From contig JAFZUW010000074.1 in assembly GCA_017618195.1 (NCBI GenBank), positions 62,001-126,000 on the forward strand: a stretch of 64,000 nt of DNA, given 5' to 3'. This DNA is from Lachnospiraceae bacterium (lineage in GTDB: Bacteria; Bacillota; Clostridia; Lachnospirales; Lachnospiraceae). Shown here in pieces: positions 1-64,000 of this stretch. Below the pieces are notes generated by a model. It saw only the letters and a program-made list of their open reading frames with translations. It had not been told where the DNA came from and did not search any database. The position numbers and the translations under genes were made by a program. The stretch's first letter is position 1. Each line of letters begins with the position of its first letter.

Positions 1-1357
1 CCGGGTTCCCGGATCATGTCTCCGTCCGGCGGGAGCGTCTTCAAAAACCGGATGACGAACGGCAGGGCGATGACAAATGTGATAATGTCGGAAACGGGCT
101 GCGCCGTCTGGATTCCGATCAGTCCGAACTGTTTCTCCGAAAGCCACAATACCGGTATCAGGATCACGCCGCTCCGGAGTCCCGAAAGGAACGAAGCGAC
201 ACGGTTGGCGCCGATGCTTTGAAACAGCATGTTGGCAAATACGGACACCGGCTGGAATATGAGCGCCCATACGAAATAGCGAAGCGCCGTCGTTCCGATA
301 CGGATTACTTCCGGATCCTTCTGGAATATCCGGACAAGATCCTTTGAGAAAACCCATCCGACAACCGCCATGATCGTCAGAAGCGTCTCTCCGAGAAGAA
401 GCGTTACCAGAAACGCCTTCTTTACGCGGGAATACTTCTTTGCTCCGTAGTTAAATGCCGAAACGGGCTGGAAGCCCTGACCGATTCCGAGCGCGAAGGC
501 AAATGCGCAGAAGGATATCCGGTTTACGATCGTCATGGCCGCAACCGCGGCGTCGCTGTAATACCCCGCAAGGCGGTTTAATACCATCGTGCTGATGCTG
601 GAAAGTCCCTGTCTGAGCATGCTCGGAAATCCCGTCGCGCAAATCCGGTACACGTCCGCCGGGTCGGTGCTGCAGAATGCGGCTTCAATCCTGCTCTCCG
701 TCTTATGCATCAGGAACATGCTGAACAGAAGCAGAAATCCGATCGTCTGCGATACCGCCGTTGCGATTCCCGCGCCGGTTACTCCGAGTCCCATCCGAAG
801 CGTGAACAGCCAGTCCAAAAAGATATTCAGTACGCCGCCGGACATCAGTCCGATCATCGCAAGACTCGCGCGTCCCTCATACCGGAGGATGTTGTTCAAA
901 ACACAGCTGGTCGTCAGAAACGGCGCCGCGAGCAGAATGTAGCGGGTGTATTCCTTCGCAAACGGAAGAATCGTCTTCGTGCTCCCGAGAAGCTTCATCA
1001 AAGGGGTCAGGAACACTAACCCCGAAACGGAAAGGATGACACCCGTAGCAAAGCAGCAGAAGAAACCGGTACTTGCGAATTTGGTCGCATTTTCCTTATC
1101 CCTCTTGCCGAGCGATCTCGCGATGATGCTTCCCGCGCCGTGTCCGAACATGAATCCGAACGCCTGAAGGATTGCCATCAGACCGAATACGACGCCGATC
1201 GCGCCCGAAGCGCTCGGGTTGTCCAATTTGCCGACGAAATAGTTGTCGGCGAGATTGTACACGGTCGTAACGAGCATACTCAGAGTCGTCGGAAGCCCCA
1301 GCCGGATTACGAGCATCGCGACCGGGGTCTCCGTCATTTTTCGGAATTGTCTGTCAT
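1..1357 (-). CDS. MATE family multidrug/Na+ antiporter, 3' end cut by window edge
   Basis: Reading the minus strand from an ATG at 1357 gives about 452 residues without a stop before the window edge. The protein is strongly hydrophobic with the spacing of a 12-helix MATE (MOP superfamily) exporter; early residues include TLSMLVTTVYNLADNYFVGK and a later GIGQGFQPVSAFNYGAKK, both typical of the family. MATE proteins exchange Na+ or H+ for cationic drugs or metabolites across the cytoplasmic membrane. Only a few C-terminal residues should be missing, judged by the usual family length of about 450. The gene begins 27 bases after the transglutaminase gene stops, so it is probably the last visible gene of that operon. 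The start lacks an ideal ribosome binding site. Substrate unknown. Confidence 0.88.
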
Positions 1358-1384
1358 CCGTTTCCAATATATGGTCTCTCCGTG

Positions 1385-4006
1385 TTATTGTTTCTTCAGC
1401 GTTCCGCTGACGGGAACGATGTAATAGCAATCCGTGATATCATCCCCGTTTTCATTAATTACATGAATGTACCGGGGCGTATTGGACGACGAGCCGATCT
1501 CATACTGGCTTGCGTCCAATGTAAGCTCGATCCGGTCTCCGCTTGCAAGGGAGCCCTTCGAGATGTACCATCCGCTGCTTTCGAGGCGGCCGTCCATCTC
1601 TCCGCCTTCCATTCCGTAGGTCGTGATTTCCAGGGAACGCTGCTTGATTTTGATGGTCGGAACGGTTTTGGCCGCGATCAGGTATTTGTCCGAAACGTCA
1701 TTTCCGGCGCTGTCGAGCACGTACGCCTCCCAATAGAAAATGTACTCGCCGACATATTCCGGCGCGGACATGGTTTCCGCTTCGCAAACAACCATCTCAT
1801 CGGGTTCAATGGTTCCGTAAAGGAATTCGCCGCCCGGGTTGATGTCCAAAACCGGCAGGCCGTCATACTCTTTTTCGTAGTAGGTGAAATCAACGATGAT
1901 CGGATTGTCCTCTTCTTTAAGCTCTATTCCCTCAATACCGCCGTACTCTCCGAAACCGCCGCCTCCTCCGCCGCCTCCCTGAGAAGGATCCGAAGCGGCT
2001 CCGGTAACTTCCACCGGGATCCAGCCCGTTCCGTTCAGATAAACCTCGGTCCAGGCATGGCCGTCGCCCGGCAATGCTTTGTTCCAGGTACCCTTAAACC
2101 CTTCGGGAGCAAGTCCGACAGCAAATCTTGCCGGAATGCCGTAAGCGCGGTACATCAATGTAGCGGCAGCCGCATAATGCTGGCAGATTCCTTCCTTACT
2201 CTTCGTCAGGAAGTAAACGACCATATCCTGATTGGCCGGGAACGGGGAAAATTCCAGATTGTAGCTGGCCGCCCCTGCGATATAATCGGCGATCTTCTGG
2301 ATAATGTCCTCATCGCTCTCGGAGATTCCTGCCGCGTCACCGAGATCACGGAGCACGGCGTAAACATCATCCGGAACATCCAGATAGTTCTCCAGGACAA
2401 ATGCCGCGTACTCCTGCTCTTCGTCACTCATCGTAACGGGATAGTTTTTCGAAGGCATGCTGTACACTTCACAGCAGTAATCATAGGTGAATCCTTTTCC
2501 GTCTTCGGGTCTCTTCGGATCTTCCGCCATGTAATAAGGATAAACCTCTTTGTTAAGTTTGTTGTTTCGGATATAAATGCGTCTTGCACTCCGTCCGTTC
2601 TCTTTCAGAACGTTACCCGTCAGATAATTCCCGTAGGTTCCGAAATCCTCTTCACCCGGAGTCTTTTTGAAACCGCTGCCGGTATATACGCCGTATGTCG
2701 TCTGGCGGAAGTATGTCCGTCCGCTTTCCAACCCGTAATACTCAAATACCGGGGTTGCGGATTTATACGTACCGTCCACAAGCCCTTCAAACGGCTGGGA
2801 ATCGCGGTCCATATCGAAACTTTCGGGGTCGGGAGCATCATATCCATCGTCATCGGGATCGCCGCCGGAACTAGGTGCGGTTACCTTCAGCGTTCCGTAT
2901 TTGGTTGTAATGTCATAACAAAAAGTAACGTCACCGAACGTTTTGTTCATGATCACGATGTTTTCATAGTCATTCGGAGATTTGCCGGGCAGAAGCTGCA
3001 TTCCGGTATAATCCATCTCCAGACTGTCATCCGCGGCAAGTCCGTCTCCGGCAATCTTACAGGAATGTTTGGTAAGCGGAGTTCCGTCATATTCCTTGCT
3101 TGCGGATTCCGATGTGATCGTAATCTTACGTTTTGCAAATTCCAGCTGGCCATTCACACATGTAATAACATACATGTAGGTAACGTCCTGCCCTTTTTCG
3201 TCGGTGATCAGAACGGTCTTCGGATCGATCTCGTTCGGGGAAATGCCGATTCCGATCTGCTCCCCGACACAACGGAAATGAGCCGTGTGTCCGGTCAGCA
3301 GCGATCCCTGAAGCTGGTATTTGTCCTCGATGACCGAAAGATTCGGATTACCGTTATATTGTACTCTCTTACTTCCGGCTTTTACGGTAAGCTCAACGCG
3401 GATATCCTTTACGGTTCCTGTCTGGAATGCATACGTGTAGCAGTTCTGCGCGCTGCTTCCGTCCTTATGGAACACCTCAACGGAGACCGGCATAACGGTT
3501 CCGGTCTTTCCGAGATAGGAATACTCAAAGACCGTTTCGCCTACGGTATCCCCGTACTTCAGACCGGTAACGGTACAATCCGAAGGATCGACCGTAATCT
3601 CCGCGACCGGAGTATAGTCTTCTTTACTCGGCGCCTTAACCGTAAGCTGTGCGGGACGGATCTCAAACTCCGTTCTGCCCGCATAGCGGCGGATTCCGAT
3701 CGGAGAAACCGTATACGCACGTACTTCATACCGTCCGGCGTTCTTCGGCTTTTCTTTTTGGAAAGACGCATTCTTATCACTTACAAGCCGGTACTCGAAT
3801 TCCTTCGAAACACTGGCTGACAGGGACGGCTCCACTGTCTCTCCGTAGGTAACCGAAGCGCAGCTTACGTCCCCGAAAGACACACCGATTCCGAAAATAA
3901 GCCCCAGCGCAAGCAGTATGACCGTTATGATCACGCCGAGCGCGATAAATGCGGTTCTCAGAATCGCGGCGTATTTTTTGATAAACCGTTCATAATTCTC
4001 ATACAT
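1385..4006 (-). CDS. Membrane-anchored transglutaminase-like protein with YDG/MBG-type repeats
   Basis: An N-terminal membrane helix (about residues 15-45 from the ATG at 4006) precedes a large extracellular part. YDG-type beta repeats are visible (for example SKEYDGTPL and EKEYDGLPVL) before and after a transglutaminase core at roughly 540-680. The core has the catalytic Cys in GICQHYA (near 603) and His in GHAWTEVYL (near 650). The usual third residue, Asp, appears as Glu in GWIPVEVTG. A Gly-rich linker follows. Such cores act as cross-linking enzymes or proteases on surface proteins; activity here is inferred. The ATG at 4006, preceded by GGTGA, is preferred over an in-frame TTG at 4018, which overlaps the upstream gene. 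It lies fourth after the AAA genes in one operon and just before the MATE gene. Confidence 0.85.
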   Translation of the reverse strand: MYENYERFIKKYAAILRTAFIALGVIITVILLALGLIFGIGVSFGDVSCASVTYGETVEPSLSASVSKEFEYRLVSDKNASFQKEKPKNAGRYEVRAYTVSPIGIRRYAGRTEFEIRPAQLTVKAPSKEDYTPVAEITVDPSDCTVTGLKYGDTVGETVFEYSYLGKTGTVMPVSVEVFHKDGSSAQNCYTYAFQTGTVKDIRVELTVKAGSKRVQYNGNPNLSVIEDKYQLQGSLLTGHTAHFRCVGEQIGIGISPNEIDPKTVLITDEKGQDVTYMYVITCVNGQLEFAKRKITITSESASKEYDGTPLTKHSCKIAGDGLAADDSLEMDYTGMQLLPGKSPNDYENIVIMNKTFGDVTFCYDITTKYGTLKVTAPSSGGDPDDDGYDAPDPESFDMDRDSQPFEGLVDGTYKSATPVFEYYGLESGRTYFRQTTYGVYTGSGFKKTPGEEDFGTYGNYLTGNVLKENGRSARRIYIRNNKLNKEVYPYYMAEDPKRPEDGKGFTYDYCCEVYSMPSKNYPVTMSDEEQEYAAFVLENYLDVPDDVYAVLRDLGDAAGISESDEDIIQKIADYIAGAASYNLEFSPFPANQDMVVYFLTKSKEGICQHYAAAATLMYRAYGIPARFAVGLAPEGFKGTWNKALPGDGHAWTEVYLNGTGWIPVEVTGAASDPSQGGGGGGGGFGEYGGIEGIELKEEDNPIIVDFTYYEKEYDGLPVLDINPGGEFLYGTIEPDEMVVCEAETMSAPEYVGEYIFYWEAYVLDSAGNDVSDKYLIAAKTVPTIKIKQRSLEITTYGMEGGEMDGRLESSGWYISKGSLASGDRIELTLDASQYEIGSSSNTPRYIHVINENGDDITDCYYIVPVSGTLKKQ

Positions 4007-4011
4007 AGTAA

Positions 4012-5145
4012 TCACCAATGAATTACGGCCTGTCCGTAATAGTAAGCTATCTGGTAATAGCTTGCCACATCGACGAGACTTCCGCTCGGATGGATGTATA
4101 CCCTGACAACGGTATTTTCCCTCTCTCCCACGTCATGTATCGTCTGCTGTATCGTCGTTACCGTAATTTCTTCCCCTTGTGCAAGCGTTCCGCTTATGAT
4201 CTCCCAGTCATCCTTTACCGCGTTCTCCCTGCCGGTTTCCCGTTCAATGTCGAACGTACGGATAGCGATCTGTCTGGGTGTTACGATAAGCAGTCCCGGA
4301 TTAAGAGTCACCTCATAAAGATCCGTGACATCCTCGTCTTTTGAATTGTAAATCTTTGCTTCGATACTGTTGATACGTTTACCGACACCGGTGATTTTAC
4401 CGACGGCATGTATCTCGACACGGTCACCCGCATGCAGTTCGCCGGCCTCGACCCAGCACTCGTCATCGGACATTTCAACTCCGTCGTATTCTTTTTCTTT
4501 GGATCCGGACGAAATCGTGATGTAGCCGTTCCGGATAATGACGTAACCGTATTCGCATGTGATATCATAGTTTCCGGTTACGAGGTTGTTGTCTACGTCA
4601 TAAATGTTCGGCGTAAAATAGTTCTCATAGCGGCCGGGCTCCGTAAACTCGCCGAAATCCGTCGCCTCAATGTGATCCCCGATACGGAGACGGCCGTCGG
4701 ACTGATGGGCGCGGTCGCATTTGACCGGGCTGCCGTCATAGATTACCGTCTTCGAATCGCTTGTGATTGTAATCTTTCTTTTCGTAATCTCCAGGTCTCC
4801 GAGACGAAGCTCCAGATCATACTGATCCGTAACGTCCAGTCCGCCCTTGTCGATCACGGAAACCTCGGCATAGTTTTCGCTCTTGCCGAAAGCGGTACGC
4901 TCTCCGCGAACGATTACGCGAAGCGTGTGCTCCTTTAACGGTTCTCCCTCGATCAGCGTCCATTCGTCGCAGCGGAGCGGCGTTCCGTCATATTCCTTCG
5001 TGTCGCTGCCCGTTGAAATAACCAGCTTGATCTTACGGATCTGGAAACTTCCGGTTGATATGATTCCCGTGAGGACGATCAGCGCTATGACAAGCGCGAT
5101 GCACAGGGAACCGAACAGATAAATTGGTATATGCTTCTTATGCAT
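4012..5145 (-). CDS. Single-pass membrane protein with tandem YDG/MBG-type repeats
   Basis: From the ATG at 5145 (AAGGA 8 bases upstream) the protein has 377 residues: a short basic N-terminus (MHKKHIPIYLFG), one membrane helix, then four beta-rich repeats of about 85 residues. Each repeat opens with a YDG-type motif such as TKEYDGTPL, VIYDGSPV or KEYDGVEM and closes with strand pairs resembling LEITKRKI. These repeats are known from bacterial surface adhesin-like proteins and are probably extracellular. No enzymatic motif is visible. An in-frame start 60 bases further upstream is possible but would add a Gly/Ala/Gln-rich stretch with no clear ribosome binding site. The gene sits between an AAA ATPase and the transglutaminase protein that carries the same repeats, so the two may interact or be cross-linked. 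Confidence 0.82.
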   Translation of the reverse strand: MHKKHIPIYLFGSLCIALVIALIVLTGIISTGSFQIRKIKLVISTGSDTKEYDGTPLRCDEWTLIEGEPLKEHTLRVIVRGERTAFGKSENYAEVSVIDKGGLDVTDQYDLELRLGDLEITKRKITITSDSKTVIYDGSPVKCDRAHQSDGRLRIGDHIEATDFGEFTEPGRYENYFTPNIYDVDNNLVTGNYDITCEYGYVIIRNGYITISSGSKEKEYDGVEMSDDECWVEAGELHAGDRVEIHAVGKITGVGKRINSIEAKIYNSKDEDVTDLYEVTLNPGLLIVTPRQIAIRTFDIERETGRENAVKDDWEIISGTLAQGEEITVTTIQQTIHDVGERENTVVRVYIHPSGSLVDVASYYQIAYYYGQAVIHW

Positions 5146-5241
5146 TCTGGTGTCCTTACTGCAGGCTTGATTCCGGCCGGTGCCCGCCTGCTGCGGCGCC
5201 GGCATGGTCTGAACACTCCGTTCAAACCTCTCTCCCCACTT

Positions 5242-6627
5242 TTAGGATGTCATCTGACGCAGGAATCTCAAATAATTGCTGCAAAGAGGAGTTCCGTTCT
5301 CTCCGAACAGTTCCTCAAGCTTCTCCATCAGCCCCGCGCTTGCCTTTGCGATCACTGCGGGATTCTGGCCCTCGAGCTTTCGAAGGATCTTCTTCGAAAG
5401 GAAATCGTCAAGCGCTTCCCTCTCGGTTCCGCCGCAGGCAATGTACATCGAAACGTATTTCTCCATCTGGTTCCGGATACGGTTACCGTAGGTGATGTGA
5501 TAATTTTCCATCAGGAATTCGTCGATTTCTTCCACCTGGCGTCTTGCGGTGTCGGACATCGGAAACGTTCTTTCCGCTCCGTCCGCCAAAGCCTTAAACG
5601 CGGAGTAGGAAATCCGGATTCCGTCGCTCGGCTCCGGGAGGAACGCTCCTGCCTTGCGGTCAAGGTTCATGACCATCGCACGGTCGTATACCTTATCGGA
5701 TACGGCAAATGTGGAGTCGTCGTTGTTGGCGGTGCCGATGAACCACACATTTTCCGGAATACGGAAGCGGCCCTGTACGAACAGCTCCGGATCCTTCTCC
5801 CAAGTATCGGAAGTCATCTCCAGATAACGGTTGTCCGCACTTAGCTCCATCAGCGAAAGGAAATCCGCGAAATAATACTCGACACGCGCGATGTTCACTT
5901 CGTCGAGAACGACGATGTAAATCTCGTCCGTATAGCGTGCCTCATATAGCTTCTTCAAAAGCGGGCTCTCGCTGAAACGCTTCGTAAACTCATTGAAATA
6001 ACCGATAACGTCCGCACGCTCACGCCACATCGGCTGCACGGAAATAACCGTCGAGCGGTTGTTCAGATACTCTCCGAACGCGGTTGCAAGCGATGTCTTA
6101 CCGGTACCGGACAGACCCTGCATGATCATCAGGTGCGATACGGCAAAGCCTGCCACAAACTTGCGGATGTCATCCTCTTCGTAATACAGTCCGAGGCGGT
6201 CGGCCGCATAATTGCGGAAGTCGTTGCAGATATACTGCAGACTCGCAATCGACTGATACGCCGGTGCCGTATATTCCTTCATGTCTTCGTCGATCTGGCA
6301 GAGCGAATGGAACCGTACGCCCTCCTCTTCCTCTTCTTCCTTATCACGGAACAGAATAAAGCCGACCTTTTCCTTCGCGATGAAAATCGTCAGCGCGCAT
6401 ATTCCGAGCGGCAGCAGAAGTGCAAGCAGCAGCGTCAGATACACGGTTTCCGATTTTACGAGCGAACGCTCGCCGAATACGCCTGCGAGATCATCGTTAC
6501 TCGCGTTGCCGATTCCGATGATGATCAGAATGATGCACAGAAGTGACAATCCGCCGACGATCAGAAACAGTCTGTAAAACGAAAAACCTCTTTTCTTCTC
6601 CTCCAACCAAATCACTTCCTTCCCCAC
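5242..6627 (-). CDS. Membrane-anchored McrB-like AAA+ ATPase (paralogue 1)
   Basis: 461 residues. Two membrane helices (about 19-40 and 62-84) are followed by an acidic linker and an AAA+ domain. Walker A is GLSGTGKTS (about 171-179), Walker B is VVLDEVNIARVEYY (about 239-252), and the sensor region is GTANNDDSTFAVSDKVYDRA (about 298-317). The Walker B sequence and the last motif resemble the McrB GTPase/AAA_5 branch more than MoxR, though the McrB MNxxDRS signature is altered. The C-terminal part is helical (lid). The gene begins inside or at the end of the upstream coiled-coil gene; the start could be the GTG at 6627 or GTG/TTG codons a few residues later. A paralogue lies on the other side of the coiled-coil gene, suggesting a hetero-oligomeric ring. 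Function unknown. Confidence 0.85.
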   Translation of the reverse strand: MGKEVIWLEEKKRGFSFYRLFLIVGGLSLLCIILIIIGIGNASNDDLAGVFGERSLVKSETVYLTLLLALLLPLGICALTIFIAKEKVGFILFRDKEEEEEEGVRFHSLCQIDEDMKEYTAPAYQSIASLQYICNDFRNYAADRLGLYYEEDDIRKFVAGFAVSHLMIMQGLSGTGKTSLATAFGEYLNNRSTVISVQPMWRERADVIGYFNEFTKRFSESPLLKKLYEARYTDEIYIVVLDEVNIARVEYYFADFLSLMELSADNRYLEMTSDTWEKDPELFVQGRFRIPENVWFIGTANNDDSTFAVSDKVYDRAMVMNLDRKAGAFLPEPSDGIRISYSAFKALADGAERTFPMSDTARRQVEEIDEFLMENYHITYGNRIRNQMEKYVSMYIACGGTEREALDDFLSKKILRKLEGQNPAVIAKASAGLMEKLEELFGENGTPLCSNYLRFLRQMTS

Positions 6628-8102
6628 AGAATCCGCTTACGGATCTTCTTCTTGGCACTCTTCCAGTTCTTCTGATAGAACCGTTCGAATGCTTCCCGTT
6701 CTTTCTCAAGTTCGAGGAACGCTTCGCGCTCGGTCATCTCCTGAACGGGCTTCACGTGTTCCTCAAGTAAACCGATCAGTCTTGCTTCGAGATAACGGTT
6801 TCTTGAAAGCTGCTCGTCTTTTTCTTTTCTCATGTCTTCGGCCGCTTTCGCAAGTCCTTCCGCGCGAAGCGTTTCCTGACGCATCTCGGCGGTCAGTCTT
6901 CCCGCAACCGATTCCTTCTCAAGCTGTACCTGCTTTACACGGTCCTCAAGAAGCTTTCTCTGAAGCTCAGACTCGGTAAGCTCCGTCTGCGCGCGTTCCG
7001 CCTCGGCAAGTCTTCTGCGAAGCGCGTCGATCTCTCCTTCACGCTCCTCAATAACCGACAGCAGGTATTTCCGCTGCTCTTCGGGACTTAAGTTGCCGTT
7101 CTGATACAGCTCCGCAAATCTCTTTCTGCGCTCTTCCTCGCGTCTTCTTTCTTCGGCGAGGTAATTGGCTTCGAGCTGGTCCTCGGCGTTCTTACCGTAC
7201 TTGAAGTTCAGATACATGGCTGCGATGACCATGTCCGTAATCTCCTCTTCCAAAGCAGCGGAGAACGGGCTGATCTGAAACTCTCTCTTATTGATGGTAT
7301 ACCCGTCCTTTTCGTAAGAACTTAAGAAGTCGTACAGGGCAACCACTTCTTTGAAATGAGTATCCATGCGAAGGACGTTCGTTCTCGTGATCGGCGGGCT
7401 CACCATCGGAGCAAGCGCCATCTCACGCATGAGCGGCATGTTTAACAGCATCGCAAGGGCTCCCGACATGCTTTCGATGCGGGCGATCTTGCGGCCGTTC
7501 TCCTCTTCCGTATCGGAAAGGCCGCCGGTGCTGTCGCTTAATTTGAATTCCACGGCAAGCGTTCCGCCGGGCGCGCTCACCTTCTTTGAAAACTGCATCT
7601 CCGCGCTCCGCTCTTTCCACGCGTTGTTGATCTTGAAATAACGGTGGTCGATGAAATCCCTCGCGTAGCAGATTACCATGTAAAGGACGCGGTTTTCATA
7701 TACGGCGTAGTTGCTTTCGTTCTCGTATACTTTTAATTTGTCCGGGATCAGATCCTCTCCCTCGTCCGGCACGTGCGTGATCATCTCACTGTGACGCGCC
7801 AGATGCTCGACGGACGATCTGGAAACCTTGCGGACACGCTCGATCGGAGAGATATTGCCCTCCGACTTGATGAACTGACGGTCTTCGCGGATCGCCGCTT
7901 CCAAATGCGGAATGGCTGTTTCGATCCGTTCCATCCAGTCGTTCTCGATTTGAATATCAAACGAGACGTCGGACAGCTTCTCATCGTGGCGTCCGTTTCT
8001 CGAAATCAGTCCCCTGAGCTTCGCGGTTGCTTTCGTTTCCGTCAGTTCCTCGCGAAACCGTTTCAGGGCCCGATGATATTGATCCATTATCGTATCATAC
8101 AT
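6612..8102 (-). CDS. Coiled-coil protein with a DUF2357/McrC-like N-terminal region
   Basis: About 496 residues from the ATG at 8102 (AGGGA about 8 bases upstream); a GTG start at 8132 is also open. The N-terminal two thirds contain VYENESNYAVYENRVLYMV and PPITRTNVLRMDTHFKEV. This pattern (an ENR helix, later a conserved TNVLR segment) recalls DUF2357/McrC-type partners of McrB-like ATPases; it is a tentative reading without a profile search. Residues of about 310-450 are a long charged coiled coil (Glu, Arg, Leu, Gln rich), and the C-terminus is very basic. I see no PD-(D/E)XK nuclease motif and no membrane helix. It lies between the two AAA paralogues and overlaps the second, so it is likely their adaptor or substrate-binding partner. 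Confidence 0.72.
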   Translation of the reverse strand: MYDTIMDQYHRALKRFREELTETKATAKLRGLISRNGRHDEKLSDVSFDIQIENDWMERIETAIPHLEAAIREDRQFIKSEGNISPIERVRKVSRSSVEHLARHSEMITHVPDEGEDLIPDKLKVYENESNYAVYENRVLYMVICYARDFIDHRYFKINNAWKERSAEMQFSKKVSAPGGTLAVEFKLSDSTGGLSDTEEENGRKIARIESMSGALAMLLNMPLMREMALAPMVSPPITRTNVLRMDTHFKEVVALYDFLSSYEKDGYTINKREFQISPFSAALEEEITDMVIAAMYLNFKYGKNAEDQLEANYLAEERRREEERRKRFAELYQNGNLSPEEQRKYLLSVIEEREGEIDALRRRLAEAERAQTELTESELQRKLLEDRVKQVQLEKESVAGRLTAEMRQETLRAEGLAKAAEDMRKEKDEQLSRNRYLEARLIGLLEEHVKPVQEMTEREAFLELEKEREAFERFYQKNWKSAKKKIRKRILWGRK

Positions 8103-8192
8103 AATTGTTTCCCTAAAGGCAGGCCTGGACACGATCGGCGGCGCGCCTGCTACGGCGCCGATCCGGTCTGAAGCGATTCTTCAGAACTTCTC

Positions 8193-9512
8193 CTACTGGG
8201 CATTTCTCCTCAGCCGGTCAAGGCTGTCCCTGCACGAAGGCATATTGTCCGCACCGAACGTCGACGTGAACAGTTCCTCCATTTCATCCATCGAATAGCG
8301 GATTACGATCGGGCTCAATCCGTCAAGCTTACGAAGAACCTTCTTGGCAAGCATGTCGTCCACGGCATCGATTTCCTTTCCGCCGCAAGCCAGATAAAGC
8401 GGAATGTACTCTTCCATCTGTCTGCGGATACGGTTACCGTAGGTAATGCGGAAACGATCCGTCAGGAACTCGTCGATGATGCGGATCTTGTCGCGCATCT
8501 CATCGGAAAGACGGAAGCGCGTCTTAGCGGAACGAACCAGTTCCCGGAAATGCGTGAAGCTGATGCGGTTGCCGTCGTTTTTAAGCGGAACGAATTCCTC
8601 GGCCTTGCGGTCCAGGTTCATGATCATCGCACGGTCGTAAACCTTATCGGATACGGCAAATGTGGAGTCGTCGTTGTTGGCCGTGCCGATGAACCACACA
8701 TTTTCCGGAATACGCAGACGTCCGCGCTCGAGGAGCCTCGGGTCGTCCTTCCAGGTATCCGAAACGACTTCGAGATAACGGTTTGCGGGACTCAGTTCCA
8801 TCTGGGAAAGGAAATCCGCAAAGTAATACTCAACACGCGCGATGTTCATCTCGTCGAGAACGATGACGTACATCTCGTCGGTATATCTCGCCTCGTACAG
8901 CTTCTTCAAAAGGGTACCTTCGCTGAAACGCTTCGTGAACTCGTTGAAGTAGCCGATGATGTCGGAACGTTCCTTCCACATCGGCTGTACGGATACAACC
9001 GTTGAAGGATTGTTCAGGTAGTTTCCGAACGCGGTAGCCATGGAAGTCTTACCGGTACCGGACAGACCCTGCATGACAAGCAGGTGCGAAACGCCGATGC
9101 CCGCGATGAATCTGCGGATATCTTCTTCGCTGTAGTAAAGGCCGAGATTGGCGGCCGCATAGTTCCGGAAATTGCGGCACATGTCAATCAGGGTAATGTC
9201 TTCATCGTAAGCCGGAGCCCTGTACGCGGCATACGCTCTGTCCATCTGGACAAGCGAATGGAAACGGGACGTGATTCCGTCGTCATCGTCGTCGACGGAT
9301 TCAACCCCGTCCGCGTAACCTCCTTCTTCGGACAAACGGGAAGCTTTTTTGGCTTTGTCATCTTCACGGATCATGATCAGAACCGTTCCGATCAAAGCAG
9401 CAATACATAAAAACAGAATTACAAAATAGATTGTAATGGCGACACCCGAAGACAGGAATTCCCACAAGGATTCGAACAGCGTTCCGAATGTCGGTAACAG
9501 AGTGTAAGTCAT
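8193..9512 (-). CDS. Membrane-anchored McrB-like AAA+ ATPase (paralogue 2)
   Basis: About 439 residues from the ATG at 9512, which has an ideal GGAGGG seven bases upstream; an in-frame TTG at 9527 is less likely. One membrane helix (about 25-48) replaces the two of paralogue 1. The AAA+ domain is closely similar to it: Walker A GLSGTGKTS, Walker B IVLDEMNIARVEYYFADF and sensor segment GTANNDDSTFAVSDKVYDRA. The two proteins share long identical stretches, so they arose by duplication, with the coiled-coil gene inserted or kept between them. As first gene of the operon it follows a promoter at 9586-9613. The likely role is ATP-driven remodelling at the inner face of the membrane; the target is unknown. 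Confidence 0.85.
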   Translation of the reverse strand: MTYTLLPTFGTLFESLWEFLSSGVAITIYFVILFLCIAALIGTVLIMIREDDKAKKASRLSEEGGYADGVESVDDDDDGITSRFHSLVQMDRAYAAYRAPAYDEDITLIDMCRNFRNYAAANLGLYYSEEDIRRFIAGIGVSHLLVMQGLSGTGKTSMATAFGNYLNNPSTVVSVQPMWKERSDIIGYFNEFTKRFSEGTLLKKLYEARYTDEMYVIVLDEMNIARVEYYFADFLSQMELSPANRYLEVVSDTWKDDPRLLERGRLRIPENVWFIGTANNDDSTFAVSDKVYDRAMIMNLDRKAEEFVPLKNDGNRISFTHFRELVRSAKTRFRLSDEMRDKIRIIDEFLTDRFRITYGNRIRRQMEEYIPLYLACGGKEIDAVDDMLAKKVLRKLDGLSPIVIRYSMDEMEELFTSTFGADNMPSCRDSLDRLRRNAQ

Positions 9513-9585
9513 ATCATCCCTCCGCAATCCGGCTTTCGCCGGGTATTATGCTTTTGTAAAAAAGCACATAAACACTCAATTTGAT

Positions 9586-9613
9586 ATTATACCACAAATA
9601 CGGATTTTTACAA
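9586..9613 (-). promoter_or_regulatory. Promoter of the AAA/YDG/transglutaminase operon
   Basis: On the minus strand TTGTAA (9608-9613), a 16-base spacer and TATAAT (9586-9591), with an extended -10 TGG just before it. The leader to the ATG at 9512 is about 70 bases. The -35 box directly abuts the T-tract of the tRNA terminator. Confidence 0.6.
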
Positions 9614-9648
9614 CAAAAAACACCCCGCAGATTCTCATCTGCGAGGTG
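9612..9648 (-). terminator. Intrinsic terminator after tRNA-Leu
   Basis: Minus-strand hairpin CACCTCGCAGAT / ATCTGCGGGGTG (9621-9648, one mismatch) followed by a run of six T and more. It insulates the tRNA gene from the AAA operon. Confidence 0.8.
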
Positions 9649-9661
9649 CTTAATTCTGATT

Positions 9662-9743
9662 GCGGACTACGGGACTTGAACCCGAACGCGCTATGCGCAC
9701 ATGATCCTTAGTCATGCCTGTCTGCCAATTCCAGCAAGTCCGC
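9662..9743 (-). tRNA. tRNA-Leu (anticodon AAG)
   Basis: Minus strand, 82 bases. The acceptor stem GCGGACT pairs with AGTCCGC. The anticodon stem CATGA/TCATG encloses the loop CTAAGGA, giving anticodon AAG with G37, which reads CUU leucine codons. There is a long variable arm (GCGCATAGCGC) and a T-loop TTCAAGT. The discriminator base is A and CCA is not encoded. The outermost T-stem pair is a T-T mismatch. It is followed by its own terminator, and lies 120 bases downstream of rpsR. Confidence 0.92.
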
Positions 9744-9820
9744 ATTCCTGCGGGCGACGATGTCGTCCGCACGCTTGATTATACTATCACGAGTATCGGA
9801 AAATGTCAATCACTATTTTC

Positions 9821-9857
9821 AAAAAAAATGAACCGGAACTTGAAAGCTCCGGTTCAT
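9821..9857 (-). terminator. Intrinsic terminator of rpsF-ssb-rpsR
   Basis: Minus-strand hairpin ATGAACCGGA / TCCGGTTCAT (9829-9857) followed by eight T, starting 11 bases after the rpsR stop codon. Confidence 0.88.
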
Positions 9858-9867
9858 GGGTTTCCGA

Positions 9868-10143
9868 TTACTCTACGGTGTAAGGCATAAGAGCGATATG
9901 ACGTGCTCTCTTAACAGCTACGGTCAAAGCTCTCTGATGCTTTGCGCAGGTGCCGGTAATTCTTCTGGGAAGAATCTTGCCTCTTTCGGATACGAACTTC
10001 TTAAGCTTGTTCACATCCTTGTAATCAATACCGTTTCCTTCCTTTTCAGTACAGAAAACGCAAACTTTCTTTCTTCTGCGAACTACTCTCTTTCTCATCG
10101 GAGCGTCGCCCTTATCACCCTTATCGGACTTCTGGAAAGCCAT
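9868..10143 (-). CDS. rpsR: 30S ribosomal protein S18
   Basis: 91 residues from the ATG at 10143, which has AGGAGG nine bases upstream. A short Lys/Asp/Gly-rich N-terminus precedes the conserved [15 protein letters not shown] segment, then [20 protein letters not shown] and the basic C-terminus [20 protein letters not shown], all diagnostic for S18. It binds S6 on the platform of the 30S subunit. It is the last gene of the rpsF-ssb-rpsR operon, the standard order in Firmicutes, and is followed by a strong terminator. Confidence 0.97.
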
Positions 10144-10208
10144 TGTGGTGTACCTCCTATCTGATTTTGTCAAGCCCACGGAATCCGGGCTCATGAATGT
10201 CAAAACAT

Positions 10209-10664
10209 TTAGTTAAACGGAAGCTCTTCGTTCACTCCGTCCGGAATGTCCATAAAGCCTTCGCCCGCAGAGGGAGCAGCCGGTGCTGCGGAACCGAAAC
10301 CGTTTCCTGCGAAACCGTTACCGGAGCCGTTTCCTGCTGCGGCATTCTTGCTCTCCGCAAATTCCTGCTCTTCTACGAGAATACGGGTGCCGTAAACCTT
10401 CTGGCCGTCCTTGTTGGTGTAATTGTCGTTCTCAACACGTCCGGTGATAACGATCTTGGTACCCTGCTTCAAATACTTCTCGGCAAATTCCGCGCCTTTT
10501 CCGAATACGGTACAGTTAAAGAAATCCGCATCAGGCTCACCGTCACGCTTAAAGCGGCGGTCAACGGCGATCGAATAACGGGCAACCGCTGTCGAATTTG
10601 CTCCCTGAGAATATCTTACCTCGGGGTCTCTTGTGAGACGTCCCATCAAAATAACTTTGTTCAT
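10209..10664 (-). CDS. ssb: Single-stranded DNA-binding protein
   Basis: 151 residues. An OB-fold (about 1-105) starts with [18 protein letters not shown] and includes [20 protein letters not shown] and the [10 protein letters not shown] strand. A Gly/Asn/Ala-rich flexible linker leads to the acidic tip EELPFN, which in SSB proteins recruits replication and repair partners. It lies between rpsF and rpsR with short gaps, so expression is tied to the ribosomal proteins. Confidence 0.97.
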
Positions 10665-10680
10665 AAAAGGATTCCCCCCT

Positions 10681-10971
10681 TTACTGCTCGTCTACGCGAA
10701 CACACAGATAGCGAATCACATTATCCATGATACGAACTCTCTGCTCGATCTCACTGGGTACGGTCGCTTCTGCATCGAAGTGGATGAAGTAGTAGAATCC
10801 TTCGGTCATCTTCTGGATCTCATACGCGAGCTTCTTCTTGCCCTGATCGTCAACGTCGGTAATCACGCCGCCGAATCTTGCAATGAGATCTTTTGCTGCC
10901 TGAAGTACTGCCTCTCTGGCATCATCTTCGATCTTTGCATTCACAACTAACGCTAATTCGTACTTGTTCAT
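10681..10971 (-). CDS. rpsF: 30S ribosomal protein S6
   Basis: 96 residues from the ATG at 10971, with AAGGAGG about 11 bases upstream. The start MNKYELALVVNAKIEDDARE and the later FGGVITDVDDQGKKKLAYEI and GFYYFIHFDAE are the S6 ferredoxin-like fold. S6 pairs with S18 (encoded by the third gene). The leader carries a small CTCCCG/CGGGGG stem-loop before the ribosome binding site; in other bacteria S6:S18 bind such leaders, but the consensus cannot be confirmed by eye. Confidence 0.97.
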   Translation of the reverse strand: MNKYELALVVNAKIEDDAREAVLQAAKDLIARFGGVITDVDDQGKKKLAYEIQKMTEGFYYFIHFDAEATVPSEIEQRVRIMDNVIRYLCVRVDEQ

Positions 10972-11051
10972 AGTTGTCTGCACCTCCTTCTGGTCTCTGG
11001 CCCCCGACTCACCGGGAGCAAGGAATATGGGTTAATATACCACGGATGCTA

Positions 11052-11080
11052 ATTGTAGCATACCGTCTGCAAGAATGCAA
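11052..11080 (-). promoter_or_regulatory. Promoter of rpsF-ssb-rpsR
   Basis: On the minus strand TTGCAT (11075-11080), 17-base spacer, TACAAT (11052-11057), about 80 bases before the rpsF start codon. Confidence 0.6.
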
Positions 11081-11230
11081 GAATAATTTTACTCAAACAA
11101 ACGGAACCTTTTTGTGGAAAATGCCGACTTCTCCGCGGAAATCTCCGCTTGCAATCGTCACACGTTTTTCGTATGATAAGAAAAAAGCGTCCGCCCGTAA
11201 AGAAAGGGGCAGACGGTCAGAGGTGGACAG

Positions 11231-11431
11231 ATGGATATTCGTCTCGGCGACATTGTGAAAATGAAGAAGCCGCACCCTTGCGGCAGTTATGAATGGAAGA
11301 TTGAACGAGTCGGAATGGACTTCAAACTCCGCTGTACCGGCTGCGGCCATCAGGTCATGATCCCGCGCCGCCAGGCAGAGAAGAACATCCGAGAAGTACA
11401 TCACGCGGAAACCGCCCCGGAAAAGGATTGA
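11231..11431 (+). CDS. DUF951 family small protein
   Basis: 66 residues: MDIRLGDIVKMKKPHPCGSY, then EWKIERVGMDFKLRCTGCGH and IPRRQAEKNIREV. This is the complete DUF951 pattern found next to rpsF/ssb or the start of the chromosome in Firmicutes. The paired cysteines (one in PCGSY, two in CTGCG) suggest a metal site. AGAGGTGG precedes the start. The function is not known; some annotations call it a diguanylate-cyclase-adjacent or YyzM-like protein. It stands alone on the plus strand, divergent from rpsF, and ends in a terminator that overlaps its last codons. Confidence 0.9.
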   Translation: MDIRLGDIVKMKKPHPCGSYEWKIERVGMDFKLRCTGCGHQVMIPRRQAEKNIREVHHAETAPEKD

Positions 11432-11453
11432 TTCCCTCTCCGAGGCGGTTTTA
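11412..11453 (+). terminator. Intrinsic terminator of the DUF951 gene
   Basis: ACCGCCCCGGA / TCCGAGGCGGT hairpin (one mismatch) followed by TTTTATTATT; the 5' arm lies inside the last codons of the gene. Confidence 0.75.
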
Positions 11454-11510
11454 TTATTCTTTAAATCAATATTGCCAAGCCTCCGCAGAGCGCTGCCGGC
11501 TTTTTTGGGA

Positions 11511-11630
11511 TTTCAGTCCCCGTTACGGAGCACTCTTCAGCTTCCGCAGGACTTCAGTCCTCATCACGAGCTTTCTTACCGCGGTTTTTACCGGCTTTCA
11601 GTCCTCATCACGAAACTCTCTTACCGCAGG
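11511..11630. repeat. Three imperfect direct repeats of about 41-44 bp
   Basis: Copies start with TTTCAGTCC-like sequence at 11511, 11552 and 11596 and end in (T)CCGCAGG or CCGCGG. Copies two and three share CAGTCCTCATCACGA. The last copy runs into the final codons of ispE. Confidence 0.6.
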
Positions 11631-12493
11631 AATTCCGTCAGGAATGTCTGTCCTCCGAACCCGCCGATCTTGAAATGCATGTATGCCGCTTTGGCGCGGT
11701 CCTTGTCCGCAAAGAGGCCGAACACGGTCGGTCCGCTGCCGCTCATCTGAACGCCCTCGCAGCCGAAGTTCTTCATCTGCCGCTCGATCTTTTCGATTTC
11801 GGGACACATATCCCTCGTTACCGGTTCCAGTACGTTTCCGATCCGGCGCGCAACGCCGAGATGATCTCCCTCGTCGATTGCACGGAGCATTCCGTCGACA
11901 TCCGGATGCGCGATGTCACTCTTTGAATCGAGCCTTGTATATACCTCTTTCGTCGAAACGCCGGTCATCGGTTTCACAAGAAGCACGTGGAATTTCGGCG
12001 CATCCTTGAGCTTCGTCAGCTTCTCTCCGATCCCTTCCGCAAGCGCCGTTCCGCCCATGATGCAAAACGGTACGTCCGCGCCGAGGCGGAGTCCCATCTC
12101 CCGAAGCTTCTGTTCCGTAAGCCCCGTTTCAAACAATTCGTTTAATCCGCATAAAACCGCTGCCGCATCGGTGCTTCCGCCCGCGAGACCGGCAGCCACC
12201 GGAATATTCTTCTCAACTTCGACAAATACGCCGTCTCCTATCCCGGTTTCCTCCCGGAACAGTACCGCCGCATCATAGGCAAGGTTTCCTTTGCCCGACG
12301 GCAGATACGCAAGCGAGTTCTTCAGCACGATGTCACTGCCCGCGATCCGGTTGATCCGCACGCGGTCGCAAAGCCTGATGCTCTGCATTACCATGCGGAC
12401 TTCATGATACCCGTCTTCCCGTCTTCCGATCACGTCTAACGACAGATTGATCTTGGCCGGCGCCGTTACTTCGATTTGTTCCGATCTTCCCAT
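11621..12493 (-). CDS. ispE: 4-diphosphocytidyl-2-C-methyl-D-erythritol kinase
   Basis: 290 residues from the ATG at 12493 (GAGG nine bases upstream); an upstream in-frame start at 12547 would overlap the murI promoter. GHMP-kinase features are clear: N-terminal APAKINLSLDVIGRREDGYH, the ATP loop PVAAGLAGGSTDAAAVL and the C-terminal MSGSGPTVFGLF. The enzyme phosphorylates CDP-methylerythritol in the MEP isoprenoid pathway. It is divergent from murI. Its last codons lie in the third copy of a short direct repeat. Confidence 0.96.
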   Translation of the reverse strand: MGRSEQIEVTAPAKINLSLDVIGRREDGYHEVRMVMQSIRLCDRVRINRIAGSDIVLKNSLAYLPSGKGNLAYDAAVLFREETGIGDGVFVEVEKNIPVAAGLAGGSTDAAAVLCGLNELFETGLTEQKLREMGLRLGADVPFCIMGGTALAEGIGEKLTKLKDAPKFHVLLVKPMTGVSTKEVYTRLDSKSDIAHPDVDGMLRAIDEGDHLGVARRIGNVLEPVTRDMCPEIEKIERQMKNFGCEGVQMSGSGPTVFGLFADKDRAKAAYMHFKIGGFGGQTFLTEFLR

Positions 12494-12519
12494 ATCACTA
12501 CCTCGTTTCGCATTTGCAC

Positions 12520-12548
12520 TTGCAACACTTGTGCTTTCGGAGTACAAT
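12520..12548 (+). promoter_or_regulatory. Promoter of murI
   Basis: TTGCAA (12520-12525), 17-base spacer, TACAAT (12543-12548), about 50 bases before the murI start. Confidence 0.6.
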
Positions 12549-12598
12549 ATCTATGACTGTACGCAGTCCCAAACCCTATCTTTAGAAAGGGGAACCTT

Positions 12599-13408
12599 AT
12601 GTGTTCTGAATTACCGATCGGTGTCTTTGACTCCGGTGTCGGCGGCCTGACCGTCGCAAAAGAGATCATGAGCCAATTGCCGAAAGAGTCCGTTTTATAC
12701 TTCGGCGACACCGCCCGCGTTCCCTACGGAAACAAATCCGAGGAAACCGTCATTGCCTATTCCCGCCAGATTGCGCGGTTTTTATGTTCCTGCAACGTGA
12801 AGGCAATCGTGATCGCGTGCAATACCGCGAGCGCATTTGCCCTCGAGACGCTTGCTGGAGAGCTTCCGGTTCCCGTGATCGGCGTGGTAAAACCCGGCGC
12901 CAAGACGGCTGCCCGCATTACGAAAAGCAAACGGATCGGCGTCATCGCCACGAACGGAACGATCCGAAGCGGTCTTTACGAGCGCTACTTAAAGAGCATC
13001 TCGCCGGACATCCGTGTCTTCGGACAGGCTTGTCCTTTGTTCGTTCCTTTGGCTGAGGAAGGTCTCTGCAACGACCCCGTCACGAGGGAAATGGCTACCC
13101 GTTATCTCGCGCCGCTCCTTCACGAGCAGATTGACACGCTCGTTCTCGGGTGCACGCACTACCCGCTTCTGACGGACGTTATCGGTTCGGTTGCGGGTCC
13201 TTCGGTAACGCTTGTCAATCCGGCATACGAAACCGCAAAGGAACTGCGCGCGCTGCTTACGGAGCGCGACCTTTTAAGAACGTCCGACACGCCCTCGATC
13301 CACCGCTTCTTCGTGAGCGACGGCGAGGAACAGTTCCGCCGGTTCGCCAACTCCATTCTTCCGTGCGAACTTGAGGAAGCGGACGTCAACCGGAAGGTTT
13401 TCTCATAA
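12599..13408 (+). CDS. murI: Glutamate racemase
   Basis: 269 residues. The family start IGVFDSGVGGLTVAKEI and both catalytic cysteine motifs are present: VIACNTASA (about residue 74) and LGCTHYPLL (about residue 184). FGDTARVPYGNKSEE is the usual substrate loop. The enzyme makes D-glutamate for peptidoglycan. AGAAAGGGGAACC forms the ribosome binding site. A DUF1934 gene follows 120 bases later, after a small GCGGC/GCCGC hairpin, and may be co-transcribed. Confidence 0.97.
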   Translation: MCSELPIGVFDSGVGGLTVAKEIMSQLPKESVLYFGDTARVPYGNKSEETVIAYSRQIARFLCSCNVKAIVIACNTASAFALETLAGELPVPVIGVVKPGAKTAARITKSKRIGVIATNGTIRSGLYERYLKSISPDIRVFGQACPLFVPLAEEGLCNDPVTREMATRYLAPLLHEQIDTLVLGCTHYPLLTDVIGSVAGPSVTLVNPAYETAKELRALLTERDLLRTSDTPSIHRFFVSDGEEQFRRFANSILPCELEEADVNRKVFS

Positions 13409-13530
13409 GAATACATGCGGCCTTCGCGCCGCTTACATACCGTGACACACTGTGCCGCCTGCCTGAAGCACTGCATTTTTCTCACGCGCCGCACAGCCGG
13501 CACCCCGCAAACGCCCTTCGGAGGACTGCC

Positions 13531-13956
13531 ATGAATTGCCTGATCCGCATCCGCGGAAAAGCCACAACCGATACTACGGATCAAACCGAACTCATGGTAC
13601 GCGGACTCTGCCGTCCGGTTAACACCGCGGACGGTCCGGGATACCGTTTTGATTACCGCTCCGCCGATTCCGAGGATCCCAATTCGGTTACCAAGGAACA
13701 GCTTACGGTGACCGCGGCACGGGCTTCCCTGATCCGTACCGGAAGCATCCGCTCCGAAATGGAGATTGTTCCCGGAGAGATTCATCCGTGTGATTATGAC
13801 ACTGCGTTCGGAATGCTCACATTTGACGTCGTCGGACTGGCCGTTTCGGTCTCGGAAGACGCCGGAACCGTCACCGCATGCTTCTCTTACGAACTGCGCC
13901 ACGGGGACGAAGTGTTGAGCCGTAACGACATCGAGATCACCGCAGAGCCCGCGTAG
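13531..13956 (+). CDS. DUF1934 family beta-barrel protein (YwiB-like)
   Basis: 141 residues with GGAGG eight bases before the ATG. Even beta-strand pattern throughout: CLIRIRGKATTD, then an RTGSIRSEMEIVPGE segment and TAFGMLTFDVVGLAVSV, ending in FSYELRHGDEVLSRNDIEI. This is the calycin-like barrel of DUF1934 proteins such as B. subtilis YwiB, whose ligand is unknown. No signal peptide, so cytoplasmic. It lies downstream of murI and ends before a bidirectional terminator. Confidence 0.85.
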   Translation: MNCLIRIRGKATTDTTDQTELMVRGLCRPVNTADGPGYRFDYRSADSEDPNSVTKEQLTVTAARASLIRTGSIRSEMEIVPGEIHPCDYDTAFGMLTFDVVGLAVSVSEDAGTVTACFSYELRHGDEVLSRNDIEITAEPA

Positions 13957-14042
13957 CGGGAATACCGCATTCCGTCCTGCACCGCGGAAACGTTTCGTGC
14001 ACCGGCCCGCATATCTGAAGCGCTCTTACAACTCATGAATTC

Positions 14043-14078
14043 AAAAAAGGAAGTCACCCGTTCCGGAGACTTCCTTTT
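14043..14078. terminator. Bidirectional terminator between convergent genes
   Basis: AAAGGAAGTC / GACTTCCTTT stem with A-rich and T-rich flanks, so it can work for the DUF1934 gene (+) and the gene at 14125 (-). Confidence 0.85.
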
Positions 14079-14124
14079 CTATTCCGTCATCTCGAAGGCA
14101 TAGGCCCGAACGATCGATACGGGA

Positions 14125-14604
14125 TTATTTCTCTTTCTTAAAGCGGCTGAAGAGCCCCTTCTTTTTCTTAACGTCCTTGACGATCGGTCCGCGAACGCCC
14201 TTTACGTCCATAATATAGATACCGCTCAGCTTAAGCTTTGCTTCCTTCTTTACGGGGATCAGGTCGAAAACCTTCTCATCGCACATCAGGGAACGAACCT
14301 GGGGGCCGATCTTCGCCTTAACAACGGCAACCTTCGCACGTCTTGCGTACTTGGGCGTCTGCTCGTAAACGATTGCCGGGAATCCCGCGTCTTTTAAGCG
14401 CATCCGCTTCTTATCGATGATCAGCGCGGAAACCATCTGCGCGCTGGCCTGCATCTCTTTCATCACTTCGTCGTTCTTCTTCTGCATCTTTCTGCCGACG
14501 AAATACAGTGCGATCAACAAACCGATAATCACTGCGAGAACGATCAGTGAAATCAGAAGAACGATGTTTATTCCGAACACCAATCCGGGAAAATACAAAC
14601 TCAT
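14125..14604 (-). CDS. Single-pass membrane protein of unknown function
   Basis: 159 residues from the ATG at 14604 (GGAGG seven bases upstream). One long membrane helix (about 10-38: GINIVLLISLIVLAVIIGLL), then a basic cytoplasmic part with KKNDEVMKEMQASAQMVSAL and IIDKKRMRLKDAGFP, two short beta-rich segments and a very basic C-terminus (KKKKGLFSRFKKEK). No enzymatic motif is visible. I recognise the type as a protein seen in Lachnospiraceae genomes but know no function. It is alone, between a terminator and the PAP2 operon. Confidence 0.8.
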   Translation of the reverse strand: MSLYFPGLVFGINIVLLISLIVLAVIIGLLIALYFVGRKMQKKNDEVMKEMQASAQMVSALIIDKKRMRLKDAGFPAIVYEQTPKYARRAKVAVVKAKIGPQVRSLMCDEKVFDLIPVKKEAKLKLSGIYIMDVKGVRGPIVKDVKKKKGLFSRFKKEK

Positions 14605-14704
14605 AACAACCTCCGACACACATAAATTGCATTTGCTATCATATCATCTTTAGGCGGAAAATGCAACCGAAAATCCGCTCGTCAAAAACCGCTTTTCCGC
14701 TGCT

Positions 14705-15352
14705 TTAATCCGTTTCAAGGCTGTCCATCTTCCTCGCGTACGCTCCCTTAAAGAAGATCCAGTATGCGGGAACCGCAAGGACAAATGCCGCGATCACGTC
14801 GATCACGGAGTGCTGCTTTACAAATACCGTCGAACAGCTGATCACGATACTGAGGATCGTTACGCTCCATTTGACGGCTTTACGCTTCATGTCCTTCTTG
14901 GTCGCCCAGACGCCGATCAGGACGCCGAGCGAGTTGTAAACATGAATGCTCGGAAGCACGTTGGTCGGTGTGTCTCCTTCGTACATCGCCTGCGCAAGGC
15001 GGATCGCGATGTTGTCTCTCGTGAATTCGGTCGGACGTATATCAAGCCTGTTCGGATATACCACATTGACAATCAGAAAGATCGTCATGCCGAAATACAG
15101 GAAGCCGGCGGTCTTCAGGAAGGTAACCTTATCCTTAAAGAAAAGTCTCGCTACTACTGCCGCAATAAACGGGAACCAGATGTAGTACGGAAAGAAGAAC
15201 CATTCAATGAACGGAATCTTATGATCGAGCGGAATTCCGATCAAATGGCAGTCCGTAATGTACTTTTCCTCAAGAAAGAAGATGATCATGTAAACCGGGG
15301 CATAAAGGAGCACCCACCAGAAGCGGAGCCAGTCCGTTTTCTTACTTTTCAT
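14705..15352 (-). CDS. PAP2 family membrane phosphatase / phosphotransferase
   Basis: 215 residues with about six membrane helices. The family motifs are partly kept: PSIHVYNSLG (PSxH motif) and the C-terminal KQHSVIDVIAAF (HxxxD). The first RP-containing motif is less clear (DIRPTEF). This resembles the inositol phosphorylceramide synthase/PAP2-like branch common in Firmicutes, which acts on lipid phosphates at the outer face of the membrane. It starts 14 bases after the glycosyltransferase gene ends and so is the third gene of a PurF-like/GT2/PAP2 operon. Confidence 0.88.
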   Translation of the reverse strand: MKSKKTDWLRFWWVLLYAPVYMIIFFLEEKYITDCHLIGIPLDHKIPFIEWFFFPYYIWFPFIAAVVARLFFKDKVTFLKTAGFLYFGMTIFLIVNVVYPNRLDIRPTEFTRDNIAIRLAQAMYEGDTPTNVLPSIHVYNSLGVLIGVWATKKDMKRKAVKWSVTILSIVISCSTVFVKQHSVIDVIAAFVLAVPAYWIFFKGAYARKMDSLETD

Positions 15353-15366
15353 TTCAACACCCGGAA

Positions 15367-16398
15367 TTAATTAAAGTGGAAAATCTTACGGGCAATCACA
15401 TAACCCGTATTGATCAGGAAGTTGGTGAACCAATTGGTCGTGTGGACAAAATAGATCGGCTTGATCATCCGGCACACTTCCTGATAGGTATTTCCGTAAC
15501 GCGTCTTAACGCGGCTCCAGAACTCCTTCTTGGCTTCCATCGCTTCCCTGCCGCCCTTACGCACATACAGGGCGGATACGATTGTTGAGATTACGGCAAC
15601 ATACTGCGCCATATATCTGCGGAGCTTCTTGCTCTTGATCGTCTTCAGATCGTGCATGGAATACATCGTATTGGCGATCAATACCTGCTGGTCGACACGC
15701 TTGATCATCTGGTCTTCGCAAACCGACTGGTCCGAACGGCCGATATAATAATGATACAGATCGAAATTGAAATAAAAGATACTCTTAACGAACGGCAGCG
15801 GATAATACGCGAACAGATTATCCACATAGAAGGTATGCTTCGGAAGACGAAGCCCCGTAGCGAGAAGCATCTCCCGGCGGTATGCGATCGAATGCATCAG
15901 AAGGTTCTGTCCGAGGTTGAACTTCTTCGTATCATCCCACGTAAAAGCGGTCTCCACGGGAAGTGCCGAGGAATACCCGATCTCTTTACTCTTGCATCCG
16001 ACCTTCTCATATACGTAATTGGTAAGAACAAGGTCATAAACGACACCGCGTTTCAGGTCCTCTTCGAGCCGGTCAAGCATCCGGTTGAGATTCTCGGTGT
16101 TTATCCAGTCATCACTGTCCAATACACGGAAGTAAAGTCCGGTCGCATGGTCCGCGCCGTACATTACGGCGTCTCCGTGACCGCCGTTTTCTTTGTGAAA
16201 ATAACGAACGGAATCGGGGTATTTCTCCTCATATTCACGCGCAATATCCGCGGTTCCGTCTGTCGATCCGTCATCCACGACAAGGATTTCCACGCGGTCT
16301 CCCGCCGGAACAACCGTGTCCAGTGCCCGTCTCACATAATCCTGCGAGTTGTAGCACGGAATAGCGATCGACAACAGCTTACTCTTCTCTGACAACAT
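15367..16398 (-). CDS. Family 2 glycosyltransferase
   Basis: 343 residues. The GT-A fold is clear: SIAIPCYNSQDYVRRALDTV, VDDGSTDGTADIA, the NGGHGDAVMYG loop and the metal-binding RVLDSDDWI. The remaining two thirds are helical with aromatic residues and no transmembrane segment, so it probably works at the membrane surface on a lipid-linked acceptor. It begins three bases after the PurF-like gene stops and is followed by a PAP2 gene, which suggests lipid or cell-envelope glycan synthesis. Donor and acceptor are unknown. Confidence 0.92.
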   Translation of the reverse strand: MLSEKSKLLSIAIPCYNSQDYVRRALDTVVPAGDRVEILVVDDGSTDGTADIAREYEEKYPDSVRYFHKENGGHGDAVMYGADHATGLYFRVLDSDDWINTENLNRMLDRLEEDLKRGVVYDLVLTNYVYEKVGCKSKEIGYSSALPVETAFTWDDTKKFNLGQNLLMHSIAYRREMLLATGLRLPKHTFYVDNLFAYYPLPFVKSIFYFNFDLYHYYIGRSDQSVCEDQMIKRVDQQVLIANTMYSMHDLKTIKSKKLRRYMAQYVAVISTIVSALYVRKGGREAMEAKKEFWSRVKTRYGNTYQEVCRMIKPIYFVHTTNWFTNFLINTGYVIARKIFHFN

Positions 16399-16401
16399 TT
16401 T

Positions 16402-17814
16402 CTATTCCTCTCCGTTCCAGCAATACGTGCAAAGTTTGTCCGGATCAATCCCCACAGCTGCTACCATGTCATCCAGTCTGTGATACCGAAGCGTCGTGAA
16501 ATTCAGCTTCTTGCAGATTGCGTCCGTCATCTTCTGATAACGTTCGCTGTCGGGATCACAGTACTCACGGAGCACTTCATCACTGACCTTATCGGTCCCT
16601 TCCAGCTCCACGATCACGCGCCTTGCGATCAGTTCCATTTCGGATTTGGATCTGGAGAAATTCAAATACTTGCAGCCGAACATGATCGGCGGGCAGGCAG
16701 GTCTTACATGTACCTCGGTCGCGCCGCTCTCGAACAGGAACTCGGCCGTCTCGCGAAGCTGTGTGCCGCGGACGATGGAATCGTCGATTACGACCATGCT
16801 CTTTCCTTTGATCAGATCCGGTACCGCGATCAGTTTCATCTTCGCGATCAGATCCCGGTTCTGCTGCATCGTCGGCATAAACGAGCGGGGCCACGTAGGC
16901 GTGTATTTGATAAGCGGTCTTGAGAACGGAATTCCCGCCGCGTTGGAATAACCGATCGCGTGTGCCGTACCGGAGTCCGGAACGCCGACAACGATGTCCG
17001 GCTTGATGTGGTCTCTCTTGGCGAGCAGCTCGCCGCAGCGGTAACGCATCTTCTCAACACTGATGCCCTCATAAGACGAGGACGGATATCCGTAGTAGAT
17101 CCAGAGGAACGTGCAGATCTTCATCTTCTCCTGATCCGGTACGTAGAGCGAGCGGAACGAATCGGGCTGCAGCACTGCGATCTCACCGGGACGCAGCTCG
17201 CGAACCGGCTGGAACCCGAGGTTCGCATACGCGCAGCTTTCAAAGGATGCGCAGTACGCGCCTTCCTTCTTTCCGACCGAGATCGGGGTTCTTCCCATCT
17301 TGTCGCGGGCGGCATAAATACCGCGCTCGGTCAATGCAAGCAGGGAAAGGCTTCCGTCGATCACTTCGAGCGCGTAGCGGATACCGTCTATGAAATTGTC
17401 CTTTTGATTGATCAGTGCCGCAACGAGCTCGGTGGGGTTGATATTACCGTTGCTCATAACGAAGAAGTGAGAATTGTTCTTCAGAATCTCCGACTCAAGA
17501 TAGTCGACATTGTTGATCTTGCCGACCGTTGTTACGGCAAATGTGCCGTGGTGCGAATGAACCATGATCGGCTGCGGTTCGAAGTCGGAAATCGATCCGA
17601 TTCCGTAAATGCCGTGCATGGAATTGGCTTCTTTATCAAATTTGGTACGGAACGGCGAATTCTCAATCTTGTGGATTGCCTTGGCAAAGCCGTCCTCCGG
17701 GTCATATACTGCCATTCCGGCCCGTCTCGTTCCGAGATGAGAATGGTAATCCGTTCCGAAGAACAGATCGAAAACGCAATCATTCTTGCTGGCTACGCCA
17801 AAAAATCCGCCCAT
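16402..17814 (-). CDS. PurF-like amidophosphoribosyltransferase homologue without the catalytic N-terminal Cys
   Basis: 470 residues. The N-terminal Ntn-type glutaminase fold starts MGGFFGVASKNDCVFDLFFG, where true PurF has Cys right after the cleaved residue (CGVFG type); here Gly replaces it. DYHSHLGTRRAGMAVY still matches the RG(Q/M) loop. The phosphoribosyltransferase half is intact: PDSGTAHAIGYS and the PRPP loop VVIDDSIVRGTQLRE. The C-terminal LCTYCWNG matches the 4Fe-4S ligand motif of B. subtilis PurF. The protein is full length for the family. It should bind PRPP but probably cannot hydrolyse glutamine by the usual route. It heads an operon with a glycosyltransferase and a PAP2 gene, not purine genes. 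Confidence 0.85.
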   Translation of the reverse strand: MGGFFGVASKNDCVFDLFFGTDYHSHLGTRRAGMAVYDPEDGFAKAIHKIENSPFRTKFDKEANSMHGIYGIGSISDFEPQPIMVHSHHGTFAVTTVGKINNVDYLESEILKNNSHFFVMSNGNINPTELVAALINQKDNFIDGIRYALEVIDGSLSLLALTERGIYAARDKMGRTPISVGKKEGAYCASFESCAYANLGFQPVRELRPGEIAVLQPDSFRSLYVPDQEKMKICTFLWIYYGYPSSSYEGISVEKMRYRCGELLAKRDHIKPDIVVGVPDSGTAHAIGYSNAAGIPFSRPLIKYTPTWPRSFMPTMQQNRDLIAKMKLIAVPDLIKGKSMVVIDDSIVRGTQLRETAEFLFESGATEVHVRPACPPIMFGCKYLNFSRSKSEMELIARRVIVELEGTDKVSDEVLREYCDPDSERYQKMTDAICKKLNFTTLRYHRLDDMVAAVGIDPDKLCTYCWNGEE

Positions 17815-17865
17815 AGTTTTAAAAGCCTCTTTTCATTGAATGTATAATATAATCCATCCGCAGGA

Positions 17866-17895
17866 ATGATACCACATGTTTCGGAAACATGTCAA
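17866..17895 (-). promoter_or_regulatory. Promoter and palindromic operator of the PurF-like operon
   Basis: On the minus strand a perfect TTGACA (17890-17895), 18-base spacer and TATCAT (17866-17871). A perfect 19-base palindrome ACATGTTTC-C-GAAACATGT fills 17874-17892, covering the spacer and part of the -35 box, the classic place for a repressor site. Confidence 0.7.
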
Positions 17896-17923
17896 TCAAA
17901 CAGCGGGTAAGTTCACAAAAGAT

Positions 17924-18493
17924 TTACAACAGATTTTCATCATAAACGGCCCTGCTTCCGCCCGTAAAAGGAAGCCTCGTTCTCGCTGCGAGAACGGCAG
18001 CCTCGCCGATACGGTTATTCGCAAGGCGAAGCGGAACAGCAACCCTCTTAAGGTGCATTCCGATCAGCGTCCCGCCGATATCCATTCCGGCGTCGGCGCG
18101 AACCGCCTCAACGGCTACCGGCTCCTTCATCGCACCATAAGCCGCCGTTGCAAACGAACCGCCTGCCTTCGGCTGCGGAACGACGTTCACACGGCCTGCG
18201 TAAAACCGGATTTCCTTCTCATAAATCTCACGCTCAACGATCAGCGCACGGTTCAAATGCTCGCAGCACTGTGCGGCGAGATACACGCCCGCCTCCTTAA
18301 GCACTTCCGCAATACCTTCGTAAACAACCTGCGCTACCTGCGGCTTCGAATCGCTTCCGATCCTGCTTCCGCTGATCTCGCTCGAAGAGCATCCGACAAC
18401 AACGATGCTTCCGGCGGGTACTTTCGACTGCTCCAGCAATTCCCGGGCTGCTGCCGCCGCCTGTTCGCGGAGCGTTTTCAATGCTTCATCCAT
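17924..18493 (-). CDS. DUF436 / TIGR01440 family protein (YwlG-like)
   Basis: 189 residues: VPAGSIVVVGCSSSEISGSR near residue 35, AAQCCEHLNRALIVERE near 95, and AGMDIGGTLIGMHLKRVAVP near 140. These are the conserved blocks of the DUF436 family, whose function is unknown. No signal peptide or membrane helix. GGAGGG stands eight bases before the ATG. A perfect 8-bp stem with a 4-base loop (18509-18528) directly precedes that ribosome binding site and may affect its access. Confidence 0.9.
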   Translation of the reverse strand: MDEALKTLREQAAAAARELLEQSKVPAGSIVVVGCSSSEISGSRIGSDSKPQVAQVVYEGIAEVLKEAGVYLAAQCCEHLNRALIVEREIYEKEIRFYAGRVNVVPQPKAGGSFATAAYGAMKEPVAVEAVRADAGMDIGGTLIGMHLKRVAVPLRLANNRIGEAAVLAARTRLPFTGGSRAVYDENLL

Positions 18494-18567
18494 ACCGTGC
18501 TCCCTCCTGCCGGTTTCTTAAAACCGGCGAATATTTTCACACTCTAACAGTGTACTCTTATCAGGTA

Positions 18568-18607
18568 TGGGAAAATGCCGAAATAGTATTTTCCCAGGCA
18601 GTTTTTT
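18568..18607 (+). terminator. Terminator-like hairpin upstream of the pfoR-like gene
   Basis: Perfect 9-bp inverted repeat TGGGAAAAT / ATTTTCCCA (18568-18576 and 18588-18596) with an 11-base loop, then six T after a short GC gap. There is no plus-strand gene upstream, so it could be part of a leader or just block read-through. Confidence 0.4.
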
Positions 18608-18614
18608 ATGGTTA

Positions 18615-18647
18615 ATATTACCATTGCACTTATGGTAGTAATATGAT
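18615..18647 (+). promoter_or_regulatory. Probable promoter/operator of the pfoR-like gene
   Basis: TTACCA (18619-18624), 17-base spacer and TATGAT (18642-18647). An imperfect palindrome ATTACCAT / ATGGTAGT (18617-18624 and 18632-18639) overlaps the promoter, placed to bind a repressor. Confidence 0.45.
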
Positions 18648-18688
18648 ACCATCTTGTCAAAGAATCCGGAAAGGAAGGTCTCCGAATC

Positions 18689-19897
18689 ATGGAAGATAAC
18701 AACCAGAACATCACCGTTACTCCCGCTGACACCCCGGCTGAAAGCAAAACCGAGGTCACAAAAACGGCTGCCAAGGCTGCGGAAGCTCCCGCTGCCGATA
18801 CGAAAGAAAAAAGCCGTTTTGCCCGTTTCTTAAACCGTAAGAACATCGTCATCTCCGGCAAGCGTTACGGAATCGACGCCCTCGGCGCCATGGCGCAGGG
18901 TCTTTTCGCATCCCTGCTCATCGGTACGATCATCGCGACGCTCGGCGAGCAGTTTTTGAAGATTGTTCCCTCGGATTGGCCGGTACTTCCGGATCTGTGT
19001 ACATTTTTCGTAACGATCGGTAACTACGCTAAGCAGGCAGCAGGTCCCGCCATGGCGGTTTCCATCGCTTATGCGCTGCAGGCTCCTCCGCTTGTATTGT
19101 TCTCCGCACTTGCGGTCGGAGTTGCGGCTAACGCCGAAGGAGGCGCGGGCGGTCCGCTTGCCGTTCTTCTCATTACGATCATCGCCGTTGAGTTCGGTAA
19201 GGCGGTTTCGAAAGAAACCAAGGTCGACATTCTCGTTACGCCTTTCGTAACGATCTTCATCGGCGGCATTCTTTCCATTCTCTGTGCTCCGCATATCGGC
19301 TGGGCGGCAGACAAAGTCGGAACGTTTATCGACTGGGCAACCAATCAGGCGCCTTTTATCATGGGCATTCTCATTGCGGTTGTCATCGGTATGGCTCTTA
19401 CACTTCCGATCAGCAGCGCTGCTATCTGCGCGGCAATCGGAATCACCGGTCTTGCGGGCGGTGCCGCGGTTGCGGGCTGCTGCGCGCAGATGGTCGGATT
19501 TGCCTTTATGAGCTATCGTGAGAATAAAGTCGGCGGTCTTGTTTCCCAGGGTCTCGGCACAAGCATGCTTCAGATGGGCAACATCGTAAAGAATCCTTTG
19601 ATCTGGATTCCTCCGACACTCGCTTCGGCAATCACCGGTCCGATCGCGACCTGTCTCTTCAAGATGCACATGGACGGCGCGTCGATCTGCGGCGGCATGG
19701 GTACCTGCGGTCTCGTCGGCCAGATCGGTGTCGTTACCGGCTGGACCAACACCGGCTATGTTCCGGGAGCGACGGACTGGATCGGTCTTGTGATGATCTG
19801 CCTCATTCTTCCCGCAATCCTCTCCGTTCTGTTCTGCGAGATACTCCGCAAGAAGGGATGGATCAAGGAAGGCGACCTCAAGCTTCCGGAAGGCTGA
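18689..19897 (+). CDS. PfoR-type membrane protein (PTS IIC-like superfamily)
   Basis: 402 residues. A polar N-terminal tail of about 50 residues rich in Ala, Thr and Lys precedes a body of about 8-10 hydrophobic segments with repeated Gly/Ala motifs, for example RYGIDALGAMAQGLFASLLI, VGVAANAEGGAGGP and GAAVAGCCAQMVGFAFMSYR. This is the COG3641/PTS_EIIC_2 family, named after PfoR of Clostridium perfringens and probably a transporter for an unknown sugar or metabolite. There are no PTS IIA/IIB domains. AAGGAAGG precedes the start by 13 bases. The gene is single, with its own promoter/operator and a strong terminator. Confidence 0.85.
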   Translation: MEDNNQNITVTPADTPAESKTEVTKTAAKAAEAPAADTKEKSRFARFLNRKNIVISGKRYGIDALGAMAQGLFASLLIGTIIATLGEQFLKIVPSDWPVLPDLCTFFVTIGNYAKQAAGPAMAVSIAYALQAPPLVLFSALAVGVAANAEGGAGGPLAVLLITIIAVEFGKAVSKETKVDILVTPFVTIFIGGILSILCAPHIGWAADKVGTFIDWATNQAPFIMGILIAVVIGMALTLPISSAAICAAIGITGLAGGAAVAGCCAQMVGFAFMSYRENKVGGLVSQGLGTSMLQMGNIVKNPLIWIPPTLASAITGPIATCLFKMHMDGASICGGMGTCGLVGQIGVVTGWTNTGYVPGATDWIGLVMICLILPAILSVLFCEILRKKGWIKEGDLKLPEG

Positions 19898-19929
19898 TCG
19901 GTTACAGCGATAATACATTCACTCATTCA

Positions 19930-19968
19930 TACGGTAGGAGCACCCCGACGGGCTCCTGCCGTATTTTT
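19930..19968 (+). terminator. Intrinsic terminator of the pfoR-like gene
   Basis: TACGGTAGGAGC / GCTCCTGCCGTA stem (one mismatch, 19930-19963) followed by five T. Confidence 0.88.
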
Positions 19969-20084
19969 GATTTTGTCAGTATCAGACAATATTCTACTGT
20001 TGTAGTAAGATGTCTTTTCAGGACTTCCCGAGGTTATTGAACTCCTCGGATTCCTGCCGGCTTAAACCCTGCCGGCGCATCGTC

Positions 20085-20630
20085 CTATTGTTCTTCCTGC
20101 TTCTTTTGATACTCTTCCCGGGTAATCTCCAACTCGCAGCATACCCAATCCTCTCCGAGGATCGGAACCGTTCTCTCCTTCACGGCTTCGGGATCCGCCG
20201 GCGGATGGAATCCGGCCGCGAGGTAGCAAAGCGCGGCGGGAACGTTGTCGCGGAACACGCCGAGCGTCACCTTTTCCGCCCCCGTACGTTCAAATACGAG
20301 CTTGAGCGCTTCGTTGATCATCTGCGTACCGTAGCCTCTGCCGCGCTTCAGATAATCGACGATGACAAATCCGAACCGGATTACCGTATGGTCGTCCGGA
20401 TTCGGATACCTTAAGATCATATGTCCGACGATCTTTCCGTCCTCGACCGCAGTCAGCGGAAAGAACTCCTTGCTTTCTTCAAACCCGTCATACTGGCGGT
20501 TCATGTCCTGCGGCGTGATCGGATAACGGGCATACCGGTCCGCGCTCCACATATAGAGCGTGCGTTCATCGGCGACCCAGGTGATGATCGTCTCCGCGTC
20601 GCTTTTCACATAGTTACGTAACTGCAGCAT
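20085..20630 (-). CDS. GNAT N-acetyltransferase (RimJ/RimL type)
   Basis: 181 residues. Starts MLQLRNYVKSDAETIITWVA; the acetyl-CoA loop appears as YLKRGRGYGTQMINEALKLV (R-G-x-G-x pattern) and is followed by KVTLGVFRDNVPAALCYLAAGF, the beta4-alpha4 part of the RimJ/RimL branch. It probably acetylates an amine of a protein N-terminus or small molecule; substrate unknown. It follows the HAD gene by 29 bases and may be co-transcribed. Confidence 0.9.
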   Translation of the reverse strand: MLQLRNYVKSDAETIITWVADERTLYMWSADRYARYPITPQDMNRQYDGFEESKEFFPLTAVEDGKIVGHMILRYPNPDDHTVIRFGFVIVDYLKRGRGYGTQMINEALKLVFERTGAEKVTLGVFRDNVPAALCYLAAGFHPPADPEAVKERTVPILGEDWVCCELEITREEYQKKQEEQ

Positions 20631-20659
20631 TATCTCTCCCCTTTATATACGCGCAGATC

Positions 20660-21331
20660 TTACAGATAATTCAACACGTCCGGCTGAATCTCCGCATGCG
20701 GATACTCATCATATACCGGGCTCGGAATATGCGGTTCAAACATCAGCGGGCGGAACCAAAGCGCCTGCACCGGCTTCATGCCGATTTCCTTCGCAACCGC
20801 CAGCTCGTTGCTGCCGCCGTCTCCGACATAAAGACACTCCTCGGGCTCCACGCCGAGCTCGGCCGCAATCCGGTAATAAATCGCGGGATCGGGCTTGCAG
20901 ATGCCCTGCTCAAACGAAAGCTTTACTGCGTCAAAATACTGGTAAAGCCGGCAGTTCTGAATCCGGATGGCTTCATCCGAGAAGCAGTTGCTGATCAGTC
21001 CGATCAGGATGCCTCGCTCTTTCAGCTCTTTCAGAAGATCGAACGTTGCCGGCGGGATTGCGTCAAATGTGTCACCGAGCGCCTCCCATCTCTTCTCTGC
21101 GATCCTCTGCACCTGATCGCCGGAAACATTGAGCGCGGTCAGAACTTTTCCGAGCGCGTCCTCAACCGTCAGCACGCCGGTGCTCCGGTCGGTCTCGCTC
21201 AAATGCCATACGGTACGGAACATCTCGGTCGGAATACCGATGTCCGCGGCGATGTCTTCACTGAAATAGGTCCTTCCCTGGAACAGTGAAACCAATGTCT
21301 CAAACATGTCAAAGATTACTGCTTTAATCAT
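20660..21331 (-). CDS. HAD-superfamily hydrolase (subfamily IA)
   Basis: 223 residues from the ATG at 21331 (AAAGGAG 10 bases upstream). Motif I is VIFDMFETLVSL, with the nucleophile Asp but Phe where phosphatases usually have the second Asp, like dehalogenase-type members. Motif II is LISNC, motif III the Lys in GICKPDPAIYY, and motif IV VGDGGSNELAVAKEIGM. The cap is helical. Likely a small phosphatase; the substrate cannot be told. Confidence 0.88.
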   Translation of the reverse strand: MIKAVIFDMFETLVSLFQGRTYFSEDIAADIGIPTEMFRTVWHLSETDRSTGVLTVEDALGKVLTALNVSGDQVQRIAEKRWEALGDTFDAIPPATFDLLKELKERGILIGLISNCFSDEAIRIQNCRLYQYFDAVKLSFEQGICKPDPAIYYRIAAELGVEPEECLYVGDGGSNELAVAKEIGMKPVQALWFRPLMFEPHIPSPVYDEYPHAEIQPDVLNYL

Positions 21332-21476
21332 ACTGATAACTCCTTTCCCGTATCGGTTCTGACTGGTTATTATTATACCTTTTGACACCCTCCAATGCAA
21401 GTGCGAAGGTAGTGTAAAAGGAAGGGTTACGGCATATGTTCGGGGTGCCCGGCGGGTGCTCTTTTAGTAAAACTGA

Positions 21477-21505
21477 TTGACATTTTCCATAAAAGATGAT
21501 ACATT
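21477..21505 (+). promoter_or_regulatory. Promoter of the rhomboid-like gene
   Basis: Perfect TTGACA (21477-21482), 17-base spacer and TACATT (21500-21505), 38 bases before the start codon. Confidence 0.65.
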
Positions 21506-21542
21506 TGTCTAAAGAATTCAAACTTGATTCGGAGGATTGCTC

Positions 21543-22151
21543 ATGAAAAAGCTTTTATCCCACATCAAATTCAACGCGCCGGTTACGCTCGGCTTTGTTA
21601 TGGTCTGCGGCATCGCGCTTCTTTTAGACCACATTACGGGCGGCTTGGCAAACCGTCACCTGTTCAGCACCTACCGTTCGGGGCTTCTGAACCCGATGAC
21701 TTACGTCCGCGCGTTCGGCTATACGGTCGGTCATGCGGACTGGGCTCATTTTACCGCGAACATGACTTATATTCTCCTTTTGGGACCGCTCGTTGAGGAG
21801 AAATACGGCAGCCGCAACCTTCTTGAAATGATGGGCATTACCGCGGTTGTTACGGCGATCTTCCACGCCCTGCTTTCCTCGAATGTTGCGCTCCTCGGAG
21901 CAAGCGGCATCGTATTCATGCTGATCATCCTCTCTTCCATCTCCAACGTGAAGAGCGGCGAGATTCCGATCACGTTCATCATCGTCTGCATAATCTTCAT
22001 CGGCGGACAGATTCTTGACAGCTTCCATGCCGACAACATTTCGCAGCTCGGCCACATCGTGGGCGGTATCTGCGGCGGCTGCTTCGGTCTTTTCATGATC
22101 GGTCACGAAAAGGAAGGCCGCAGCGAATCGGCCGGCAGCATAACCGAATGA
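21543..22151 (+). CDS. Rhomboid family intramembrane serine protease
   Basis: 202 residues from the ATG at 21543 (GGAGG eight bases upstream). Six hydrophobic segments. Rhomboid marks: HADWAHFTANMTYILLLGPL (H..W.H...N), the catalytic GASGIVFML serine (GxSG) and the partner His in ISQLGHIVGGICGG. Such proteases cut membrane helices of substrate proteins. The protein ends in a short polar cytoplasmic tail. The gene is single and has its own promoter and terminator. Confidence 0.88.
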   Translation: MKKLLSHIKFNAPVTLGFVMVCGIALLLDHITGGLANRHLFSTYRSGLLNPMTYVRAFGYTVGHADWAHFTANMTYILLLGPLVEEKYGSRNLLEMMGITAVVTAIFHALLSSNVALLGASGIVFMLIILSSISNVKSGEIPITFIIVCIIFIGGQILDSFHADNISQLGHIVGGICGGCFGLFMIGHEKEGRSESAGSITE

Positions 22152-22247
22152 CCGGCCGCACAACCGGAAGGCCCGCCACGCGGCATGACGATATGCCCCG
22201 GACACCGAGGTTTCCGGCTTAACCGAATCCCGTACACCAACAAGAAA

Positions 22248-22282
22248 GGCTGCAGTCCGAAAGGATTGCAGCCTCGTTTTTT
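22248..22282 (+). terminator. Intrinsic terminator after the rhomboid gene
   Basis: GGCTGCAGTCC / GGATTGCAGCC stem (22248-22273, one mismatch) followed by TCGTTTTTT. It lies tail to tail with nadE and may also stop that transcript weakly. Confidence 0.85.
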
Positions 22283-23039
22283 ATTCCTCCGGAATCGCCA
22301 CTTCGATTCCCATGTCAAAGGAAGGCATCAGTTTCAATTTGAACAGATTCAGCTTGTGCTTGCGGTCGATCAGTGCCTTGTGCTCAAGGTTGTCGATCTC
22401 ACCGGTACGGATGTAACGGTCAAGCTCGGCGTAGGTAAATCCGAGGTTGTCCTCATCGGTCTTTCCGCACAGGCCGTCCGACGGGGTCTTCTCAATAAGA
22501 TTCAGCGGAGCGCCGAGATACTTTCCGATCTCCTTTACCTCCTGCACCGTAAAATGCGACAGCGGGCTGAAATCGCCGACCGAATCGCCGTAGCGGGTGG
22601 AATAACCGACCCAGTCCTCCGACAGATTACAGGTATTAACGACACGGCCGTTATTGCTCTGCGAAACCGCGTACACGGTTGTCATACGGATACGGGGCGC
22701 CATATTGACTACGGTCTGGTTTGAGATGTCCATCTGCCCTTCGATCGCGTTCTTGAGTCCGTCAAAGCAGTCCTTGATGTTGATCTCATAATAACGGATT
22801 CCGAGATGCTTGCAGATCTGGTAAGAACAGTCGATATCCGGCTGCTCGCCGTTCGGCATCAGCACGCCGATGACACGGTCCGCGCCGAGCGCTGCGACAC
22901 AGAGCGTTGCGGCAATGGTACTGTCCTTTCCTCCGGAGATTCCGAGTACTGCGTTGCAACCCTTCCCGTTCTCCTCAAAAAACTGTCTGATCCAGGCAAT
23001 GCATTCCTTCGTAGCCTTTTCCACATCAAACCGGTACAT
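22281..23039 (-). CDS. nadE: NH3-dependent NAD+ synthetase
   Basis: 252 residues. The ATP-pyrophosphatase loop is GISGGKDSTIAATL (about residue 35); later ISNQTVVNMAPRIRMTTVYA and TPSDGLCGKTDEDNLGFTYA are the conserved NAD-adenylate contacts. It converts deamido-NAD to NAD with ammonia. There is no glutaminase domain, so ammonia must come from elsewhere. AAAGGAG precedes the ATG. It starts 39 bases after pgi and may share its transcript. Confidence 0.96.
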   Translation of the reverse strand: MYRFDVEKATKECIAWIRQFFEENGKGCNAVLGISGGKDSTIAATLCVAALGADRVIGVLMPNGEQPDIDCSYQICKHLGIRYYEINIKDCFDGLKNAIEGQMDISNQTVVNMAPRIRMTTVYAVSQSNNGRVVNTCNLSEDWVGYSTRYGDSVGDFSPLSHFTVQEVKEIGKYLGAPLNLIEKTPSDGLCGKTDEDNLGFTYAELDRYIRTGEIDNLEHKALIDRKHKLNLFKLKLMPSFDMGIEVAIPEE

Positions 23040-23078
23040 ACTGACTCCTTTCCGCTGAACTGCCTTCCGGCCGTCCGC

Positions 23079-24425
23079 TTACAGTCTCTTCAAAAGTTCC
23101 GCACGCATCTCTTCATAGCCGGGCTTTCCGAGAAGCGCGAACATGTTCTTCTTGTAGCTCTCAACGCCGGGCTGGTTGAACGGATTCACGCCGAGCATGT
23201 AGCCGCTCACGCCGCAGGCAAATTCGAAGAAGTAGAACAGCTGGCCGAGGCAGAACTCACTCTGCTCGGGAAGGCGGATCACAAGGTTCGGAACGCCGCC
23301 GTCCACATGCGCAAGCTGCGTACCCTTCATAGCGCTCTTATTCACGAAATCAACGGTCTTACCGGCAAGATAGTTCATGCCGTCAAGGTCTACGGGCTCT
23401 GCCTCAAGCACGATCTCCTCTGTGCTCTTCGTAAGCTCGATCACGGTCTCGAACATGATTCTCGCGCCGTCCTGAATGAACTGGCCCATCGAATGCAGGT
23501 CGGTCGTCAGATCAACGCTTGCCGGGAAGATACCCTTCTGGTCCTTACCTTCGGACTCGCCGTACAGCTGCTTCCACCATTCCGAAACGAAATGGAGCGA
23601 AGGCTCGTAGTTCGCAAGCACCTCAACAGCCTTGCCCTTACGGTAAAGGATATTACGAACAGCCGCATACTGAACGGCATCGTTCTCTTCATAAGCATTG
23701 TTAAGACAAATCTCACGCATCGAAGCCGCGCCTGCCATCAGCTGATCGATATCGGCACCGCTTACCGCGATCGGAAGAAGACCTACCGCGGTCAGAACGG
23801 AGAAACGTCCTCCGACGTCATCCGGAACAACGAAGCTCTCATAGCCCTCTTCGTTGGCAACCTTCTTAAGGGCTCCTCTTGCCTTGTCGGTCGTTGCGTA
23901 GATACGCTTGTTGGCCTCTTCACGGCCGTACTTGTCGATCAGCATCTTCTTGAATACGCGGAACGCGATCGCGGGTTCGGTCGTCGTGCCGGATTTACTG
24001 ATCATGTTAATCGAGAAATCACGGTCGCCGATCACCTGCTTCAGGTGTGCGATATAAGTCGAGCTGATGCTGTTTCCGACATAATAAATCTCGGGAGTCT
24101 TGCGGATCTCCTTCGATACGCTGTTGTAAAAACTGTGACGCAGGAATTCGATTGCCGCTCTCGCGCCGAGGTAAGAGCCGCCGATACCGATTACCAGCAA
24201 AACATCGGAATCGCTCTGAATCTTCGCAGCCGCCTTCTTGATACGTGCGAACTCTTCCTTGTCATAAGCAACCGGAAGATCGATCCAGCCGAGGAAATCA
24301 TTGCCTGCGCCGGACTTCGAAACCAGTTCCTTTCTTGCCGCTTCCGCAGCGGTCTTGATCTGTGTCAGTTCCTCCGAACGGATAAAACGATCCGCGAAAG
24401 ATCTGTCAAATGTAACATTTGCCAT
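23079..24425 (-). CDS. pgi: Glucose-6-phosphate isomerase
   Basis: 448 residues, the length of the Firmicutes form. Signature blocks: [17 protein letters not shown], the [15 protein letters not shown] sugar-phosphate loop, [16 protein letters not shown] and the C-terminal [16 protein letters not shown]. It interconverts glucose-6-phosphate and fructose-6-phosphate. GAGAGG stands before the ATG. It is followed by nadE. Confidence 0.97.
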
Positions 24426-24544
24426 ACACTGTGCCTCTCTTTATAATACTTACCGCTACGGACACATTTTCCGTGATGTCCTGCGTTCAATCCGAGTATA
24501 TCATAACAGAGATGTAAAAAAAACTATCTTTTTTATCTTATTTG

Positions 24545-24553
24545 TGGTATAAT
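24545..24553 (+). promoter_or_regulatory. Extended -10 promoter of the VanY-type gene
   Basis: TGGTATAAT, an extended -10 element with no good -35 box 17 bases upstream. It lies about 50 bases before the start codon at 24605. Confidence 0.5.
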
Positions 24554-24604
24554 TTTAGTCGCATTTACTCATTTTCCGTAATTTGAGAAAGGATTCAAAG
24601 GATA

Positions 24605-25852
24605 ATGGCAACCAGAACTCCGGCAAGAAAGAAGAAATCCGGTCTGCGGCGCGCAATGGAAACAAGCAAGCCCCAGCTGATTCTTCTCTTTATCATAGTC
24701 GTATTGATCATTGTTTTGATATGGATGGCGCTCAGGGACCGTTCCAAGCTTCCCGACGATTCCGGGATGGAACAGCCTACCGAGGTGATTAAGAACAACA
24801 CTCCCACGCAGGCTCAGCCGACCGGCGAGGATACTCCGTCTCCGACGCCCGACGTCCCGTCTCCCACTCCGACGCCCACGCCGACGCCTTACGTGTACGG
24901 CATGTGCGACAGTGTTACGACCGACGTTTACGCGGAGCCGGTTCCTGGTGACAACTGGACGATCGACTATCTGATGCTAGTCAACTGGACACACCGCCTC
25001 AAGTATACCGGCAACCCCGAGAATCTGGTCCGTCTGGATGAAGTTCTCACAGCCGATTTCTACACCATCCAGAATCCTAAGACCGTATCCGCCGCAAGCC
25101 GCGACTTCGTCATCGAAACCGAAGAAGACGGTTATGACCGCGGAAACCGCGAAGCACTGATCCATCTGAACGAGATGTGTACCGCTTACCACGACGCAAC
25201 CAAGTTCGGCGTGAAGGTTTCCCAGACCGGCGCGTACCGAAACTACGCGACGCAGGACAAGTTCTGGAATAACCGCGACAAGAAGCTCAACCCTCCGAAG
25301 ACCATTCCCGGAAATGCAAGCGAGCACCGCACCGGCCTCGGCTTCGACATCTGGGTTCTGGATAACGAAAAATACGACTACACCTGGTTCCGCGCGAACT
25401 GTTACAAATACGGTTTCATACTCCGCTATCCTTCGGATAAGACGAAGATCACCGGAATCACTTACGAGCAGTGGCATTTCCGCTATGTCGGCGTGGAGGC
25501 CGCGACCGAAATGTATCAGCTCGGCTACTGTCTCGAAGAATACATCGCTTATAAAAACGGCGAACCGCTTCCTACCTCGGCCAATATCCCGCCCTTGGAG
25601 CCGTCGCCGACACCGACGCCCACTCCGACTCCTACCGCGGAGCCGACTCCTACCGCGGAGCCTACGAAAACGGTAACGCCGGACCCGACACCCGGCACGG
25701 AAGTTACTCCCGATCCGCAGGTGACTGCCGAGCCGACCGCTGAGGCCACACCGGATCCGAAGACGACCGAGGAACCTACCGGAACCGCAACACCGGATCC
25801 CGAGGATGATGACTCCTGGGGAAGCCAGAGCGGCGGAGCGCCGGGCAACTGA
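24605..25852 (+). CDS. VanY/M15B-type D-alanyl-D-alanine carboxypeptidase
   Basis: 415 residues. Basic N-terminus, one membrane helix (about 22-40), then a Pro/Thr-rich stalk (PTPTPTPTP). The M15B peptidase domain (about 95-315) has the zinc motifs SEHRTGLGFD (SxHxxGxxxD) and YEQWHFRYVG (ExxH). It trims D-Ala from peptidoglycan stem peptides outside the membrane. After the domain comes a C-terminal low-complexity tail of about 95 residues with repeated PTPTPTAEPT-like units ending in Gly/Ser/Asp. The tail is probably disordered and wall-spanning; it has no LPxTG motif. Confidence 0.9.
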   Translation: MATRTPARKKKSGLRRAMETSKPQLILLFIIVVLIIVLIWMALRDRSKLPDDSGMEQPTEVIKNNTPTQAQPTGEDTPSPTPDVPSPTPTPTPTPYVYGMCDSVTTDVYAEPVPGDNWTIDYLMLVNWTHRLKYTGNPENLVRLDEVLTADFYTIQNPKTVSAASRDFVIETEEDGYDRGNREALIHLNEMCTAYHDATKFGVKVSQTGAYRNYATQDKFWNNRDKKLNPPKTIPGNASEHRTGLGFDIWVLDNEKYDYTWFRANCYKYGFILRYPSDKTKITGITYEQWHFRYVGVEAATEMYQLGYCLEEYIAYKNGEPLPTSANIPPLEPSPTPTPTPTPTAEPTPTAEPTKTVTPDPTPGTEVTPDPQVTAEPTAEATPDPKTTEEPTGTATPDPEDDDSWGSQSGGAPGN

Positions 25853-25870
25853 ACAAAACATTCCAGGAAC

Positions 25871-25912
25871 GCAAAAATCGGGGAGTTCTCATCGAGAACT
25901 CCCCGGTTTCTT
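25871..25912. terminator. Bidirectional terminator between convergent genes
   Basis: GGGGAGTTCTC / GAGAACTCCCC stem (25880-25904) with T-rich plus-strand and AAAAA (minus-strand T) flanks; serves the VanY-type gene and the cold-shock gene. Confidence 0.88.
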
Positions 25913-25945
25913 TTGTGTTCGCGTACTGTCTGATGCAATTATAAA

Positions 25946-26155
25946 TTACATAGCAACAACGTTTACCGCTCTCAGCTTCTTGGAATCCTTAGGATCCTGC
26001 TCGGTCTCGAAAGTAACCTTCTGGCCTTCTTCGAGAGTCTTGAAGCCTTCGCTCTGGATTGCAGAGAAATGTACGAATACGTCCTCGCCGCCCTCATCAT
26101 TGCTAATGAAGCCATAACCCTTCTGAGCGTTGAACCACTTTACTGTACCAGTCAT
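25946..26155 (-). CDS. Cold-shock domain protein
   Basis: 69 residues: [20 protein letters not shown] with the RNP1 motif KGYGFI, RNP2 VFVHF, and the usual C-terminus. Such CspA-type proteins bind single-stranded RNA and act as RNA chaperones. AAGGAGG precedes the ATG by 11 bases. The transcript leader is long, about 130 bases from the promoter at 26290-26318, as in other cold-shock genes. Confidence 0.96.
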
Positions 26156-26289
26156 GAACCAGTACCTCCTTCATAAAAAAAATCTTGCATATCAATCGTT
26201 CTAAAGATGCTCCCTTAAAACAAAACAAACCGACAAGCCATGAAATACACACAACTTGTAGGTCTGTCTACTTACCTGACTGCATCTTA

Positions 26290-26318
26290 AAACTACCACG
26301 ATTCTATATAGATGTCAA
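26290..26318 (-). promoter_or_regulatory. Promoter of the cold-shock gene
   Basis: On the minus strand a perfect TTGACA (26313-26318), 17-base spacer with TGG before the weak -10 TAGTTT (26290-26295). The leader of about 130 bases shows no other clear element. Confidence 0.5.
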
Positions 26319-26409
26319 CATCTTTTTTTATTTTATTTTGCACGATTTTCCCTATATTTCGGCGCATTTCGGACGAAAAACCGGTTTCGGCATGATTTTG
26401 GATAAAAAG

Positions 26410-28023
26410 TTATAATCTGCAGGAGCGGATCGCACGTCTGATCTCCGGGATTAAAGACGGTGCAACCGACAATTCATCCACCCCGAGAGCGATCAGTCTT
26501 GCGGTTGCTTCGGGATCGGCAGCGAGCTCGCCGCAAAGGCATACCGGTATTCCCTTCCGGTGCGCATTCTGAACCGTCAGCGTCAGCAGCCGCAATATGG
26601 CGTCATGCCACGGATCGTAATACTTCGAAACCGAACCGTTCATACGGTCCACCGCAAGCACGTACTGGGCAAGGTCGTTGGTACCGATGCTGAAGAAATC
26701 CGCATATTCCGAAAGACGGTCGCTGATCAATGCGGCGGACGGTGTTTCGATCATGATGCCCCTCTGTACGGCGGGCACTTCGATTCCTTCCTCCAAGAGG
26801 CTCTTCCGTACTTCGTCCTCCATCCGGATGATCTCCTTCATCTCCCATTCGGATGTGATCATCGGATACAATACCGCCACGTTTCCGAACTGCGCCGCGC
26901 GAAATATCGCGCGAAGCTGCGTACGGAACATATCCGGATTGTCAAAAGAAAGACGGATTGCGCGCTTTCCGAGCGCGGGGTTCTCCTCGTGCGGCATCCG
27001 AAGATACGACACCGGCTTATCCGTACCGATATCCACCGTACGGATCACAACCTTCTGTCCCTTCATTGCCGACGCAAAATCCTTATAGTAACGGAACTGA
27101 TCCTCTTCATCGGGAAGCTGGGCCGATTCCATAAACAGATATTCGCTTCGCAAAAGACCGATGCCTTCCGCTCCGGCAAGCGATGCCGCTTCCAGTTCCG
27201 AAGCATCCCCGATATTGGCGCGCAGAACGATATGCTTCCCGGACTTGGTAAGCGCGGGATCCGCAGGCTCGTCGGTCTGCCCGTCGTCCCGGCCCGCATC
27301 GGCCGCGGTAAGGCGCAGATATTCCTTCACGGTCTCAATATCCGGATCAACGATCAGCGTTCCGCGGGAACCGTCCAGAATCGCCTGATGACCGTCCCAC
27401 TGCGGATTGATCGTAATCCCGGTAAGCATCGGGATCCGCATGCTCTTTGCAAGAATCGACGCATGCGAATAAGCCGTACCCTGCTCGGTCACGATGCCGA
27501 GTATACGGCTTCGGTCCTGCTGCATCAGATCCGCGGGCGCGAGTTCCGAAGCCGCAAGAATATAAGGTTTATCGGGCTCACCCGAAACATGTTCTCCCAT
27601 CAAAGCGCGGAGCAGACGGTCCGTTACGTCTTTGATATCCTGCATCCTGGCGCGGAAATACGGATCGTCCATCTGCTCGAACATTTCGGCGAAATGCCTT
27701 CCCGCAAGTTCCACCGCGTATTCCGCACAAAGCTTCTTCTCCTCAATCGTTTCAAGTACGATGCTCCGGTAATCGACATCCTCCGCCATCATCGCATGCA
27801 CTTCGAAAATCTTGGCGTTCCACGGTCCGATGGTGCGGCTTGCCCGCTCGGAAAGCGCGCGGAGTTCCGCTGCCGCCTGCCGGACCGCAGCTTCATACCG
27901 TGCAATCTCCGTTTGTGTATCCGTTACGGGAACGGGCTGCACGCGAATGGGCCGCTCCGTACGGATGCGGATCTGACCGATTGCCGTTTTCGAAGATATT
28001 CTGTTTCCTCGGAGAGTTTCCAT
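26410..28023 (-). CDS. ptsI: PTS enzyme I (phosphoenolpyruvate-protein phosphotransferase)
   Basis: 537 residues from the ATG at 28023 (GGAGA seven bases upstream), slightly shorter than the usual 570. The N-terminal HPr-binding/phosphohistidine part has GIVTEQGTAYSHASILAKS with the active His (canonical GGxTSHxAI is altered to GTAYSHASI). The C-terminal PEP-binding barrel has GIGLLRSEYLFM, MIETPSAALISDRL, SIGTNDLAQYVLAVDR and the CLCGELAADP Cys. It passes phosphate from PEP to HPr for sugar import. No HPr gene is next to it; it is the last gene of an operon that begins with an acetyltransferase. Confidence 0.93.
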   Translation of the reverse strand: METLRGNRISSKTAIGQIRIRTERPIRVQPVPVTDTQTEIARYEAAVRQAAAELRALSERASRTIGPWNAKIFEVHAMMAEDVDYRSIVLETIEEKKLCAEYAVELAGRHFAEMFEQMDDPYFRARMQDIKDVTDRLLRALMGEHVSGEPDKPYILAASELAPADLMQQDRSRILGIVTEQGTAYSHASILAKSMRIPMLTGITINPQWDGHQAILDGSRGTLIVDPDIETVKEYLRLTAADAGRDDGQTDEPADPALTKSGKHIVLRANIGDASELEAASLAGAEGIGLLRSEYLFMESAQLPDEEDQFRYYKDFASAMKGQKVVIRTVDIGTDKPVSYLRMPHEENPALGKRAIRLSFDNPDMFRTQLRAIFRAAQFGNVAVLYPMITSEWEMKEIIRMEDEVRKSLLEEGIEVPAVQRGIMIETPSAALISDRLSEYADFFSIGTNDLAQYVLAVDRMNGSVSKYYDPWHDAILRLLTLTVQNAHRKGIPVCLCGELAADPEATARLIALGVDELSVAPSLIPEIRRAIRSCRL

Positions 28024-28039
28024 AGAGTCTCCTTTTCCG

Positions 28040-29287
28040 TTACGCGATTCCGTGTTCTTTAAAGAACTCCTTAAGAGCTTCCCCGGAAGCACATACGCTT
28101 CCGCTGACCGATCCGGGAGCCCCGCCGCCTTTGGCGCCGAAGCGTTCCTTTAATTCTTTCTGCAGTTCCGAAGCACTTTCGTTTCCTTCCATCAGATAAC
28201 GGAACCGTTCGGAATCCTGCGCAGCCGTTACGACACACAGACCGCCGTAATAATTCTTTGCTTCATCCATCGCGAACCGTAACAGTCCCGGATCCGCATC
28301 AAGCATAAACAAAGGACTGAGCGGAAGTGTTCCCGTCATGGTTTCTTTACCGCCGCACGCTGCGGCATCACCGCTTCCATGCGACGCGGCACCTTTAGCA
28401 CCGTACTCCGCGGTATCCTTTTCGTAACGTCTGCGGATTTCTTCGGACACAAGCTTCCGCTCCGCTTCCGTAAGCCGGAAGGAAAGCTGTTTCGATTCCT
28501 CCTGCAGCCGTTTAAGAGCAGCCGGGACGTCCTCCTGCTTCGCGCTCAGCAGCTGCCCCGCTTCCGAAAGAAGCGAAAGACACTCTCTGTAATGCTCAAG
28601 CGCACGCAGTCCGCAGCGGTACTGAAGCCTCACGCCGCCTTTATAATTCTCAAGGGAAATGATCTTCAAAAATCCGATTTCCGAAGTGTTTCGAACATGC
28701 GGCACGCAGCATGCGCACAGGTCGACGCCTTCGATTTCGACAAGCCGCACGGCTCCGTCGATTTCCTTCTTACTCCGATACGAAAGCGAAGCAAGTTCCG
28801 TTTCGGAAGGGATCCATGCACGGATTCTGTGTCCTTCGGTTATCACTCGGTTGGCGCGCTCCTCAAGCAACTGCACGTCTTCTTTTGAGAGTTTCCCGTT
28901 ATAGTCCATCGTGGCGCTGTTCTCACTCAGGTGGAACCCGACGTTCGAGAATCCGAACAGCCGGAACACGAGCCCGGAAAAGACATGCTCGCCTGAATGC
29001 ATCTGCATATTTCGGAACCGGTATTCCCAATCGATTTCTCCGTGAACCTCGGCTCCGGCAGTGATCAGTCCTTCAACCGTATGCACGATCTCACCGTTTC
29101 TGATCTGCACGTCCGTAACCGGAAGCCCGCAGATCGTTCCGCGGTCGCATGACTGTCCGCCCTCTTCGGGGAAGAACAGCGTCCGGTCAAGCGTCACAAA
29201 ACTCTGTCCTTCGGCCGTTTCCGCCGCTGTCACTTTCGCGTCAAATGAGACCGCATAAGAGTCCGTCTCATACAGCCGTTCCGTCAT
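28040..29287 (-). CDS. AlaX-type alanyl-tRNA editing protein with DHHA1 domain
   Basis: 415 residues. N-terminal second-additional-domain barrel with FFPEEGGQSCDRG, then the editing site HSGEHVFSGL (HxxxH) and CACCVPHVRNTSEIG (CxxxH), the four zinc ligands. A coiled linker leads to a DHHA1 domain at about 320-415 with a low-complexity Ala/Gly stretch near 300. Proteins of this build hydrolyse Ser- or Gly-tRNA(Ala). No catalytic aminoacylation core is present. Its ATG overlaps the stop of the nuclease gene (ATGA), so it is translationally coupled. Confidence 0.9.
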   Translation of the reverse strand: MTERLYETDSYAVSFDAKVTAAETAEGQSFVTLDRTLFFPEEGGQSCDRGTICGLPVTDVQIRNGEIVHTVEGLITAGAEVHGEIDWEYRFRNMQMHSGEHVFSGLVFRLFGFSNVGFHLSENSATMDYNGKLSKEDVQLLEERANRVITEGHRIRAWIPSETELASLSYRSKKEIDGAVRLVEIEGVDLCACCVPHVRNTSEIGFLKIISLENYKGGVRLQYRCGLRALEHYRECLSLLSEAGQLLSAKQEDVPAALKRLQEESKQLSFRLTEAERKLVSEEIRRRYEKDTAEYGAKGAASHGSGDAAACGGKETMTGTLPLSPLFMLDADPGLLRFAMDEAKNYYGGLCVVTAAQDSERFRYLMEGNESASELQKELKERFGAKGGGAPGSVSGSVCASGEALKEFFKEHGIA

Positions 29288-29865
29288 CGTATTCCCTCCA
29301 AAACCCGCCTGTATGCTTCCTTGACCTTGTTCCCGTTCTGATACAGATGAAACTCGGCGTGTCCGCTCGAAAGCACCAGCGCATTTACCATATTTTTCTT
29401 TATAAATGATGGTTCTACTGATGTAGTATCAGTGAGCCACACATAAGCTAAAAGCCGTCCGTAAAGGTCTCTGTTGTTCTTCTCATCCTCATATTCGAGG
29501 TAGAGCGTCTCCGTGTCCTTTAAAAGCTCCGTCAGATACTCCGAAGCCTTCCGTCCCTCCTCGGTATTCTTCGATTCATCGGGGTGTACGCTCTCCGGCG
29601 CATCGATCATCAAGAGCCGTACCGTCTCCTCGGTTCCGTCGGGCATCTTAACGCGGATCGTGTCCCCGTCGTACACCGACTTTAAGGTAACCCTGACCGT
29701 CTCCCCGCTCTGATTTCTTCGGAAAAGCCCGAGACCTCCGCGGAACCGGATCAGCGAACAGATCAGCACCGCAAGCATCAGAAGGCATACTGCCGCGATC
29801 AGAATGCGTCTGCGCCGCTTTCTCTTCCTCAGCCGGCCGAAATATTGATTCTGTCTGTCTTTCAT
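29284..29865 (-). CDS. Thermonuclease (SNase) family protein, membrane anchored
   Basis: 193 residues. A very basic N-terminus and one membrane helix (about 20-42) precede the staphylococcal nuclease OB-fold: VYDGDTIRVKMPDG, then RLLMIDAPESVHPDE and later NNRDLYGRLLAYVWL, giving the Arg...Glu...Arg active site pattern. It should cut DNA or RNA outside the cell with calcium. Both its ends overlap neighbouring genes by ATGA. Confidence 0.92.
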   Translation of the reverse strand: MKDRQNQYFGRLRKRKRRRRILIAAVCLLMLAVLICSLIRFRGGLGLFRRNQSGETVRVTLKSVYDGDTIRVKMPDGTEETVRLLMIDAPESVHPDESKNTEEGRKASEYLTELLKDTETLYLEYEDEKNNRDLYGRLLAYVWLTDTTSVEPSFIKKNMVNALVLSSGHAEFHLYQNGNKVKEAYRRVLEGIR

Positions 29866-31325
29866 TCACCCTGCGCCGTTTCCTTCGGCGCCTTTTCAAG
29901 ATAAGGCATCAGCTTCTGCCACTCGTGGCGGATTGTGTCGTCCGCGCCGCCGTAAGCAAAATCACTGAACGAATATTCATAAGCCGCGGTATATCCGGGC
30001 CTTGTTTCCTTTACCATCACACCGTACTCATCGTATGTGTATTCCCGCAGATTCCGTACCGTCCGGTCTTCGCGCAGGATCTCGCCGTCCGCGTAAATGC
30101 GCCCGTCCGCTCCCGAAAGGGCGTCCACATATACCGATGCGGCTTCTCCGTCCCGGTAGACCGCATATACGTCTCCCGCAACCGTTCCGTCACAGAAACT
30201 GAGCCTGATGTAATCTTCGCGCTCTTCGCCGTTCTTCCGGTATCCGCGCTCGATAAATCCGAACGAGGACGGGATGATCAGAAACGGTATCCTTCCCTTC
30301 CGGAACTCCTTATCGCTTCGCTCTTCTGTCTCCTCCTCAGCGAAAGCAGCCGTGCGGAATTCATCCAGTGCCTCCACGGAAAATGTGTAATCCGGCTTTT
30401 CATCTCCGGTCGTCGAAGTAAAATAAGCCACTTCGGAGATTCCGTTACTGAGTTCGCGGAATTCGTATTCGGTAACTCTTGACGGCGCACTGCTGTCCGC
30501 ACGGTCGACAATGACCGTGTTCGACTGGTACAAAGCATTGTACTCCGTCCATTGTCCGTCCTGCGTTACGCGTTTCTTTGTGATCTGGACATAATCCGCG
30601 GTCCGTTCCTTCACTCCGGCTCCCGCACGGATACGGTCTTCGATCACGCTCAAATAGGCTCCGTCATAGATATCCTTAAGCCCGCTCACCTTCGGCGTGA
30701 TTGTATCCTCTCCGAGATACAATGAACCGCTCGCGTCGGTCTCCGATACGATGTTCTGCTTTACCGGAAAGCGGAACGCCCATGCGCCCTCTTCCTCGTT
30801 GGCACTGATTGTCATTGCTTCCGCATCGGCCGAAACCATCAGAAGGTCCGTACCGTTCTGGCGGATCACATAGCGGTCCTCATAACGGAACAGCTCAAGC
30901 GTATTGTCCCCGTCCGTAATACTCTTTAAACGGCGTTCGTATTTGCCGATCTTAAGCATGTAAACGATGCCCTGTTCGGTCACATTCGAGGTGATCCGGA
31001 GCAGTTCGGTGTTCGCGCTGTTTTCAATGCGGTACTCGGTCAGCAGCCCCTTAATGAGCGTTGCTCCGTTTCCGAAAGCACCGGGCAGATTGTCTTTGGT
31101 CTCAATGCTGAGCATCCCCTGACACACCCAGCCGGCGCTGCAGCTGACCGGAAACGATGCAACGCCCTGTTTTACCGTGTCGGGTTCCTGTGTCGGCGCC
31201 TGTGTCACCTGTTCGGTAGGCGTCGGCTCTACAGGCTGCTTCTGCTGCTTCGTCTTCTTCTTGCCGCAGCCTGCCGCGGCCAATACCAAAGCAATGACGC
31301 AAGCGATCCGGATAATCCTTTTCAT
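29862..31325 (-). CDS. Lipoprotein of unknown function
   Basis: 487 residues. Signal peptide with lipobox LAAAGC (Cys near 20), a Lys/Gln- and Pro/Thr-rich linker, then a mostly beta-rich exported part with repeated YE-type strands and no motif I recognise. The sequence PDYTFSVEALDEFR and a basic RKGRIPFLIIPSSFGFIERG segment stand out. It is probably anchored outside the membrane. Its stop overlaps the start of the nuclease gene, and it starts 11 bases after the acetyltransferase gene ends. Confidence 0.8.
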   Translation of the reverse strand: MKRIIRIACVIALVLAAAGCGKKKTKQQKQPVEPTPTEQVTQAPTQEPDTVKQGVASFPVSCSAGWVCQGMLSIETKDNLPGAFGNGATLIKGLLTEYRIENSANTELLRITSNVTEQGIVYMLKIGKYERRLKSITDGDNTLELFRYEDRYVIRQNGTDLLMVSADAEAMTISANEEEGAWAFRFPVKQNIVSETDASGSLYLGEDTITPKVSGLKDIYDGAYLSVIEDRIRAGAGVKERTADYVQITKKRVTQDGQWTEYNALYQSNTVIVDRADSSAPSRVTEYEFRELSNGISEVAYFTSTTGDEKPDYTFSVEALDEFRTAAFAEEETEERSDKEFRKGRIPFLIIPSSFGFIERGYRKNGEEREDYIRLSFCDGTVAGDVYAVYRDGEAASVYVDALSGADGRIYADGEILREDRTVRNLREYTYDEYGVMVKETRPGYTAAYEYSFSDFAYGGADDTIRHEWQKLMPYLEKAPKETAQGE

Positions 31326-31336
31326 CGCCCTGCCTC

Positions 31337-31801
31337 CTATTTGTTGAACTCCGTAATGTTCGCTTCATTCAGAGTAAAGTCGTAATAGTTCAGATCATCG
31401 CGGAAAGTCCATCCCGCGCCTTTCCAGAACTGGTTTCCGAGCGAATTTCTCGTAAATGCGACAAGCGTTACCTTGTTGATCTTCTCGTCCTTAAGCGCCC
31501 GCATACAGGCTACCGCCATGGATTTGCCGATACCCTGGTTACGGTACTGTTCGCGTACGCATACGTGGTAAAATGTGCCCCTGCGGCCGTCATGGCCGCA
31601 CAGAATGGCGCCGATGATCTCGCCGTCCGGCTTCACCGCCACCATGCTCGTCTTCGGATTTCTCAAAAGAAAGCGCTCCACGCCCTCCCTGGAATCGTCG
31701 ATGGAACGGATGCCGAAGCCGTGAATGCTCTGCCAGAGGGCATACACTCCGCGGTAATCGTCCATTGTCATTACTCTGATCTGATAATCTGTTTTCTTCA
31801 T
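31337..31801 (-). CDS. GNAT family N-acetyltransferase
   Basis: 154 residues. MTMDDYRGVYALWQSI, then GAILCGHDGRRGTFYHVCV and the acetyl-CoA loop REQYRNQGIGKSMAVACMRAL (R-x-x-G-x-G), followed by NKVTLVAFTRNSLGNQFWKG. It is a typical small-substrate GNAT; target unknown. AAAGGAAACG precedes the ATG. It heads the operon lipoprotein/nuclease/AlaX/ptsI. Confidence 0.9.
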   Translation of the reverse strand: MKKTDYQIRVMTMDDYRGVYALWQSIHGFGIRSIDDSREGVERFLLRNPKTSMVAVKPDGEIIGAILCGHDGRRGTFYHVCVREQYRNQGIGKSMAVACMRALKDEKINKVTLVAFTRNSLGNQFWKGAGWTFRDDLNYYDFTLNEANITEFNK

Positions 31802-31865
31802 TGCGTTTCCTTTACGCGTTTTATAGTATTGCTGCCGTTTTCAGACATGCCGAAAATAGGCAAAA

Positions 31866-31898
31866 TGGGTGGCCCCATGTTTCATGAGATCCACCCAA
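31866..31898 (-). terminator. Probable terminator of the TIM-barrel isomerase gene
   Basis: Minus strand TGGGTGG / CCACCCA stem with a long loop, then TTTTGCC; weak T-tract. Confidence 0.5.
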
Positions 31899-31932
31899 TA
31901 CAATTCGGAGTTATTGCATCGCACCGAAGCCC

Positions 31933-32748
31933 TTATGCCCAGTTATGGCCGATCAGCCAGGTCTTGCTCTGCTCGAGCGCTTCGCTCGTCTTCGTCTCCA
32001 GAACGCAGTTTGCGTTGCACTTCTGGGCAAATTCGAGTCTCGTCTGAAGATCGATATCCCCATCGCCGAGTCCGAGATGGCTCGCCGGAGGATTGTCCTG
32101 ACCGTCATGCACATGGAAATGCACGATCCGGTTCCAGTTCTTCAAAAGGAACGGCATATCCGTCTCGCCGATTGCCTTCGAGTGGCCGATATCCCAGGTA
32201 AGGGCGAACTTCGGGCTCTCAAGGAGCAGGGCAATCGCTTCGGTTTCATACGGTTTGAAACCGTCGGTGTTCTCAATCGTAATGAGGATCTTCTCGGTTC
32301 CGATCCACTCTTCCACGAGGGTGCGGAAGCGGCGGAAGGCCTCAAGATATTCTTCCTTGCGGCTTTCATACAGCATTACCTTCTGATCGGGAAGCGTAAT
32401 GTGAATGCCGTGTACAAGGTGCATATTAATGATAAACGGGCTGTCCTCCGGGTTCAGCTCCGCAAGCTTCTTCGCAACGCGGATCGTTCTTCGCATCGTT
32501 TCCAGATATGCTTCCGCGGTCAGCGGATTGAACGTTGCAACATCAAATACTTCCTCCATATGGATGGAGTAGAAGATTCCCGCCTTCTCGGCAGCAGAAC
32601 GGAGAACTTCCGTGTTCTCAAGTCTGTCCACCTGATACTGCGGAAAATTCATATTCAATTCCACGAAAGAAAGACCGAGGCGTTCGCAAAGCTTTACGTC
32701 CTCTTCCAAAGACTTGTTCTCAATCAATGTCGGCATTCCGAATAACAT
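31933..32748 (-). CDS. Sugar phosphate isomerase/epimerase family TIM-barrel protein
   Basis: 271 residues of the AP-endonuclease-2-like xylose isomerase fold. Metal-ligand strands can be seen: ITIENTDG (Glu), LTWDIGHSKAIGE (Asp, His), VHFHVHDGQDN (His, Asp) and NCVLETKT (Glu). It may isomerise or epimerise a sugar phosphate, or act as a metal-dependent hydrolase; the family is too broad to choose. It has its own strong promoter and stands alone. Confidence 0.85.
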   Translation of the reverse strand: MLFGMPTLIENKSLEEDVKLCERLGLSFVELNMNFPQYQVDRLENTEVLRSAAEKAGIFYSIHMEEVFDVATFNPLTAEAYLETMRRTIRVAKKLAELNPEDSPFIINMHLVHGIHITLPDQKVMLYESRKEEYLEAFRRFRTLVEEWIGTEKILITIENTDGFKPYETEAIALLLESPKFALTWDIGHSKAIGETDMPFLLKNWNRIVHFHVHDGQDNPPASHLGLGDGDIDLQTRLEFAQKCNANCVLETKTSEALEQSKTWLIGHNWA

Positions 32749-32780
32749 AGTGAAGGACCTCCTGTTTCTTGATATAATCT

Positions 32781-32809
32781 ATTCTATTCGTTTCGGGCTT
32801 TCTTGTCAA
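32781..32809 (-). promoter_or_regulatory. Promoter of the TIM-barrel isomerase gene
   Basis: On the minus strand a perfect TTGACA (32804-32809), 17-base spacer, TAGAAT (32781-32786). Confidence 0.7.
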
Positions 32810-32851
32810 TCAAAGATAGCCTTCTTTTACGAATTATTATGCATTGCGGCA

Positions 32852-32882
32852 AAGGAAAAGGAAGCCCGTCGGAGCTTCCTTT
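32852..32882 (-). terminator. Terminator of the B12-regulated ecf operon
   Basis: Minus strand AAAGGAAGC / GCTTCCTTT stem (32857-32882) followed by a TTCC TTT-rich stretch, 12 bases after the last gene. Confidence 0.7.
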
Positions 32883-32893
32883 CCGGAATTGTA

Positions 32894-34513
32894 TTATTTT
32901 AAATCTTCCCCCAGATTTCGCGTATACAAAAACTCGATTTCATCGCCCGGAGCAACTTCCGCCTGACCGCATCCGACCGGCATGATTTCCCCGTTCACCC
33001 GGTAAATCCAGCCCGACATGCTTCCGTATGCAAATTCATACAGTCCGGCGATTCCTTTTACATAGACGGACCCTCCGCTTCCCGTATAATCCATTTGGAT
33101 CCGGTATTCCCTGGCCGCCTGATTCAATACGTCAAAGGCAGTGTCTCCCTGCCCGATTTTCACTTTCGTGACCGGAAGAATCACCGCATCGTCCGGTGCC
33201 CCCTGCTCTCCCGCGATCGTGTCGCAGCGGATGGTCAGGGTTACCTCGCCGATTGCGTCCTTCTTTCCGTCCCCCGTATAGTGCCGGTCCACGCTTTCGA
33301 TGCGCGTGCAGAACGTAAGAATGATCAGTCCTGCTGCCAATAAGGCCGGGCACAATACATTTTTCTTCGTAAGACGTTTCTTTCTCCACAGGATCAGAAG
33401 CGTCACAACAAGCAGCCCGAGTATCACGGCCGAAACGATAAACTGATACGGTGCAAAACGGCTGCCCGCTTTGTTCCCTTCCTTCACGGCTTCGGACGGT
33501 GTTTCATCCCTTCCGTCCGTTCCGTCCGGTTTCGTTTCTTCGGTCTTCCCGGAGGGCTCGTCGTCCGTTCCCCAGACGCTGCTTCTTTCCGCCACGTAAA
33601 GAGGCGTCTGCCCCGCAAGCAGCCGCTTGTAGGACGTCAATGCGCACAATACCTCCGCCGACGTGATTCCTGCCGGTTCCGATCCTTCGGTATGGCAGAA
33701 GGCTCCGCTTTCGTTTCGGAACCGCTCCAGCGTCGTCATCGGATTGTTTCCGTTCTTTTGGAACCTCGGATCCGTCATCGGATCGATCCCCAGGGAACAC
33801 AGGGCGATAATTACCTGGCTCGCGCTCTCACAGTTGTCCGAACCGAAGCTTTTGTATCCGCCGTTTTCAAGCTGGCAGGCGGAAAGAAACGAAACGCCTC
33901 TGTCCGCCGCTTCCTTCACCTCGGATATACCGCAGTACGGAGCAAGCGCTTCCAGAACCATCGACGTGACGTCCGGATCCCCGAAGTCGCCTTTGAGGCT
34001 CCATCCGCCGTCCTCACACTGCTTCCCGAGCAGTTCCGACGGTTCCGCATACGGAGTTCCGGTAAGCGTGCCGAAATGCAGTCCGTACACGAGGCTCATC
34101 AGATCTCCGGAAACGACGTGTTCTTTAATCGCCGCCTCGTCGACCTGCTTTCCGAGAAGCCACGCGGTCATCATCCGGTTCAGCCACGTTGCGTTTGCGA
34201 CCTTGGTCTGTTCCGTCGGGATGCGCTCCCGGTATTGTTTTGCAAAACTTGTGAAGTCGTATTTTCCGCCCTGATACAGTGCCAGAAAATACCACTCTAA
34301 CGGATGTTTCCCGAGCTGTCCGGCATCCTGATCAAGCCATGCCTGAACCGAGTCCGTGCCCGCAGAAGAACAGAGGCAGGAAAGGATTCCTTCCTCATAG
34401 CGTTCGGCCGGCCCGGATGACGATTCCGCCCGCACCGCCGGAATTGCAAGCAGTGCGAGCAGGATTGCCAGTATACCGGAACGGATTCGTTTTCTCCATC
34501 CGTTCTGTTTCAT
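32894..34513 (-). CDS. Transcobalamin-like membrane protein (alpha/alpha barrel plus DUF4430)
   Basis: 539 residues. Signal peptide (about 1-29), then an alpha/alpha-barrel region (about 36-325) of the prenyltransferase/squalene-cyclase type with repeats such as CEDGGWSLKGDFGDPDVTSM and ACQLENGGYKSFGSDNCESA. An acidic linker leads to two membrane helices (about 353-376 and 388-406). The C-terminal part (about 415-539) is a DUF4430 domain: IGQGDTAFDVLNQAAREY and GWIYRVNGEIMPVGCGQAEV. Animal transcobalamin and intrinsic factor combine the same two folds to enclose B12. By topology both domains lie outside the cell. It is the last gene of the riboswitch-controlled ecf operon, nine bases after the previous gene. 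Corrinoid binding is inferred from architecture and context. Confidence 0.82.
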   Translation of the reverse strand: MKQNGWRKRIRSGILAILLALLAIPAVRAESSSGPAERYEEGILSCLCSSAGTDSVQAWLDQDAGQLGKHPLEWYFLALYQGGKYDFTSFAKQYRERIPTEQTKVANATWLNRMMTAWLLGKQVDEAAIKEHVVSGDLMSLVYGLHFGTLTGTPYAEPSELLGKQCEDGGWSLKGDFGDPDVTSMVLEALAPYCGISEVKEAADRGVSFLSACQLENGGYKSFGSDNCESASQVIIALCSLGIDPMTDPRFQKNGNNPMTTLERFRNESGAFCHTEGSEPAGITSAEVLCALTSYKRLLAGQTPLYVAERSSVWGTDDEPSGKTEETKPDGTDGRDETPSEAVKEGNKAGSRFAPYQFIVSAVILGLLVVTLLILWRKKRLTKKNVLCPALLAAGLIILTFCTRIESVDRHYTGDGKKDAIGEVTLTIRCDTIAGEQGAPDDAVILPVTKVKIGQGDTAFDVLNQAAREYRIQMDYTGSGGSVYVKGIAGLYEFAYGSMSGWIYRVNGEIMPVGCGQAEVAPGDEIEFLYTRNLGEDLK

Positions 34514-34522
34514 GTTTTGTTC

Positions 34523-35413
34523 CTACTGCTCTTTCTTTTTGCTGAGAACACAGAAAAGAATGATGGCGATCAAAACCAATCCGCAGATGATCCCGAGGAT
34601 GATCCAACTATTCCCGCTGCCTGATTTTTCATTGCTGTCAGCGGTCTTCTCCGGAGCCTGAGTAGGTGCCTCAGTGGGCTTCTCATCGGGCGTGGGAGCG
34701 ATCGTGGGAGCCTCGGTCGGAGCTGCAGCCTCAACGGTTGCCACACATACCGGAGGAACCATCGTAACGCCGTCCTTCTTCGCGCTGATCACATGCTCGC
34801 CTGCACCGGAAAGCGTAATCTCCGCAGTGCCGTCCGCGGCCGTAACAACGCCTGCATCCTTACCGTCAACAAGGATCGTTGCGCCTTCCACGGGGCTGTT
34901 CAGCTGGGAATAGTCCGCTGCGTAACCGGCTGCGGAAAGGGTAAGGGTAACCTTGTCGCCGTCCTTGCCGGAAACGGTATTCTTGTCAAAGAAGCAATAG
35001 GTATCGGACCAAGCAACAAGGTCTCTGTAAATGTAAGCGTAAACATAGTCGCCGTCCTTAACCGGATCGCCGAGACCCATCGAAAATGCGTTGTTTACAA
35101 GGTAGCCGTATCCGGTACCGTTGTCATATCCCCACAGCAGGTCAAGCTGCAGGCCGTACGCGCCTACGGAGGTCTTGATACCCTTTTCGGCGCCGCCTTC
35201 GAAATATGCCTCATGAGCACATACGAGTGCATCGCCTACCGTAAGGGCTCCGTCGCCGTCAACGTCCGTAACGGTTACGGGCTTCTCTACGAGAACTGCT
35301 TCGCCGTTGTTGTCGGCAATCGACACAAACACTTTGGTGTCGTCCGCCAAAGCAACGCTGCTCAATCCGAGGAGCATTGCGAGGGACAATACAAGGATCA
35401 TTAGTTTTTTCAT
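34523..35413 (-). CDS. Exported membrane-anchored protein with DUF4430-like domain
   Basis: 296 residues. Signal peptide ending near LSSVALA; a first domain (about 30-150) with a calcium-loop-like DVDGDGALTVGDAL and GYGYLVNNAFSMGLGDPVKD followed by DGDYVYAYIYRD, which resembles the DUF4430/transcobalamin beta domain; then a PEGA-like beta segment (ATILVDGKDAGVVT); a Pro/Thr/Ala stalk; and a C-terminal membrane helix with a KKKEQ tail. It is probably a surface-exposed ligand-binding protein anchored next to the transporter. Its ATG overlaps the stop of the S component gene (ATGA). Confidence 0.75.
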   Translation of the reverse strand: MKKLMILVLSLAMLLGLSSVALADDTKVFVSIADNNGEAVLVEKPVTVTDVDGDGALTVGDALVCAHEAYFEGGAEKGIKTSVGAYGLQLDLLWGYDNGTGYGYLVNNAFSMGLGDPVKDGDYVYAYIYRDLVAWSDTYCFFDKNTVSGKDGDKVTLTLSAAGYAADYSQLNSPVEGATILVDGKDAGVVTAADGTAEITLSGAGEHVISAKKDGVTMVPPVCVATVEAAAPTEAPTIAPTPDEKPTEAPTQAPEKTADSNEKSGSGNSWIILGIICGLVLIAIILFCVLSKKKEQ

Positions 35414-36090
35414 TGGAATAGTCCTTCCTTCTTTTTTATTCTTTCCAACTTCTTCCCTACCGGTCCGGTAAGGAGAAGGAGAAACACGACATTAGAGACG
35501 GCGTACTCCGCCGTCAGCGGCAGCGCGGCCGCAATCGCCGCGGCATACCCTTTGAGGACAAATGTGCCCTCCGCCCATAAAACCGTCCAGACGTCCATCG
35601 TGACGGAGTATCCGACTCCGGCAAGCGCGCCGAAGACACACAGCGCGATCCGGTTCTTCTTAAGAGGCTTTCGAAGAAGCCCCGCGAGCAGTCCGATAAT
35701 ACCCCAGGCAAACATCTGAAACGGCGTCCACGGTCCGTGTCCGAAATAGAAATTGGACACTGCGGCCGACAGCGATCCGACCACAAATCCGGCTTCCCCG
35801 CCGAAGCTTAAGGCCACGATGATCGTCACCGCCGTTACCGGTTTGAAACCCGGGATCGCGGCAAATACGATGCGGCCGATTACCGACAGCGCAATCAATA
35901 CCGCAAGCACCATCAGTTCCTTGGCCGTACTGTCGCGCCTCTCAAACGCGTAGAGAAGCGGAATGCACGAAAGCACCGCGACAAGAAGCGCAAGCCATGC
36001 GTAAAAGCGGTCGCGAAATACCAAAGCACCGCCGATCACAAGCGCCGGGATCAGAACCGCCAACAGAATAATCGTAATTGCTTTCTTCAT
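35410..36090 (-). CDS. ECF transporter S component, probably for cobalamin or a precursor
   Basis: 226 residues from the ATG at 36090, whose ATGA overlaps the ecfA stop. Six hydrophobic segments; VLIALSVIGRIVFAAIPGFKPVTAVTII and SFGGEAGFVVGSLSAAVSNF fit the CblT/CbrT-type S components. It would bind the vitamin in the membrane and hand it to the EcfT/EcfA energising module. Specificity for B12 is inferred from the riboswitch upstream of the operon and the transcobalamin-like protein downstream. Confidence 0.85.
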   Translation of the reverse strand: MKKAITIILLAVLIPALVIGGALVFRDRFYAWLALLVAVLSCIPLLYAFERRDSTAKELMVLAVLIALSVIGRIVFAAIPGFKPVTAVTIIVALSFGGEAGFVVGSLSAAVSNFYFGHGPWTPFQMFAWGIIGLLAGLLRKPLKKNRIALCVFGALAGVGYSVTMDVWTVLWAEGTFVLKGYAAAIAAALPLTAEYAVSNVVFLLLLTGPVGKKLERIKKKEGLFQ

Positions 36091-37757
36091 GACGTGACCC
36101 GTCCGTTTCCGAGGCAAAGCTTTGCAACTTCTTCACAGGTGATTGGGTTGTCATAATAGCCTCTTGCGATCCGGCATGCTGCCGTCGTATAAAACGCGTT
36201 GTTTGAAAACACTTCACGGACCGTTCCGGAAACCGCAACGTCTCCGTCGAAGAAAAGCCCCGCTCGGTCCGCGCATTCCGCGGCAAATTCGGCGTCATGC
36301 GTTACCGTAAGGATCGTCGTTCCTTCCGCCTTCACGGCGCTTAAGATGCGCTTCAGTTCCGTTTTATACGCGGCATCAAGACCTTTGGTCGGTTCATCCA
36401 AAAGAAGCAGTCTCGGACGTAGCAGAAGCACTTTTCCGAGCGCCGCCTTCTGCTGCTCTCCGCCGCTTAAGTCATACGGATGTCTCGCCTGAAGGCCGGC
36501 GGTTCCGAGCTTTGAAGACATCTCTTCGATCGCGCGGTTCCGCTCCGCTCCCGTAATTCCCATTGTCTTGCAGGCAAGTTCCCAGTCTTCCCGCACCGTG
36601 TCACATACGAATACGGCCTTCGGATCCTGCGGAAGCATCGCCGTAACCCCGCGGTTACGCTCTCCGTCCCGGTAGGAGCGGATCGGCTGACCGAACAGCC
36701 GTACCGAACCGGCATAGGCGCGGAGCACGCCGCAGATTACGGAAAGCAGTGTCGTTTTGCCGCTGCCGTTTCCGCCGAGCAGGCAGTAGTGTTCGCCCTC
36801 GTATACCGTCAATGACGTATCGCGAAGCACGTCTGTTCCTTTCTTTCCGTATCGGAACCAGGCCTCGCGGATTTCAACCGCAGGCTTATCGGAAGTTATA
36901 CTCTCCTCCGTTTCCACCGTACGGATTTCGTTTCCGTAACGCTTTACCATGCGCTGTCCTTCCGCTACCGAAAGCGGCGCCGGTCCGCTCTCTTTGAGCA
37001 TCCCGTACAGTCTGACCGAGGCAGGAAGCCCTGCTGCCATGCCTTGGTTCTTCTCATTCAGATATCGTCCGATTCCGTCGGCTGGACCGTCGTACGAAAC
37101 CGCTCCTTCTTCTAAAAACAGCACGCGGTCTGCCATCGGCAGAATCTCCTCGAGCCGGTGTTCCGCGATCAGAACGGTCACGCCGAGTTCGCGGTGAAGC
37201 CGTCCGATCATCGCGAAGAAATCGCCTGCCGCGATCGGATCAAGCTGCGCCGTCGGCTCATCTAAGAGCAGCACGCGCGGCTCAAGCGTCATTACGGAAG
37301 CAAGGTTTAAAAGCTGCTTCTGACCGCCCGATAGCTGTTCGGTCTTTTTATGAAACCACGCCTCAATCCCGAAATAGGCAACCATTTCCGCGACCCTTGA
37401 GCGGATCGTCTCCTGCTTCATTCCGAGATTCTCGGGGGCAAATGCCAGTTCCTGCCATACGGCATCCATTACGATCTGGCTGTCCGGATCCTGCGCGAGA
37501 TACCCGATCTGCGAGCATGACACGCGCGGTTCCGTTTCCTCGTAGCATTTGCCGAGATAACGGCGTTCACCCGAAAGCTGCCCGAACGGCGCGATTTCCT
37601 TTTTGAGAAGCTTTAACAGCGTGGACTTCCCGCATCCCGAAGGACCGCACACGATCGTAAAACTGCCTTCCGAAAGCGCAAAGGAAACGTTCTTAAGCGC
37701 CGGCTTCTCTCCGTCCGGATATGTAAACGTCAGATTTTCGACCTGTAATAATCCCAT
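36087..37757 (-). CDS. ecfA: ECF transporter ATPase with two fused ABC domains
   Basis: 556 residues with two nucleotide-binding domains. Domain 1: Walker A CGPSGCGKSTLLKLL, signature EQLSGGQKQLLNLA, Walker B VLLLDEPTAQLD. Domain 2: LGGNGSGKTTLLSVI, YDLSGGEQQKAALGK, LLLLDEPTKGLD. It replaces the EcfA1/EcfA2 pair. It drives uptake by the EcfT/S module. Its start lies 28 bases inside the end of ecfT, in another frame, and it overlaps the S gene by ATGA. Confidence 0.94.
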   Translation of the reverse strand: MGLLQVENLTFTYPDGEKPALKNVSFALSEGSFTIVCGPSGCGKSTLLKLLKKEIAPFGQLSGERRYLGKCYEETEPRVSCSQIGYLAQDPDSQIVMDAVWQELAFAPENLGMKQETIRSRVAEMVAYFGIEAWFHKKTEQLSGGQKQLLNLASVMTLEPRVLLLDEPTAQLDPIAAGDFFAMIGRLHRELGVTVLIAEHRLEEILPMADRVLFLEEGAVSYDGPADGIGRYLNEKNQGMAAGLPASVRLYGMLKESGPAPLSVAEGQRMVKRYGNEIRTVETEESITSDKPAVEIREAWFRYGKKGTDVLRDTSLTVYEGEHYCLLGGNGSGKTTLLSVICGVLRAYAGSVRLFGQPIRSYRDGERNRGVTAMLPQDPKAVFVCDTVREDWELACKTMGITGAERNRAIEEMSSKLGTAGLQARHPYDLSGGEQQKAALGKVLLLRPRLLLLDEPTKGLDAAYKTELKRILSAVKAEGTTILTVTHDAEFAAECADRAGLFFDGDVAVSGTVREVFSNNAFYTTAACRIARGYYDNPITCEEVAKLCLGNGRVTS

Positions 37758-38605
37758 TGTATCCGATTCTTACCTTCCGTGAATGCCGCTGCCGTTACAA
37801 GCAGACAGTACAATATGAGTCCGAACATCGTCACCGGGCCGCTCTCCATCGAAAGCGCCGGATAGAATTGAAACGCCAGCTTACCGGATGCCAGAATGCC
37901 GATCAGCACCGCATCGGCCGCGAGTATCAGGCTGAGCCGCAAGGCGTCCGCTTTCCGGAAGCGGTACGGCGTGTAGGTCGTTCTTCCTTTCAGCCCGTAG
38001 CCCCGTGCCTTCATGGACGAACTGACCGCCGTCGCGTGATCAAGCGACCATGTTACGATCATCGAGAACACCTTTGCTCCGCCGGTTATCCGGTCGGCCA
38101 TCTCGCCGTTTCCGTAAAGCCCGAGTTCCTTCTGTGTGTCGCGCATCTGTGAGGCGCGGTTTCGAAGGAGCGGCACGAGCCGCAGCGAAGAAGACAGTAA
38201 GAGCGCCGTCTTCGGGAATGACCGTCCGAGAAGCGCGAGCAGTTTTTCGCTGCTTACCATTTGATTAAAGATCCTGCACCACAGCAGCACGGACAGGACG
38301 CACAAGGCATTCCGCACGCCGTAAAGGATCGATTCAAGCGTTATTGCATGACCGTTTAAAAAGAACAGTTCCGTCTGCCCCCGATGCGAAAAGAGCGGGT
38401 TGACCGCGACGACCAGAAGGAACAGTCCGGAAAGCCACAGTACCGTTCTTACCTTGGGCGGTTCGGGCTCGGTCAGGATCAGAAAAAGTACCGCACCGGA
38501 AAATGCCGCGATATGCAGCACCGGGTTCAGCGAAAACATGGCCGGTATCGTCACCGAAAGAACATACGCGACAAGCACTGCGGGATGTATCCGTTCGTAT
38601 GCCAT
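37730..38605 (-). CDS. ecfT: ECF transporter transmembrane subunit
   Basis: 291 residues with about six membrane helices. The coupling motifs show as SSSLRLVPLLRNRA and AVSSSMKARGYGLKGRT (Ala-Arg-Gly box). EcfT links the ATPase to the S component. GGAGG stands seven bases before the ATG. It is the first gene after the cobalamin riboswitch, so the whole operon should be switched off when B12 is plentiful. Confidence 0.92.
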   Translation of the reverse strand: MAYERIHPAVLVAYVLSVTIPAMFSLNPVLHIAAFSGAVLFLILTEPEPPKVRTVLWLSGLFLLVVAVNPLFSHRGQTELFFLNGHAITLESILYGVRNALCVLSVLLWCRIFNQMVSSEKLLALLGRSFPKTALLLSSSLRLVPLLRNRASQMRDTQKELGLYGNGEMADRITGGAKVFSMIVTWSLDHATAVSSSMKARGYGLKGRTTYTPYRFRKADALRLSLILAADAVLIGILASGKLAFQFYPALSMESGPVTMFGLILYCLLVTAAAFTEGKNRIQWDYYRSKI

Positions 38606-38710
38606 CTGCGTTCCTCCTTTCGCCTTTCTGATAAGCGGTCACTGCCTGATTTTGACATGGCCCGGCTTCGGGCGGAAGCCGGCGTATTTCCCTGCCCGTT
38701 TAACATATAA

Positions 38711-38739
38711 AAAGCCCCTCACCTTTTCGTGAGGGGCAA
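38711..38739 (-). terminator. Expression-platform terminator of the cobalamin riboswitch
   Basis: Minus strand GCCCCTCAC / GTGAGGGGC perfect stem (38716-38739) with loop GAAAAG, then TTTTT. It lies between the aptamer and ecfT and can stop transcription when the vitamin is bound. Confidence 0.88.
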
Positions 38740-38835
38740 CTGATAACCGCATGAAACAAAGCCCTGGGCCATCTTAAGGATGTGCACCAAAGCCTTTCCG
38801 GCGATATATCGGCTGCACTCTCCCATTGCCCAAGC

Positions 38836-39010
38836 GTGATTACCTGAAAAGATACGGCAGGTCTCCTGACTTATGATATAGCAGTCCTGCGTAAAGGCGC
38901 GCCTTCTCGGGAATGACCCCAATGGCATCCGCGTCTTCTTCGTCAAATACAGTAATGGCGGTTGTTCCGGATTCGAACCGGATTCCCTATTAATCTACTC
39001 ATCTTCACAA
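38836..39010 (-). ncRNA. Cobalamin (B12) riboswitch aptamer
   Basis: Minus-strand sequence has the family landmarks in order: TAATAGGGAATCCGG with the CCGGAACAACCGCC segment, TACTGTATTTGACG, GCCATTGGGG, CGAGAAGGCGCGCC and the B12 box AGTCAGGAGACCTGCC. The first and last strands (GATTAA... and ...GGTAATC) pair as P1. It precedes the terminator at 38711-38739 and the ecf operon. Confidence 0.95.
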
Positions 39011-39120
39011 CTTTCAAACCGTATCTTCCATATCGATATATGATTTGTCAAAGAGTATAACATAACTCTTCCGTTATTACAATCCATTTTCACGGGCAGG
39101 AGGCGCTGCAACGCCGGCCT

Positions 39121-39213
39121 TTTGCGGGGGTCAGAGTGCGCCTCCGGCGTTTGCGGGGGTCAGCACACGGTGCCTCCGGCGTTTGCGGGGGGCAGTACAC
39201 GGTGCCTCCGGCG
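39121..39213. repeat. Three tandem repeats of 29-32 bp
   Basis: Units TTTGCGGGGGTCAG...GCCTCCGGCG at 39121-39149, 39150-39181 and 39182-39213; the last two are nearly identical, the first lacks three bases. They lie in the gap between the riboswitch and the P-loop gene. Apart from these, 39011-39120 holds nothing I can recognise. Confidence 0.75.
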
Positions 39214-39247
39214 TTTAAGATATGTACCCGTATCCCGGAACACAGGA

Positions 39248-39270
39248 AAAGGGCACCGTTTCCGATGCCC
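39248..39270 (-). terminator. Possible terminator of the P-loop/H1-tail gene
   Basis: Minus strand GGGCATC / GGTGCCC stem followed by TTTTCC, 16 bases after the stop codon. Confidence 0.45.
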
Positions 39271-39285
39271 CTCATTCCGTTTGGT

Positions 39286-40023
39286 TTATTTTGTTCTCCC
39301 GGCTGCTTTCTTCGGCTTTTCCGAAGCGGTTTTCGCCTTCGGCTCCTTGGCCGCTTTCTTCGGTTCCGCCTTTTCGGGCTTGGCCGTCTTCTTCGGTTCC
39401 GTCTTTACGGACTTGGCCGTTTTCTTTGTTTCCCCGGCTTCCGCCTTCGCTGCCTTCGCCTTCCCGGCGGGCTCAGCGGATCCCTTCGCAGCTTTCTTCG
39501 GCTCGGCCTTCGCATTTTCCCTGTCCGCTTTCACAGCCGCGTCGATATGTCTGCAGATTTCCTTGCAAACCTGATCGGGCGTCTTGCCGTCCGTTTTGAT
39601 GACGGTCTCGCCCGGATACGGCGGCAGCTGCAGCCAGAAGAACGACACCGTCTTCTTCTCGCCGGAAGCGTCCTTGCGCATCTTCAGCGTATCTTCGGAG
39701 CACACGAGCTGGAAGCTCAGGATATCATAATCGTCGGCCTTGATCGAACGGAGTATGTTCTCTCTCGCATCCGGATCGCTCATCACGACGGAGGAAAATA
39801 CGACATATTCAAATCCGGAATTCAGATAGGTGGAAATCAGAAACGCCATGTTCTTATCGCCGTTTCTGGAACGGTTGTCCTCGATCGAATACGGGTTTAC
39901 GTACCAGCACCAGTCGCCGTTACAGAATGCGCTGTTTACATAGTGTTCGAAGATCTTCTGTCCGACTGTGGATTTGCCGACACACGGCCCTCCGCTTAAG
40001 ATGATCAGTTTCTTTGATGCCAT
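39286..40023 (-). CDS. P-loop kinase-like protein with histone-H1-like tail
   Basis: 245 residues. The first 160 form a small P-loop NTPase: LIILSGGPCVGKSTVGQKIF (Walker A GGPCVGKST), then YVVFSSVVMSDPDARENIL (Walker B-like strand) and a LQLVC-type strand; it looks like an adenylate- or shikimate-kinase-type fold with unknown substrate. The last 80 residues are made of Lys, Ala, Glu, Pro and Thr (KKAAKGSAEP, KTAKSVKTEPKKTAKPEK), like eukaryotic H1 and bacterial H1-like proteins, and may bind DNA or RNA. It follows the GH3 gene divergently only in distance; same strand, no clear operon. Confidence 0.75.
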   Translation of the reverse strand: MASKKLIILSGGPCVGKSTVGQKIFEHYVNSAFCNGDWCWYVNPYSIEDNRSRNGDKNMAFLISTYLNSGFEYVVFSSVVMSDPDARENILRSIKADDYDILSFQLVCSEDTLKMRKDASGEKKTVSFFWLQLPPYPGETVIKTDGKTPDQVCKEICRHIDAAVKADRENAKAEPKKAAKGSAEPAGKAKAAKAEAGETKKTAKSVKTEPKKTAKPEKAEPKKAAKEPKAKTASEKPKKAAGRTK

Positions 40024-40082
40024 CAGGGATACCTCCGGATGAATATTCAGGGTGCCGGAAAAGGGCGGCTGCCTTGTTATGT

Positions 40083-42527
40083 TTACTCGAATTTCAGGAA
40101 CAGCTCGATGAGACGCTTGGCACTGCGAAGCAGGTCCTCACGCTTCAGGACGCCGATCTCCATCGCCTTTCTGAGACGGTCCGGGAAGCCGGCAGGCATC
40201 TTCACGTCGTTGCCCGCAAGCACTTCCTTATAGTGCTCGCCGCGGTTCCACCAGTCGGTCATCACAAGACCTTTAAAGCCCCACTCGTCTCTGAGGATAC
40301 CGGTTAAGAGTTCCTCCGACTCCGAGCAGCGGCGGCCGTTGATCAGGTTATAGGAACTCATCACGCACCAGGGATCGGATTCCTTCACAATGATCTCAAA
40401 CACCTTGAGATAAATCTCACGAAGCGCTCTCTTCGATACTCTTGCGTCGCAATAGATACGGTTCGTTTCCTTGTTGTTGCAGGCAAAATGCTTTACGGTT
40501 GCGGCAACCTTGTTCGTCTGGATACCGCGAACTTCGGCTGCTGCCAGCTTGCCGGCGAGAAGCGGATCTTCAGAGAGATACTCGAAGTTTCGTCCGCACA
40601 TCGGATTCCGGTGAATGTTGACCGCCGGAGCAAGCCACATAAAGATGTTGCATTCCTTCAGTTCAGCACCTGCCGCGGCGCCGATGTTATAAAGCAGCTG
40701 CTCGTCCCACGTCGATGCAAGAAGCGTCGCGCACGGCCAGCAGGTCGTATGAACGCCGCAATACGCGCCGAGCCGTACGCCGGCAGGGCCGTCCGCGGTC
40801 ATAAACGAAGGGATTCCGGCCTCGGGCAGATTGCCCATGCCGAACGTGTTCGCCATACCCGTGTTGGGCTGTCCTCCGAGCAGATGGATCAGCTCGTCGT
40901 CCGTCAAAGCGGAAAGAAAACCTTCCATCGTTCCTTTGCCGCCCATCTCTTTCGGAAGCGTGATCCCTTCCCGGTACGGGCGGTTGATCAGATGCTGCTC
41001 ACGGGACCGCACATAAGGAGTATAACCCGAGTCAGCGCCTTTTGCAACCCGTCCGATCGCGTCGTAATCGGAATCATAAGGTTCTCCGGTCGGAAGGGCT
41101 TCCTTCGTGCCGTCCGCGCAAAGTCTTTCGGCAAGAGACGTCGGTGCGAGGCGGCCGGAAAGCCGCTCCGTGATCCTATCTTCCGAAAGAACAAGCGTCT
41201 CGGAAAGCTCCTTCGCATCACGTACGGAAGTTCCGAGCGCGAAACGGTATGTGCCGGCTTCCAGAACGAAGCAATCGGCTGCGATCTTTCCGAGATCGTC
41301 GAAGCTTGCGAACGAATCAACCGGCGCGGTAAGGGTCAGAAGTTCCTCATCCCCGGGCTTCAATTCTCCGGTCTTTCCGAATGCGATCAGTGTCCGTCCA
41401 GCTTTGCCGAGTTTCCCTTGCGGCGCCTCAACATAAAGCTGCAGAATTTCGCGGCCCGCAACATTTCCCGTATTCTTCACAAAAACGGAAACCGTAACGG
41501 TATCGTCCGCAATCTCAGTGCCCGCTTCGCGAATACCGAACGTCGTATACGACAGTCCGTAGCCGAACGGATACACGACATGCTCCGCCGCTCCCGGGAC
41601 CGTTTCAAAATAACGGTAGCCGACATAGATATCTTCATCGTAAGGAGCATAGCGGCCGTTCTCATGGAAGGTCGCGGTTGACGGATAAGCATCAAGCGAA
41701 TCCGCGAATGTATCCGGCAGTTTGCCGCACGGATTCCCGATTCCGCACAGAAGCTCCGCCGCAGCGGTACCGCCCTCCATACCGGGCGACCACAGATACA
41801 AAGCGGCATCTATCCCGTCGGTCCGAAGGAAACTCAAATCCATCATTCCGCCGACATTTAAAAGAACAACCACGGTCGGGAAAGCCTTTCTCGCTTCCTT
41901 TATCATCTTCGCTTCCACATCGGAAAGGTAGAAATCCCTGCGCGGGAAAATCTGCGCAGACAGCTCGTTCATCGGTACGCACAGGTTCTCAAACGACTCC
42001 GTGTCATCCTGCCCGATGATCCACGGGTTTACTTCGTCTTCGTAGAAAGAAATCTCCGAGCGGTCCCAGCCTTCGCCGCTGAAACGGCTGATCGACACAA
42101 CCGCGATATCGGCGTATACGGACGCCTCGCGAAGAAGCTTCTCCGGAATCTCCGGCTCGATGATCATGCCGGGAGCGTATCCTTTGCCGTACTGCTCCTT
42201 CACATAGTCACGGTAAAACTCGCAAAGCGGCTCAAACACTTCGTGTCCGCCGACTTCCTTAAACCCGTCGTAAACGTTCTTCGAGTACGCGCAGTATACG
42301 TCTCCGCTGCCGCCGCCTCCGCGAACGTAATCAAACGTTCCTTTGCCGAGCAGCGCGATCTTTGCGCCCTTTCGAAGCGGCAGGGCTCCGTTGTTCTCAA
42401 GAAGCACCATGCCATCCTTTGCCGCCTGCTTCGAGAGCGCTCTGTGTTCCGCGCTTCCCGTTACAAACGTTCCGTTCTCTCCCACAGGGAGAATCGGACA
42501 ATATTTGGCTCTCGCCCATCTGTCCAT
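40083..42527 (-). CDS. Family GH3 glycoside hydrolase with permuted domain order
   Basis: 814 residues without a signal peptide. The usual C-terminal alpha/beta sandwich comes first (LLGKGTFDYVRGGGGSGDV, about 57-75, and VVLLNVGGMMDLSF), then a fibronectin-III-like domain (about 340-430), and last the TIM barrel (from about 510) with TADGPAGVRLGAYCG, KHFACNN and the nucleophile Asp near 758 in GLVMTDWWNRGEHY. Known GH3 enzymes of rumen bacteria such as Butyrivibrio and Ruminococcus have this reversed order. It is likely an intracellular beta-glucosidase or beta-xylosidase. It is 24 bases downstream of the SIMPL gene. Confidence 0.93.
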   Translation of the reverse strand: MDRWARAKYCPILPVGENGTFVTGSAEHRALSKQAAKDGMVLLENNGALPLRKGAKIALLGKGTFDYVRGGGGSGDVYCAYSKNVYDGFKEVGGHEVFEPLCEFYRDYVKEQYGKGYAPGMIIEPEIPEKLLREASVYADIAVVSISRFSGEGWDRSEISFYEDEVNPWIIGQDDTESFENLCVPMNELSAQIFPRRDFYLSDVEAKMIKEARKAFPTVVVLLNVGGMMDLSFLRTDGIDAALYLWSPGMEGGTAAAELLCGIGNPCGKLPDTFADSLDAYPSTATFHENGRYAPYDEDIYVGYRYFETVPGAAEHVVYPFGYGLSYTTFGIREAGTEIADDTVTVSVFVKNTGNVAGREILQLYVEAPQGKLGKAGRTLIAFGKTGELKPGDEELLTLTAPVDSFASFDDLGKIAADCFVLEAGTYRFALGTSVRDAKELSETLVLSEDRITERLSGRLAPTSLAERLCADGTKEALPTGEPYDSDYDAIGRVAKGADSGYTPYVRSREQHLINRPYREGITLPKEMGGKGTMEGFLSALTDDELIHLLGGQPNTGMANTFGMGNLPEAGIPSFMTADGPAGVRLGAYCGVHTTCWPCATLLASTWDEQLLYNIGAAAGAELKECNIFMWLAPAVNIHRNPMCGRNFEYLSEDPLLAGKLAAAEVRGIQTNKVAATVKHFACNNKETNRIYCDARVSKRALREIYLKVFEIIVKESDPWCVMSSYNLINGRRCSESEELLTGILRDEWGFKGLVMTDWWNRGEHYKEVLAGNDVKMPAGFPDRLRKAMEIGVLKREDLLRSAKRLIELFLKFE

Positions 42528-42551
42528 CTGAAAATCCTCCTTTAAATACGC

Positions 42552-43211
42552 TTACATGATTTCAAAACAAATCGTCACGTTGTCATCCACTTGGATGTCA
42601 TCCGCGACCATATTGAATCCGTATGTTCCTTCCTGCTTCGCCGAGCAGTCCATTGCCATGCTCCGAAGCATTACGGGTTCCGAGCAGATATCCGCGTTGC
42701 CGAAGGAATAATCGATCCGCGAGATATCGCCGAGCTTCACGCCGCTTGCCGCGGCAAGAACCGCTGCCTTCTCCTTTGCGTCCGCAACCGCCTTGCCGAG
42801 CAGGTCGTTTCGGCATTTTTCCAGATCGGCAACCGTATACTGAATCCGGAATTCCGTCTTCACGCCGCTCTTCGCAAGCGCATAAAGCACCTTTCCGAGA
42901 CGCTCGTTATCCGACGGAAACTCAATCTTTAACGACTGTTCAAACCGGTAGCCCTTGAATCTTTGCTTCCAGTTCCCGTTCTTGTCGCTGTACCCTTCGT
43001 ACTCCGCATCGACCGAAAAACGGATTGTCTTCAGGTCCTCTTCCTCAAACCCGCATCCGCAGAACACCTTCTGCAGCTTCTCACTCATCTCGGAAGACGC
43101 TTCCAGCGCTTTTTCATAATCCTTTTTCGTATCCGACAGGTTCATCATCAGACGGATCCTGTCCGGTTTTACCGAAAGTCTTCCGACACCGGTAACCTTC
43201 ATCTCACGCAT
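42552..43211 (-). CDS. SIMPL domain (DUF541) protein
   Basis: 219 residues from the ATG at 43211 (AGGAG eight bases upstream). VTGVGRLSVKPDRIRLMMNL is the family start; RFSVDAEYEGYSDKNGNW and YTVADLEKCRNDLLGKAVAD are the middle and helix of the SIMPL fold, and the end is beta. The function of this family is unknown in Firmicutes. No signal peptide. It precedes the GH3 gene in a probable two-gene operon; a perfect GCCGGCA/TGCCGGC stem lies upstream. Confidence 0.85.
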   Translation of the reverse strand: MREMKVTGVGRLSVKPDRIRLMMNLSDTKKDYEKALEASSEMSEKLQKVFCGCGFEEEDLKTIRFSVDAEYEGYSDKNGNWKQRFKGYRFEQSLKIEFPSDNERLGKVLYALAKSGVKTEFRIQYTVADLEKCRNDLLGKAVADAKEKAAVLAAASGVKLGDISRIDYSFGNADICSEPVMLRSMAMDCSAKQEGTYGFNMVADDIQVDDNVTICFEIM

Positions 43212-43289
43212 AGCCTGCTCCTTTCCTACCCACATAGTTTTCGCCGGCACCCGGAGATGCCGGCAAATCTCATGGCAAAATCTTGTTTT

Positions 43290-45371
43290 CTACTTTACGG
43301 GACGGATAAATACGTCGTCCACGAAGAAATCCGCGTTGCCGTCGGTCTCGATGTAGATTTCTGCCGACATCAGGCTGTCCGGAATGGTCACCCGCATGTC
43401 GATTTTACTCCATTCTACCGAAGTAGAACTTACTTTAGCAAGCATCTGCGGTTCCGTGCCGTCAAGGCCCGTGCGGATCTCATGATCGGCTGTCTTCACA
43501 TACATGGAGACATCGACCGTATAGCCGATATAGGCGCTCACGTCGAGTTTCACGGTCGCATCCTTCTCCTGTCTCGTTACGCAGAGAGAGTGCCCTGCTC
43601 CGTCAACGGACTCCTTATCCGTAACATACAGGAACGGCAGATGTCCCGCGCCGCGGATCGCCGCGATGTTGGTTGCTTCTTCGAAGCTTTCTTCCTGACC
43701 GATCAGCTCAATCGTAACGTCATCGATAAAGAGCGGGCTCACATGACCCGGGTTCTCGTCCTTCGTACTGAAGAACAGCCGGATCGAATGACGGTCGGAA
43801 GGCACCTTATAGGAAGCCGAGATCTTCTTCCATTCGCTGCCGCCCTCTACGGTTGCGATTACCGGGAACACGTCCTCGATATCAAGGCCGAGCCGGATTT
43901 CCTTTGCCTCACTGTATACCCAGGCGTCGATTTGGATCGTCTGGCCGAGGAAATCCGAAATATCGCACGTGATTCCCATCCAGTCGGCAAATCTGGGCGT
44001 CGTCGTAAGTGCGGATGTTCCGCTGTGAACCTTCTCCTGCGTGAGAACGCACTCGCCGAAGCCCTTCATCTTGAAGCCGTACGTGTCGGGCTTCTTCGGT
44101 TCTTCACCCGCGGGCGTCTCGAAGTCATAAACCTTCTTCGACATGTCTCTTGCGACATATTCGGGCTCGCCGAGATCTCCGCCCGTTACGGCATAGATCA
44201 AAGCGTCGTAGGACTTCTTCTTTGAGAGGTCCTTACGGAACAGAAGCGGGTCTGCGCCGCGGATCCAGGAGTTGTCGTCGGTAAGGCCCCAGATCGTTAC
44301 GCTCGTCAGGTTCACTCCCGCCTTCTTCTCGGCGATCAGACGCTCAAAGAATTCCTTATAGAACACTGCCTGATAGTACTCGCGGTTGATGTTCGTGCAG
44401 GTGCATTTGACATCGAGCTCCGTAATGTGTACTTCGGGAGCAATGGAGTCATACTCGCGGAGCGCCGCGATATACTCGTTAATGTCGTTATTATCGGAAA
44501 TGTGTCCCTGCATGCCGATACCGCCGAGGAGACCTTCTCCGATCACGCTGCCGTGACCGTGCCCCTCACGCTTCAGATTCGCGATAATGGCCGCTTTCTT
44601 GTCGGGCTGCCACTCATTGTAGTCATTATAGAATAAAACGGGCTGAATCGCCTTCAGGGCGTTCTTATCGCCTGCGTCGATCCCGTACTCCGCAGCATAC
44701 TGCGCGGAATACTCCTTAACCGCATCGTTCGCGAAACGGAATGCCCAGTAAATGAAGTCGTCTCCGATCACCTGATACCAATAACTGTTCCGAAGACCTG
44801 TCTCGGTCTTGTCGGCAAGCTCAATCGCCTCATTCACAACGTCCCACGCGTAAATCGTCGAAGCGTAGCCGGCCTTGTACATATACTCGACAAGCGAGCG
44901 GATGTAGCTCTTAAGACGCTTAAGCATCGTATCGCGGTCAACGAAGCAGACCGGATCGAGTTTCTCAAAAAATTTAAGACGCGGGTTCTCCTTCAGTTTC
45001 TCCGGATCGGTCGGGATCGTTACCGGCTTATAGCCTTTGCAGAACGCCTCCTGCGCGCACTGGCTGTGCCATACCATAACGTGTCCGCGCAGCTTCACGC
45101 CGTTCGTCTTGGCCCAGTTCAGCATGAACTCGGCATTCGGATTGATGACAAACGGAAGATAGTCCTCCTTTGCCTCAGGACTGTTCCAGCCCATATTGTA
45201 TGCGGGCTTCAGTTCATTTGCGCAGGTCATGCTCGAAAACTCGCGTGCGATCAGAGCCTCTTTCTCGGGGTTTCCGATCTCGTTGTTCGTAAACCGGTCG
45301 TGGATGCGCTCTACCGCCGTCCCGATCTTGAAATAATCCCGGTATACTTCCTTCAATACATTCTTCTCCAT
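43290..45371 (-). CDS. GH10 endo-xylanase with two C-terminal carbohydrate-binding-like modules, no signal peptide
   Basis: 693 residues. The GH10 barrel (about 1-395) has the acid/base Glu near 180 in YAWDVVNEAIEL and the nucleophile near 317 in VHITELDVKC, plus GHVMVWHSQ. Two beta-sandwich modules follow (about 430-565 and 575-693), each with strands such as LGLDIEDVFPVIATV and MYVKTADHEIRTG, of the CBM4/9/22 type. There is no signal peptide or membrane helix, so the protein is probably cytoplasmic and acts on imported xylo-oligosaccharides, which is unusual for an enzyme with binding modules. Its promoter region with repeated motifs is shared with the MATE gene. Confidence 0.92.
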   Translation of the reverse strand: MEKNVLKEVYRDYFKIGTAVERIHDRFTNNEIGNPEKEALIAREFSSMTCANELKPAYNMGWNSPEAKEDYLPFVINPNAEFMLNWAKTNGVKLRGHVMVWHSQCAQEAFCKGYKPVTIPTDPEKLKENPRLKFFEKLDPVCFVDRDTMLKRLKSYIRSLVEYMYKAGYASTIYAWDVVNEAIELADKTETGLRNSYWYQVIGDDFIYWAFRFANDAVKEYSAQYAAEYGIDAGDKNALKAIQPVLFYNDYNEWQPDKKAAIIANLKREGHGHGSVIGEGLLGGIGMQGHISDNNDINEYIAALREYDSIAPEVHITELDVKCTCTNINREYYQAVFYKEFFERLIAEKKAGVNLTSVTIWGLTDDNSWIRGADPLLFRKDLSKKKSYDALIYAVTGGDLGEPEYVARDMSKKVYDFETPAGEEPKKPDTYGFKMKGFGECVLTQEKVHSGTSALTTTPRFADWMGITCDISDFLGQTIQIDAWVYSEAKEIRLGLDIEDVFPVIATVEGGSEWKKISASYKVPSDRHSIRLFFSTKDENPGHVSPLFIDDVTIELIGQEESFEEATNIAAIRGAGHLPFLYVTDKESVDGAGHSLCVTRQEKDATVKLDVSAYIGYTVDVSMYVKTADHEIRTGLDGTEPQMLAKVSSTSVEWSKIDMRVTIPDSLMSAEIYIETDGNADFFVDDVFIRPVK

Positions 45372-45403
45372 GGCTTTCTATCCTTTCCAAGCTTATTGGA
45401 TTT

Positions 45404-45477
45404 ATTATATCAGATAACGGTTTTTCGGACAACCCGTTCCGACCGAATCGGATAACTCCATCACATAATCGGATAAC
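45404..45477 (-). promoter_or_regulatory. Promoter of the GH10 gene with three repeated motifs
   Basis: Minus strand TTGTCC (45427-45432), 17-base spacer, TATAAT (45404-45409). Three copies of ATCGGATAAC or ATCAGATAAC start at 45409, 45447 and 45468 (plus-strand reading), the last two 21 bases apart, about two helix turns. They may be regulator sites. Confidence 0.55.
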
Positions 45478-45534
45478 ATAATACATCTTTGCGGAAAATG
45501 GATTGGATACTTTAAAATAATGGCCGGTTTTCGG

Positions 45535-45563
45535 TTGTTTTAAAGAAAATGAAATGGTATACT
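45535..45563 (+). promoter_or_regulatory. Promoter of the MATE gene
   Basis: TTGTTT (45535-45540), 17-base spacer, TATACT (45558-45563), 63 bases before the start codon. Confidence 0.6.
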
Positions 45564-45626
45564 CTAATTCGGGTCGTTGTATTTTCCCGAATCGGCGGCC
45601 GATCTGACAGTAAAGGACGTTTTTTC

Positions 45627-47096
45627 ATGAAACTATTTCAAAAGGATTCCGCATTCTACAAAAAGGTTCTGATTCTTGCCCTTCCGATTGCATTGCAAAG
45701 CCTGATCGCCGTCGGCGTTAACATGCTCGACACCATCATGGTCGGCTCCATCGGATCGCTGTACACCGAACTTCCGCAGGCGGAAGCGGAATGGATCAGC
45801 GAACAGTCTCTGACCGCCGTATCGCAGGCTAACACGTTTATCGGAATCTATCATATCTTTTGTATGGGACTCGGCATGGGAGCTTCCGTACTCGTATCCC
45901 GCTACTGGGGAATGAAACAGAAAGGAGACATTGACGGTTCCGCCTCCACGGCGCTCAAGCAGACGGTCTGCCTGATGCTCCGCCTGACGCTTCTGCTCGC
46001 GGCCGCATTTGCCCTCGCGACTTATGTAATGCCCGACGTGATCATGAAAATGTATGCGAAGAAGGCTGCCGATGCCGAAGAACTCCGTGCCGTTAACGAA
46101 GTGCTGAAACGCGGCGAAGACTATCTGCGTTATTCCGTGATCACTTACTTCTTCCTCGGCACTTCGCTGACGGTAACGATCGTTCTTCGAAGCGTCGGAC
46201 AGGCTCTGTTCCCGCTCTTCGTTTCGATCGGCGCGCTCTTTGTCAACCTGCTTGCCAACTATACATTTATCTTCGGTCATTTCGGCGCTCCGCGTCTTGA
46301 AGTCAAAGGAGCCGCGCTCGGCACTCTGATTGCCCGCGTTTTCGAAGCCGTAATGATCGTCGGATACCTGCTTGTCGTCGACAAGCGGATCCGCTTCCGC
46401 ATCCGTGACATGTTCATGAAGACCGGATCGCTGCTCAAAGAATACATCCGCATCAGTATCCCGGTATTGGTCAGTGACGGTATCCTCGCACTCGGTAACA
46501 ATTCCGTCATGATGGTAATCGGACGGCTCGGTTCGGAATTCACCTCGGCCAATGCGATCACTGCCGTTACGCAGCAGATGAGCACGGTCGGCATCCAGGG
46601 CGTATGCCAGGCCGGTGCGATCGTAACCGGTCAGACGCTCGGCCAGGGCGACCGCAAGAAGACGATGCGCCAGGGCTGGATGTTCTTCGGACTCGGGCTT
46701 GCGCTCGGACTTCTCGCCGCAGGCATCATCCTGATCATCAAGAACCCCGTCATCAACGGTTACGATGTCACAAAAACAACAAAGGCTCTTGCCAACCGGC
46801 TCATGATTGCGATCAGTATCATCCTGATCTTCCAGGCTACGAACAGCATCATGACCAAAGGCGTTCTGCGGGGCGGCGGCGACACGAAAATGCTCATGCT
46901 CATGGACAACGTGTTCCTCTGGGTTATCGCTCTTCCGCTCGGCATTCTCGCAGGCTTTGTATTTCATCTGGATCCGTTCTGGATATACATCTGCCTCAAG
47001 TCCGACCAGATCGTGAAAGCAGTCTGGTGTTATTTCCGCTTAAAGAGCGAAAAATGGATCAAACGTATTTCAACCGGCACGGCCGGCTCGAAATAA
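45627..47096 (+). CDS. MATE family efflux transporter
   Basis: 489 residues from the ATG at 45627 (AAAGGA 10 bases upstream); an in-frame ATG at 45549 would lie at the promoter -10 box. Twelve hydrophobic segments. LPIALQSLIAVGVNMLDTIM and the matching second-half segment SIPVLVSDGILALGNNSVMM, with QTLGQGDRKK, mark the family. It exports an unknown compound with Na+ or H+. Its position between a xylanase and an arabinofuranosidase gene suggests it may be controlled with xylan use, but it has its own promoter. Confidence 0.92.
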   Translation: MKLFQKDSAFYKKVLILALPIALQSLIAVGVNMLDTIMVGSIGSLYTELPQAEAEWISEQSLTAVSQANTFIGIYHIFCMGLGMGASVLVSRYWGMKQKGDIDGSASTALKQTVCLMLRLTLLLAAAFALATYVMPDVIMKMYAKKAADAEELRAVNEVLKRGEDYLRYSVITYFFLGTSLTVTIVLRSVGQALFPLFVSIGALFVNLLANYTFIFGHFGAPRLEVKGAALGTLIARVFEAVMIVGYLLVVDKRIRFRIRDMFMKTGSLLKEYIRISIPVLVSDGILALGNNSVMMVIGRLGSEFTSANAITAVTQQMSTVGIQGVCQAGAIVTGQTLGQGDRKKTMRQGWMFFGLGLALGLLAAGIILIIKNPVINGYDVTKTTKALANRLMIAISIILIFQATNSIMTKGVLRGGGDTKMLMLMDNVFLWVIALPLGILAGFVFHLDPFWIYICLKSDQIVKAVWCYFRLKSEKWIKRISTGTAGSK

Positions 47097-47113
47097 ACGG
47101 CGCGAGGTGCACC

Positions 47114-47225
47114 GACACCTCATGTCAAGGGACATCAGGACTCCGTCAGTGCTTCGCACTGACACCTCATGTCAAGGGACATCAGGACTCCGTCGGCGCT
47201 TTCGCACCGACACCTCATGTCAAGG
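47114..47225. repeat. Tandem repeat of 47-48 bp with internal hairpins
   Basis: Two full units begin at 47114 and 47161 (GACACCTCATGTCAAGGGAC...), and a partial third starts at 47209. Each full unit ends in a stem such as GTCAGTGC-TTC-GCACTGAC or GTCGGCGC-TTTC-GCACCGAC. They fill the gap between the MATE and GH51 genes. Confidence 0.8.
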
Positions 47226-47251
47226 CGTAATTCAACAGAAGGAGTTTATTT

Positions 47252-48850
47252 ATGGGAAAGAAAGCAACTATCACCGTACATCCGAATTTCGCGATCGGCG
47301 AAATCTCCAATCAGCTGTTCTCGGCATTTCTTGAGCCGATCGGAACAATGGTTAACGGAACCATGTACAATCCGAAGCATCCGACTGCCGACGAGCAGGG
47401 CTTCCGTACCGACGTCATCAACGCGCTGAAAGCGACAGGGCTTCCGGCAGTAAGACTGCCCGGCGGAAACTTTGTTTCGGCATGGCAGTGGAAAGATTCC
47501 ATCGGACCGAAGTCCGAGCGTAAGGTACATCTGGATCCCGCATGGTACCAGTACATCACGAACGAGGTCGGCCACGACGAATACCTGCAGTGGGCCGAGA
47601 AAATCGGCACCGAGCCTCTCTATACGGTTAACATGGGGACCGGACGCACGCAGGACGCGATGGATCTGATCGAATACACGAACCATGAGGGCGGCACCTA
47701 CTGGTCCGACCTCCGCCGCAAGAACGGCCACGAGAAGCCCTACGGCGTAAAGACCTGGTACCTCGGCAACGAGATGGACGGACCGTGGCAGCTCGGCAGC
47801 TGGGATAAGGATCCGTTCGGCTACGGCGTAATGGTTAACGAGACGGCAAAGGCAATGAAGTGGATCGACGCTTCGATCAAGGTCGGCGTATGCGGCTCCT
47901 CCGCTCCGTTCATGGAACATTTTCCGGAATGGGATGAAAAGGCTCTCGACGTATGCTATGATGCCGTAGATTACCTTTCCGTTCACCACTATCACGCAGC
48001 GCCTCCCGGAGATACGCTCTCCCTTCTCGGCGGCGCCGAATACTACGAAGACTTCATCAACACGATCACCGCGATGTGTGACTACGTACAGTCCAAGCAC
48101 CGCTCCCCGAAGAAGATCATGATCTCCTTCGACGAGTACGGCGGAATGATCCGTCCGAACGCTCCGCTGAATCCCGGCTGGGGCCGCTACAACATGACCC
48201 GCTCGCACTACCGCTTCAATCCGGAGCGTAAATACATCCTTCACGATCCCGACAAGATGCCCGACCGTGAATGGCCCGGCGGAGACCGCATCCACATGCT
48301 CTCGATGGCTTCCATTCAGCTCGCGCTGTTAAGACACGCGGACCGCGTTAAGATCGGCTGCATGACCGGCGGTCTCGGAGCGCTCTGCTCCTCCAACCAT
48401 GACCATGTATGGCGTTCTGCTTCGCACTACGCATTCATGTCGATGCTCAATTACGCGAAGGGTACCTCGATGCAGGTAAGCGTCGACAGCGAGACATTTG
48501 ACATCCCCGGCTACGCAATCGACGACACGTCACAGTACACCGGCAAACAGGGTCTCAACTACATCGACAGCGCATGCGCATGGGATGCCGGGAACAACCG
48601 CCTTGCCGTCTTCGTCATCAACCGTAACGAAAAGGACGATTACGCATTGAATCTCGACGCTAAGGGTTTTACCGGCTACAACAAATGCACGCATCTCGAG
48701 ATTGCGACCGATGATCCCGATCTCAAGAGCCGCTTCGGTAATGACGAACTCTTCGTTCCCAAGACCAATTCTGAAGTTTCCGTTAAGGCAGGCGTTCTTA
48801 AAACGCACGTGAAGCCTCTGTCCTTCAATGTACTGATTTTGGAGAAATAA
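47252..48850 (+). CDS. GH51 alpha-L-arabinofuranosidase
   Basis: 532 residues. The catalytic Glu pair is present: the acid/base in WYLGNEMDGPWQ (residue 174) and the nucleophile in MISFDEYGGMI (residue 295). VRLPGGNFVSAWQWKDSIGP near residue 68 is another family landmark; the C-terminal beta-jelly domain ends at LSFNVLILEK. It removes arabinose branches from arabinoxylan or arabinan oligosaccharides; no signal peptide, so it works in the cytoplasm. AGAAGGAG stands nine bases before the ATG. It fits with the xylanases nearby. Confidence 0.94.
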   Translation: MGKKATITVHPNFAIGEISNQLFSAFLEPIGTMVNGTMYNPKHPTADEQGFRTDVINALKATGLPAVRLPGGNFVSAWQWKDSIGPKSERKVHLDPAWYQYITNEVGHDEYLQWAEKIGTEPLYTVNMGTGRTQDAMDLIEYTNHEGGTYWSDLRRKNGHEKPYGVKTWYLGNEMDGPWQLGSWDKDPFGYGVMVNETAKAMKWIDASIKVGVCGSSAPFMEHFPEWDEKALDVCYDAVDYLSVHHYHAAPPGDTLSLLGGAEYYEDFINTITAMCDYVQSKHRSPKKIMISFDEYGGMIRPNAPLNPGWGRYNMTRSHYRFNPERKYILHDPDKMPDREWPGGDRIHMLSMASIQLALLRHADRVKIGCMTGGLGALCSSNHDHVWRSASHYAFMSMLNYAKGTSMQVSVDSETFDIPGYAIDDTSQYTGKQGLNYIDSACAWDAGNNRLAVFVINRNEKDDYALNLDAKGFTGYNKCTHLEIATDDPDLKSRFGNDELFVPKTNSEVSVKAGVLKTHVKPLSFNVLILEK

Positions 48851-48872
48851 ACCCGTTACCTCATTCATTTCA

Positions 48873-48916
48873 TAAAAAATGCCCGGAAGCCTTCAAAAGG
48901 CTTCCGGGCATTTCGT
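48873..48916. terminator. Bidirectional terminator after GH51 and the small gene
   Basis: AATGCCCGGAAGCC / GGCTTCCGGGCATT perfect stem with A-rich and T-rich flanks, tail to tail between the GH51 gene and the 38-codon gene. Confidence 0.9.
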
Positions 48917-48924
48917 TTCGTTCT

Positions 48925-49041
48925 CTAAGGTCTGATCGGGTCCGTCTCAACACCAGGATCCCCGCCTTGACCGCTCTCGGTAACGATATCGGTTCCGTCA
49001 AAAAGTTTCATTTCAAATTCAACGTTATCAAAGACTTCCAT
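48925..49041 (-). CDS. Small acidic peptide gene, 38 codons
   Basis: An ATG at 49041 has AGAAAGGATG upstream and opens 38 codons to TAG. The peptide starts MEVFDNVEFEMKLFDG, continues with DIVTESGQGGDPG and ends in DPIRP. The middle SG/GG-rich turn after an acidic amphipathic start resembles short Clostridia peptides of the type 'xxDVITxSG', some of which are thought to be peptide-product precursors; the function here is unknown. It starts 23 bases after the stop of the giant LRR gene and ends before a strong terminator, so it is the second gene of that operon. No modification enzyme is nearby. Confidence 0.6.
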   Translation of the reverse strand: MEVFDNVEFEMKLFDGTDIVTESGQGGDPGVETDPIRP

Positions 49042-49064
49042 CTTTATCATCCTTTCTGCAGCAC

Positions 49065-52000
49065 TCAGCGATTGTCGTATTCACATGCGCTCTTATAATA
49101 GCTGAAAAAAGATATCATCGCAAGATTCTTTGCCTCGTTCGATGATCCGCAAAGGAAACTGTATACATAGGACAACGGACAGGCATAAATCATTGCCGTT
49201 CCGACACTCGTATTGATTCCGATTTCTTTCATCTTCCCAAGGTTCAACGGTCCGACAGGAGATGTCTTGATTACATAATAGAGCTGTCCGCCAATATAGC
49301 GCGTAGATTCGTAACCGTAAACCTCAACCCCGTCCTCAGGAAGAACATAAATGTTCAAGATCGTTTTATCGAGCAGGGACAGGGAAATCATTACGTCCTC
49401 GACTCCGGAATCTCTAAGGTCAATCTGCGCCGGGAGTCCTTCTTCATACAAGTAATCAATGGTCTCTTCTTTCAATCTATCGATTTCTTCAGACGTATAA
49501 TAAGACAGATCGGCTTCAATCCAAGCATGGTTATATCCATCAGACCAACCGGATTGGGAAACGGCGCAAGCATATTCTCTCAGGCTGAGTATCAGATGCC
49601 GCAGAGACTCATCTGCGTCGTCCGTATCAAGTCTGTCACAATACTCTTCCGCCGAAATGCTGTAGGATACGTACCTGTCGTTCAAATATTCCATATCCTC
49701 ATCGGTATAAGTGCCGAACTGGATCTGAGCCGTAACCGTATCCGCAAACTCCAGCGGATTCAGCTTACAGGTATATACGTAGGTGTTCTCATCCAGTTTC
49801 TCGCCTTCCGACAAATCAACGTCATACCAGAAATGCTCAGTGATGAAACTCATATTGGCATTTGACGCAAACTCAAATTCCTCGGGAACGGTAACAACAA
49901 ATCTTAATCCGATTTCATCGGAAAGGACCATTCCGACAGCCGTGAAATTCGGAATTCCTGCTTCGATACGCGTTGCTTTATCGACACAAAGGGTGTTGTA
50001 GGCAGTGATATCCTCATGAATTTGTACCTCATCATCAGGGGAGGAATAGTTGCAATACGGGACTGTCTTATACACGGTTTCGCCGTCCACGATATCTTCA
50101 AACTCATATTCATATTCATACATATCGCCTGCGTATGCACGCACAAGTCCGTGAACAAGCGAGATGTCCAATGATGTCAGATTATTTGCCGAACAGTCCA
50201 AATTAATCAGTTTCGAATTGTCGGAGATGTCCAATTCCGTAAGCGAATTAATGGAGCAATCCAAATACAGCAATTCCTTATTAGCGGACAAATCTATCGA
50301 CTCAAGACGATTGTCCCCGCAATTCAGGTGCTTTAATCCCGTGAAATATTCAATACCGGTCAGATCGGAAATGCCTCTGCCGTTTACATTCAAGGAACCA
50401 CACTCTGCGATAGCCGCAAGTTCCTCTCCATCTATGACTAAATCTTCATTCAAGTCAAAATACTCGAACACAAAGGAACGGAAAGCAGCATCCGGGAACA
50501 TACTGATTGTCTGCGATTCATCTTCCGTAAGAGTTCTGGTGATTGAGACACCCTTATCAACTGTCAGATCGAAGCTCTCTTCGTTTCGACCAAATGCGGA
50601 ATAATCATCACACTCGTGCTCAACACCCTCATCATCCAACAAGATTTTATCCTGCACCGAACCGCAGAACGCCTTGATTAATCCGCGAATTCCGGTAATA
50701 TCAAGTGTTTCCAGCTTGTTGCGGCCGATGTTGAGGACTTTAAGATTAACATTTTTCGAAATATCAATGCTTGTCAGCTCATTGGCTCTGAGATCGAGAT
50801 TTTCCACTCCGGTAAAGTACTCGATTCCGGTAATATCTTTTACTCCCGCCTCGGACAGATGCACCTCTGTACATGCCGCAATAGTTTCCAGTTCTTCGGC
50901 GTCAATCGCGCAGTTGAAATCCTTATCAAATTCAACCAATACATAGTTTCGGAAGGCAGGGTCCGGGAACATTCTTATCGTTTCCAGTTCCTCTTCGGAA
51001 GGATCATTGTCTCCCTGAATAATCTCCACATCCGCATCGATGTTAAGCATATTCGCAAGCGGGTCGTCACCGAAATAGTTTTTTCCGCCGACTCCGTTCA
51101 AATATGTGCATACTCCGTCCTTCTCAGTCACAGCACCTCTTACCGCAACAAGCAGTTTCGGATTATACGTAATATCCAAAGATGAAAAAGTGTTTTTCTC
51201 GCAATACAGATGGAACAGTTTCGGATTATCTCCCAGAAACAGATTATCAATACTGTTGTCGGAACAATCTAACATCAGTAATTCGGCATTCGCGGAAAGA
51301 TTCAGTGTGTCCAATCCCAATCCATTACAATACAGATACTGAAGATCCGTGAACTTGAAAACATCTATCGATTCCAAACCGGTATAACCGACACCGAGCG
51401 TTTTGACGCTTATAATATTCTCATAACCTGTTATTGACTGCAAATTCTCGTTGTCGCCTGCCATCAGAATATTAAACACCTGTGCTCCGACCGTCAGCGA
51501 TGTCAAGCTGTTGCTGTGGCAATAAAAATCTTCAAGCTCCGTCAACGCGCTGACGTCAATCGAGGTCAGTCTGTTATGTGCCAGATTAAGATATTTCAAA
51601 GAAGTCAGGTTCTGCAAACCGGTGATCTCTTCGAGCACACCGTTAAAGCACTGAAGACTCTCCAGATTTGTCAACGCCGGAACATCCAGTGACTCAATTG
51701 CCGTTTCCGTAAGATCCAGTTTTTTCAATTCGGTTGCGGCTGACAAGTCGGGCATTTCCAAACAATGGTAACTATCAAGCCATAATTGTTTCAAAGCGGA
51801 CAGACTGCCGAATGTAACACCCTCCTCTCCTTCATACCCGGAAATATACACTTTTTCCAGCCGATTAAGGGCACTTAAGTTAAGTGTTTTAAAGCGTCCG
51901 ACAATAAAGATTTCCGTCAATTCCGTGTTCGAACTGAGGTCCAGAGACCGCAAAGAGGTTGCGGTAAGCGTCAGTTCTTTCAGCTTCGTATTCTGTGAAA

Positions 52001-53999
52001 AATCCGCATATACCAGATTTGACATGTAAGGTCCCTCAAAAACCTCAAGATTGACAAGCCGCTCAATTCCGTTAAGAGTATTAAGATCCCAATTTTCAAC
52101 CGTTAACTCTGTAACAGCCAGTAATTCTTCATCCGATAATGTATGGTCTTTGTCGGTATCATACTCGCTGAGAACCTCATACCAGGCATCTTCCGTATCA
52201 TCAGGAACGATATTGCCGTAATAGGAATCATATTCTACCGTTGCATCTTCGGAGAATGTTAATCCGCCCATAAACTGCGGGAACTCTTCCCCTTCCACTT
52301 CTTCGTAATACTCAGCCCGGCAAACGCCGTCATCATCAACCGGACAGCCCTGCGAAAGAAACTCCGCATATGCTTTGTTCAATACGTCATTACTGCCGAG
52401 GATAATTTGAATGTCAGGATTTCCTTCGCACATCACCTGCTTGATTGAATTCCTACTCACATCCAGCATGCTGATATAATTGTTGGTACAATCAATCCGT
52501 TCCAGCTGTTCATTCCCATCGAGCGACAAAGAATAAATTCCTCGACCGTTGCAGTTCAGCCACTTAAGACTGCTGAAAAACTGCATTCCTTCAAGAGAAC
52601 CAATCGTCGCATCATCCGCAATCGGTTTATTCTGATCTGTCCAGCCCGGTTCGGTGAATGCATCGGCATTCAGCCAGAGATTCTCCTCTGTTTCAATATT
52701 TGCCCATTCCCTTTCATCGATTGCACCGTCATTATTCCCGTCATTAGTCTTATCATACCAGTTTATGATAAATGTACGGAATGTCTGATCCGGGAACAGC
52801 ACCGCAAGGTCATTCTCAGAAAGATTGAAATGAACCGTTGCATCCTCGGGGAACGCCAATCCGCTCTTAAACTGCGGGAACTCCTCCCCTTCCACTTCTT
52901 CGTAATACTCGGCCAAGCAAACGCCGTCATCACCAACCGGGCAGTACAAGGACATATATTCCACGTATGCCCGGTTCAATGCATCGTTTCTGCCGAGGTT
53001 GATGAACTGGAGAGGATTCCCCTGACAATACACCTGTGTAATCGATTCATAATCAAGGTCCAGGTATTCGATAAGGTTGTCAGCACAATCCAGTCTCTCA
53101 AGCTTGGGATTCTTGCTGATATCAATTTCCGTAAGACCGCGTCCGTTACAGCTCAGCCACTTAAGATTGCCGAAATACCGGATTCCTTCAAGAGAACTGA
53201 TAGTCGCATCGTCCGCAATCGGTTTATTTTGATCTGTCCAGCTAGGATGGGTGTATGCATCGGCACCCAGAAAGAGCTCTTCTTCTGCGGCAATCCGTGC
53301 CCATTCCTTTTCATCAATGGTTCCGTCCTTATCCCCGTCATAAGATTTTAAGACATATGTCCGGAATACAGAATCCGGGAACATCGATGCAAGGGTATCA
53401 CCCGAAAGATTGTATTTAACCTTTGCGTCATAGGGGAACTGAAACGAGTACCAATCAAAAAAATCACCATCATCGTAATAATACAGAGAGACTGATCTGT
53501 CAAACACATTTACCATCCACTCATCGCAAGGAGTATTCAGATATGCAAGACTCAACCCCTTATTATTCCCGAGGTCGATTACCACACCGGGATTGTTTGC
53601 GCAATTCAGTTCAAAAAGTTCCGAGTTCTTGGAAACATCCAGATTCTTTAACCCGCAATCATTCACATACAAAGTCTGCAAACCGGTAAAGAACTCGATT
53701 CCTTCGAGCGTCTCAATCGGATCAGGATAGTACTCGGACGGGCTCAATGCCAGTGTCACACATTGTGCCATTGCTTCCAATTCGTCATCGTCGATTATGC
53801 CGTCATTATCAGCGTCATAGCCATATCCGATACATATCTGTCTACGGAATCCCGCATCCGGAAATACCGCAGCATACTCCAATTGCTCCTGTTCCGACTC
53901 AGACCCCTCATTCACTGCCGCATACGCTTTGTCCAAAGGCGTAAGAACAGAGAACACGAGAAGGATCGACAGAAGCCACGAAAGTACTTTCTTTCTCAT
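49065..53999 (-). CDS. Very large leucine-rich-repeat surface protein with EF-hand-like repeats
   Basis: 1644 residues from the ATG at 53999 (GGAGGG five bases upstream). Signal peptide ending near DKAYA. The body alternates EF-hand-like loops (six, for example YDGDKDGTIDEKEWARI and FDKDFNCAIDAEELETI), each introduced by a FPDxxFRxxV phrase, with blocks of leucine-rich repeats such as NLAHNRLTSIDVSALTELED. Two adjacent units of 199 residues (about 597 bp, in 52250-53440) are nearly identical. The C-terminal 400 residues are a separate beta-rich domain. There is no LPxTG motif, SLH domain or transmembrane end. It is probably an adhesin or scaffold. The gene looks more AT-rich than its neighbours. 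Confidence 0.88.
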   Translation of the reverse strand: MRKKVLSWLLSILLVFSVLTPLDKAYAAVNEGSESEQEQLEYAAVFPDAGFRRQICIGYGYDADNDGIIDDDELEAMAQCVTLALSPSEYYPDPIETLEGIEFFTGLQTLYVNDCGLKNLDVSKNSELFELNCANNPGVVIDLGNNKGLSLAYLNTPCDEWMVNVFDRSVSLYYYDDGDFFDWYSFQFPYDAKVKYNLSGDTLASMFPDSVFRTYVLKSYDGDKDGTIDEKEWARIAAEEELFLGADAYTHPSWTDQNKPIADDATISSLEGIRYFGNLKWLSCNGRGLTEIDISKNPKLERLDCADNLIEYLDLDYESITQVYCQGNPLQFINLGRNDALNRAYVEYMSLYCPVGDDGVCLAEYYEEVEGEEFPQFKSGLAFPEDATVHFNLSENDLAVLFPDQTFRTFIINWYDKTNDGNNDGAIDEREWANIETEENLWLNADAFTEPGWTDQNKPIADDATIGSLEGMQFFSSLKWLNCNGRGIYSLSLDGNEQLERIDCTNNYISMLDVSRNSIKQVMCEGNPDIQIILGSNDVLNKAYAEFLSQGCPVDDDGVCRAEYYEEVEGEEFPQFMGGLTFSEDATVEYDSYYGNIVPDDTEDAWYEVLSEYDTDKDHTLSDEELLAVTELTVENWDLNTLNGIERLVNLEVFEGPYMSNLVYADFSQNTKLKELTLTATSLRSLDLSSNTELTEIFIVGRFKTLNLSALNRLEKVYISGYEGEEGVTFGSLSALKQLWLDSYHCLEMPDLSAATELKKLDLTETAIESLDVPALTNLESLQCFNGVLEEITGLQNLTSLKYLNLAHNRLTSIDVSALTELEDFYCHSNSLTSLTVGAQVFNILMAGDNENLQSITGYENIISVKTLGVGYTGLESIDVFKFTDLQYLYCNGLGLDTLNLSANAELLMLDCSDNSIDNLFLGDNPKLFHLYCEKNTFSSLDITYNPKLLVAVRGAVTEKDGVCTYLNGVGGKNYFGDDPLANMLNIDADVEIIQGDNDPSEEELETIRMFPDPAFRNYVLVEFDKDFNCAIDAEELETIAACTEVHLSEAGVKDITGIEYFTGVENLDLRANELTSIDISKNVNLKVLNIGRNKLETLDITGIRGLIKAFCGSVQDKILLDDEGVEHECDDYSAFGRNEESFDLTVDKGVSITRTLTEDESQTISMFPDAAFRSFVFEYFDLNEDLVIDGEELAAIAECGSLNVNGRGISDLTGIEYFTGLKHLNCGDNRLESIDLSANKELLYLDCSINSLTELDISDNSKLINLDCSANNLTSLDISLVHGLVRAYAGDMYEYEYEFEDIVDGETVYKTVPYCNYSSPDDEVQIHEDITAYNTLCVDKATRIEAGIPNFTAVGMVLSDEIGLRFVVTVPEEFEFASNANMSFITEHFWYDVDLSEGEKLDENTYVYTCKLNPLEFADTVTAQIQFGTYTDEDMEYLNDRYVSYSISAEEYCDRLDTDDADESLRHLILSLREYACAVSQSGWSDGYNHAWIEADLSYYTSEEIDRLKEETIDYLYEEGLPAQIDLRDSGVEDVMISLSLLDKTILNIYVLPEDGVEVYGYESTRYIGGQLYYVIKTSPVGPLNLGKMKEIGINTSVGTAMIYACPLSYVYSFLCGSSNEAKNLAMISFFSYYKSACEYDNR

Positions 54000-54099
54000 A
54001 TTTCCCTCCATAATAAAGTAGTTGTTCAGAAGCTCTTGTCCCTCGATTCTCTCCCCTACAAGACGCATCAAAGGAAGGGGGCTTCAAAACCCCTATTAG

Positions 54100-54133
54100 A
54101 GGTAAGTATAACTTACCTTTTCGTTTTTGTCAA
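54100..54133 (-). promoter_or_regulatory. Strong promoter with palindromic operator before the LRR gene
   Basis: Minus strand TTGACA (54128-54133), 17-base spacer, TATACT (54105-54110). A perfect palindrome AGGTAAG-TATAA-CTTACCT fills 54100-54118, covering the -10 box and the downstream edge of the spacer, so a bound protein would block polymerase. Confidence 0.75.
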
Positions 54134-54211
54134 CGAGTTTCGCGTAAATAATTACCGCTTTTCCGACATTTTTAAACATTACAAAAATCTGACACAACCG
54201 GCCTGAAAAGA

Positions 54212-54246
54212 CAAAACCCGGAAGCCTTTTTTCACGACTTCCGGGT
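54212..54246 (-). terminator. Terminator of the GH120-like gene
   Basis: Minus strand ACCCGGAAG / CTTCCGGGT stem (54216-54246) followed by TTTTGT, about 50 bases after the stop codon. Confidence 0.8.
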
Positions 54247-54298
54247 AATCCTTATTACACTAAAATTCTACTATTGTAAGCAGTTTGGCATGGCTTAT

Positions 54299-56281
54299 CT
54301 ACCACACGCACTTCTTCAGACTTTCCTTCGACACAAACGGTCCCGGGACAGCCGTAAGACCTCTCGTGTCGCCGAAATAGTCGCGGTCAAATGTGATTGC
54401 CGATCCGTCCGGATTCTCGAACCGCTGCTCGGGCTGGAATGCCTTTCCGAGGATGTCGCTGTCAATGATTCCGGCCGTGTAATCCTTTATGATGTCATAG
54501 ACGTTCGTGTCGAGGTAATAGCTTCCGTCCTTCTCTTTCAATTCCACGCGAACCTTCTTGTCGGCATTCACGAAGCAGTTTTTCTCTTTCTTCCACTGCT
54601 TTGCTCCGCCGAGGTACGCATTACCGTCAGACCATACCGGCAAATGCTCGCTCTCGTGCCATTTGGCGAGTTTCATCATGCTCGGCTTCGGATTGTCGAG
54701 TTCGAAGTTCGGAATCCACTCCTCGTATGTCGGATACTCGTCAAACTGCCATGTGCCGACAAGCGAATCCTTCTCCCTCTTCTCACCGGTCTTCTCGTCG
54801 ACGATGATCGGATATTTCTGAACGAAAATGTTATTGTAGAAGCGGTCGTCGCCGTGCAGGATCGTCATGAAGCCCGCGACCTCGGTCCTGTGGCGGATAT
54901 GATACGGCGTGTAGCGCGTACCGGTACCGCCGCCGACGTTCAGGAACGCGCCGAGCACGAGGTTATGCACCATCGCGACACTCTCGGTCGCGATCATCAG
55001 GGACGCCTTCGAAAGCATGATGTTGTTATCGATCAGAGTCGGGCCGTGACCGACTTCCACGAAGATATCCTGGCTGCCCATTCCGCCCTCTGCCCATGTG
55101 CAGTAATCCGGACGCTGGTTGTCATGCAGCAGGTTCTGCGAGATACGCGTGCCCTGCGCCTCCCAGTCGCACCAGATACCCATCGTGCTGTGATGGATAT
55201 GGTTGCGGCGGATGGTTACGTCGATTGCCGCATGCAGCTTGATGCCGGAAATCTCTGCGCCGCCGAGCTGCTGCATGTTGTTGATATGATGAATGTGGTT
55301 GTCTTCGATTACGGAAAATACGGCGCCCATACGCCCTACGATACCGGTCTGCTCACAGTTATGAATGTGGCAGCGGCGCACGATGTGCGAGCCGACTCTT
55401 TCCTTCAGCCATCCGTGATACTGACCGCGGCATACCGCGTCGCGCTCCATCTGCGTCGGGCTCTTCATGTGCTTGGTCGTGAAGTAGTGGTCGTTCTCGG
55501 GGTCGTAGTATTTTCCGAGAGAGATACCGCAGCACTTGCTGTTCGAAATCTCGCAGTCCTCAATGATCCAGCCCTTGCTCCAATGCGGGCCGACCATGCC
55601 GTCCTGAAATGCCGCCGGAGGAGCCCACGTCGTGGCTGCCTTCATGATGTTGAAGCCGCGTACGGTAATGTATCCTCTGCCCGTCTTCTCCGGGAAGAAG
55701 CAGCGTCTGCGGACGTTGATCTCAACACATTCCTTATTCGGGTCCGCGTTCTGAAAGTTTGCGTAAAGAACGGTCTCGTTGCCGTCCTGCTCGGAATACC
55801 ACTTGTAAACGGAATACTCGGGCTCCCAGGAAGGTTTGTAAACCTCTCCCGCGATACACTCCTCGAGCGTCTCCGCCTCATAAAGCATCCGGTCGTTCAG
55901 ATACACGGCACCGGTATGCCGTACGGCCGGTGCAAAATACCAGTCGCCGTAAACCTCGGTCGTGTACGGATTGTAATCGCCGAACACGCCGTTCGGAATG
56001 CGGACGGTCCACACGTTCTTGTACCGTTTATACTTCTTCCAGCCCGTTACAACCTCCGCGCCGGTAATAACCGCGCCGAGCGGTTCCTCGGAACGGTATA
56101 CGATCCGCGCGTCCTTCGTGCCGCCGCGGAACGGATTGACATACTCACGATATACACCCTTTGCCACAATTACTTCGTCACCGGGCATCGCCACTCTCGC
56201 CGCGTCCCCGATCCGTTTGAACGGTCTTTCCTTACTGCCGTCGCCCTCAAAAGGAGCCGCCCCGTTTACATAATAGTTCAT
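54299..56281 (-). CDS. Right-handed beta-helix enzyme, probable GH120 beta-xylosidase
   Basis: 660 residues without a signal peptide. The start (MNYYVNGAAPFEGDGSKERP, then AMPGDEVIVAKGVYREYVNP) and order match the beta-helix beta-xylosidases of family GH120, known from Thermoanaerobacterium saccharolyticum XylC. Repeated helix turns such as IEDCEISNSKCCGISL and IRRNHIHHSTMGIW follow, with a beta-sandwich inserted early (about 85-190). Candidate catalytic residues are Asp372 in IWCDWEAQGTRIS and Glu409 in DIFVEVGHGP. About 14 extra residues (including RPDYCTWAEGGMG) lie between them compared with what I recall of XylC. A polysaccharide lyase-like role cannot be excluded. Confidence 0.72.
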   Translation of the reverse strand: MNYYVNGAAPFEGDGSKERPFKRIGDAARVAMPGDEVIVAKGVYREYVNPFRGGTKDARIVYRSEEPLGAVITGAEVVTGWKKYKRYKNVWTVRIPNGVFGDYNPYTTEVYGDWYFAPAVRHTGAVYLNDRMLYEAETLEECIAGEVYKPSWEPEYSVYKWYSEQDGNETVLYANFQNADPNKECVEINVRRRCFFPEKTGRGYITVRGFNIMKAATTWAPPAAFQDGMVGPHWSKGWIIEDCEISNSKCCGISLGKYYDPENDHYFTTKHMKSPTQMERDAVCRGQYHGWLKERVGSHIVRRCHIHNCEQTGIVGRMGAVFSVIEDNHIHHINNMQQLGGAEISGIKLHAAIDVTIRRNHIHHSTMGIWCDWEAQGTRISQNLLHDNQRPDYCTWAEGGMGSQDIFVEVGHGPTLIDNNIMLSKASLMIATESVAMVHNLVLGAFLNVGGGTGTRYTPYHIRHRTEVAGFMTILHGDDRFYNNIFVQKYPIIVDEKTGEKREKDSLVGTWQFDEYPTYEEWIPNFELDNPKPSMMKLAKWHESEHLPVWSDGNAYLGGAKQWKKEKNCFVNADKKVRVELKEKDGSYYLDTNVYDIIKDYTAGIIDSDILGKAFQPEQRFENPDGSAITFDRDYFGDTRGLTAVPGPFVSKESLKKCVW

Positions 56282-56310
56282 GCTTTCCTCCTCTTAGCCG
56301 AATATTCTTT

Positions 56311-56341
56311 CGGAGCACGCGTCAGCCTCATGCGTGCTCCG
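56311..56341 (-). promoter_or_regulatory. Perfect stem-loop at the 5' end of the GH120 transcript
   Basis: CGGAGCACGC / GCGTGCTCCG, 10 perfect pairs with an 11-base loop, beginning about at the transcript start and ending 30 bases before the ATG. No T-tract, so not a normal terminator. Confidence 0.6.
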
Positions 56342-56351
56342 TATAAGAATC

Positions 56352-56380
56352 ATTTTAGCATCGCCGGGAAGGCTCCGCAA
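56352..56380 (-). promoter_or_regulatory. Promoter of the GH120-like gene
   Basis: Minus strand TTGCGG (56375-56380), 17-base spacer, TAAAAT (56352-56357). Confidence 0.55.
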
Positions 56381-56407
56381 TGTAGAATCATGGGGTTTTC
56401 CTGTTGT

Positions 56408-58123
56408 TTATTGTGCCACGGTGTAAAGGGCGCGGAAATAGCCGTCCTTCGCCATCAATTCGTCGAAACTGCCGTTCTCTTCGATGCGGCCGTTCCGCAG
56501 TACCATAATACCGTCATAACGCTTCAGAAGCGATTCTTCAAGCGTGTGTGTCACGACAATGCGCGTTACCCCGTCGAGGTCCAGAATGTCCTCCGACACG
56601 CGGTACGCGGTCTCTGCGTCAAGCGCCGCGGTTGCCTCATCGACCAGAAGCACCGATGACTTCCGTAACAGGCTTCTGGCAATTGAGATACGCTGCTTTT
56701 CACCGCCCGAAAGCCCGCTTCCGTTCTCGCCGCAGCGGTACTCTTCGCCTCTTTCGCGGAAAAGGTCCGAAAGATGCGCATGCGCAATTGCCTCATCAAG
56801 CTCTCCCTCCGGGAAATCCCGGAACATCGTCACGTTATCCTTTATGGATGCGTCAAATACGAATACGTTCTGCTGGATCATGGACATCAGCCCGTAGAGT
56901 GAATCGGGCGCCACGTCGCGAAGTTCCGTTCCGTCCAGACGGATTGCGCCGCGGTAGTCCGTACTGCCGGCCATCAAAAGGTTAAGGAGCGTGGATTTGC
57001 CGCTTCCGCTTCCTCCGACGACCGCGTAGGATTTGCCCGCCTCAAAGAACGCGTCGACACCGCAGAGCACGTCCTTGCCCTTTTCATAGCCGTAGGACAC
57101 GTTTTCAAGCCGGATTCCGGTATTGAGCGTCTCCGGTGCTTCGTTCCCGCCCGTCTCACGGTTGCCCGCCAAAGCTTCCGAGAGTTTATCGATCAATCCG
57201 AGAGCCGCCTTTCGGCCCGCAAGCAGTTCCGGGATCTTGGCGATCGGAGTTAAGATGTTATTCATCAGGTTGACAAATGCGATCACGATACCGGCCGTAA
57301 GACCGCGCCCGGAAAGCGCCAGGTAAGCGCCGACGAGAAATACGCCGAGCTGCGCGATGATTCCCGTGATGTTGCCGATCATTTCCACCATTGCCTTAAT
57401 TCTTAAGCGGCGGAACTTATCCTTCTCTAAATCGCTGTTCTTCCTGCGGAACAGATCCATGATCTCGCGTTCCGCCCGGAAACTTTTCACAACCGGGAAA
57501 CCGTTCAGGCAGTCCGAAACCGCAGCAGTGAATTCCTTGTTGCGGGTGGAAACCTGCTTCTCGGCAGGCGCCAGCCGGCTGCCCGTGATCAAAGATGCAG
57601 CAAGCGGAATAACGGTCAGACCGGCCGCAATTGCCGTCATCAGCGGCGAATACCAAAGCATCAATGCAAGCGCTCCGAAGAAGCTGACCAGCATATACGT
57701 CATCATTGGCAGAGCAGCAAGATAGTTTTGTTCTACACTTGTAGTATCATTGGTAAGCGCCGATACGTAAGTTGCTGTGCTCTCCTGCCGGAAGGACGAA
57801 ATACTCTTGCCGGTAAGCTTTGAAAAGACCGTTTCGCGGTATTGCCTGAGCGCGCGCCTTATGAAGCACGGCTGCGCAATATAGTCAACGAGCAGCACGG
57901 TCAGAAATCCGATCAGCATCACTCCGGTAAGGATTACGAGTTCCTTAAGCGGTCTCGCGCCTTCGGCTCCTGACGCCGCATCGATCAGCTGCTGCATCAG
58001 CCACGAAACGGCGATTCCGAAGACACCCGTCAGCACAAGCGCGATGCAGTCCGCGATCAGCGGCGCATGATTATGACGGAACAGACTCCGTCTCAGTTCC
58101 CTGTAAATCTCTTCCTTGTTCAT
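56408..58123 (-). CDS. ABC transporter, fused membrane and ATPase domains
   Basis: 571 residues. The exporter membrane domain (about 1-310) has five or six helices. The ATPase has Walker A VVGGSGSGKSTLLNLL, the signature NGSGLSGGEKQRISIARSLL and Walker B VLLVDEATAALD, followed by the H-loop VTHTLEES. Half-transporters of this type work as dimers, exporting lipids, peptides or drugs. Its ATG lies 53 bases inside the upstream regulator gene, in another frame, with GGGGAG as ribosome binding site, so translation is coupled. The substrate is unknown; a link to the regulator is likely. Confidence 0.92.
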   Translation of the reverse strand: MNKEEIYRELRRSLFRHNHAPLIADCIALVLTGVFGIAVSWLMQQLIDAASGAEGARPLKELVILTGVMLIGFLTVLLVDYIAQPCFIRRALRQYRETVFSKLTGKSISSFRQESTATYVSALTNDTTSVEQNYLAALPMMTYMLVSFFGALALMLWYSPLMTAIAAGLTVIPLAASLITGSRLAPAEKQVSTRNKEFTAAVSDCLNGFPVVKSFRAEREIMDLFRRKNSDLEKDKFRRLRIKAMVEMIGNITGIIAQLGVFLVGAYLALSGRGLTAGIVIAFVNLMNNILTPIAKIPELLAGRKAALGLIDKLSEALAGNRETGGNEAPETLNTGIRLENVSYGYEKGKDVLCGVDAFFEAGKSYAVVGGSGSGKSTLLNLLMAGSTDYRGAIRLDGTELRDVAPDSLYGLMSMIQQNVFVFDASIKDNVTMFRDFPEGELDEAIAHAHLSDLFRERGEEYRCGENGSGLSGGEKQRISIARSLLRKSSVLLVDEATAALDAETAYRVSEDILDLDGVTRIVVTHTLEESLLKRYDGIMVLRNGRIEENGSFDELMAKDGYFRALYTVAQ

Positions 58124-59192
58124 TCTTCTCCCCTACTTCTTTCCACAAACTGCTGAATTCCTTATCGTCAATAATGCGGACAACTTCGCAGATGCCGTTC
58201 CGCGCGGTTTCTCCAGCCATGTCGTAAGTTCCGATCACACCCGGTATTTCACAGAACCTGAGCTGTCCGATGTCATAGTTCGGATCGGCGTCGTATCGGG
58301 CGGCATGCCGGCATGCCTCGTTAAGCCAGTGCTCCGCTCCCTGCCGGTCACCCTTTTTATAAAGCACGTACGCTCTCATCGTGTAAAGCTCACACAGCGT
58401 TTTATCCATAAAGTCCGGCCGGTCGCCCTTCCGCAGACCTTTATAGATGCTCTCGGCCCACTCCGTAAATTGCTCCGCCTGTTCGTAGTCTTTTCTCGTT
58501 ACATAAAGCATCACATACCCCGGCGTGATGTTCTGAATGTCGTTGACACCGCCGAAAAGCGCTTTTGAAAGGTACGACGCCGCCCGCTCCGGGTCCTTTT
58601 CATATACGGAGATAAATACGCCGATCAGACTGTTGTGGCACCCGCCGGTATTGCCTTTGATCAGCATCTCAACCGCCTTATGGACCTCTCCGAGGCGGAA
58701 CAGCGCAACCGCCTTATTCTCCTGCAGATTCTCAATACTGATCTCCGTTTCGGTGTTCTGCGGGAAGAGCTTCTCGGCCGTCTCAAACAGTTCAATCGCC
58801 CGCTTCAGCTTCGCATGGTCTCCGTCTTCCAATCCGAAGCCCATGTAAAGTTCTGCTGCCACCCGCACGATCCGGAAGGAATTCGGATACTTCGCAAGCG
58901 CCTTCTCCGCTTCCTCGAGACCTTCCCGGTTCTTGTGATTGAAGCAATCTACCAGCCGCTTTTCCATCGCTTCGACATGATTGTCCTTCATCTCATAGCC
59001 GAGAAGGACGTCCACCGAAGTGTCATAGAAATCCGCCAGTTTTATGATAAGACCGATCTCCGGCACGGACAGCCCTGTCTCCCATTTGTGCACGGCGCCG
59101 ATGCTCACTCCCATCGCCTCCGCCAGCTGTTCCTGCGTCATGTTCCGTTCTTTCCGGAATCTTCGGATATTGTCTGCAAGCTGAATCTTCAT
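58071..59192 (-). CDS. XRE-family transcriptional regulator with C-terminal TPR-like region
   Basis: 373 residues from the ATG at 59192 (AGGAG 11 bases upstream). Helix-turn-helix at about 5-60: IRRFRKERNMTQEQLAEAMG, then VSIGAVHKWETGLSVPEIGL. The rest is a series of paired helices (tetratricopeptide-like), for example ELYMGFGLEDGDHAKLKRAI and LFRLGEVHKAVEMLIKG, probably binding a peptide or sensing a signal. It overlaps the ABC transporter gene by 53 bases. Two TACC-NNN-GGTA palindromes in the promoter suggest it controls itself and the transporter. Confidence 0.9.
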   Translation of the reverse strand: MKIQLADNIRRFRKERNMTQEQLAEAMGVSIGAVHKWETGLSVPEIGLIIKLADFYDTSVDVLLGYEMKDNHVEAMEKRLVDCFNHKNREGLEEAEKALAKYPNSFRIVRVAAELYMGFGLEDGDHAKLKRAIELFETAEKLFPQNTETEISIENLQENKAVALFRLGEVHKAVEMLIKGNTGGCHNSLIGVFISVYEKDPERAASYLSKALFGGVNDIQNITPGYVMLYVTRKDYEQAEQFTEWAESIYKGLRKGDRPDFMDKTLCELYTMRAYVLYKKGDRQGAEHWLNEACRHAARYDADPNYDIGQLRFCEIPGVIGTYDMAGETARNGICEVVRIIDDKEFSSLWKEVGEKNEQGRDLQGTETESVPS

Positions 59193-59223
59193 ATTCGCGC
59201 ATCTCCTTTCCTGTACTGGCTTG

Positions 59224-59299
59224 ATTATACCATAGGTAAGGGCCGATTTGAATACACTGCTGATACAATTAGTATATATCTTTTTATACCGTTGGTATA
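59224..59299 (-). promoter_or_regulatory. Promoter and two matching palindromes of the XRE/ABC operon
   Basis: Minus strand TTCAAA (59247-59252), 17-base spacer, perfect TATAAT (59224-59229). TACC-ATA-GGTA (59228-59238) overlaps the -10 box; TATACC-GTT-GGTATA (59285-59299) is a perfect 15-base palindrome 57 bases away. Both share the TACC-NNN-GGTA core. Confidence 0.65.
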
Positions 59300-59329
59300 T
59301 GCAGTGCTGAACGTGCTCATTTGCCGCAC

Positions 59330-59362
59330 AAAAAAACCGGTGACCCTTTCGGATCACCGGTT
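59330..59362 (-). terminator. Terminator of the GH10/membrane-protein operon
   Basis: AACCGGTGA / TCACCGGTT perfect stem (59335-59362) followed on the minus strand by about eight T. Confidence 0.88.
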
Positions 59363-59389
59363 AAAATTTACTGTATTGCTTCCGTCAGC

Positions 59390-60187
59390 TTAACGGAACG
59401 GAAAATGAAACGGCAGATTCCATTCCGGCTCTTCCTCGAGCTTCGCATCCGGATCCGTTTTCGGATCGGGATCGGGGCTTGCCAGCTTGCGTCCGTTCTC
59501 GCGGGTGCTGATTCCGTGAAGAACAAGCGCGATCGTCATCAGAAGCCCTTCCGCAATCCAAGCGGGATACTTGATGAACGGGAACCCGTACAGATCCGCA
59601 AAGCGGGCGAAGAAGCCGCAGAAGAGCGAAATCATCATGGCAAAGCCGCTGACGTCGGTTTCACGGTGTGTCGTACGGATATCGGTTCTGCGGATCCATT
59701 CGGCAAATACGAAGAACACCGTCAGAAGAGGCAGGAATACGTCTGCCAGATGAACCAGATACTCCGTTGCGTAACTCGGTACGCCGTTTACCACAAACGG
59801 AGTGAACCGGATGACGAGGATGGCTGTGATAGAGAGCCATGCGAACAGAATCGCAAGCACATCATACAAAATCTTTCTTTCCCCGAGCCTCCTTGCGTGC
59901 CCAATCGGTACATACTTCCGCTTCTTACCGTATTCTTCGATCTTATAAGGCTTAACGGCCGGGCCGCCGATTGCGACGAGCACGATCAGAATCACAAGCG
60001 CCGGAATATCCGAAACAACGTCTATCGGAAGATTGCTTCCGACAACGTCATTCATGACAAAATCCTGCGTCTTCCAACCGTAATGCGGATTCTTCTGATA
60101 AGCCGGATATTGATAATCGGTAATAACGAATATGTCCAACCACAGAATCAGGAGTGCTACGGCCAAAAACCAAAACCTCTTCATCAC
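59390..60187 (-). CDS. Multi-pass membrane protein of unknown function
   Basis: 265 residues with about six membrane helices (for example FLAVALLILWLDIFVI, ALVILIVLVAIGG and VLAILFAWLSITAILVI). A soluble loop of about 50 residues lies after the first helix, and the C-terminus is a polar Pro/Asp-rich tail. I do not recognise the family. It starts 17 bases after the GH10 lipoprotein gene ends, so it is in the same operon and may serve transport or localisation of xylan products, but this is only context. Confidence 0.75.
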   Translation of the reverse strand: MMKRFWFLAVALLILWLDIFVITDYQYPAYQKNPHYGWKTQDFVMNDVVGSNLPIDVVSDIPALVILIVLVAIGGPAVKPYKIEEYGKKRKYVPIGHARRLGERKILYDVLAILFAWLSITAILVIRFTPFVVNGVPSYATEYLVHLADVFLPLLTVFFVFAEWIRRTDIRTTHRETDVSGFAMMISLFCGFFARFADLYGFPFIKYPAWIAEGLLMTIALVLHGISTRENGRKLASPDPDPKTDPDAKLEEEPEWNLPFHFPFR

Positions 60188-60204
60188 ATATCCCTTTCGT
60201 CTTC

Positions 60205-61422
60205 TTACTGGTTAAAACCTGCATACTCCTTCATCTGAGCCGCGCCGAAAAATGCCGGCTTGCGGGAATATGCGCTGCTGAACAAGAGCGGGCTGTAGGA
60301 TTTTCTCCAGGATGCGCCGTCCGTGATTCCCCAGAACGTCAGGGAGTCAATCTTCAGCGTGCCGGCATCCTTTCTGTCGAAAATGCCCTTAATCAGGTCG
60401 TAAACAAAACGTCCCTGCTTTGCCTTGTTCTCATCACTTGCCATCTGCGGGGCGTTGTATTTGCCAAGACAGACATCAAGCTCGGTGAGTTCAATCGTAA
60501 GACCGAGTTTGCTCAGCTGATCCACTGTCTTGAAATAAGCGGTAAGGCTGTCTTCGGTATAAAGATGCGCCTGGAAGCCGATACCGTCGATCAGGTAATT
60601 GCCGTCCTTGTCCACAAGCGTCTTAACGAACTTCTCAAGCGTATCAGTCTTGAACTGCTCGTTGTAATCGTTGTAGAACAATGCGATGTTCTCGGGTGCA
60701 TACTTGTTTGCGAAGTTAAATGCGTGCCAGATATAATCATCGCCGACAACTTCATACCAGAGGTTCATCTGGCTGCGCATGGAACCGTCTTCCATCCAAG
60801 CTTCGTTTACTACGTCGTATGCATAGAACAGATCCGCGTAGCCCTGTTCGGTAAGCTTTTCAAACACCTGCTTGATGTAGCTTTCCATACGCTTTAACAT
60901 CACTTCGCGGGTAACAAGCTTGCCGGTCTTGTTATCAAAGTTATCATAGAAAATCCACTGGGGAGTCTGGCTGTACCATACAAGCGTGTGTCCGCGCACG
61001 GCAAGTCCGTTCTCCTTTGCGAAATCCAGCATCGTGATCATGTCCTTGTTGAACTCAACAACGATATCGCCTTTCTCGATGCTCTTAGCCTGGCTCAAAA
61101 TGTAGTCGGGCTTCATATGGTTCTCCATGGTCACACTGTTATAGTGTCCGAGGAGCAATTCCTTCGTTTTGGAATTACTGATCATCTGGGTGGTAAGGCA
61201 GGTGCCCACCTTGATTCCGTGCTCGGCAAAAACGTCCTTCAAATACACCTGCGGAGGCTCCGGAGTGGGAGTCGGTGTCGGGTCTTCAACAGGTATCTGG
61301 GTCGGAACCGGAGTGGGTTCTTCGGTTACCGCAGGGGTCGGTGTCGGGTCTTTCTTGCCGCAAGCCGCAAAGCAGCCCGTAAGCAGCAGGAGTACGAGAC
61401 ACAAGGTCAGTACTTTTTTCAT
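60205..61422 (-). CDS. GH10 endo-xylanase lipoprotein
   Basis: 405 residues from the ATG at 61422 (AAGGAG 10 bases upstream). Signal peptide with a Cys in LLLTGC and another in FAACGKK, so it is a lipoprotein; the exact modified Cys is uncertain. A Pro/Thr linker precedes the GH10 barrel with acid/base Glu near 206 (YAYDVVNEAWM) and nucleophile near 314 (IELTELDVCL), plus HTLVWYSQTPQW. It cuts xylan outside the cell, giving oligosaccharides for the cytoplasmic enzymes encoded nearby. Upstream is a small membrane protein gene, downstream a multi-pass membrane protein gene, all in one operon. Confidence 0.93.
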   Translation of the reverse strand: MKKVLTLCLVLLLLTGCFAACGKKDPTPTPAVTEEPTPVPTQIPVEDPTPTPTPEPPQVYLKDVFAEHGIKVGTCLTTQMISNSKTKELLLGHYNSVTMENHMKPDYILSQAKSIEKGDIVVEFNKDMITMLDFAKENGLAVRGHTLVWYSQTPQWIFYDNFDNKTGKLVTREVMLKRMESYIKQVFEKLTEQGYADLFYAYDVVNEAWMEDGSMRSQMNLWYEVVGDDYIWHAFNFANKYAPENIALFYNDYNEQFKTDTLEKFVKTLVDKDGNYLIDGIGFQAHLYTEDSLTAYFKTVDQLSKLGLTIELTELDVCLGKYNAPQMASDENKAKQGRFVYDLIKGIFDRKDAGTLKIDSLTFWGITDGASWRKSYSPLLFSSAYSRKPAFFGAAQMKEYAGFNQ

Positions 61423-61465
61423 TCTTTCTATCTCCTTCATACTTCAAAACTTCGGCTGAAGTCTC

Positions 61466-61921
61466 TTAATGAAGCGGTTCTTCCTCGGTATCGGTCATTC
61501 GGAGTTCATAATACAGATGGAAGCCCTGCGCATCCTTCATCACAACCAGATATTCCATTATATACTTGGATGTGATCGGGACATGCTTTTCTTCCGTTCT
61601 GTAGTATTCCTTAACAAACCCCTGAAGTTCCGACTCCGTGAACATCTTTCGATTCGGAGATTTTGACCAATACGTATTCTTTTCGCTGTATTTAAAGCCG
61701 ATGCGGTCAAGCTCGTATTCAAAGCTTTCCCAGGTACCCTTGTTCATATCCATACGGATAATAAAGGTGTCCGACGTATCGGCCTCCGTAGCGGAAATCT
61801 TATACGGATCGGTTAATGACTTCTTTCGTCCGAATGCGATCTTCGGCATAATTATCGTCAGCACGAAGTAGACGATCAAGGCAAATATAACGAAACCAAA
61901 AAACGCCTTTAAACCTTTCAT
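61466..61921 (-). CDS. Small membrane-anchored protein of unknown function
   Basis: 151 residues from the ATG at 61921; the only nearby ribosome site, GGTGTG, is weak. One membrane helix (about 5-25: FFGFVIFALIVYFVLTIIMP), then a basic patch and an extracellular-looking part with FIIRMDMNKGTWESFEYELD and a beta-rich end. I do not recognise it. It is first in the operon with the GH10 lipoprotein. A perfect GATAAGTTT/AAACTTATC stem (61932-61956) directly precedes the start, close to a better GGAGG further upstream. Confidence 0.7.
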   Translation of the reverse strand: MKGLKAFFGFVIFALIVYFVLTIIMPKIAFGRKKSLTDPYKISATEADTSDTFIIRMDMNKGTWESFEYELDRIGFKYSEKNTYWSKSPNRKMFTESELQGFVKEYYRTEEKHVPITSKYIMEYLVVMKDAQGFHLYYELRMTDTEEEPLH

Positions 61922-62024
61922 AACGCACACCGATAAGTTTCAGCGGAAAACTTATCATATCCTCCTCTCTGATTGTTCCTTGTTGCTTCCTATTAAGATT
62001 CTTTCTTACCAGCCTAACAGATTG

Positions 62025-62053
62025 ATTATAGCATTTTCAGACGGGAAATACAA
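62025..62053 (-). promoter_or_regulatory. Promoter of the small membrane protein/GH10 operon
   Basis: Minus strand TTGTAT (62048-62053), 17-base spacer, perfect TATAAT (62025-62030), giving a leader of about 100 bases with the GATAAGTTT hairpin near its end. Confidence 0.65.
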
Positions 62054-62130
62054 GCGCTGCCGAAGACAGGGGACTGATATCGGACCAAGCGCAGAAAGCC
62101 AAGGCCGGAAATAGCGGAAACAGAGAAGGA

Positions 62131-62154
62131 GGGGACAGCCCTGCGGTTGTCCCC
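62131..62154 (-). terminator. Possible terminator of the lipoprotein gene
   Basis: GGGGACAG / TTGTCCCC stem (62131-62154) about 25 bases after the lipoprotein gene, with only a T-rich, not pure T, flank. Confidence 0.35.
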
Positions 62155-62180
62155 TTCGTAAGTCCGGCAACGCCGGCAGA

Positions 62181-62714
62181 TTATTGATAGCTGCTCTTCG
62201 CTTTCGGTAAAGACTGATATGCTTTTTGCGCACATAATGTATTCTTCAGCTCCGCGAAGAAATCCGTCAGATCATGAATTTTCATATCCTTCGGAATGAA
62301 ATTCAGCATGGCCTGAGTCGTTGCAATCCGATACTCGTGATTGTCCAATGTAAAGCAAAACTCAATACTGATTTCCGGACTGGACATATAATATGTCTCC
62401 AATCCTTCCTCATACCGCTTATACTCTTCAATCAGACCCGGCAGCTGATAATCGCGGATCATTTTCTCAATCGCCGCCCTGTCTTTTCCCGATATCTTCC
62501 ATTCAGCCGTAACCGGCTTTTCGGAGACCATATCTTTTTGAATCAGGTTTTGTTCCGTAGAGAATATATTCTTCTGATTGGGATTCACCCAGTCCGAATA
62601 TTCGAAACACAGGCTTGAATTCTCGTTCCCTTTCTCCTTGTCATCAGCCGAGCAGCCGCAAAGGAATGCCAACAGCAATGCAAGAAGCAGGCATGATAAC
62701 AGTTTTGTTTTCAT
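62181..62714 (-). CDS. Lipoprotein of unknown function
   Basis: 177 residues. Signal peptide with lipobox AFLCGC (Cys near 21). The exported part has mixed helices and strands, with SEKPVTAEWKISGKDRAAIE and YMSSPEISIEFCFTLDNHEY; no family is recognised. GGGAGG before the ATG is inside the end of the permease gene: the start lies one base after its stop, so translation is coupled and the lipoprotein probably belongs to that ABC transporter. Confidence 0.8.
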   Translation of the reverse strand: MKTKLLSCLLLALLLAFLCGCSADDKEKGNENSSLCFEYSDWVNPNQKNIFSTEQNLIQKDMVSEKPVTAEWKISGKDRAAIEKMIRDYQLPGLIEEYKRYEEGLETYYMSSPEISIEFCFTLDNHEYRIATTQAMLNFIPKDMKIHDLTDFFAELKNTLCAQKAYQSLPKAKSSYQ

Positions 62715-62715
62715 C

Positions 62716-64000
62716 CTATGACCTCCCGTATTTCAGCAGTTTTGACGGAGTTGAAACCATCAGCATGGAAACCGACCCCAGAATTGCAACAATCGTTATC
62801 GCAACCCCGCAGACAGCCGGCAGCAAATAGTTTTTCCACGACAAATCAAACAAACGTACAACTATCATGGAATTCTTGGTAAACCCTTCATTCAGGGTTT
62901 TCAATACTATCGGTGAAACAACAACCGATAATACTGCTGCCGCAATTACCACCAGCAATAGTTCCGTTCCGAATATCCACGACACCGTCCATCTGCCGGC
63001 GCCGAGCGATCGGAATAACCCGATTTCATAATGATGTTTGCGAATTGTCAACGCCCCAAAGGCAATGATTCCGATTAAGAATAAAAGGATTGAGGCTATA
63101 GACAGTTTTATTCCGATAGGTTCCATTCCCGAAAGGTATTTTGTGCTTTCCTCGACGAAGGATAAAAACGGTGAATAAATCATATATCCTTCCCGATAAT
63201 AATCCTTGTGCGACAAATAATAATCATCCGTCTTCACATCCGGAACAAGCTTTCCAACCAGCAATTGATCATAGTCCTTTTTTCCGGTAAGCCCGACATA
63301 AAACTGCCGAAACTCCCCATTCGGGATAAACCAGAAAGCTCCATCGGAGTCACGTTCATAACAGACCAGCTCTTTCGGATTCGAAGCATCATCTATGATG
63401 CCGATAACACCTAATTCCATTGAGAAAGCGCTTCCGCGTTCCATCTCTTTTCCGATAAACAAACACTTGACAAAGAAACTCATATGATCTATCCGATTCG
63501 CGTTTTCTTCAATGAATCTTTCATCAATCTTTTCGACGGAAACGCCACATAGTTCAGCCAGTTGTCCCTTCGTCAAAAGCACTCCGGTCATCGAATCATG
63601 ACGGTTAAACGGACCGATGAATGACAAGCCGTCGATGCTTCTGACCAGCCTGAACGGATTATTCTCCAGCCGGGTTCTGTTTACGTCATCAGCACTGTAC
63701 AGCTTTTCCTCGACGGAAACCCACTGTCCGTCTTTTTGTATTGTCGGAACAAACTCCGTCAATCCCCATACAGATTGAAGGCTGCCAAGGTAGGCGCTGA
63801 CAAATTGACTTAACGAGGAACTTTCCGCATACTCGATGAAATGCCGATAATCGCTTTTAATAATTCCGGTAATATGCATTGCCAAGCCGGTATGAACATC
63901 CGTAAGAGTGTAGCCGACCAAATCCGAAACCTTGGAAACACCCGCATATTTACCCTGCGCGATGATATTGTCAGCCATATAATCGGTAATCAGTACATCC
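62716..64000 (-). CDS. FtsX/MacB-type ABC transporter permease, 5' part outside window
   Basis: About 428 residues are visible and the frame stays open to the window edge; the codons before the Met at 63978 read in frame as DVLITDY, which looks like the inside of an FtsX periplasmic domain. A large extracellular domain is followed by three C-terminal helices (IKLSIASILLFLIGIIAFGA, LLVVIAAAVLSVVVSPIV and LLPAVCGVAITIVAILGS). The FRSLGAGRWTVSWIF loop is the coupling segment. Such permeases work with an ATPase, expected further right, in peptide or lipoprotein export or stress sensing. It is coupled to the lipoprotein gene downstream. Confidence 0.88.
   Translation of the reverse strand, partial: DVLITDYMADNIIAQGKYAGVSKVSDLVGYTLTDVHTGLAMHITGIIKSDYRHFIEYAESSSLSQFVSAYLGSLQSVWGLTEFVPTIQKDGQWVSVEEKLYSADDVNRTRLENNPFRLVRSIDGLSFIGPFNRHDSMTGVLLTKGQLAELCGVSVEKIDERFIEENANRIDHMSFFVKCLFIGKEMERGSAFSMELGVIGIIDDASNPKELVCYERDSDGAFWFIPNGEFRQFYVGLTGKKDYDQLLVGKLVPDVKTDDYYLSHKDYYREGYMIYSPFLSFVEESTKYLSGMEPIGIKLSIASILLFLIGIIAFGALTIRKHHYEIGLFRSLGAGRWTVSWIFGTELLLVVIAAAVLSVVVSPIVLKTLNEGFTKNSMIVVRLFDLSWKNYLLPAVCGVAITIVAILGSVSMLMVSTPSKLLKYGRS

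Follow-up and report, generated by a model that had tools for sequence, protein, structure and literature searches.

A predicted corrinoid-acquisition operon of a Lachnospiraceae bacterium joining an ECF-CbrT-type importer to transcobalamin-like surface proteins

Introduction

Vitamin B12 helps decide which organisms grow in gut and rumen communities, and ECF transporters have, to our knowledge, been described without an extracellular binding protein. The closest described importer is ECF-CbrT of Lactobacillus delbrueckii (structure 6fnp), for which the available text of PMC5997447 reports import of both B12 and cobinamide, binding of B12 by CbrT at about 9 nM, use of the general, shared ECF module, and the gene order nrdJ-cbrS-cbrT-pduO. 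Parts of the neighbourhood described below are already known as far as the accessible portions of the sources go, since cbrS lies beside cbrT in L. delbrueckii and a DUF4430 gene adjoins rtpR in L. rhamnosus (PMC9963975). In Bacteroides, BtuG and BtuH capture B12 at the surface for a transporter, according to the available parts of PMC6143338 and PMC8941943; their setting is the Gram-negative outer membrane, unlike that of the system treated here, and the likeness drawn is one of job.

The animal B12 carriers transcobalamin, intrinsic factor and haptocorrin combine an α/α barrel and a DUF4430-type β domain in one exported chain, and DUF4430 has been reported in the C-terminus of the vertebrate carriers (PMC4350170, in the part available). 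A bacterial chain of related fold, RUMGNA_00854 of Ruminococcus gnavus (3u7z, entitled a putative metal-binding protein), comprises the β domain only, in 101 residues; literature searches by this name and for PF14478 found no paper. No published account of bacterial proteins such as those described below was found in a search made without most subscription journals, and an earlier description is possible; the apparent novelty is that transcobalamin-like surface proteins accompany an importer of the ECF-CbrT type.

Results

Organization of the operon and its leader

The window, that is, the whole 64,000-nucleotide stretch that was analysed (positions 62,001 to 126,000 of contig JAFZUW010000074.1), belongs to a draft genome (2.75 Mb, 82 contigs), and carries five close-packed minus-strand genes in the order ecfT, a two-domain ecfA, an S component, P2 and P1. 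The initial annotation had placed a cobalamin riboswitch with a terminator before these genes and had read the last two as exported membrane proteins; this observation is confirmed, and its interpretation is supported, the parts being correctly described and the function most likely so. The riboswitch (RF00174; 38839..39038, minus strand) scores 93.1 bits against a Rfam gathering cut-off of 31.5 (E 8e-22) in a full-length covariance-model match (positions 1–189), and is followed by a terminator-like hairpin (38714..38737, minus strand) with a stem of nine pairs, seven of them G-C, and a T5 tail. Promoter-like hexamers (TTGTAA-17-TATACT, the second preceded by TG; 39054..39082, minus strand) agree with the consensus at 9/12 positions, a weak signal by itself, as one such site was found against 0.6 expected in shuffles.

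The importer genes

The locus encodes EcfT, a pair of ATPase domains and an S component side by side. The ecfT gene (37730..38605, minus strand), for the transmembrane energy-coupling subunit, matches PF02361 (3.7e-8), with TIGR02454 below its cut-off; the fused EcfA ATPase (36087..37757, minus strand) contains PF00005 in two stretches and matches TIGR04520 above its cut-off. The S component (35410..36093, minus strand), one of four of the PF12822 type in the genome, has CbrT (6fnp_A) as its sole clear relative among solved structures, at 1.5e-9 for the sequence and 7e-15 for a profile of 14 rows (A3), the next chain standing at 0.018 and 0.0075, respectively. This distance between CbrT and the next structure bears out the B12 identity proposed for the transporter and supports its assignment as a B12 importer of the ECF-CbrT type, uptake itself being predicted from the relationship to CbrT. 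The window operon shares with L. delbrueckii the ECF module and the CbrT-matching S component, and differs in keeping ecfT, the fused ecfA and the S component together under a cobalamin riboswitch, along with two exported β-domain proteins.

P1, a barrel and a DUF4430 domain on a membrane hairpin

P1 (32894..34513, minus strand) comprises a signal peptide, an α/α barrel (residues 35–302; 33608..34411), two membrane helices (residues 355–402; 33308..33451) and a DUF4430 β domain (residues 421–531; 32921..33253), and is the only DUF4430 match of the genome (PF14478, 2.8e-18; 66.6 bits, cut-off 23.8). We take "transcobalamin-like" to be the InterPro name of this domain. The claim that P1 unites the two folds of transcobalamin is supported by its AF2 model (pLDDT 82.4, pTM 0.55), for which haptocorrin, transcobalamin and intrinsic factor fill rows 1–15 of the Foldseek search of the PDB (E 7.8e-7 to 2.3e-5; alignments of 481–562 columns at 10–13% identity); the order of the domains, barrel and then β domain, is also that of the animal carriers according to predicted structure, Foldseek and Pfam. 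The β domain superposes on that of transcobalamin (5no0) at TMt 0.76 and on R. gnavus 3u7z at 0.68–0.77, and a profile built from 21 bacterial copies of DUF4430 (A8) gives E-values of 2.3e-4 for 3u7z, 6.6e-4 for haptocorrin 4kki and 0.3 for intrinsic factor.

It is on the Foldseek match and this DUF4430 profile that the link between P1 and transcobalamin rests. The P1 sequence has no match in the PDB at E up to 1; its profile (A1) retrieves terpene cyclases and weak others there, and no transcobalamin or other B12 carrier; B12 carriers are likewise absent among the 50 VIA-align matches listed, and in that comparison the barrel taken by itself appears nearer in structure to terpene cyclases than to these carriers. 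PF01122, presumably the accession of the eukaryotic cobalamin-binding family, gives no Pfam row at E up to 0.1. P1 thus differs from the animal carriers in having no PF01122 match as well as in being bacterial, tethered to the membrane and provided with two membrane helices between its domains. A reading of the barrel as a class II terpene cyclase or other enzyme was rejected, as the DVDDTA of squalene-hopene cyclase, with what we take to be the catalytic DXDD motif of that class, aligns with a broken D-x-D-V-T in P1 and 16 aligned relatives, D-V-T being invariant. The conserved residues of P1 include DGG 168–170, DVT 181–183, N227 and S230 in the barrel and SGW 500–502 and N507 in the β domain.

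The two membrane helices, seen in the model and in the hydropathy of the relatives, enclose a basic RKKRLTKK loop, and helices and loop are kept in relatives. Since a hairpin through the membrane joins the domains, barrel and DUF4430 should both be extracellular, as the initial annotation had proposed and the predicted topology upholds.

P2, a stalked β domain

P2 (34523..35413, minus strand) is composed of a signal peptide, a transcobalamin-type β domain (residues 24–132; 35018..35344), an Ig-like domain, a stalk rich in proline and threonine, and a C-terminal membrane helix. Of the earlier description as a DUF4430-like domain on a stalk, the stalk and the predicted fold hold, rows 1–5 of VIA-align for the modelled domain being transcobalamin and haptocorrin β domains; membership in Pfam DUF4430 is ruled out by sequence, with no PF14478 row and hhalign probabilities of 3% and 13.6%, even though the fold agrees. 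The first 50 Foldseek rows for P2 are phage capsid, Ig-like and other chains, with no B12 carrier among them.

DUF4430 and cobalamin riboswitches in related genomes

Across 116 related genomes, DUF4430 occurs in 63 and RF00174 in 77, and 39/92 DUF4430 domains, in 32 genomes, have an RF00174 match on the same strand within 10 kb upstream, where about 0.17 would be expected in genomes of 2.7 Mb. None of the 92 lies within 10 kb downstream of a TPP riboswitch, among the 150 matches listed. The expectation that DUF4430 would stand next to B12 riboswitches is accordingly favoured over a TPP association (39/92 vs 0/92), with the 53/92 domains that have no RF00174 within 10 kb upstream (12/22 in the window's own genus) counting against it. 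The same count led us to drop an association with another vitamin, TPP being the one comparison made. In a phylum-wide set of 249 genomes, which has one genome in common with the first, DUF4430 occurs in 80 genomes and RF00174 in 231, and at least 32/124 of the DUF4430 rows listed, in 17/71 genomes, are paired with RF00174.

Domain architecture was compared in 60 stretches from 53 genomes, a subset picked from the DUF4430 and RF00174 match rows. Within the genus, 20/21 stretches contain DUF4430; 16 of these 20 also have ecfT, ecfA and S-component hits, and in 15 a single reading frame spans both barrel and DUF4430, the two domains being separated by hydrophobic helices. Outside the genus, DUF4430 is present in 39/39 stretches and the barrel in 23 of them, where the two domains share a frame in 12 and occur in different frames only in 11, so that barrel and DUF4430 are there often separate proteins, a split form. 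Of these 39 stretches, 18 carry ecfT, ecfA and S component together, 19 carry RF00174, and 12, some on short contigs, carry neither. A minimal set is found in L087, where a riboswitch, a 139-residue DUF4430 protein and a CbrT-like S component (6fnp_A, 5.4e-12) follow one another. The membrane hairpin occurs mainly in the window's genus, and also in L077 and L086. The survey points to the β domain adjoining a CbrT-type importer as the recurring element, with the barrel as a frequent second half and the hairpin as one way to join the two.

A variant leader in the genus

The main result at odds with a simple B12-riboswitch story is a variant leader. The five-gene operon recurs in nine genus members without an RF00174 match; no B12 box was detected in the nine leaders at up to three mismatches, and no cobalamin-clan match at E up to 1 in 20 upstream stretches lacking RF00174, these nine included. 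Their common motif (A6) consists of GUUGU/GCAAC around a small hairpin and a T-loop-like hairpin UCCGGUUCGAAUCCGGA, with an outer stem of the kind AGAUAUGG/CCGUAUCU around the whole. A model built on the nine leaders (R1) finds one place each in 20/116 genomes, 17 of the genus and three of other genera; all 17 genus places lie before ecfT, the canonical riboswitch of the window among them (E 4.1e-13). When G003 and G014, which also belong to the genus and lack RF00174, are added, 11/22 genus genomes carry the variant leader and 10/22 the RF00174 match. Across 397 family genomes, R1 picks up 15, and the RF00174 cut-off is reached at 7/12 scanned loci of such hits.

The variant is a shorter, related leader that stands in place of the canonical riboswitch, and A6 is read as the putative 5′ half of the lineage's cobalamin riboswitch, retained without the half bearing the B12 box. 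In 20 rows, aligned by fitting to R1, pairing reaches 90.7% against 89.2% in shuffles, and double-change pairs number 5 against 2.4, a modest excess; in the nine original rows they number 1 against 0.4, not above the shuffles. A pseudoknot of hairpin P3 with the region before the gene was dropped, as 3/9 leaders gave a match at p below 0.05.

Discussion

The riboswitch, the operon, the relationship to CbrT, the predicted folds and the conservation together make it quite probable that the operon serves to acquire B12 (corrinoids), with P1 and P2 catching corrinoids at the surface for an importer of the ECF-CbrT type; binding of the ligand, its clamping and hand-over, and the part played by P2 are steps that we infer. 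Read-through of transcription at low cobalamin is the usual behaviour of this riboswitch class, and low cellular cobalamin would here let transcription past the terminator. EcfT, the fused EcfA and the CbrT-like S component would form a dedicated ECF importer. As in transcobalamin, the β domain may hold one face of the corrinoid and the α/α barrel may close over it; the hairpin would allow P1 to clamp its ligand and release it directly above the S component, and P2 may act, through a second β domain on a stalk, as collector or relay.

The same operon evidence would serve if P1 and P2 bound something different from free B12, for example a corrinoid attached to a protein, or a precursor or analogue of B12, and stripped or scavenged it for the importer; CbrT accepts cobinamide along with cobalamin (PMC5997447, available text), and the presence of two β domains and a long stalk hints at a task beyond simple binding, but no pointer to a protein partner was noticed incidentally in the sequence, and we regard this as unlikely. 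That P1 is an exported α/α-barrel enzyme or an envelope scaffold, in either case sharing its regulation with B12 uptake on other grounds, is very improbable: the cyclase motif is replaced, the protein has a signal peptide, its second domain is of the kind seen in B12 carriers, and the operon encodes a B12 importer. The Pfam labels alone, CbiQ for ecfT and the riboflavin S-component family PF07155 for the S component, would be in line with import of cobalt or another vitamin; the S component is nevertheless by far nearest to CbrT, a cobalamin riboswitch heads the operon, and CbiM and CbiN are absent among the Pfam and NCBIfam matches listed for the five genes, so that we give this explanation hardly any credence.

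If capture by P1 and P2 holds, it would be a Gram-positive means of catching B12 outside the membrane; if the two bind corrinoids, DUF4430, found in 63/116 and 80/249 genomes, would acquire a function, ECF transporters would gain a stage of capture, and it would become possible to test where the animal B12 carriers came from. A wider reading, tentative and slightly on the doubtful side, takes DUF4430 as a general corrinoid-binding domain in these bacteria and the barrel and DUF4430 proteins, whether split secreted neighbours, fused or membrane-hinged, as bacterial transcobalamins loading ECF-CbrT, the animal carriers being descended from such a pair or sharing an ancestor with it.

The genomic background fits a B12 user reliant on uptake, with a metH-type gene and no CbiC match in the window's genome, though the lack of one gene from a draft assembly is no proof; metH-type matches occur in 22/22 genus genomes, 0/22 of them above the full-length cut-off. 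The host is a gut-type bacterium. A scan of genome contigs with P1 retrieved one relative (L002), a Lachnospiraceae assembly from goat omasum in which P1 is 67% identical.

A variant leader ahead of ecfT

In nine members of the genus that carry the same operon, the site of the canonical cobalamin riboswitch is occupied by a variant leader, a candidate riboswitch variant similar to the 5′ half of the riboswitch found in the window. An example lies upstream of ecfT at 10203-10299 of L041, one of the stretches fetched from other genomes. The conserved leader, which lacks the B12 box, is found 5′ of ecfT in L033, L035, L037, L039, L040, L041, L043, L045, and L049.

Alternative pairing and the upstream region

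Within the window's riboswitch, the sequence of a stretch on the (-) strand (39025-38946) allows two mutually exclusive pairings: its 5′ strand, GAUACGGU, is able to pair with ACUGUAUU, directly 3′ of a T-loop-like hairpin, and also with its partner in the canonical P1, GCCGUAUC, at 38858-38851. The gene directly upstream of the riboswitch (39286-40023, (-) strand) combines weak P-loop matches with a long Lys/Ala/Pro-rich tail, and a similar tail in L043 ends immediately 5′ of the variant leader. Between this gene and the riboswitch promoter region, two direct copies of GCCTCCGGCGTTTGCGGGGG and the start of a third are seen at 39140-39218.

RNA elements in other genomes and elsewhere in the window

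P2 relatives from other genera occur in L146 (from 2169, 29% identity) and L147 (from 2310, 32% identity), in both cases with a cobalamin riboswitch at most about 600 bases upstream. A minimal set, composed of a cobalamin riboswitch, a 139-aa DUF4430 protein, and a CbrT-like S component, is present in L087 (4795-6149). The window also holds a match to the cspA thermoregulator (RF01766) at 26256-25876 on the (-) strand (88.9 bits).
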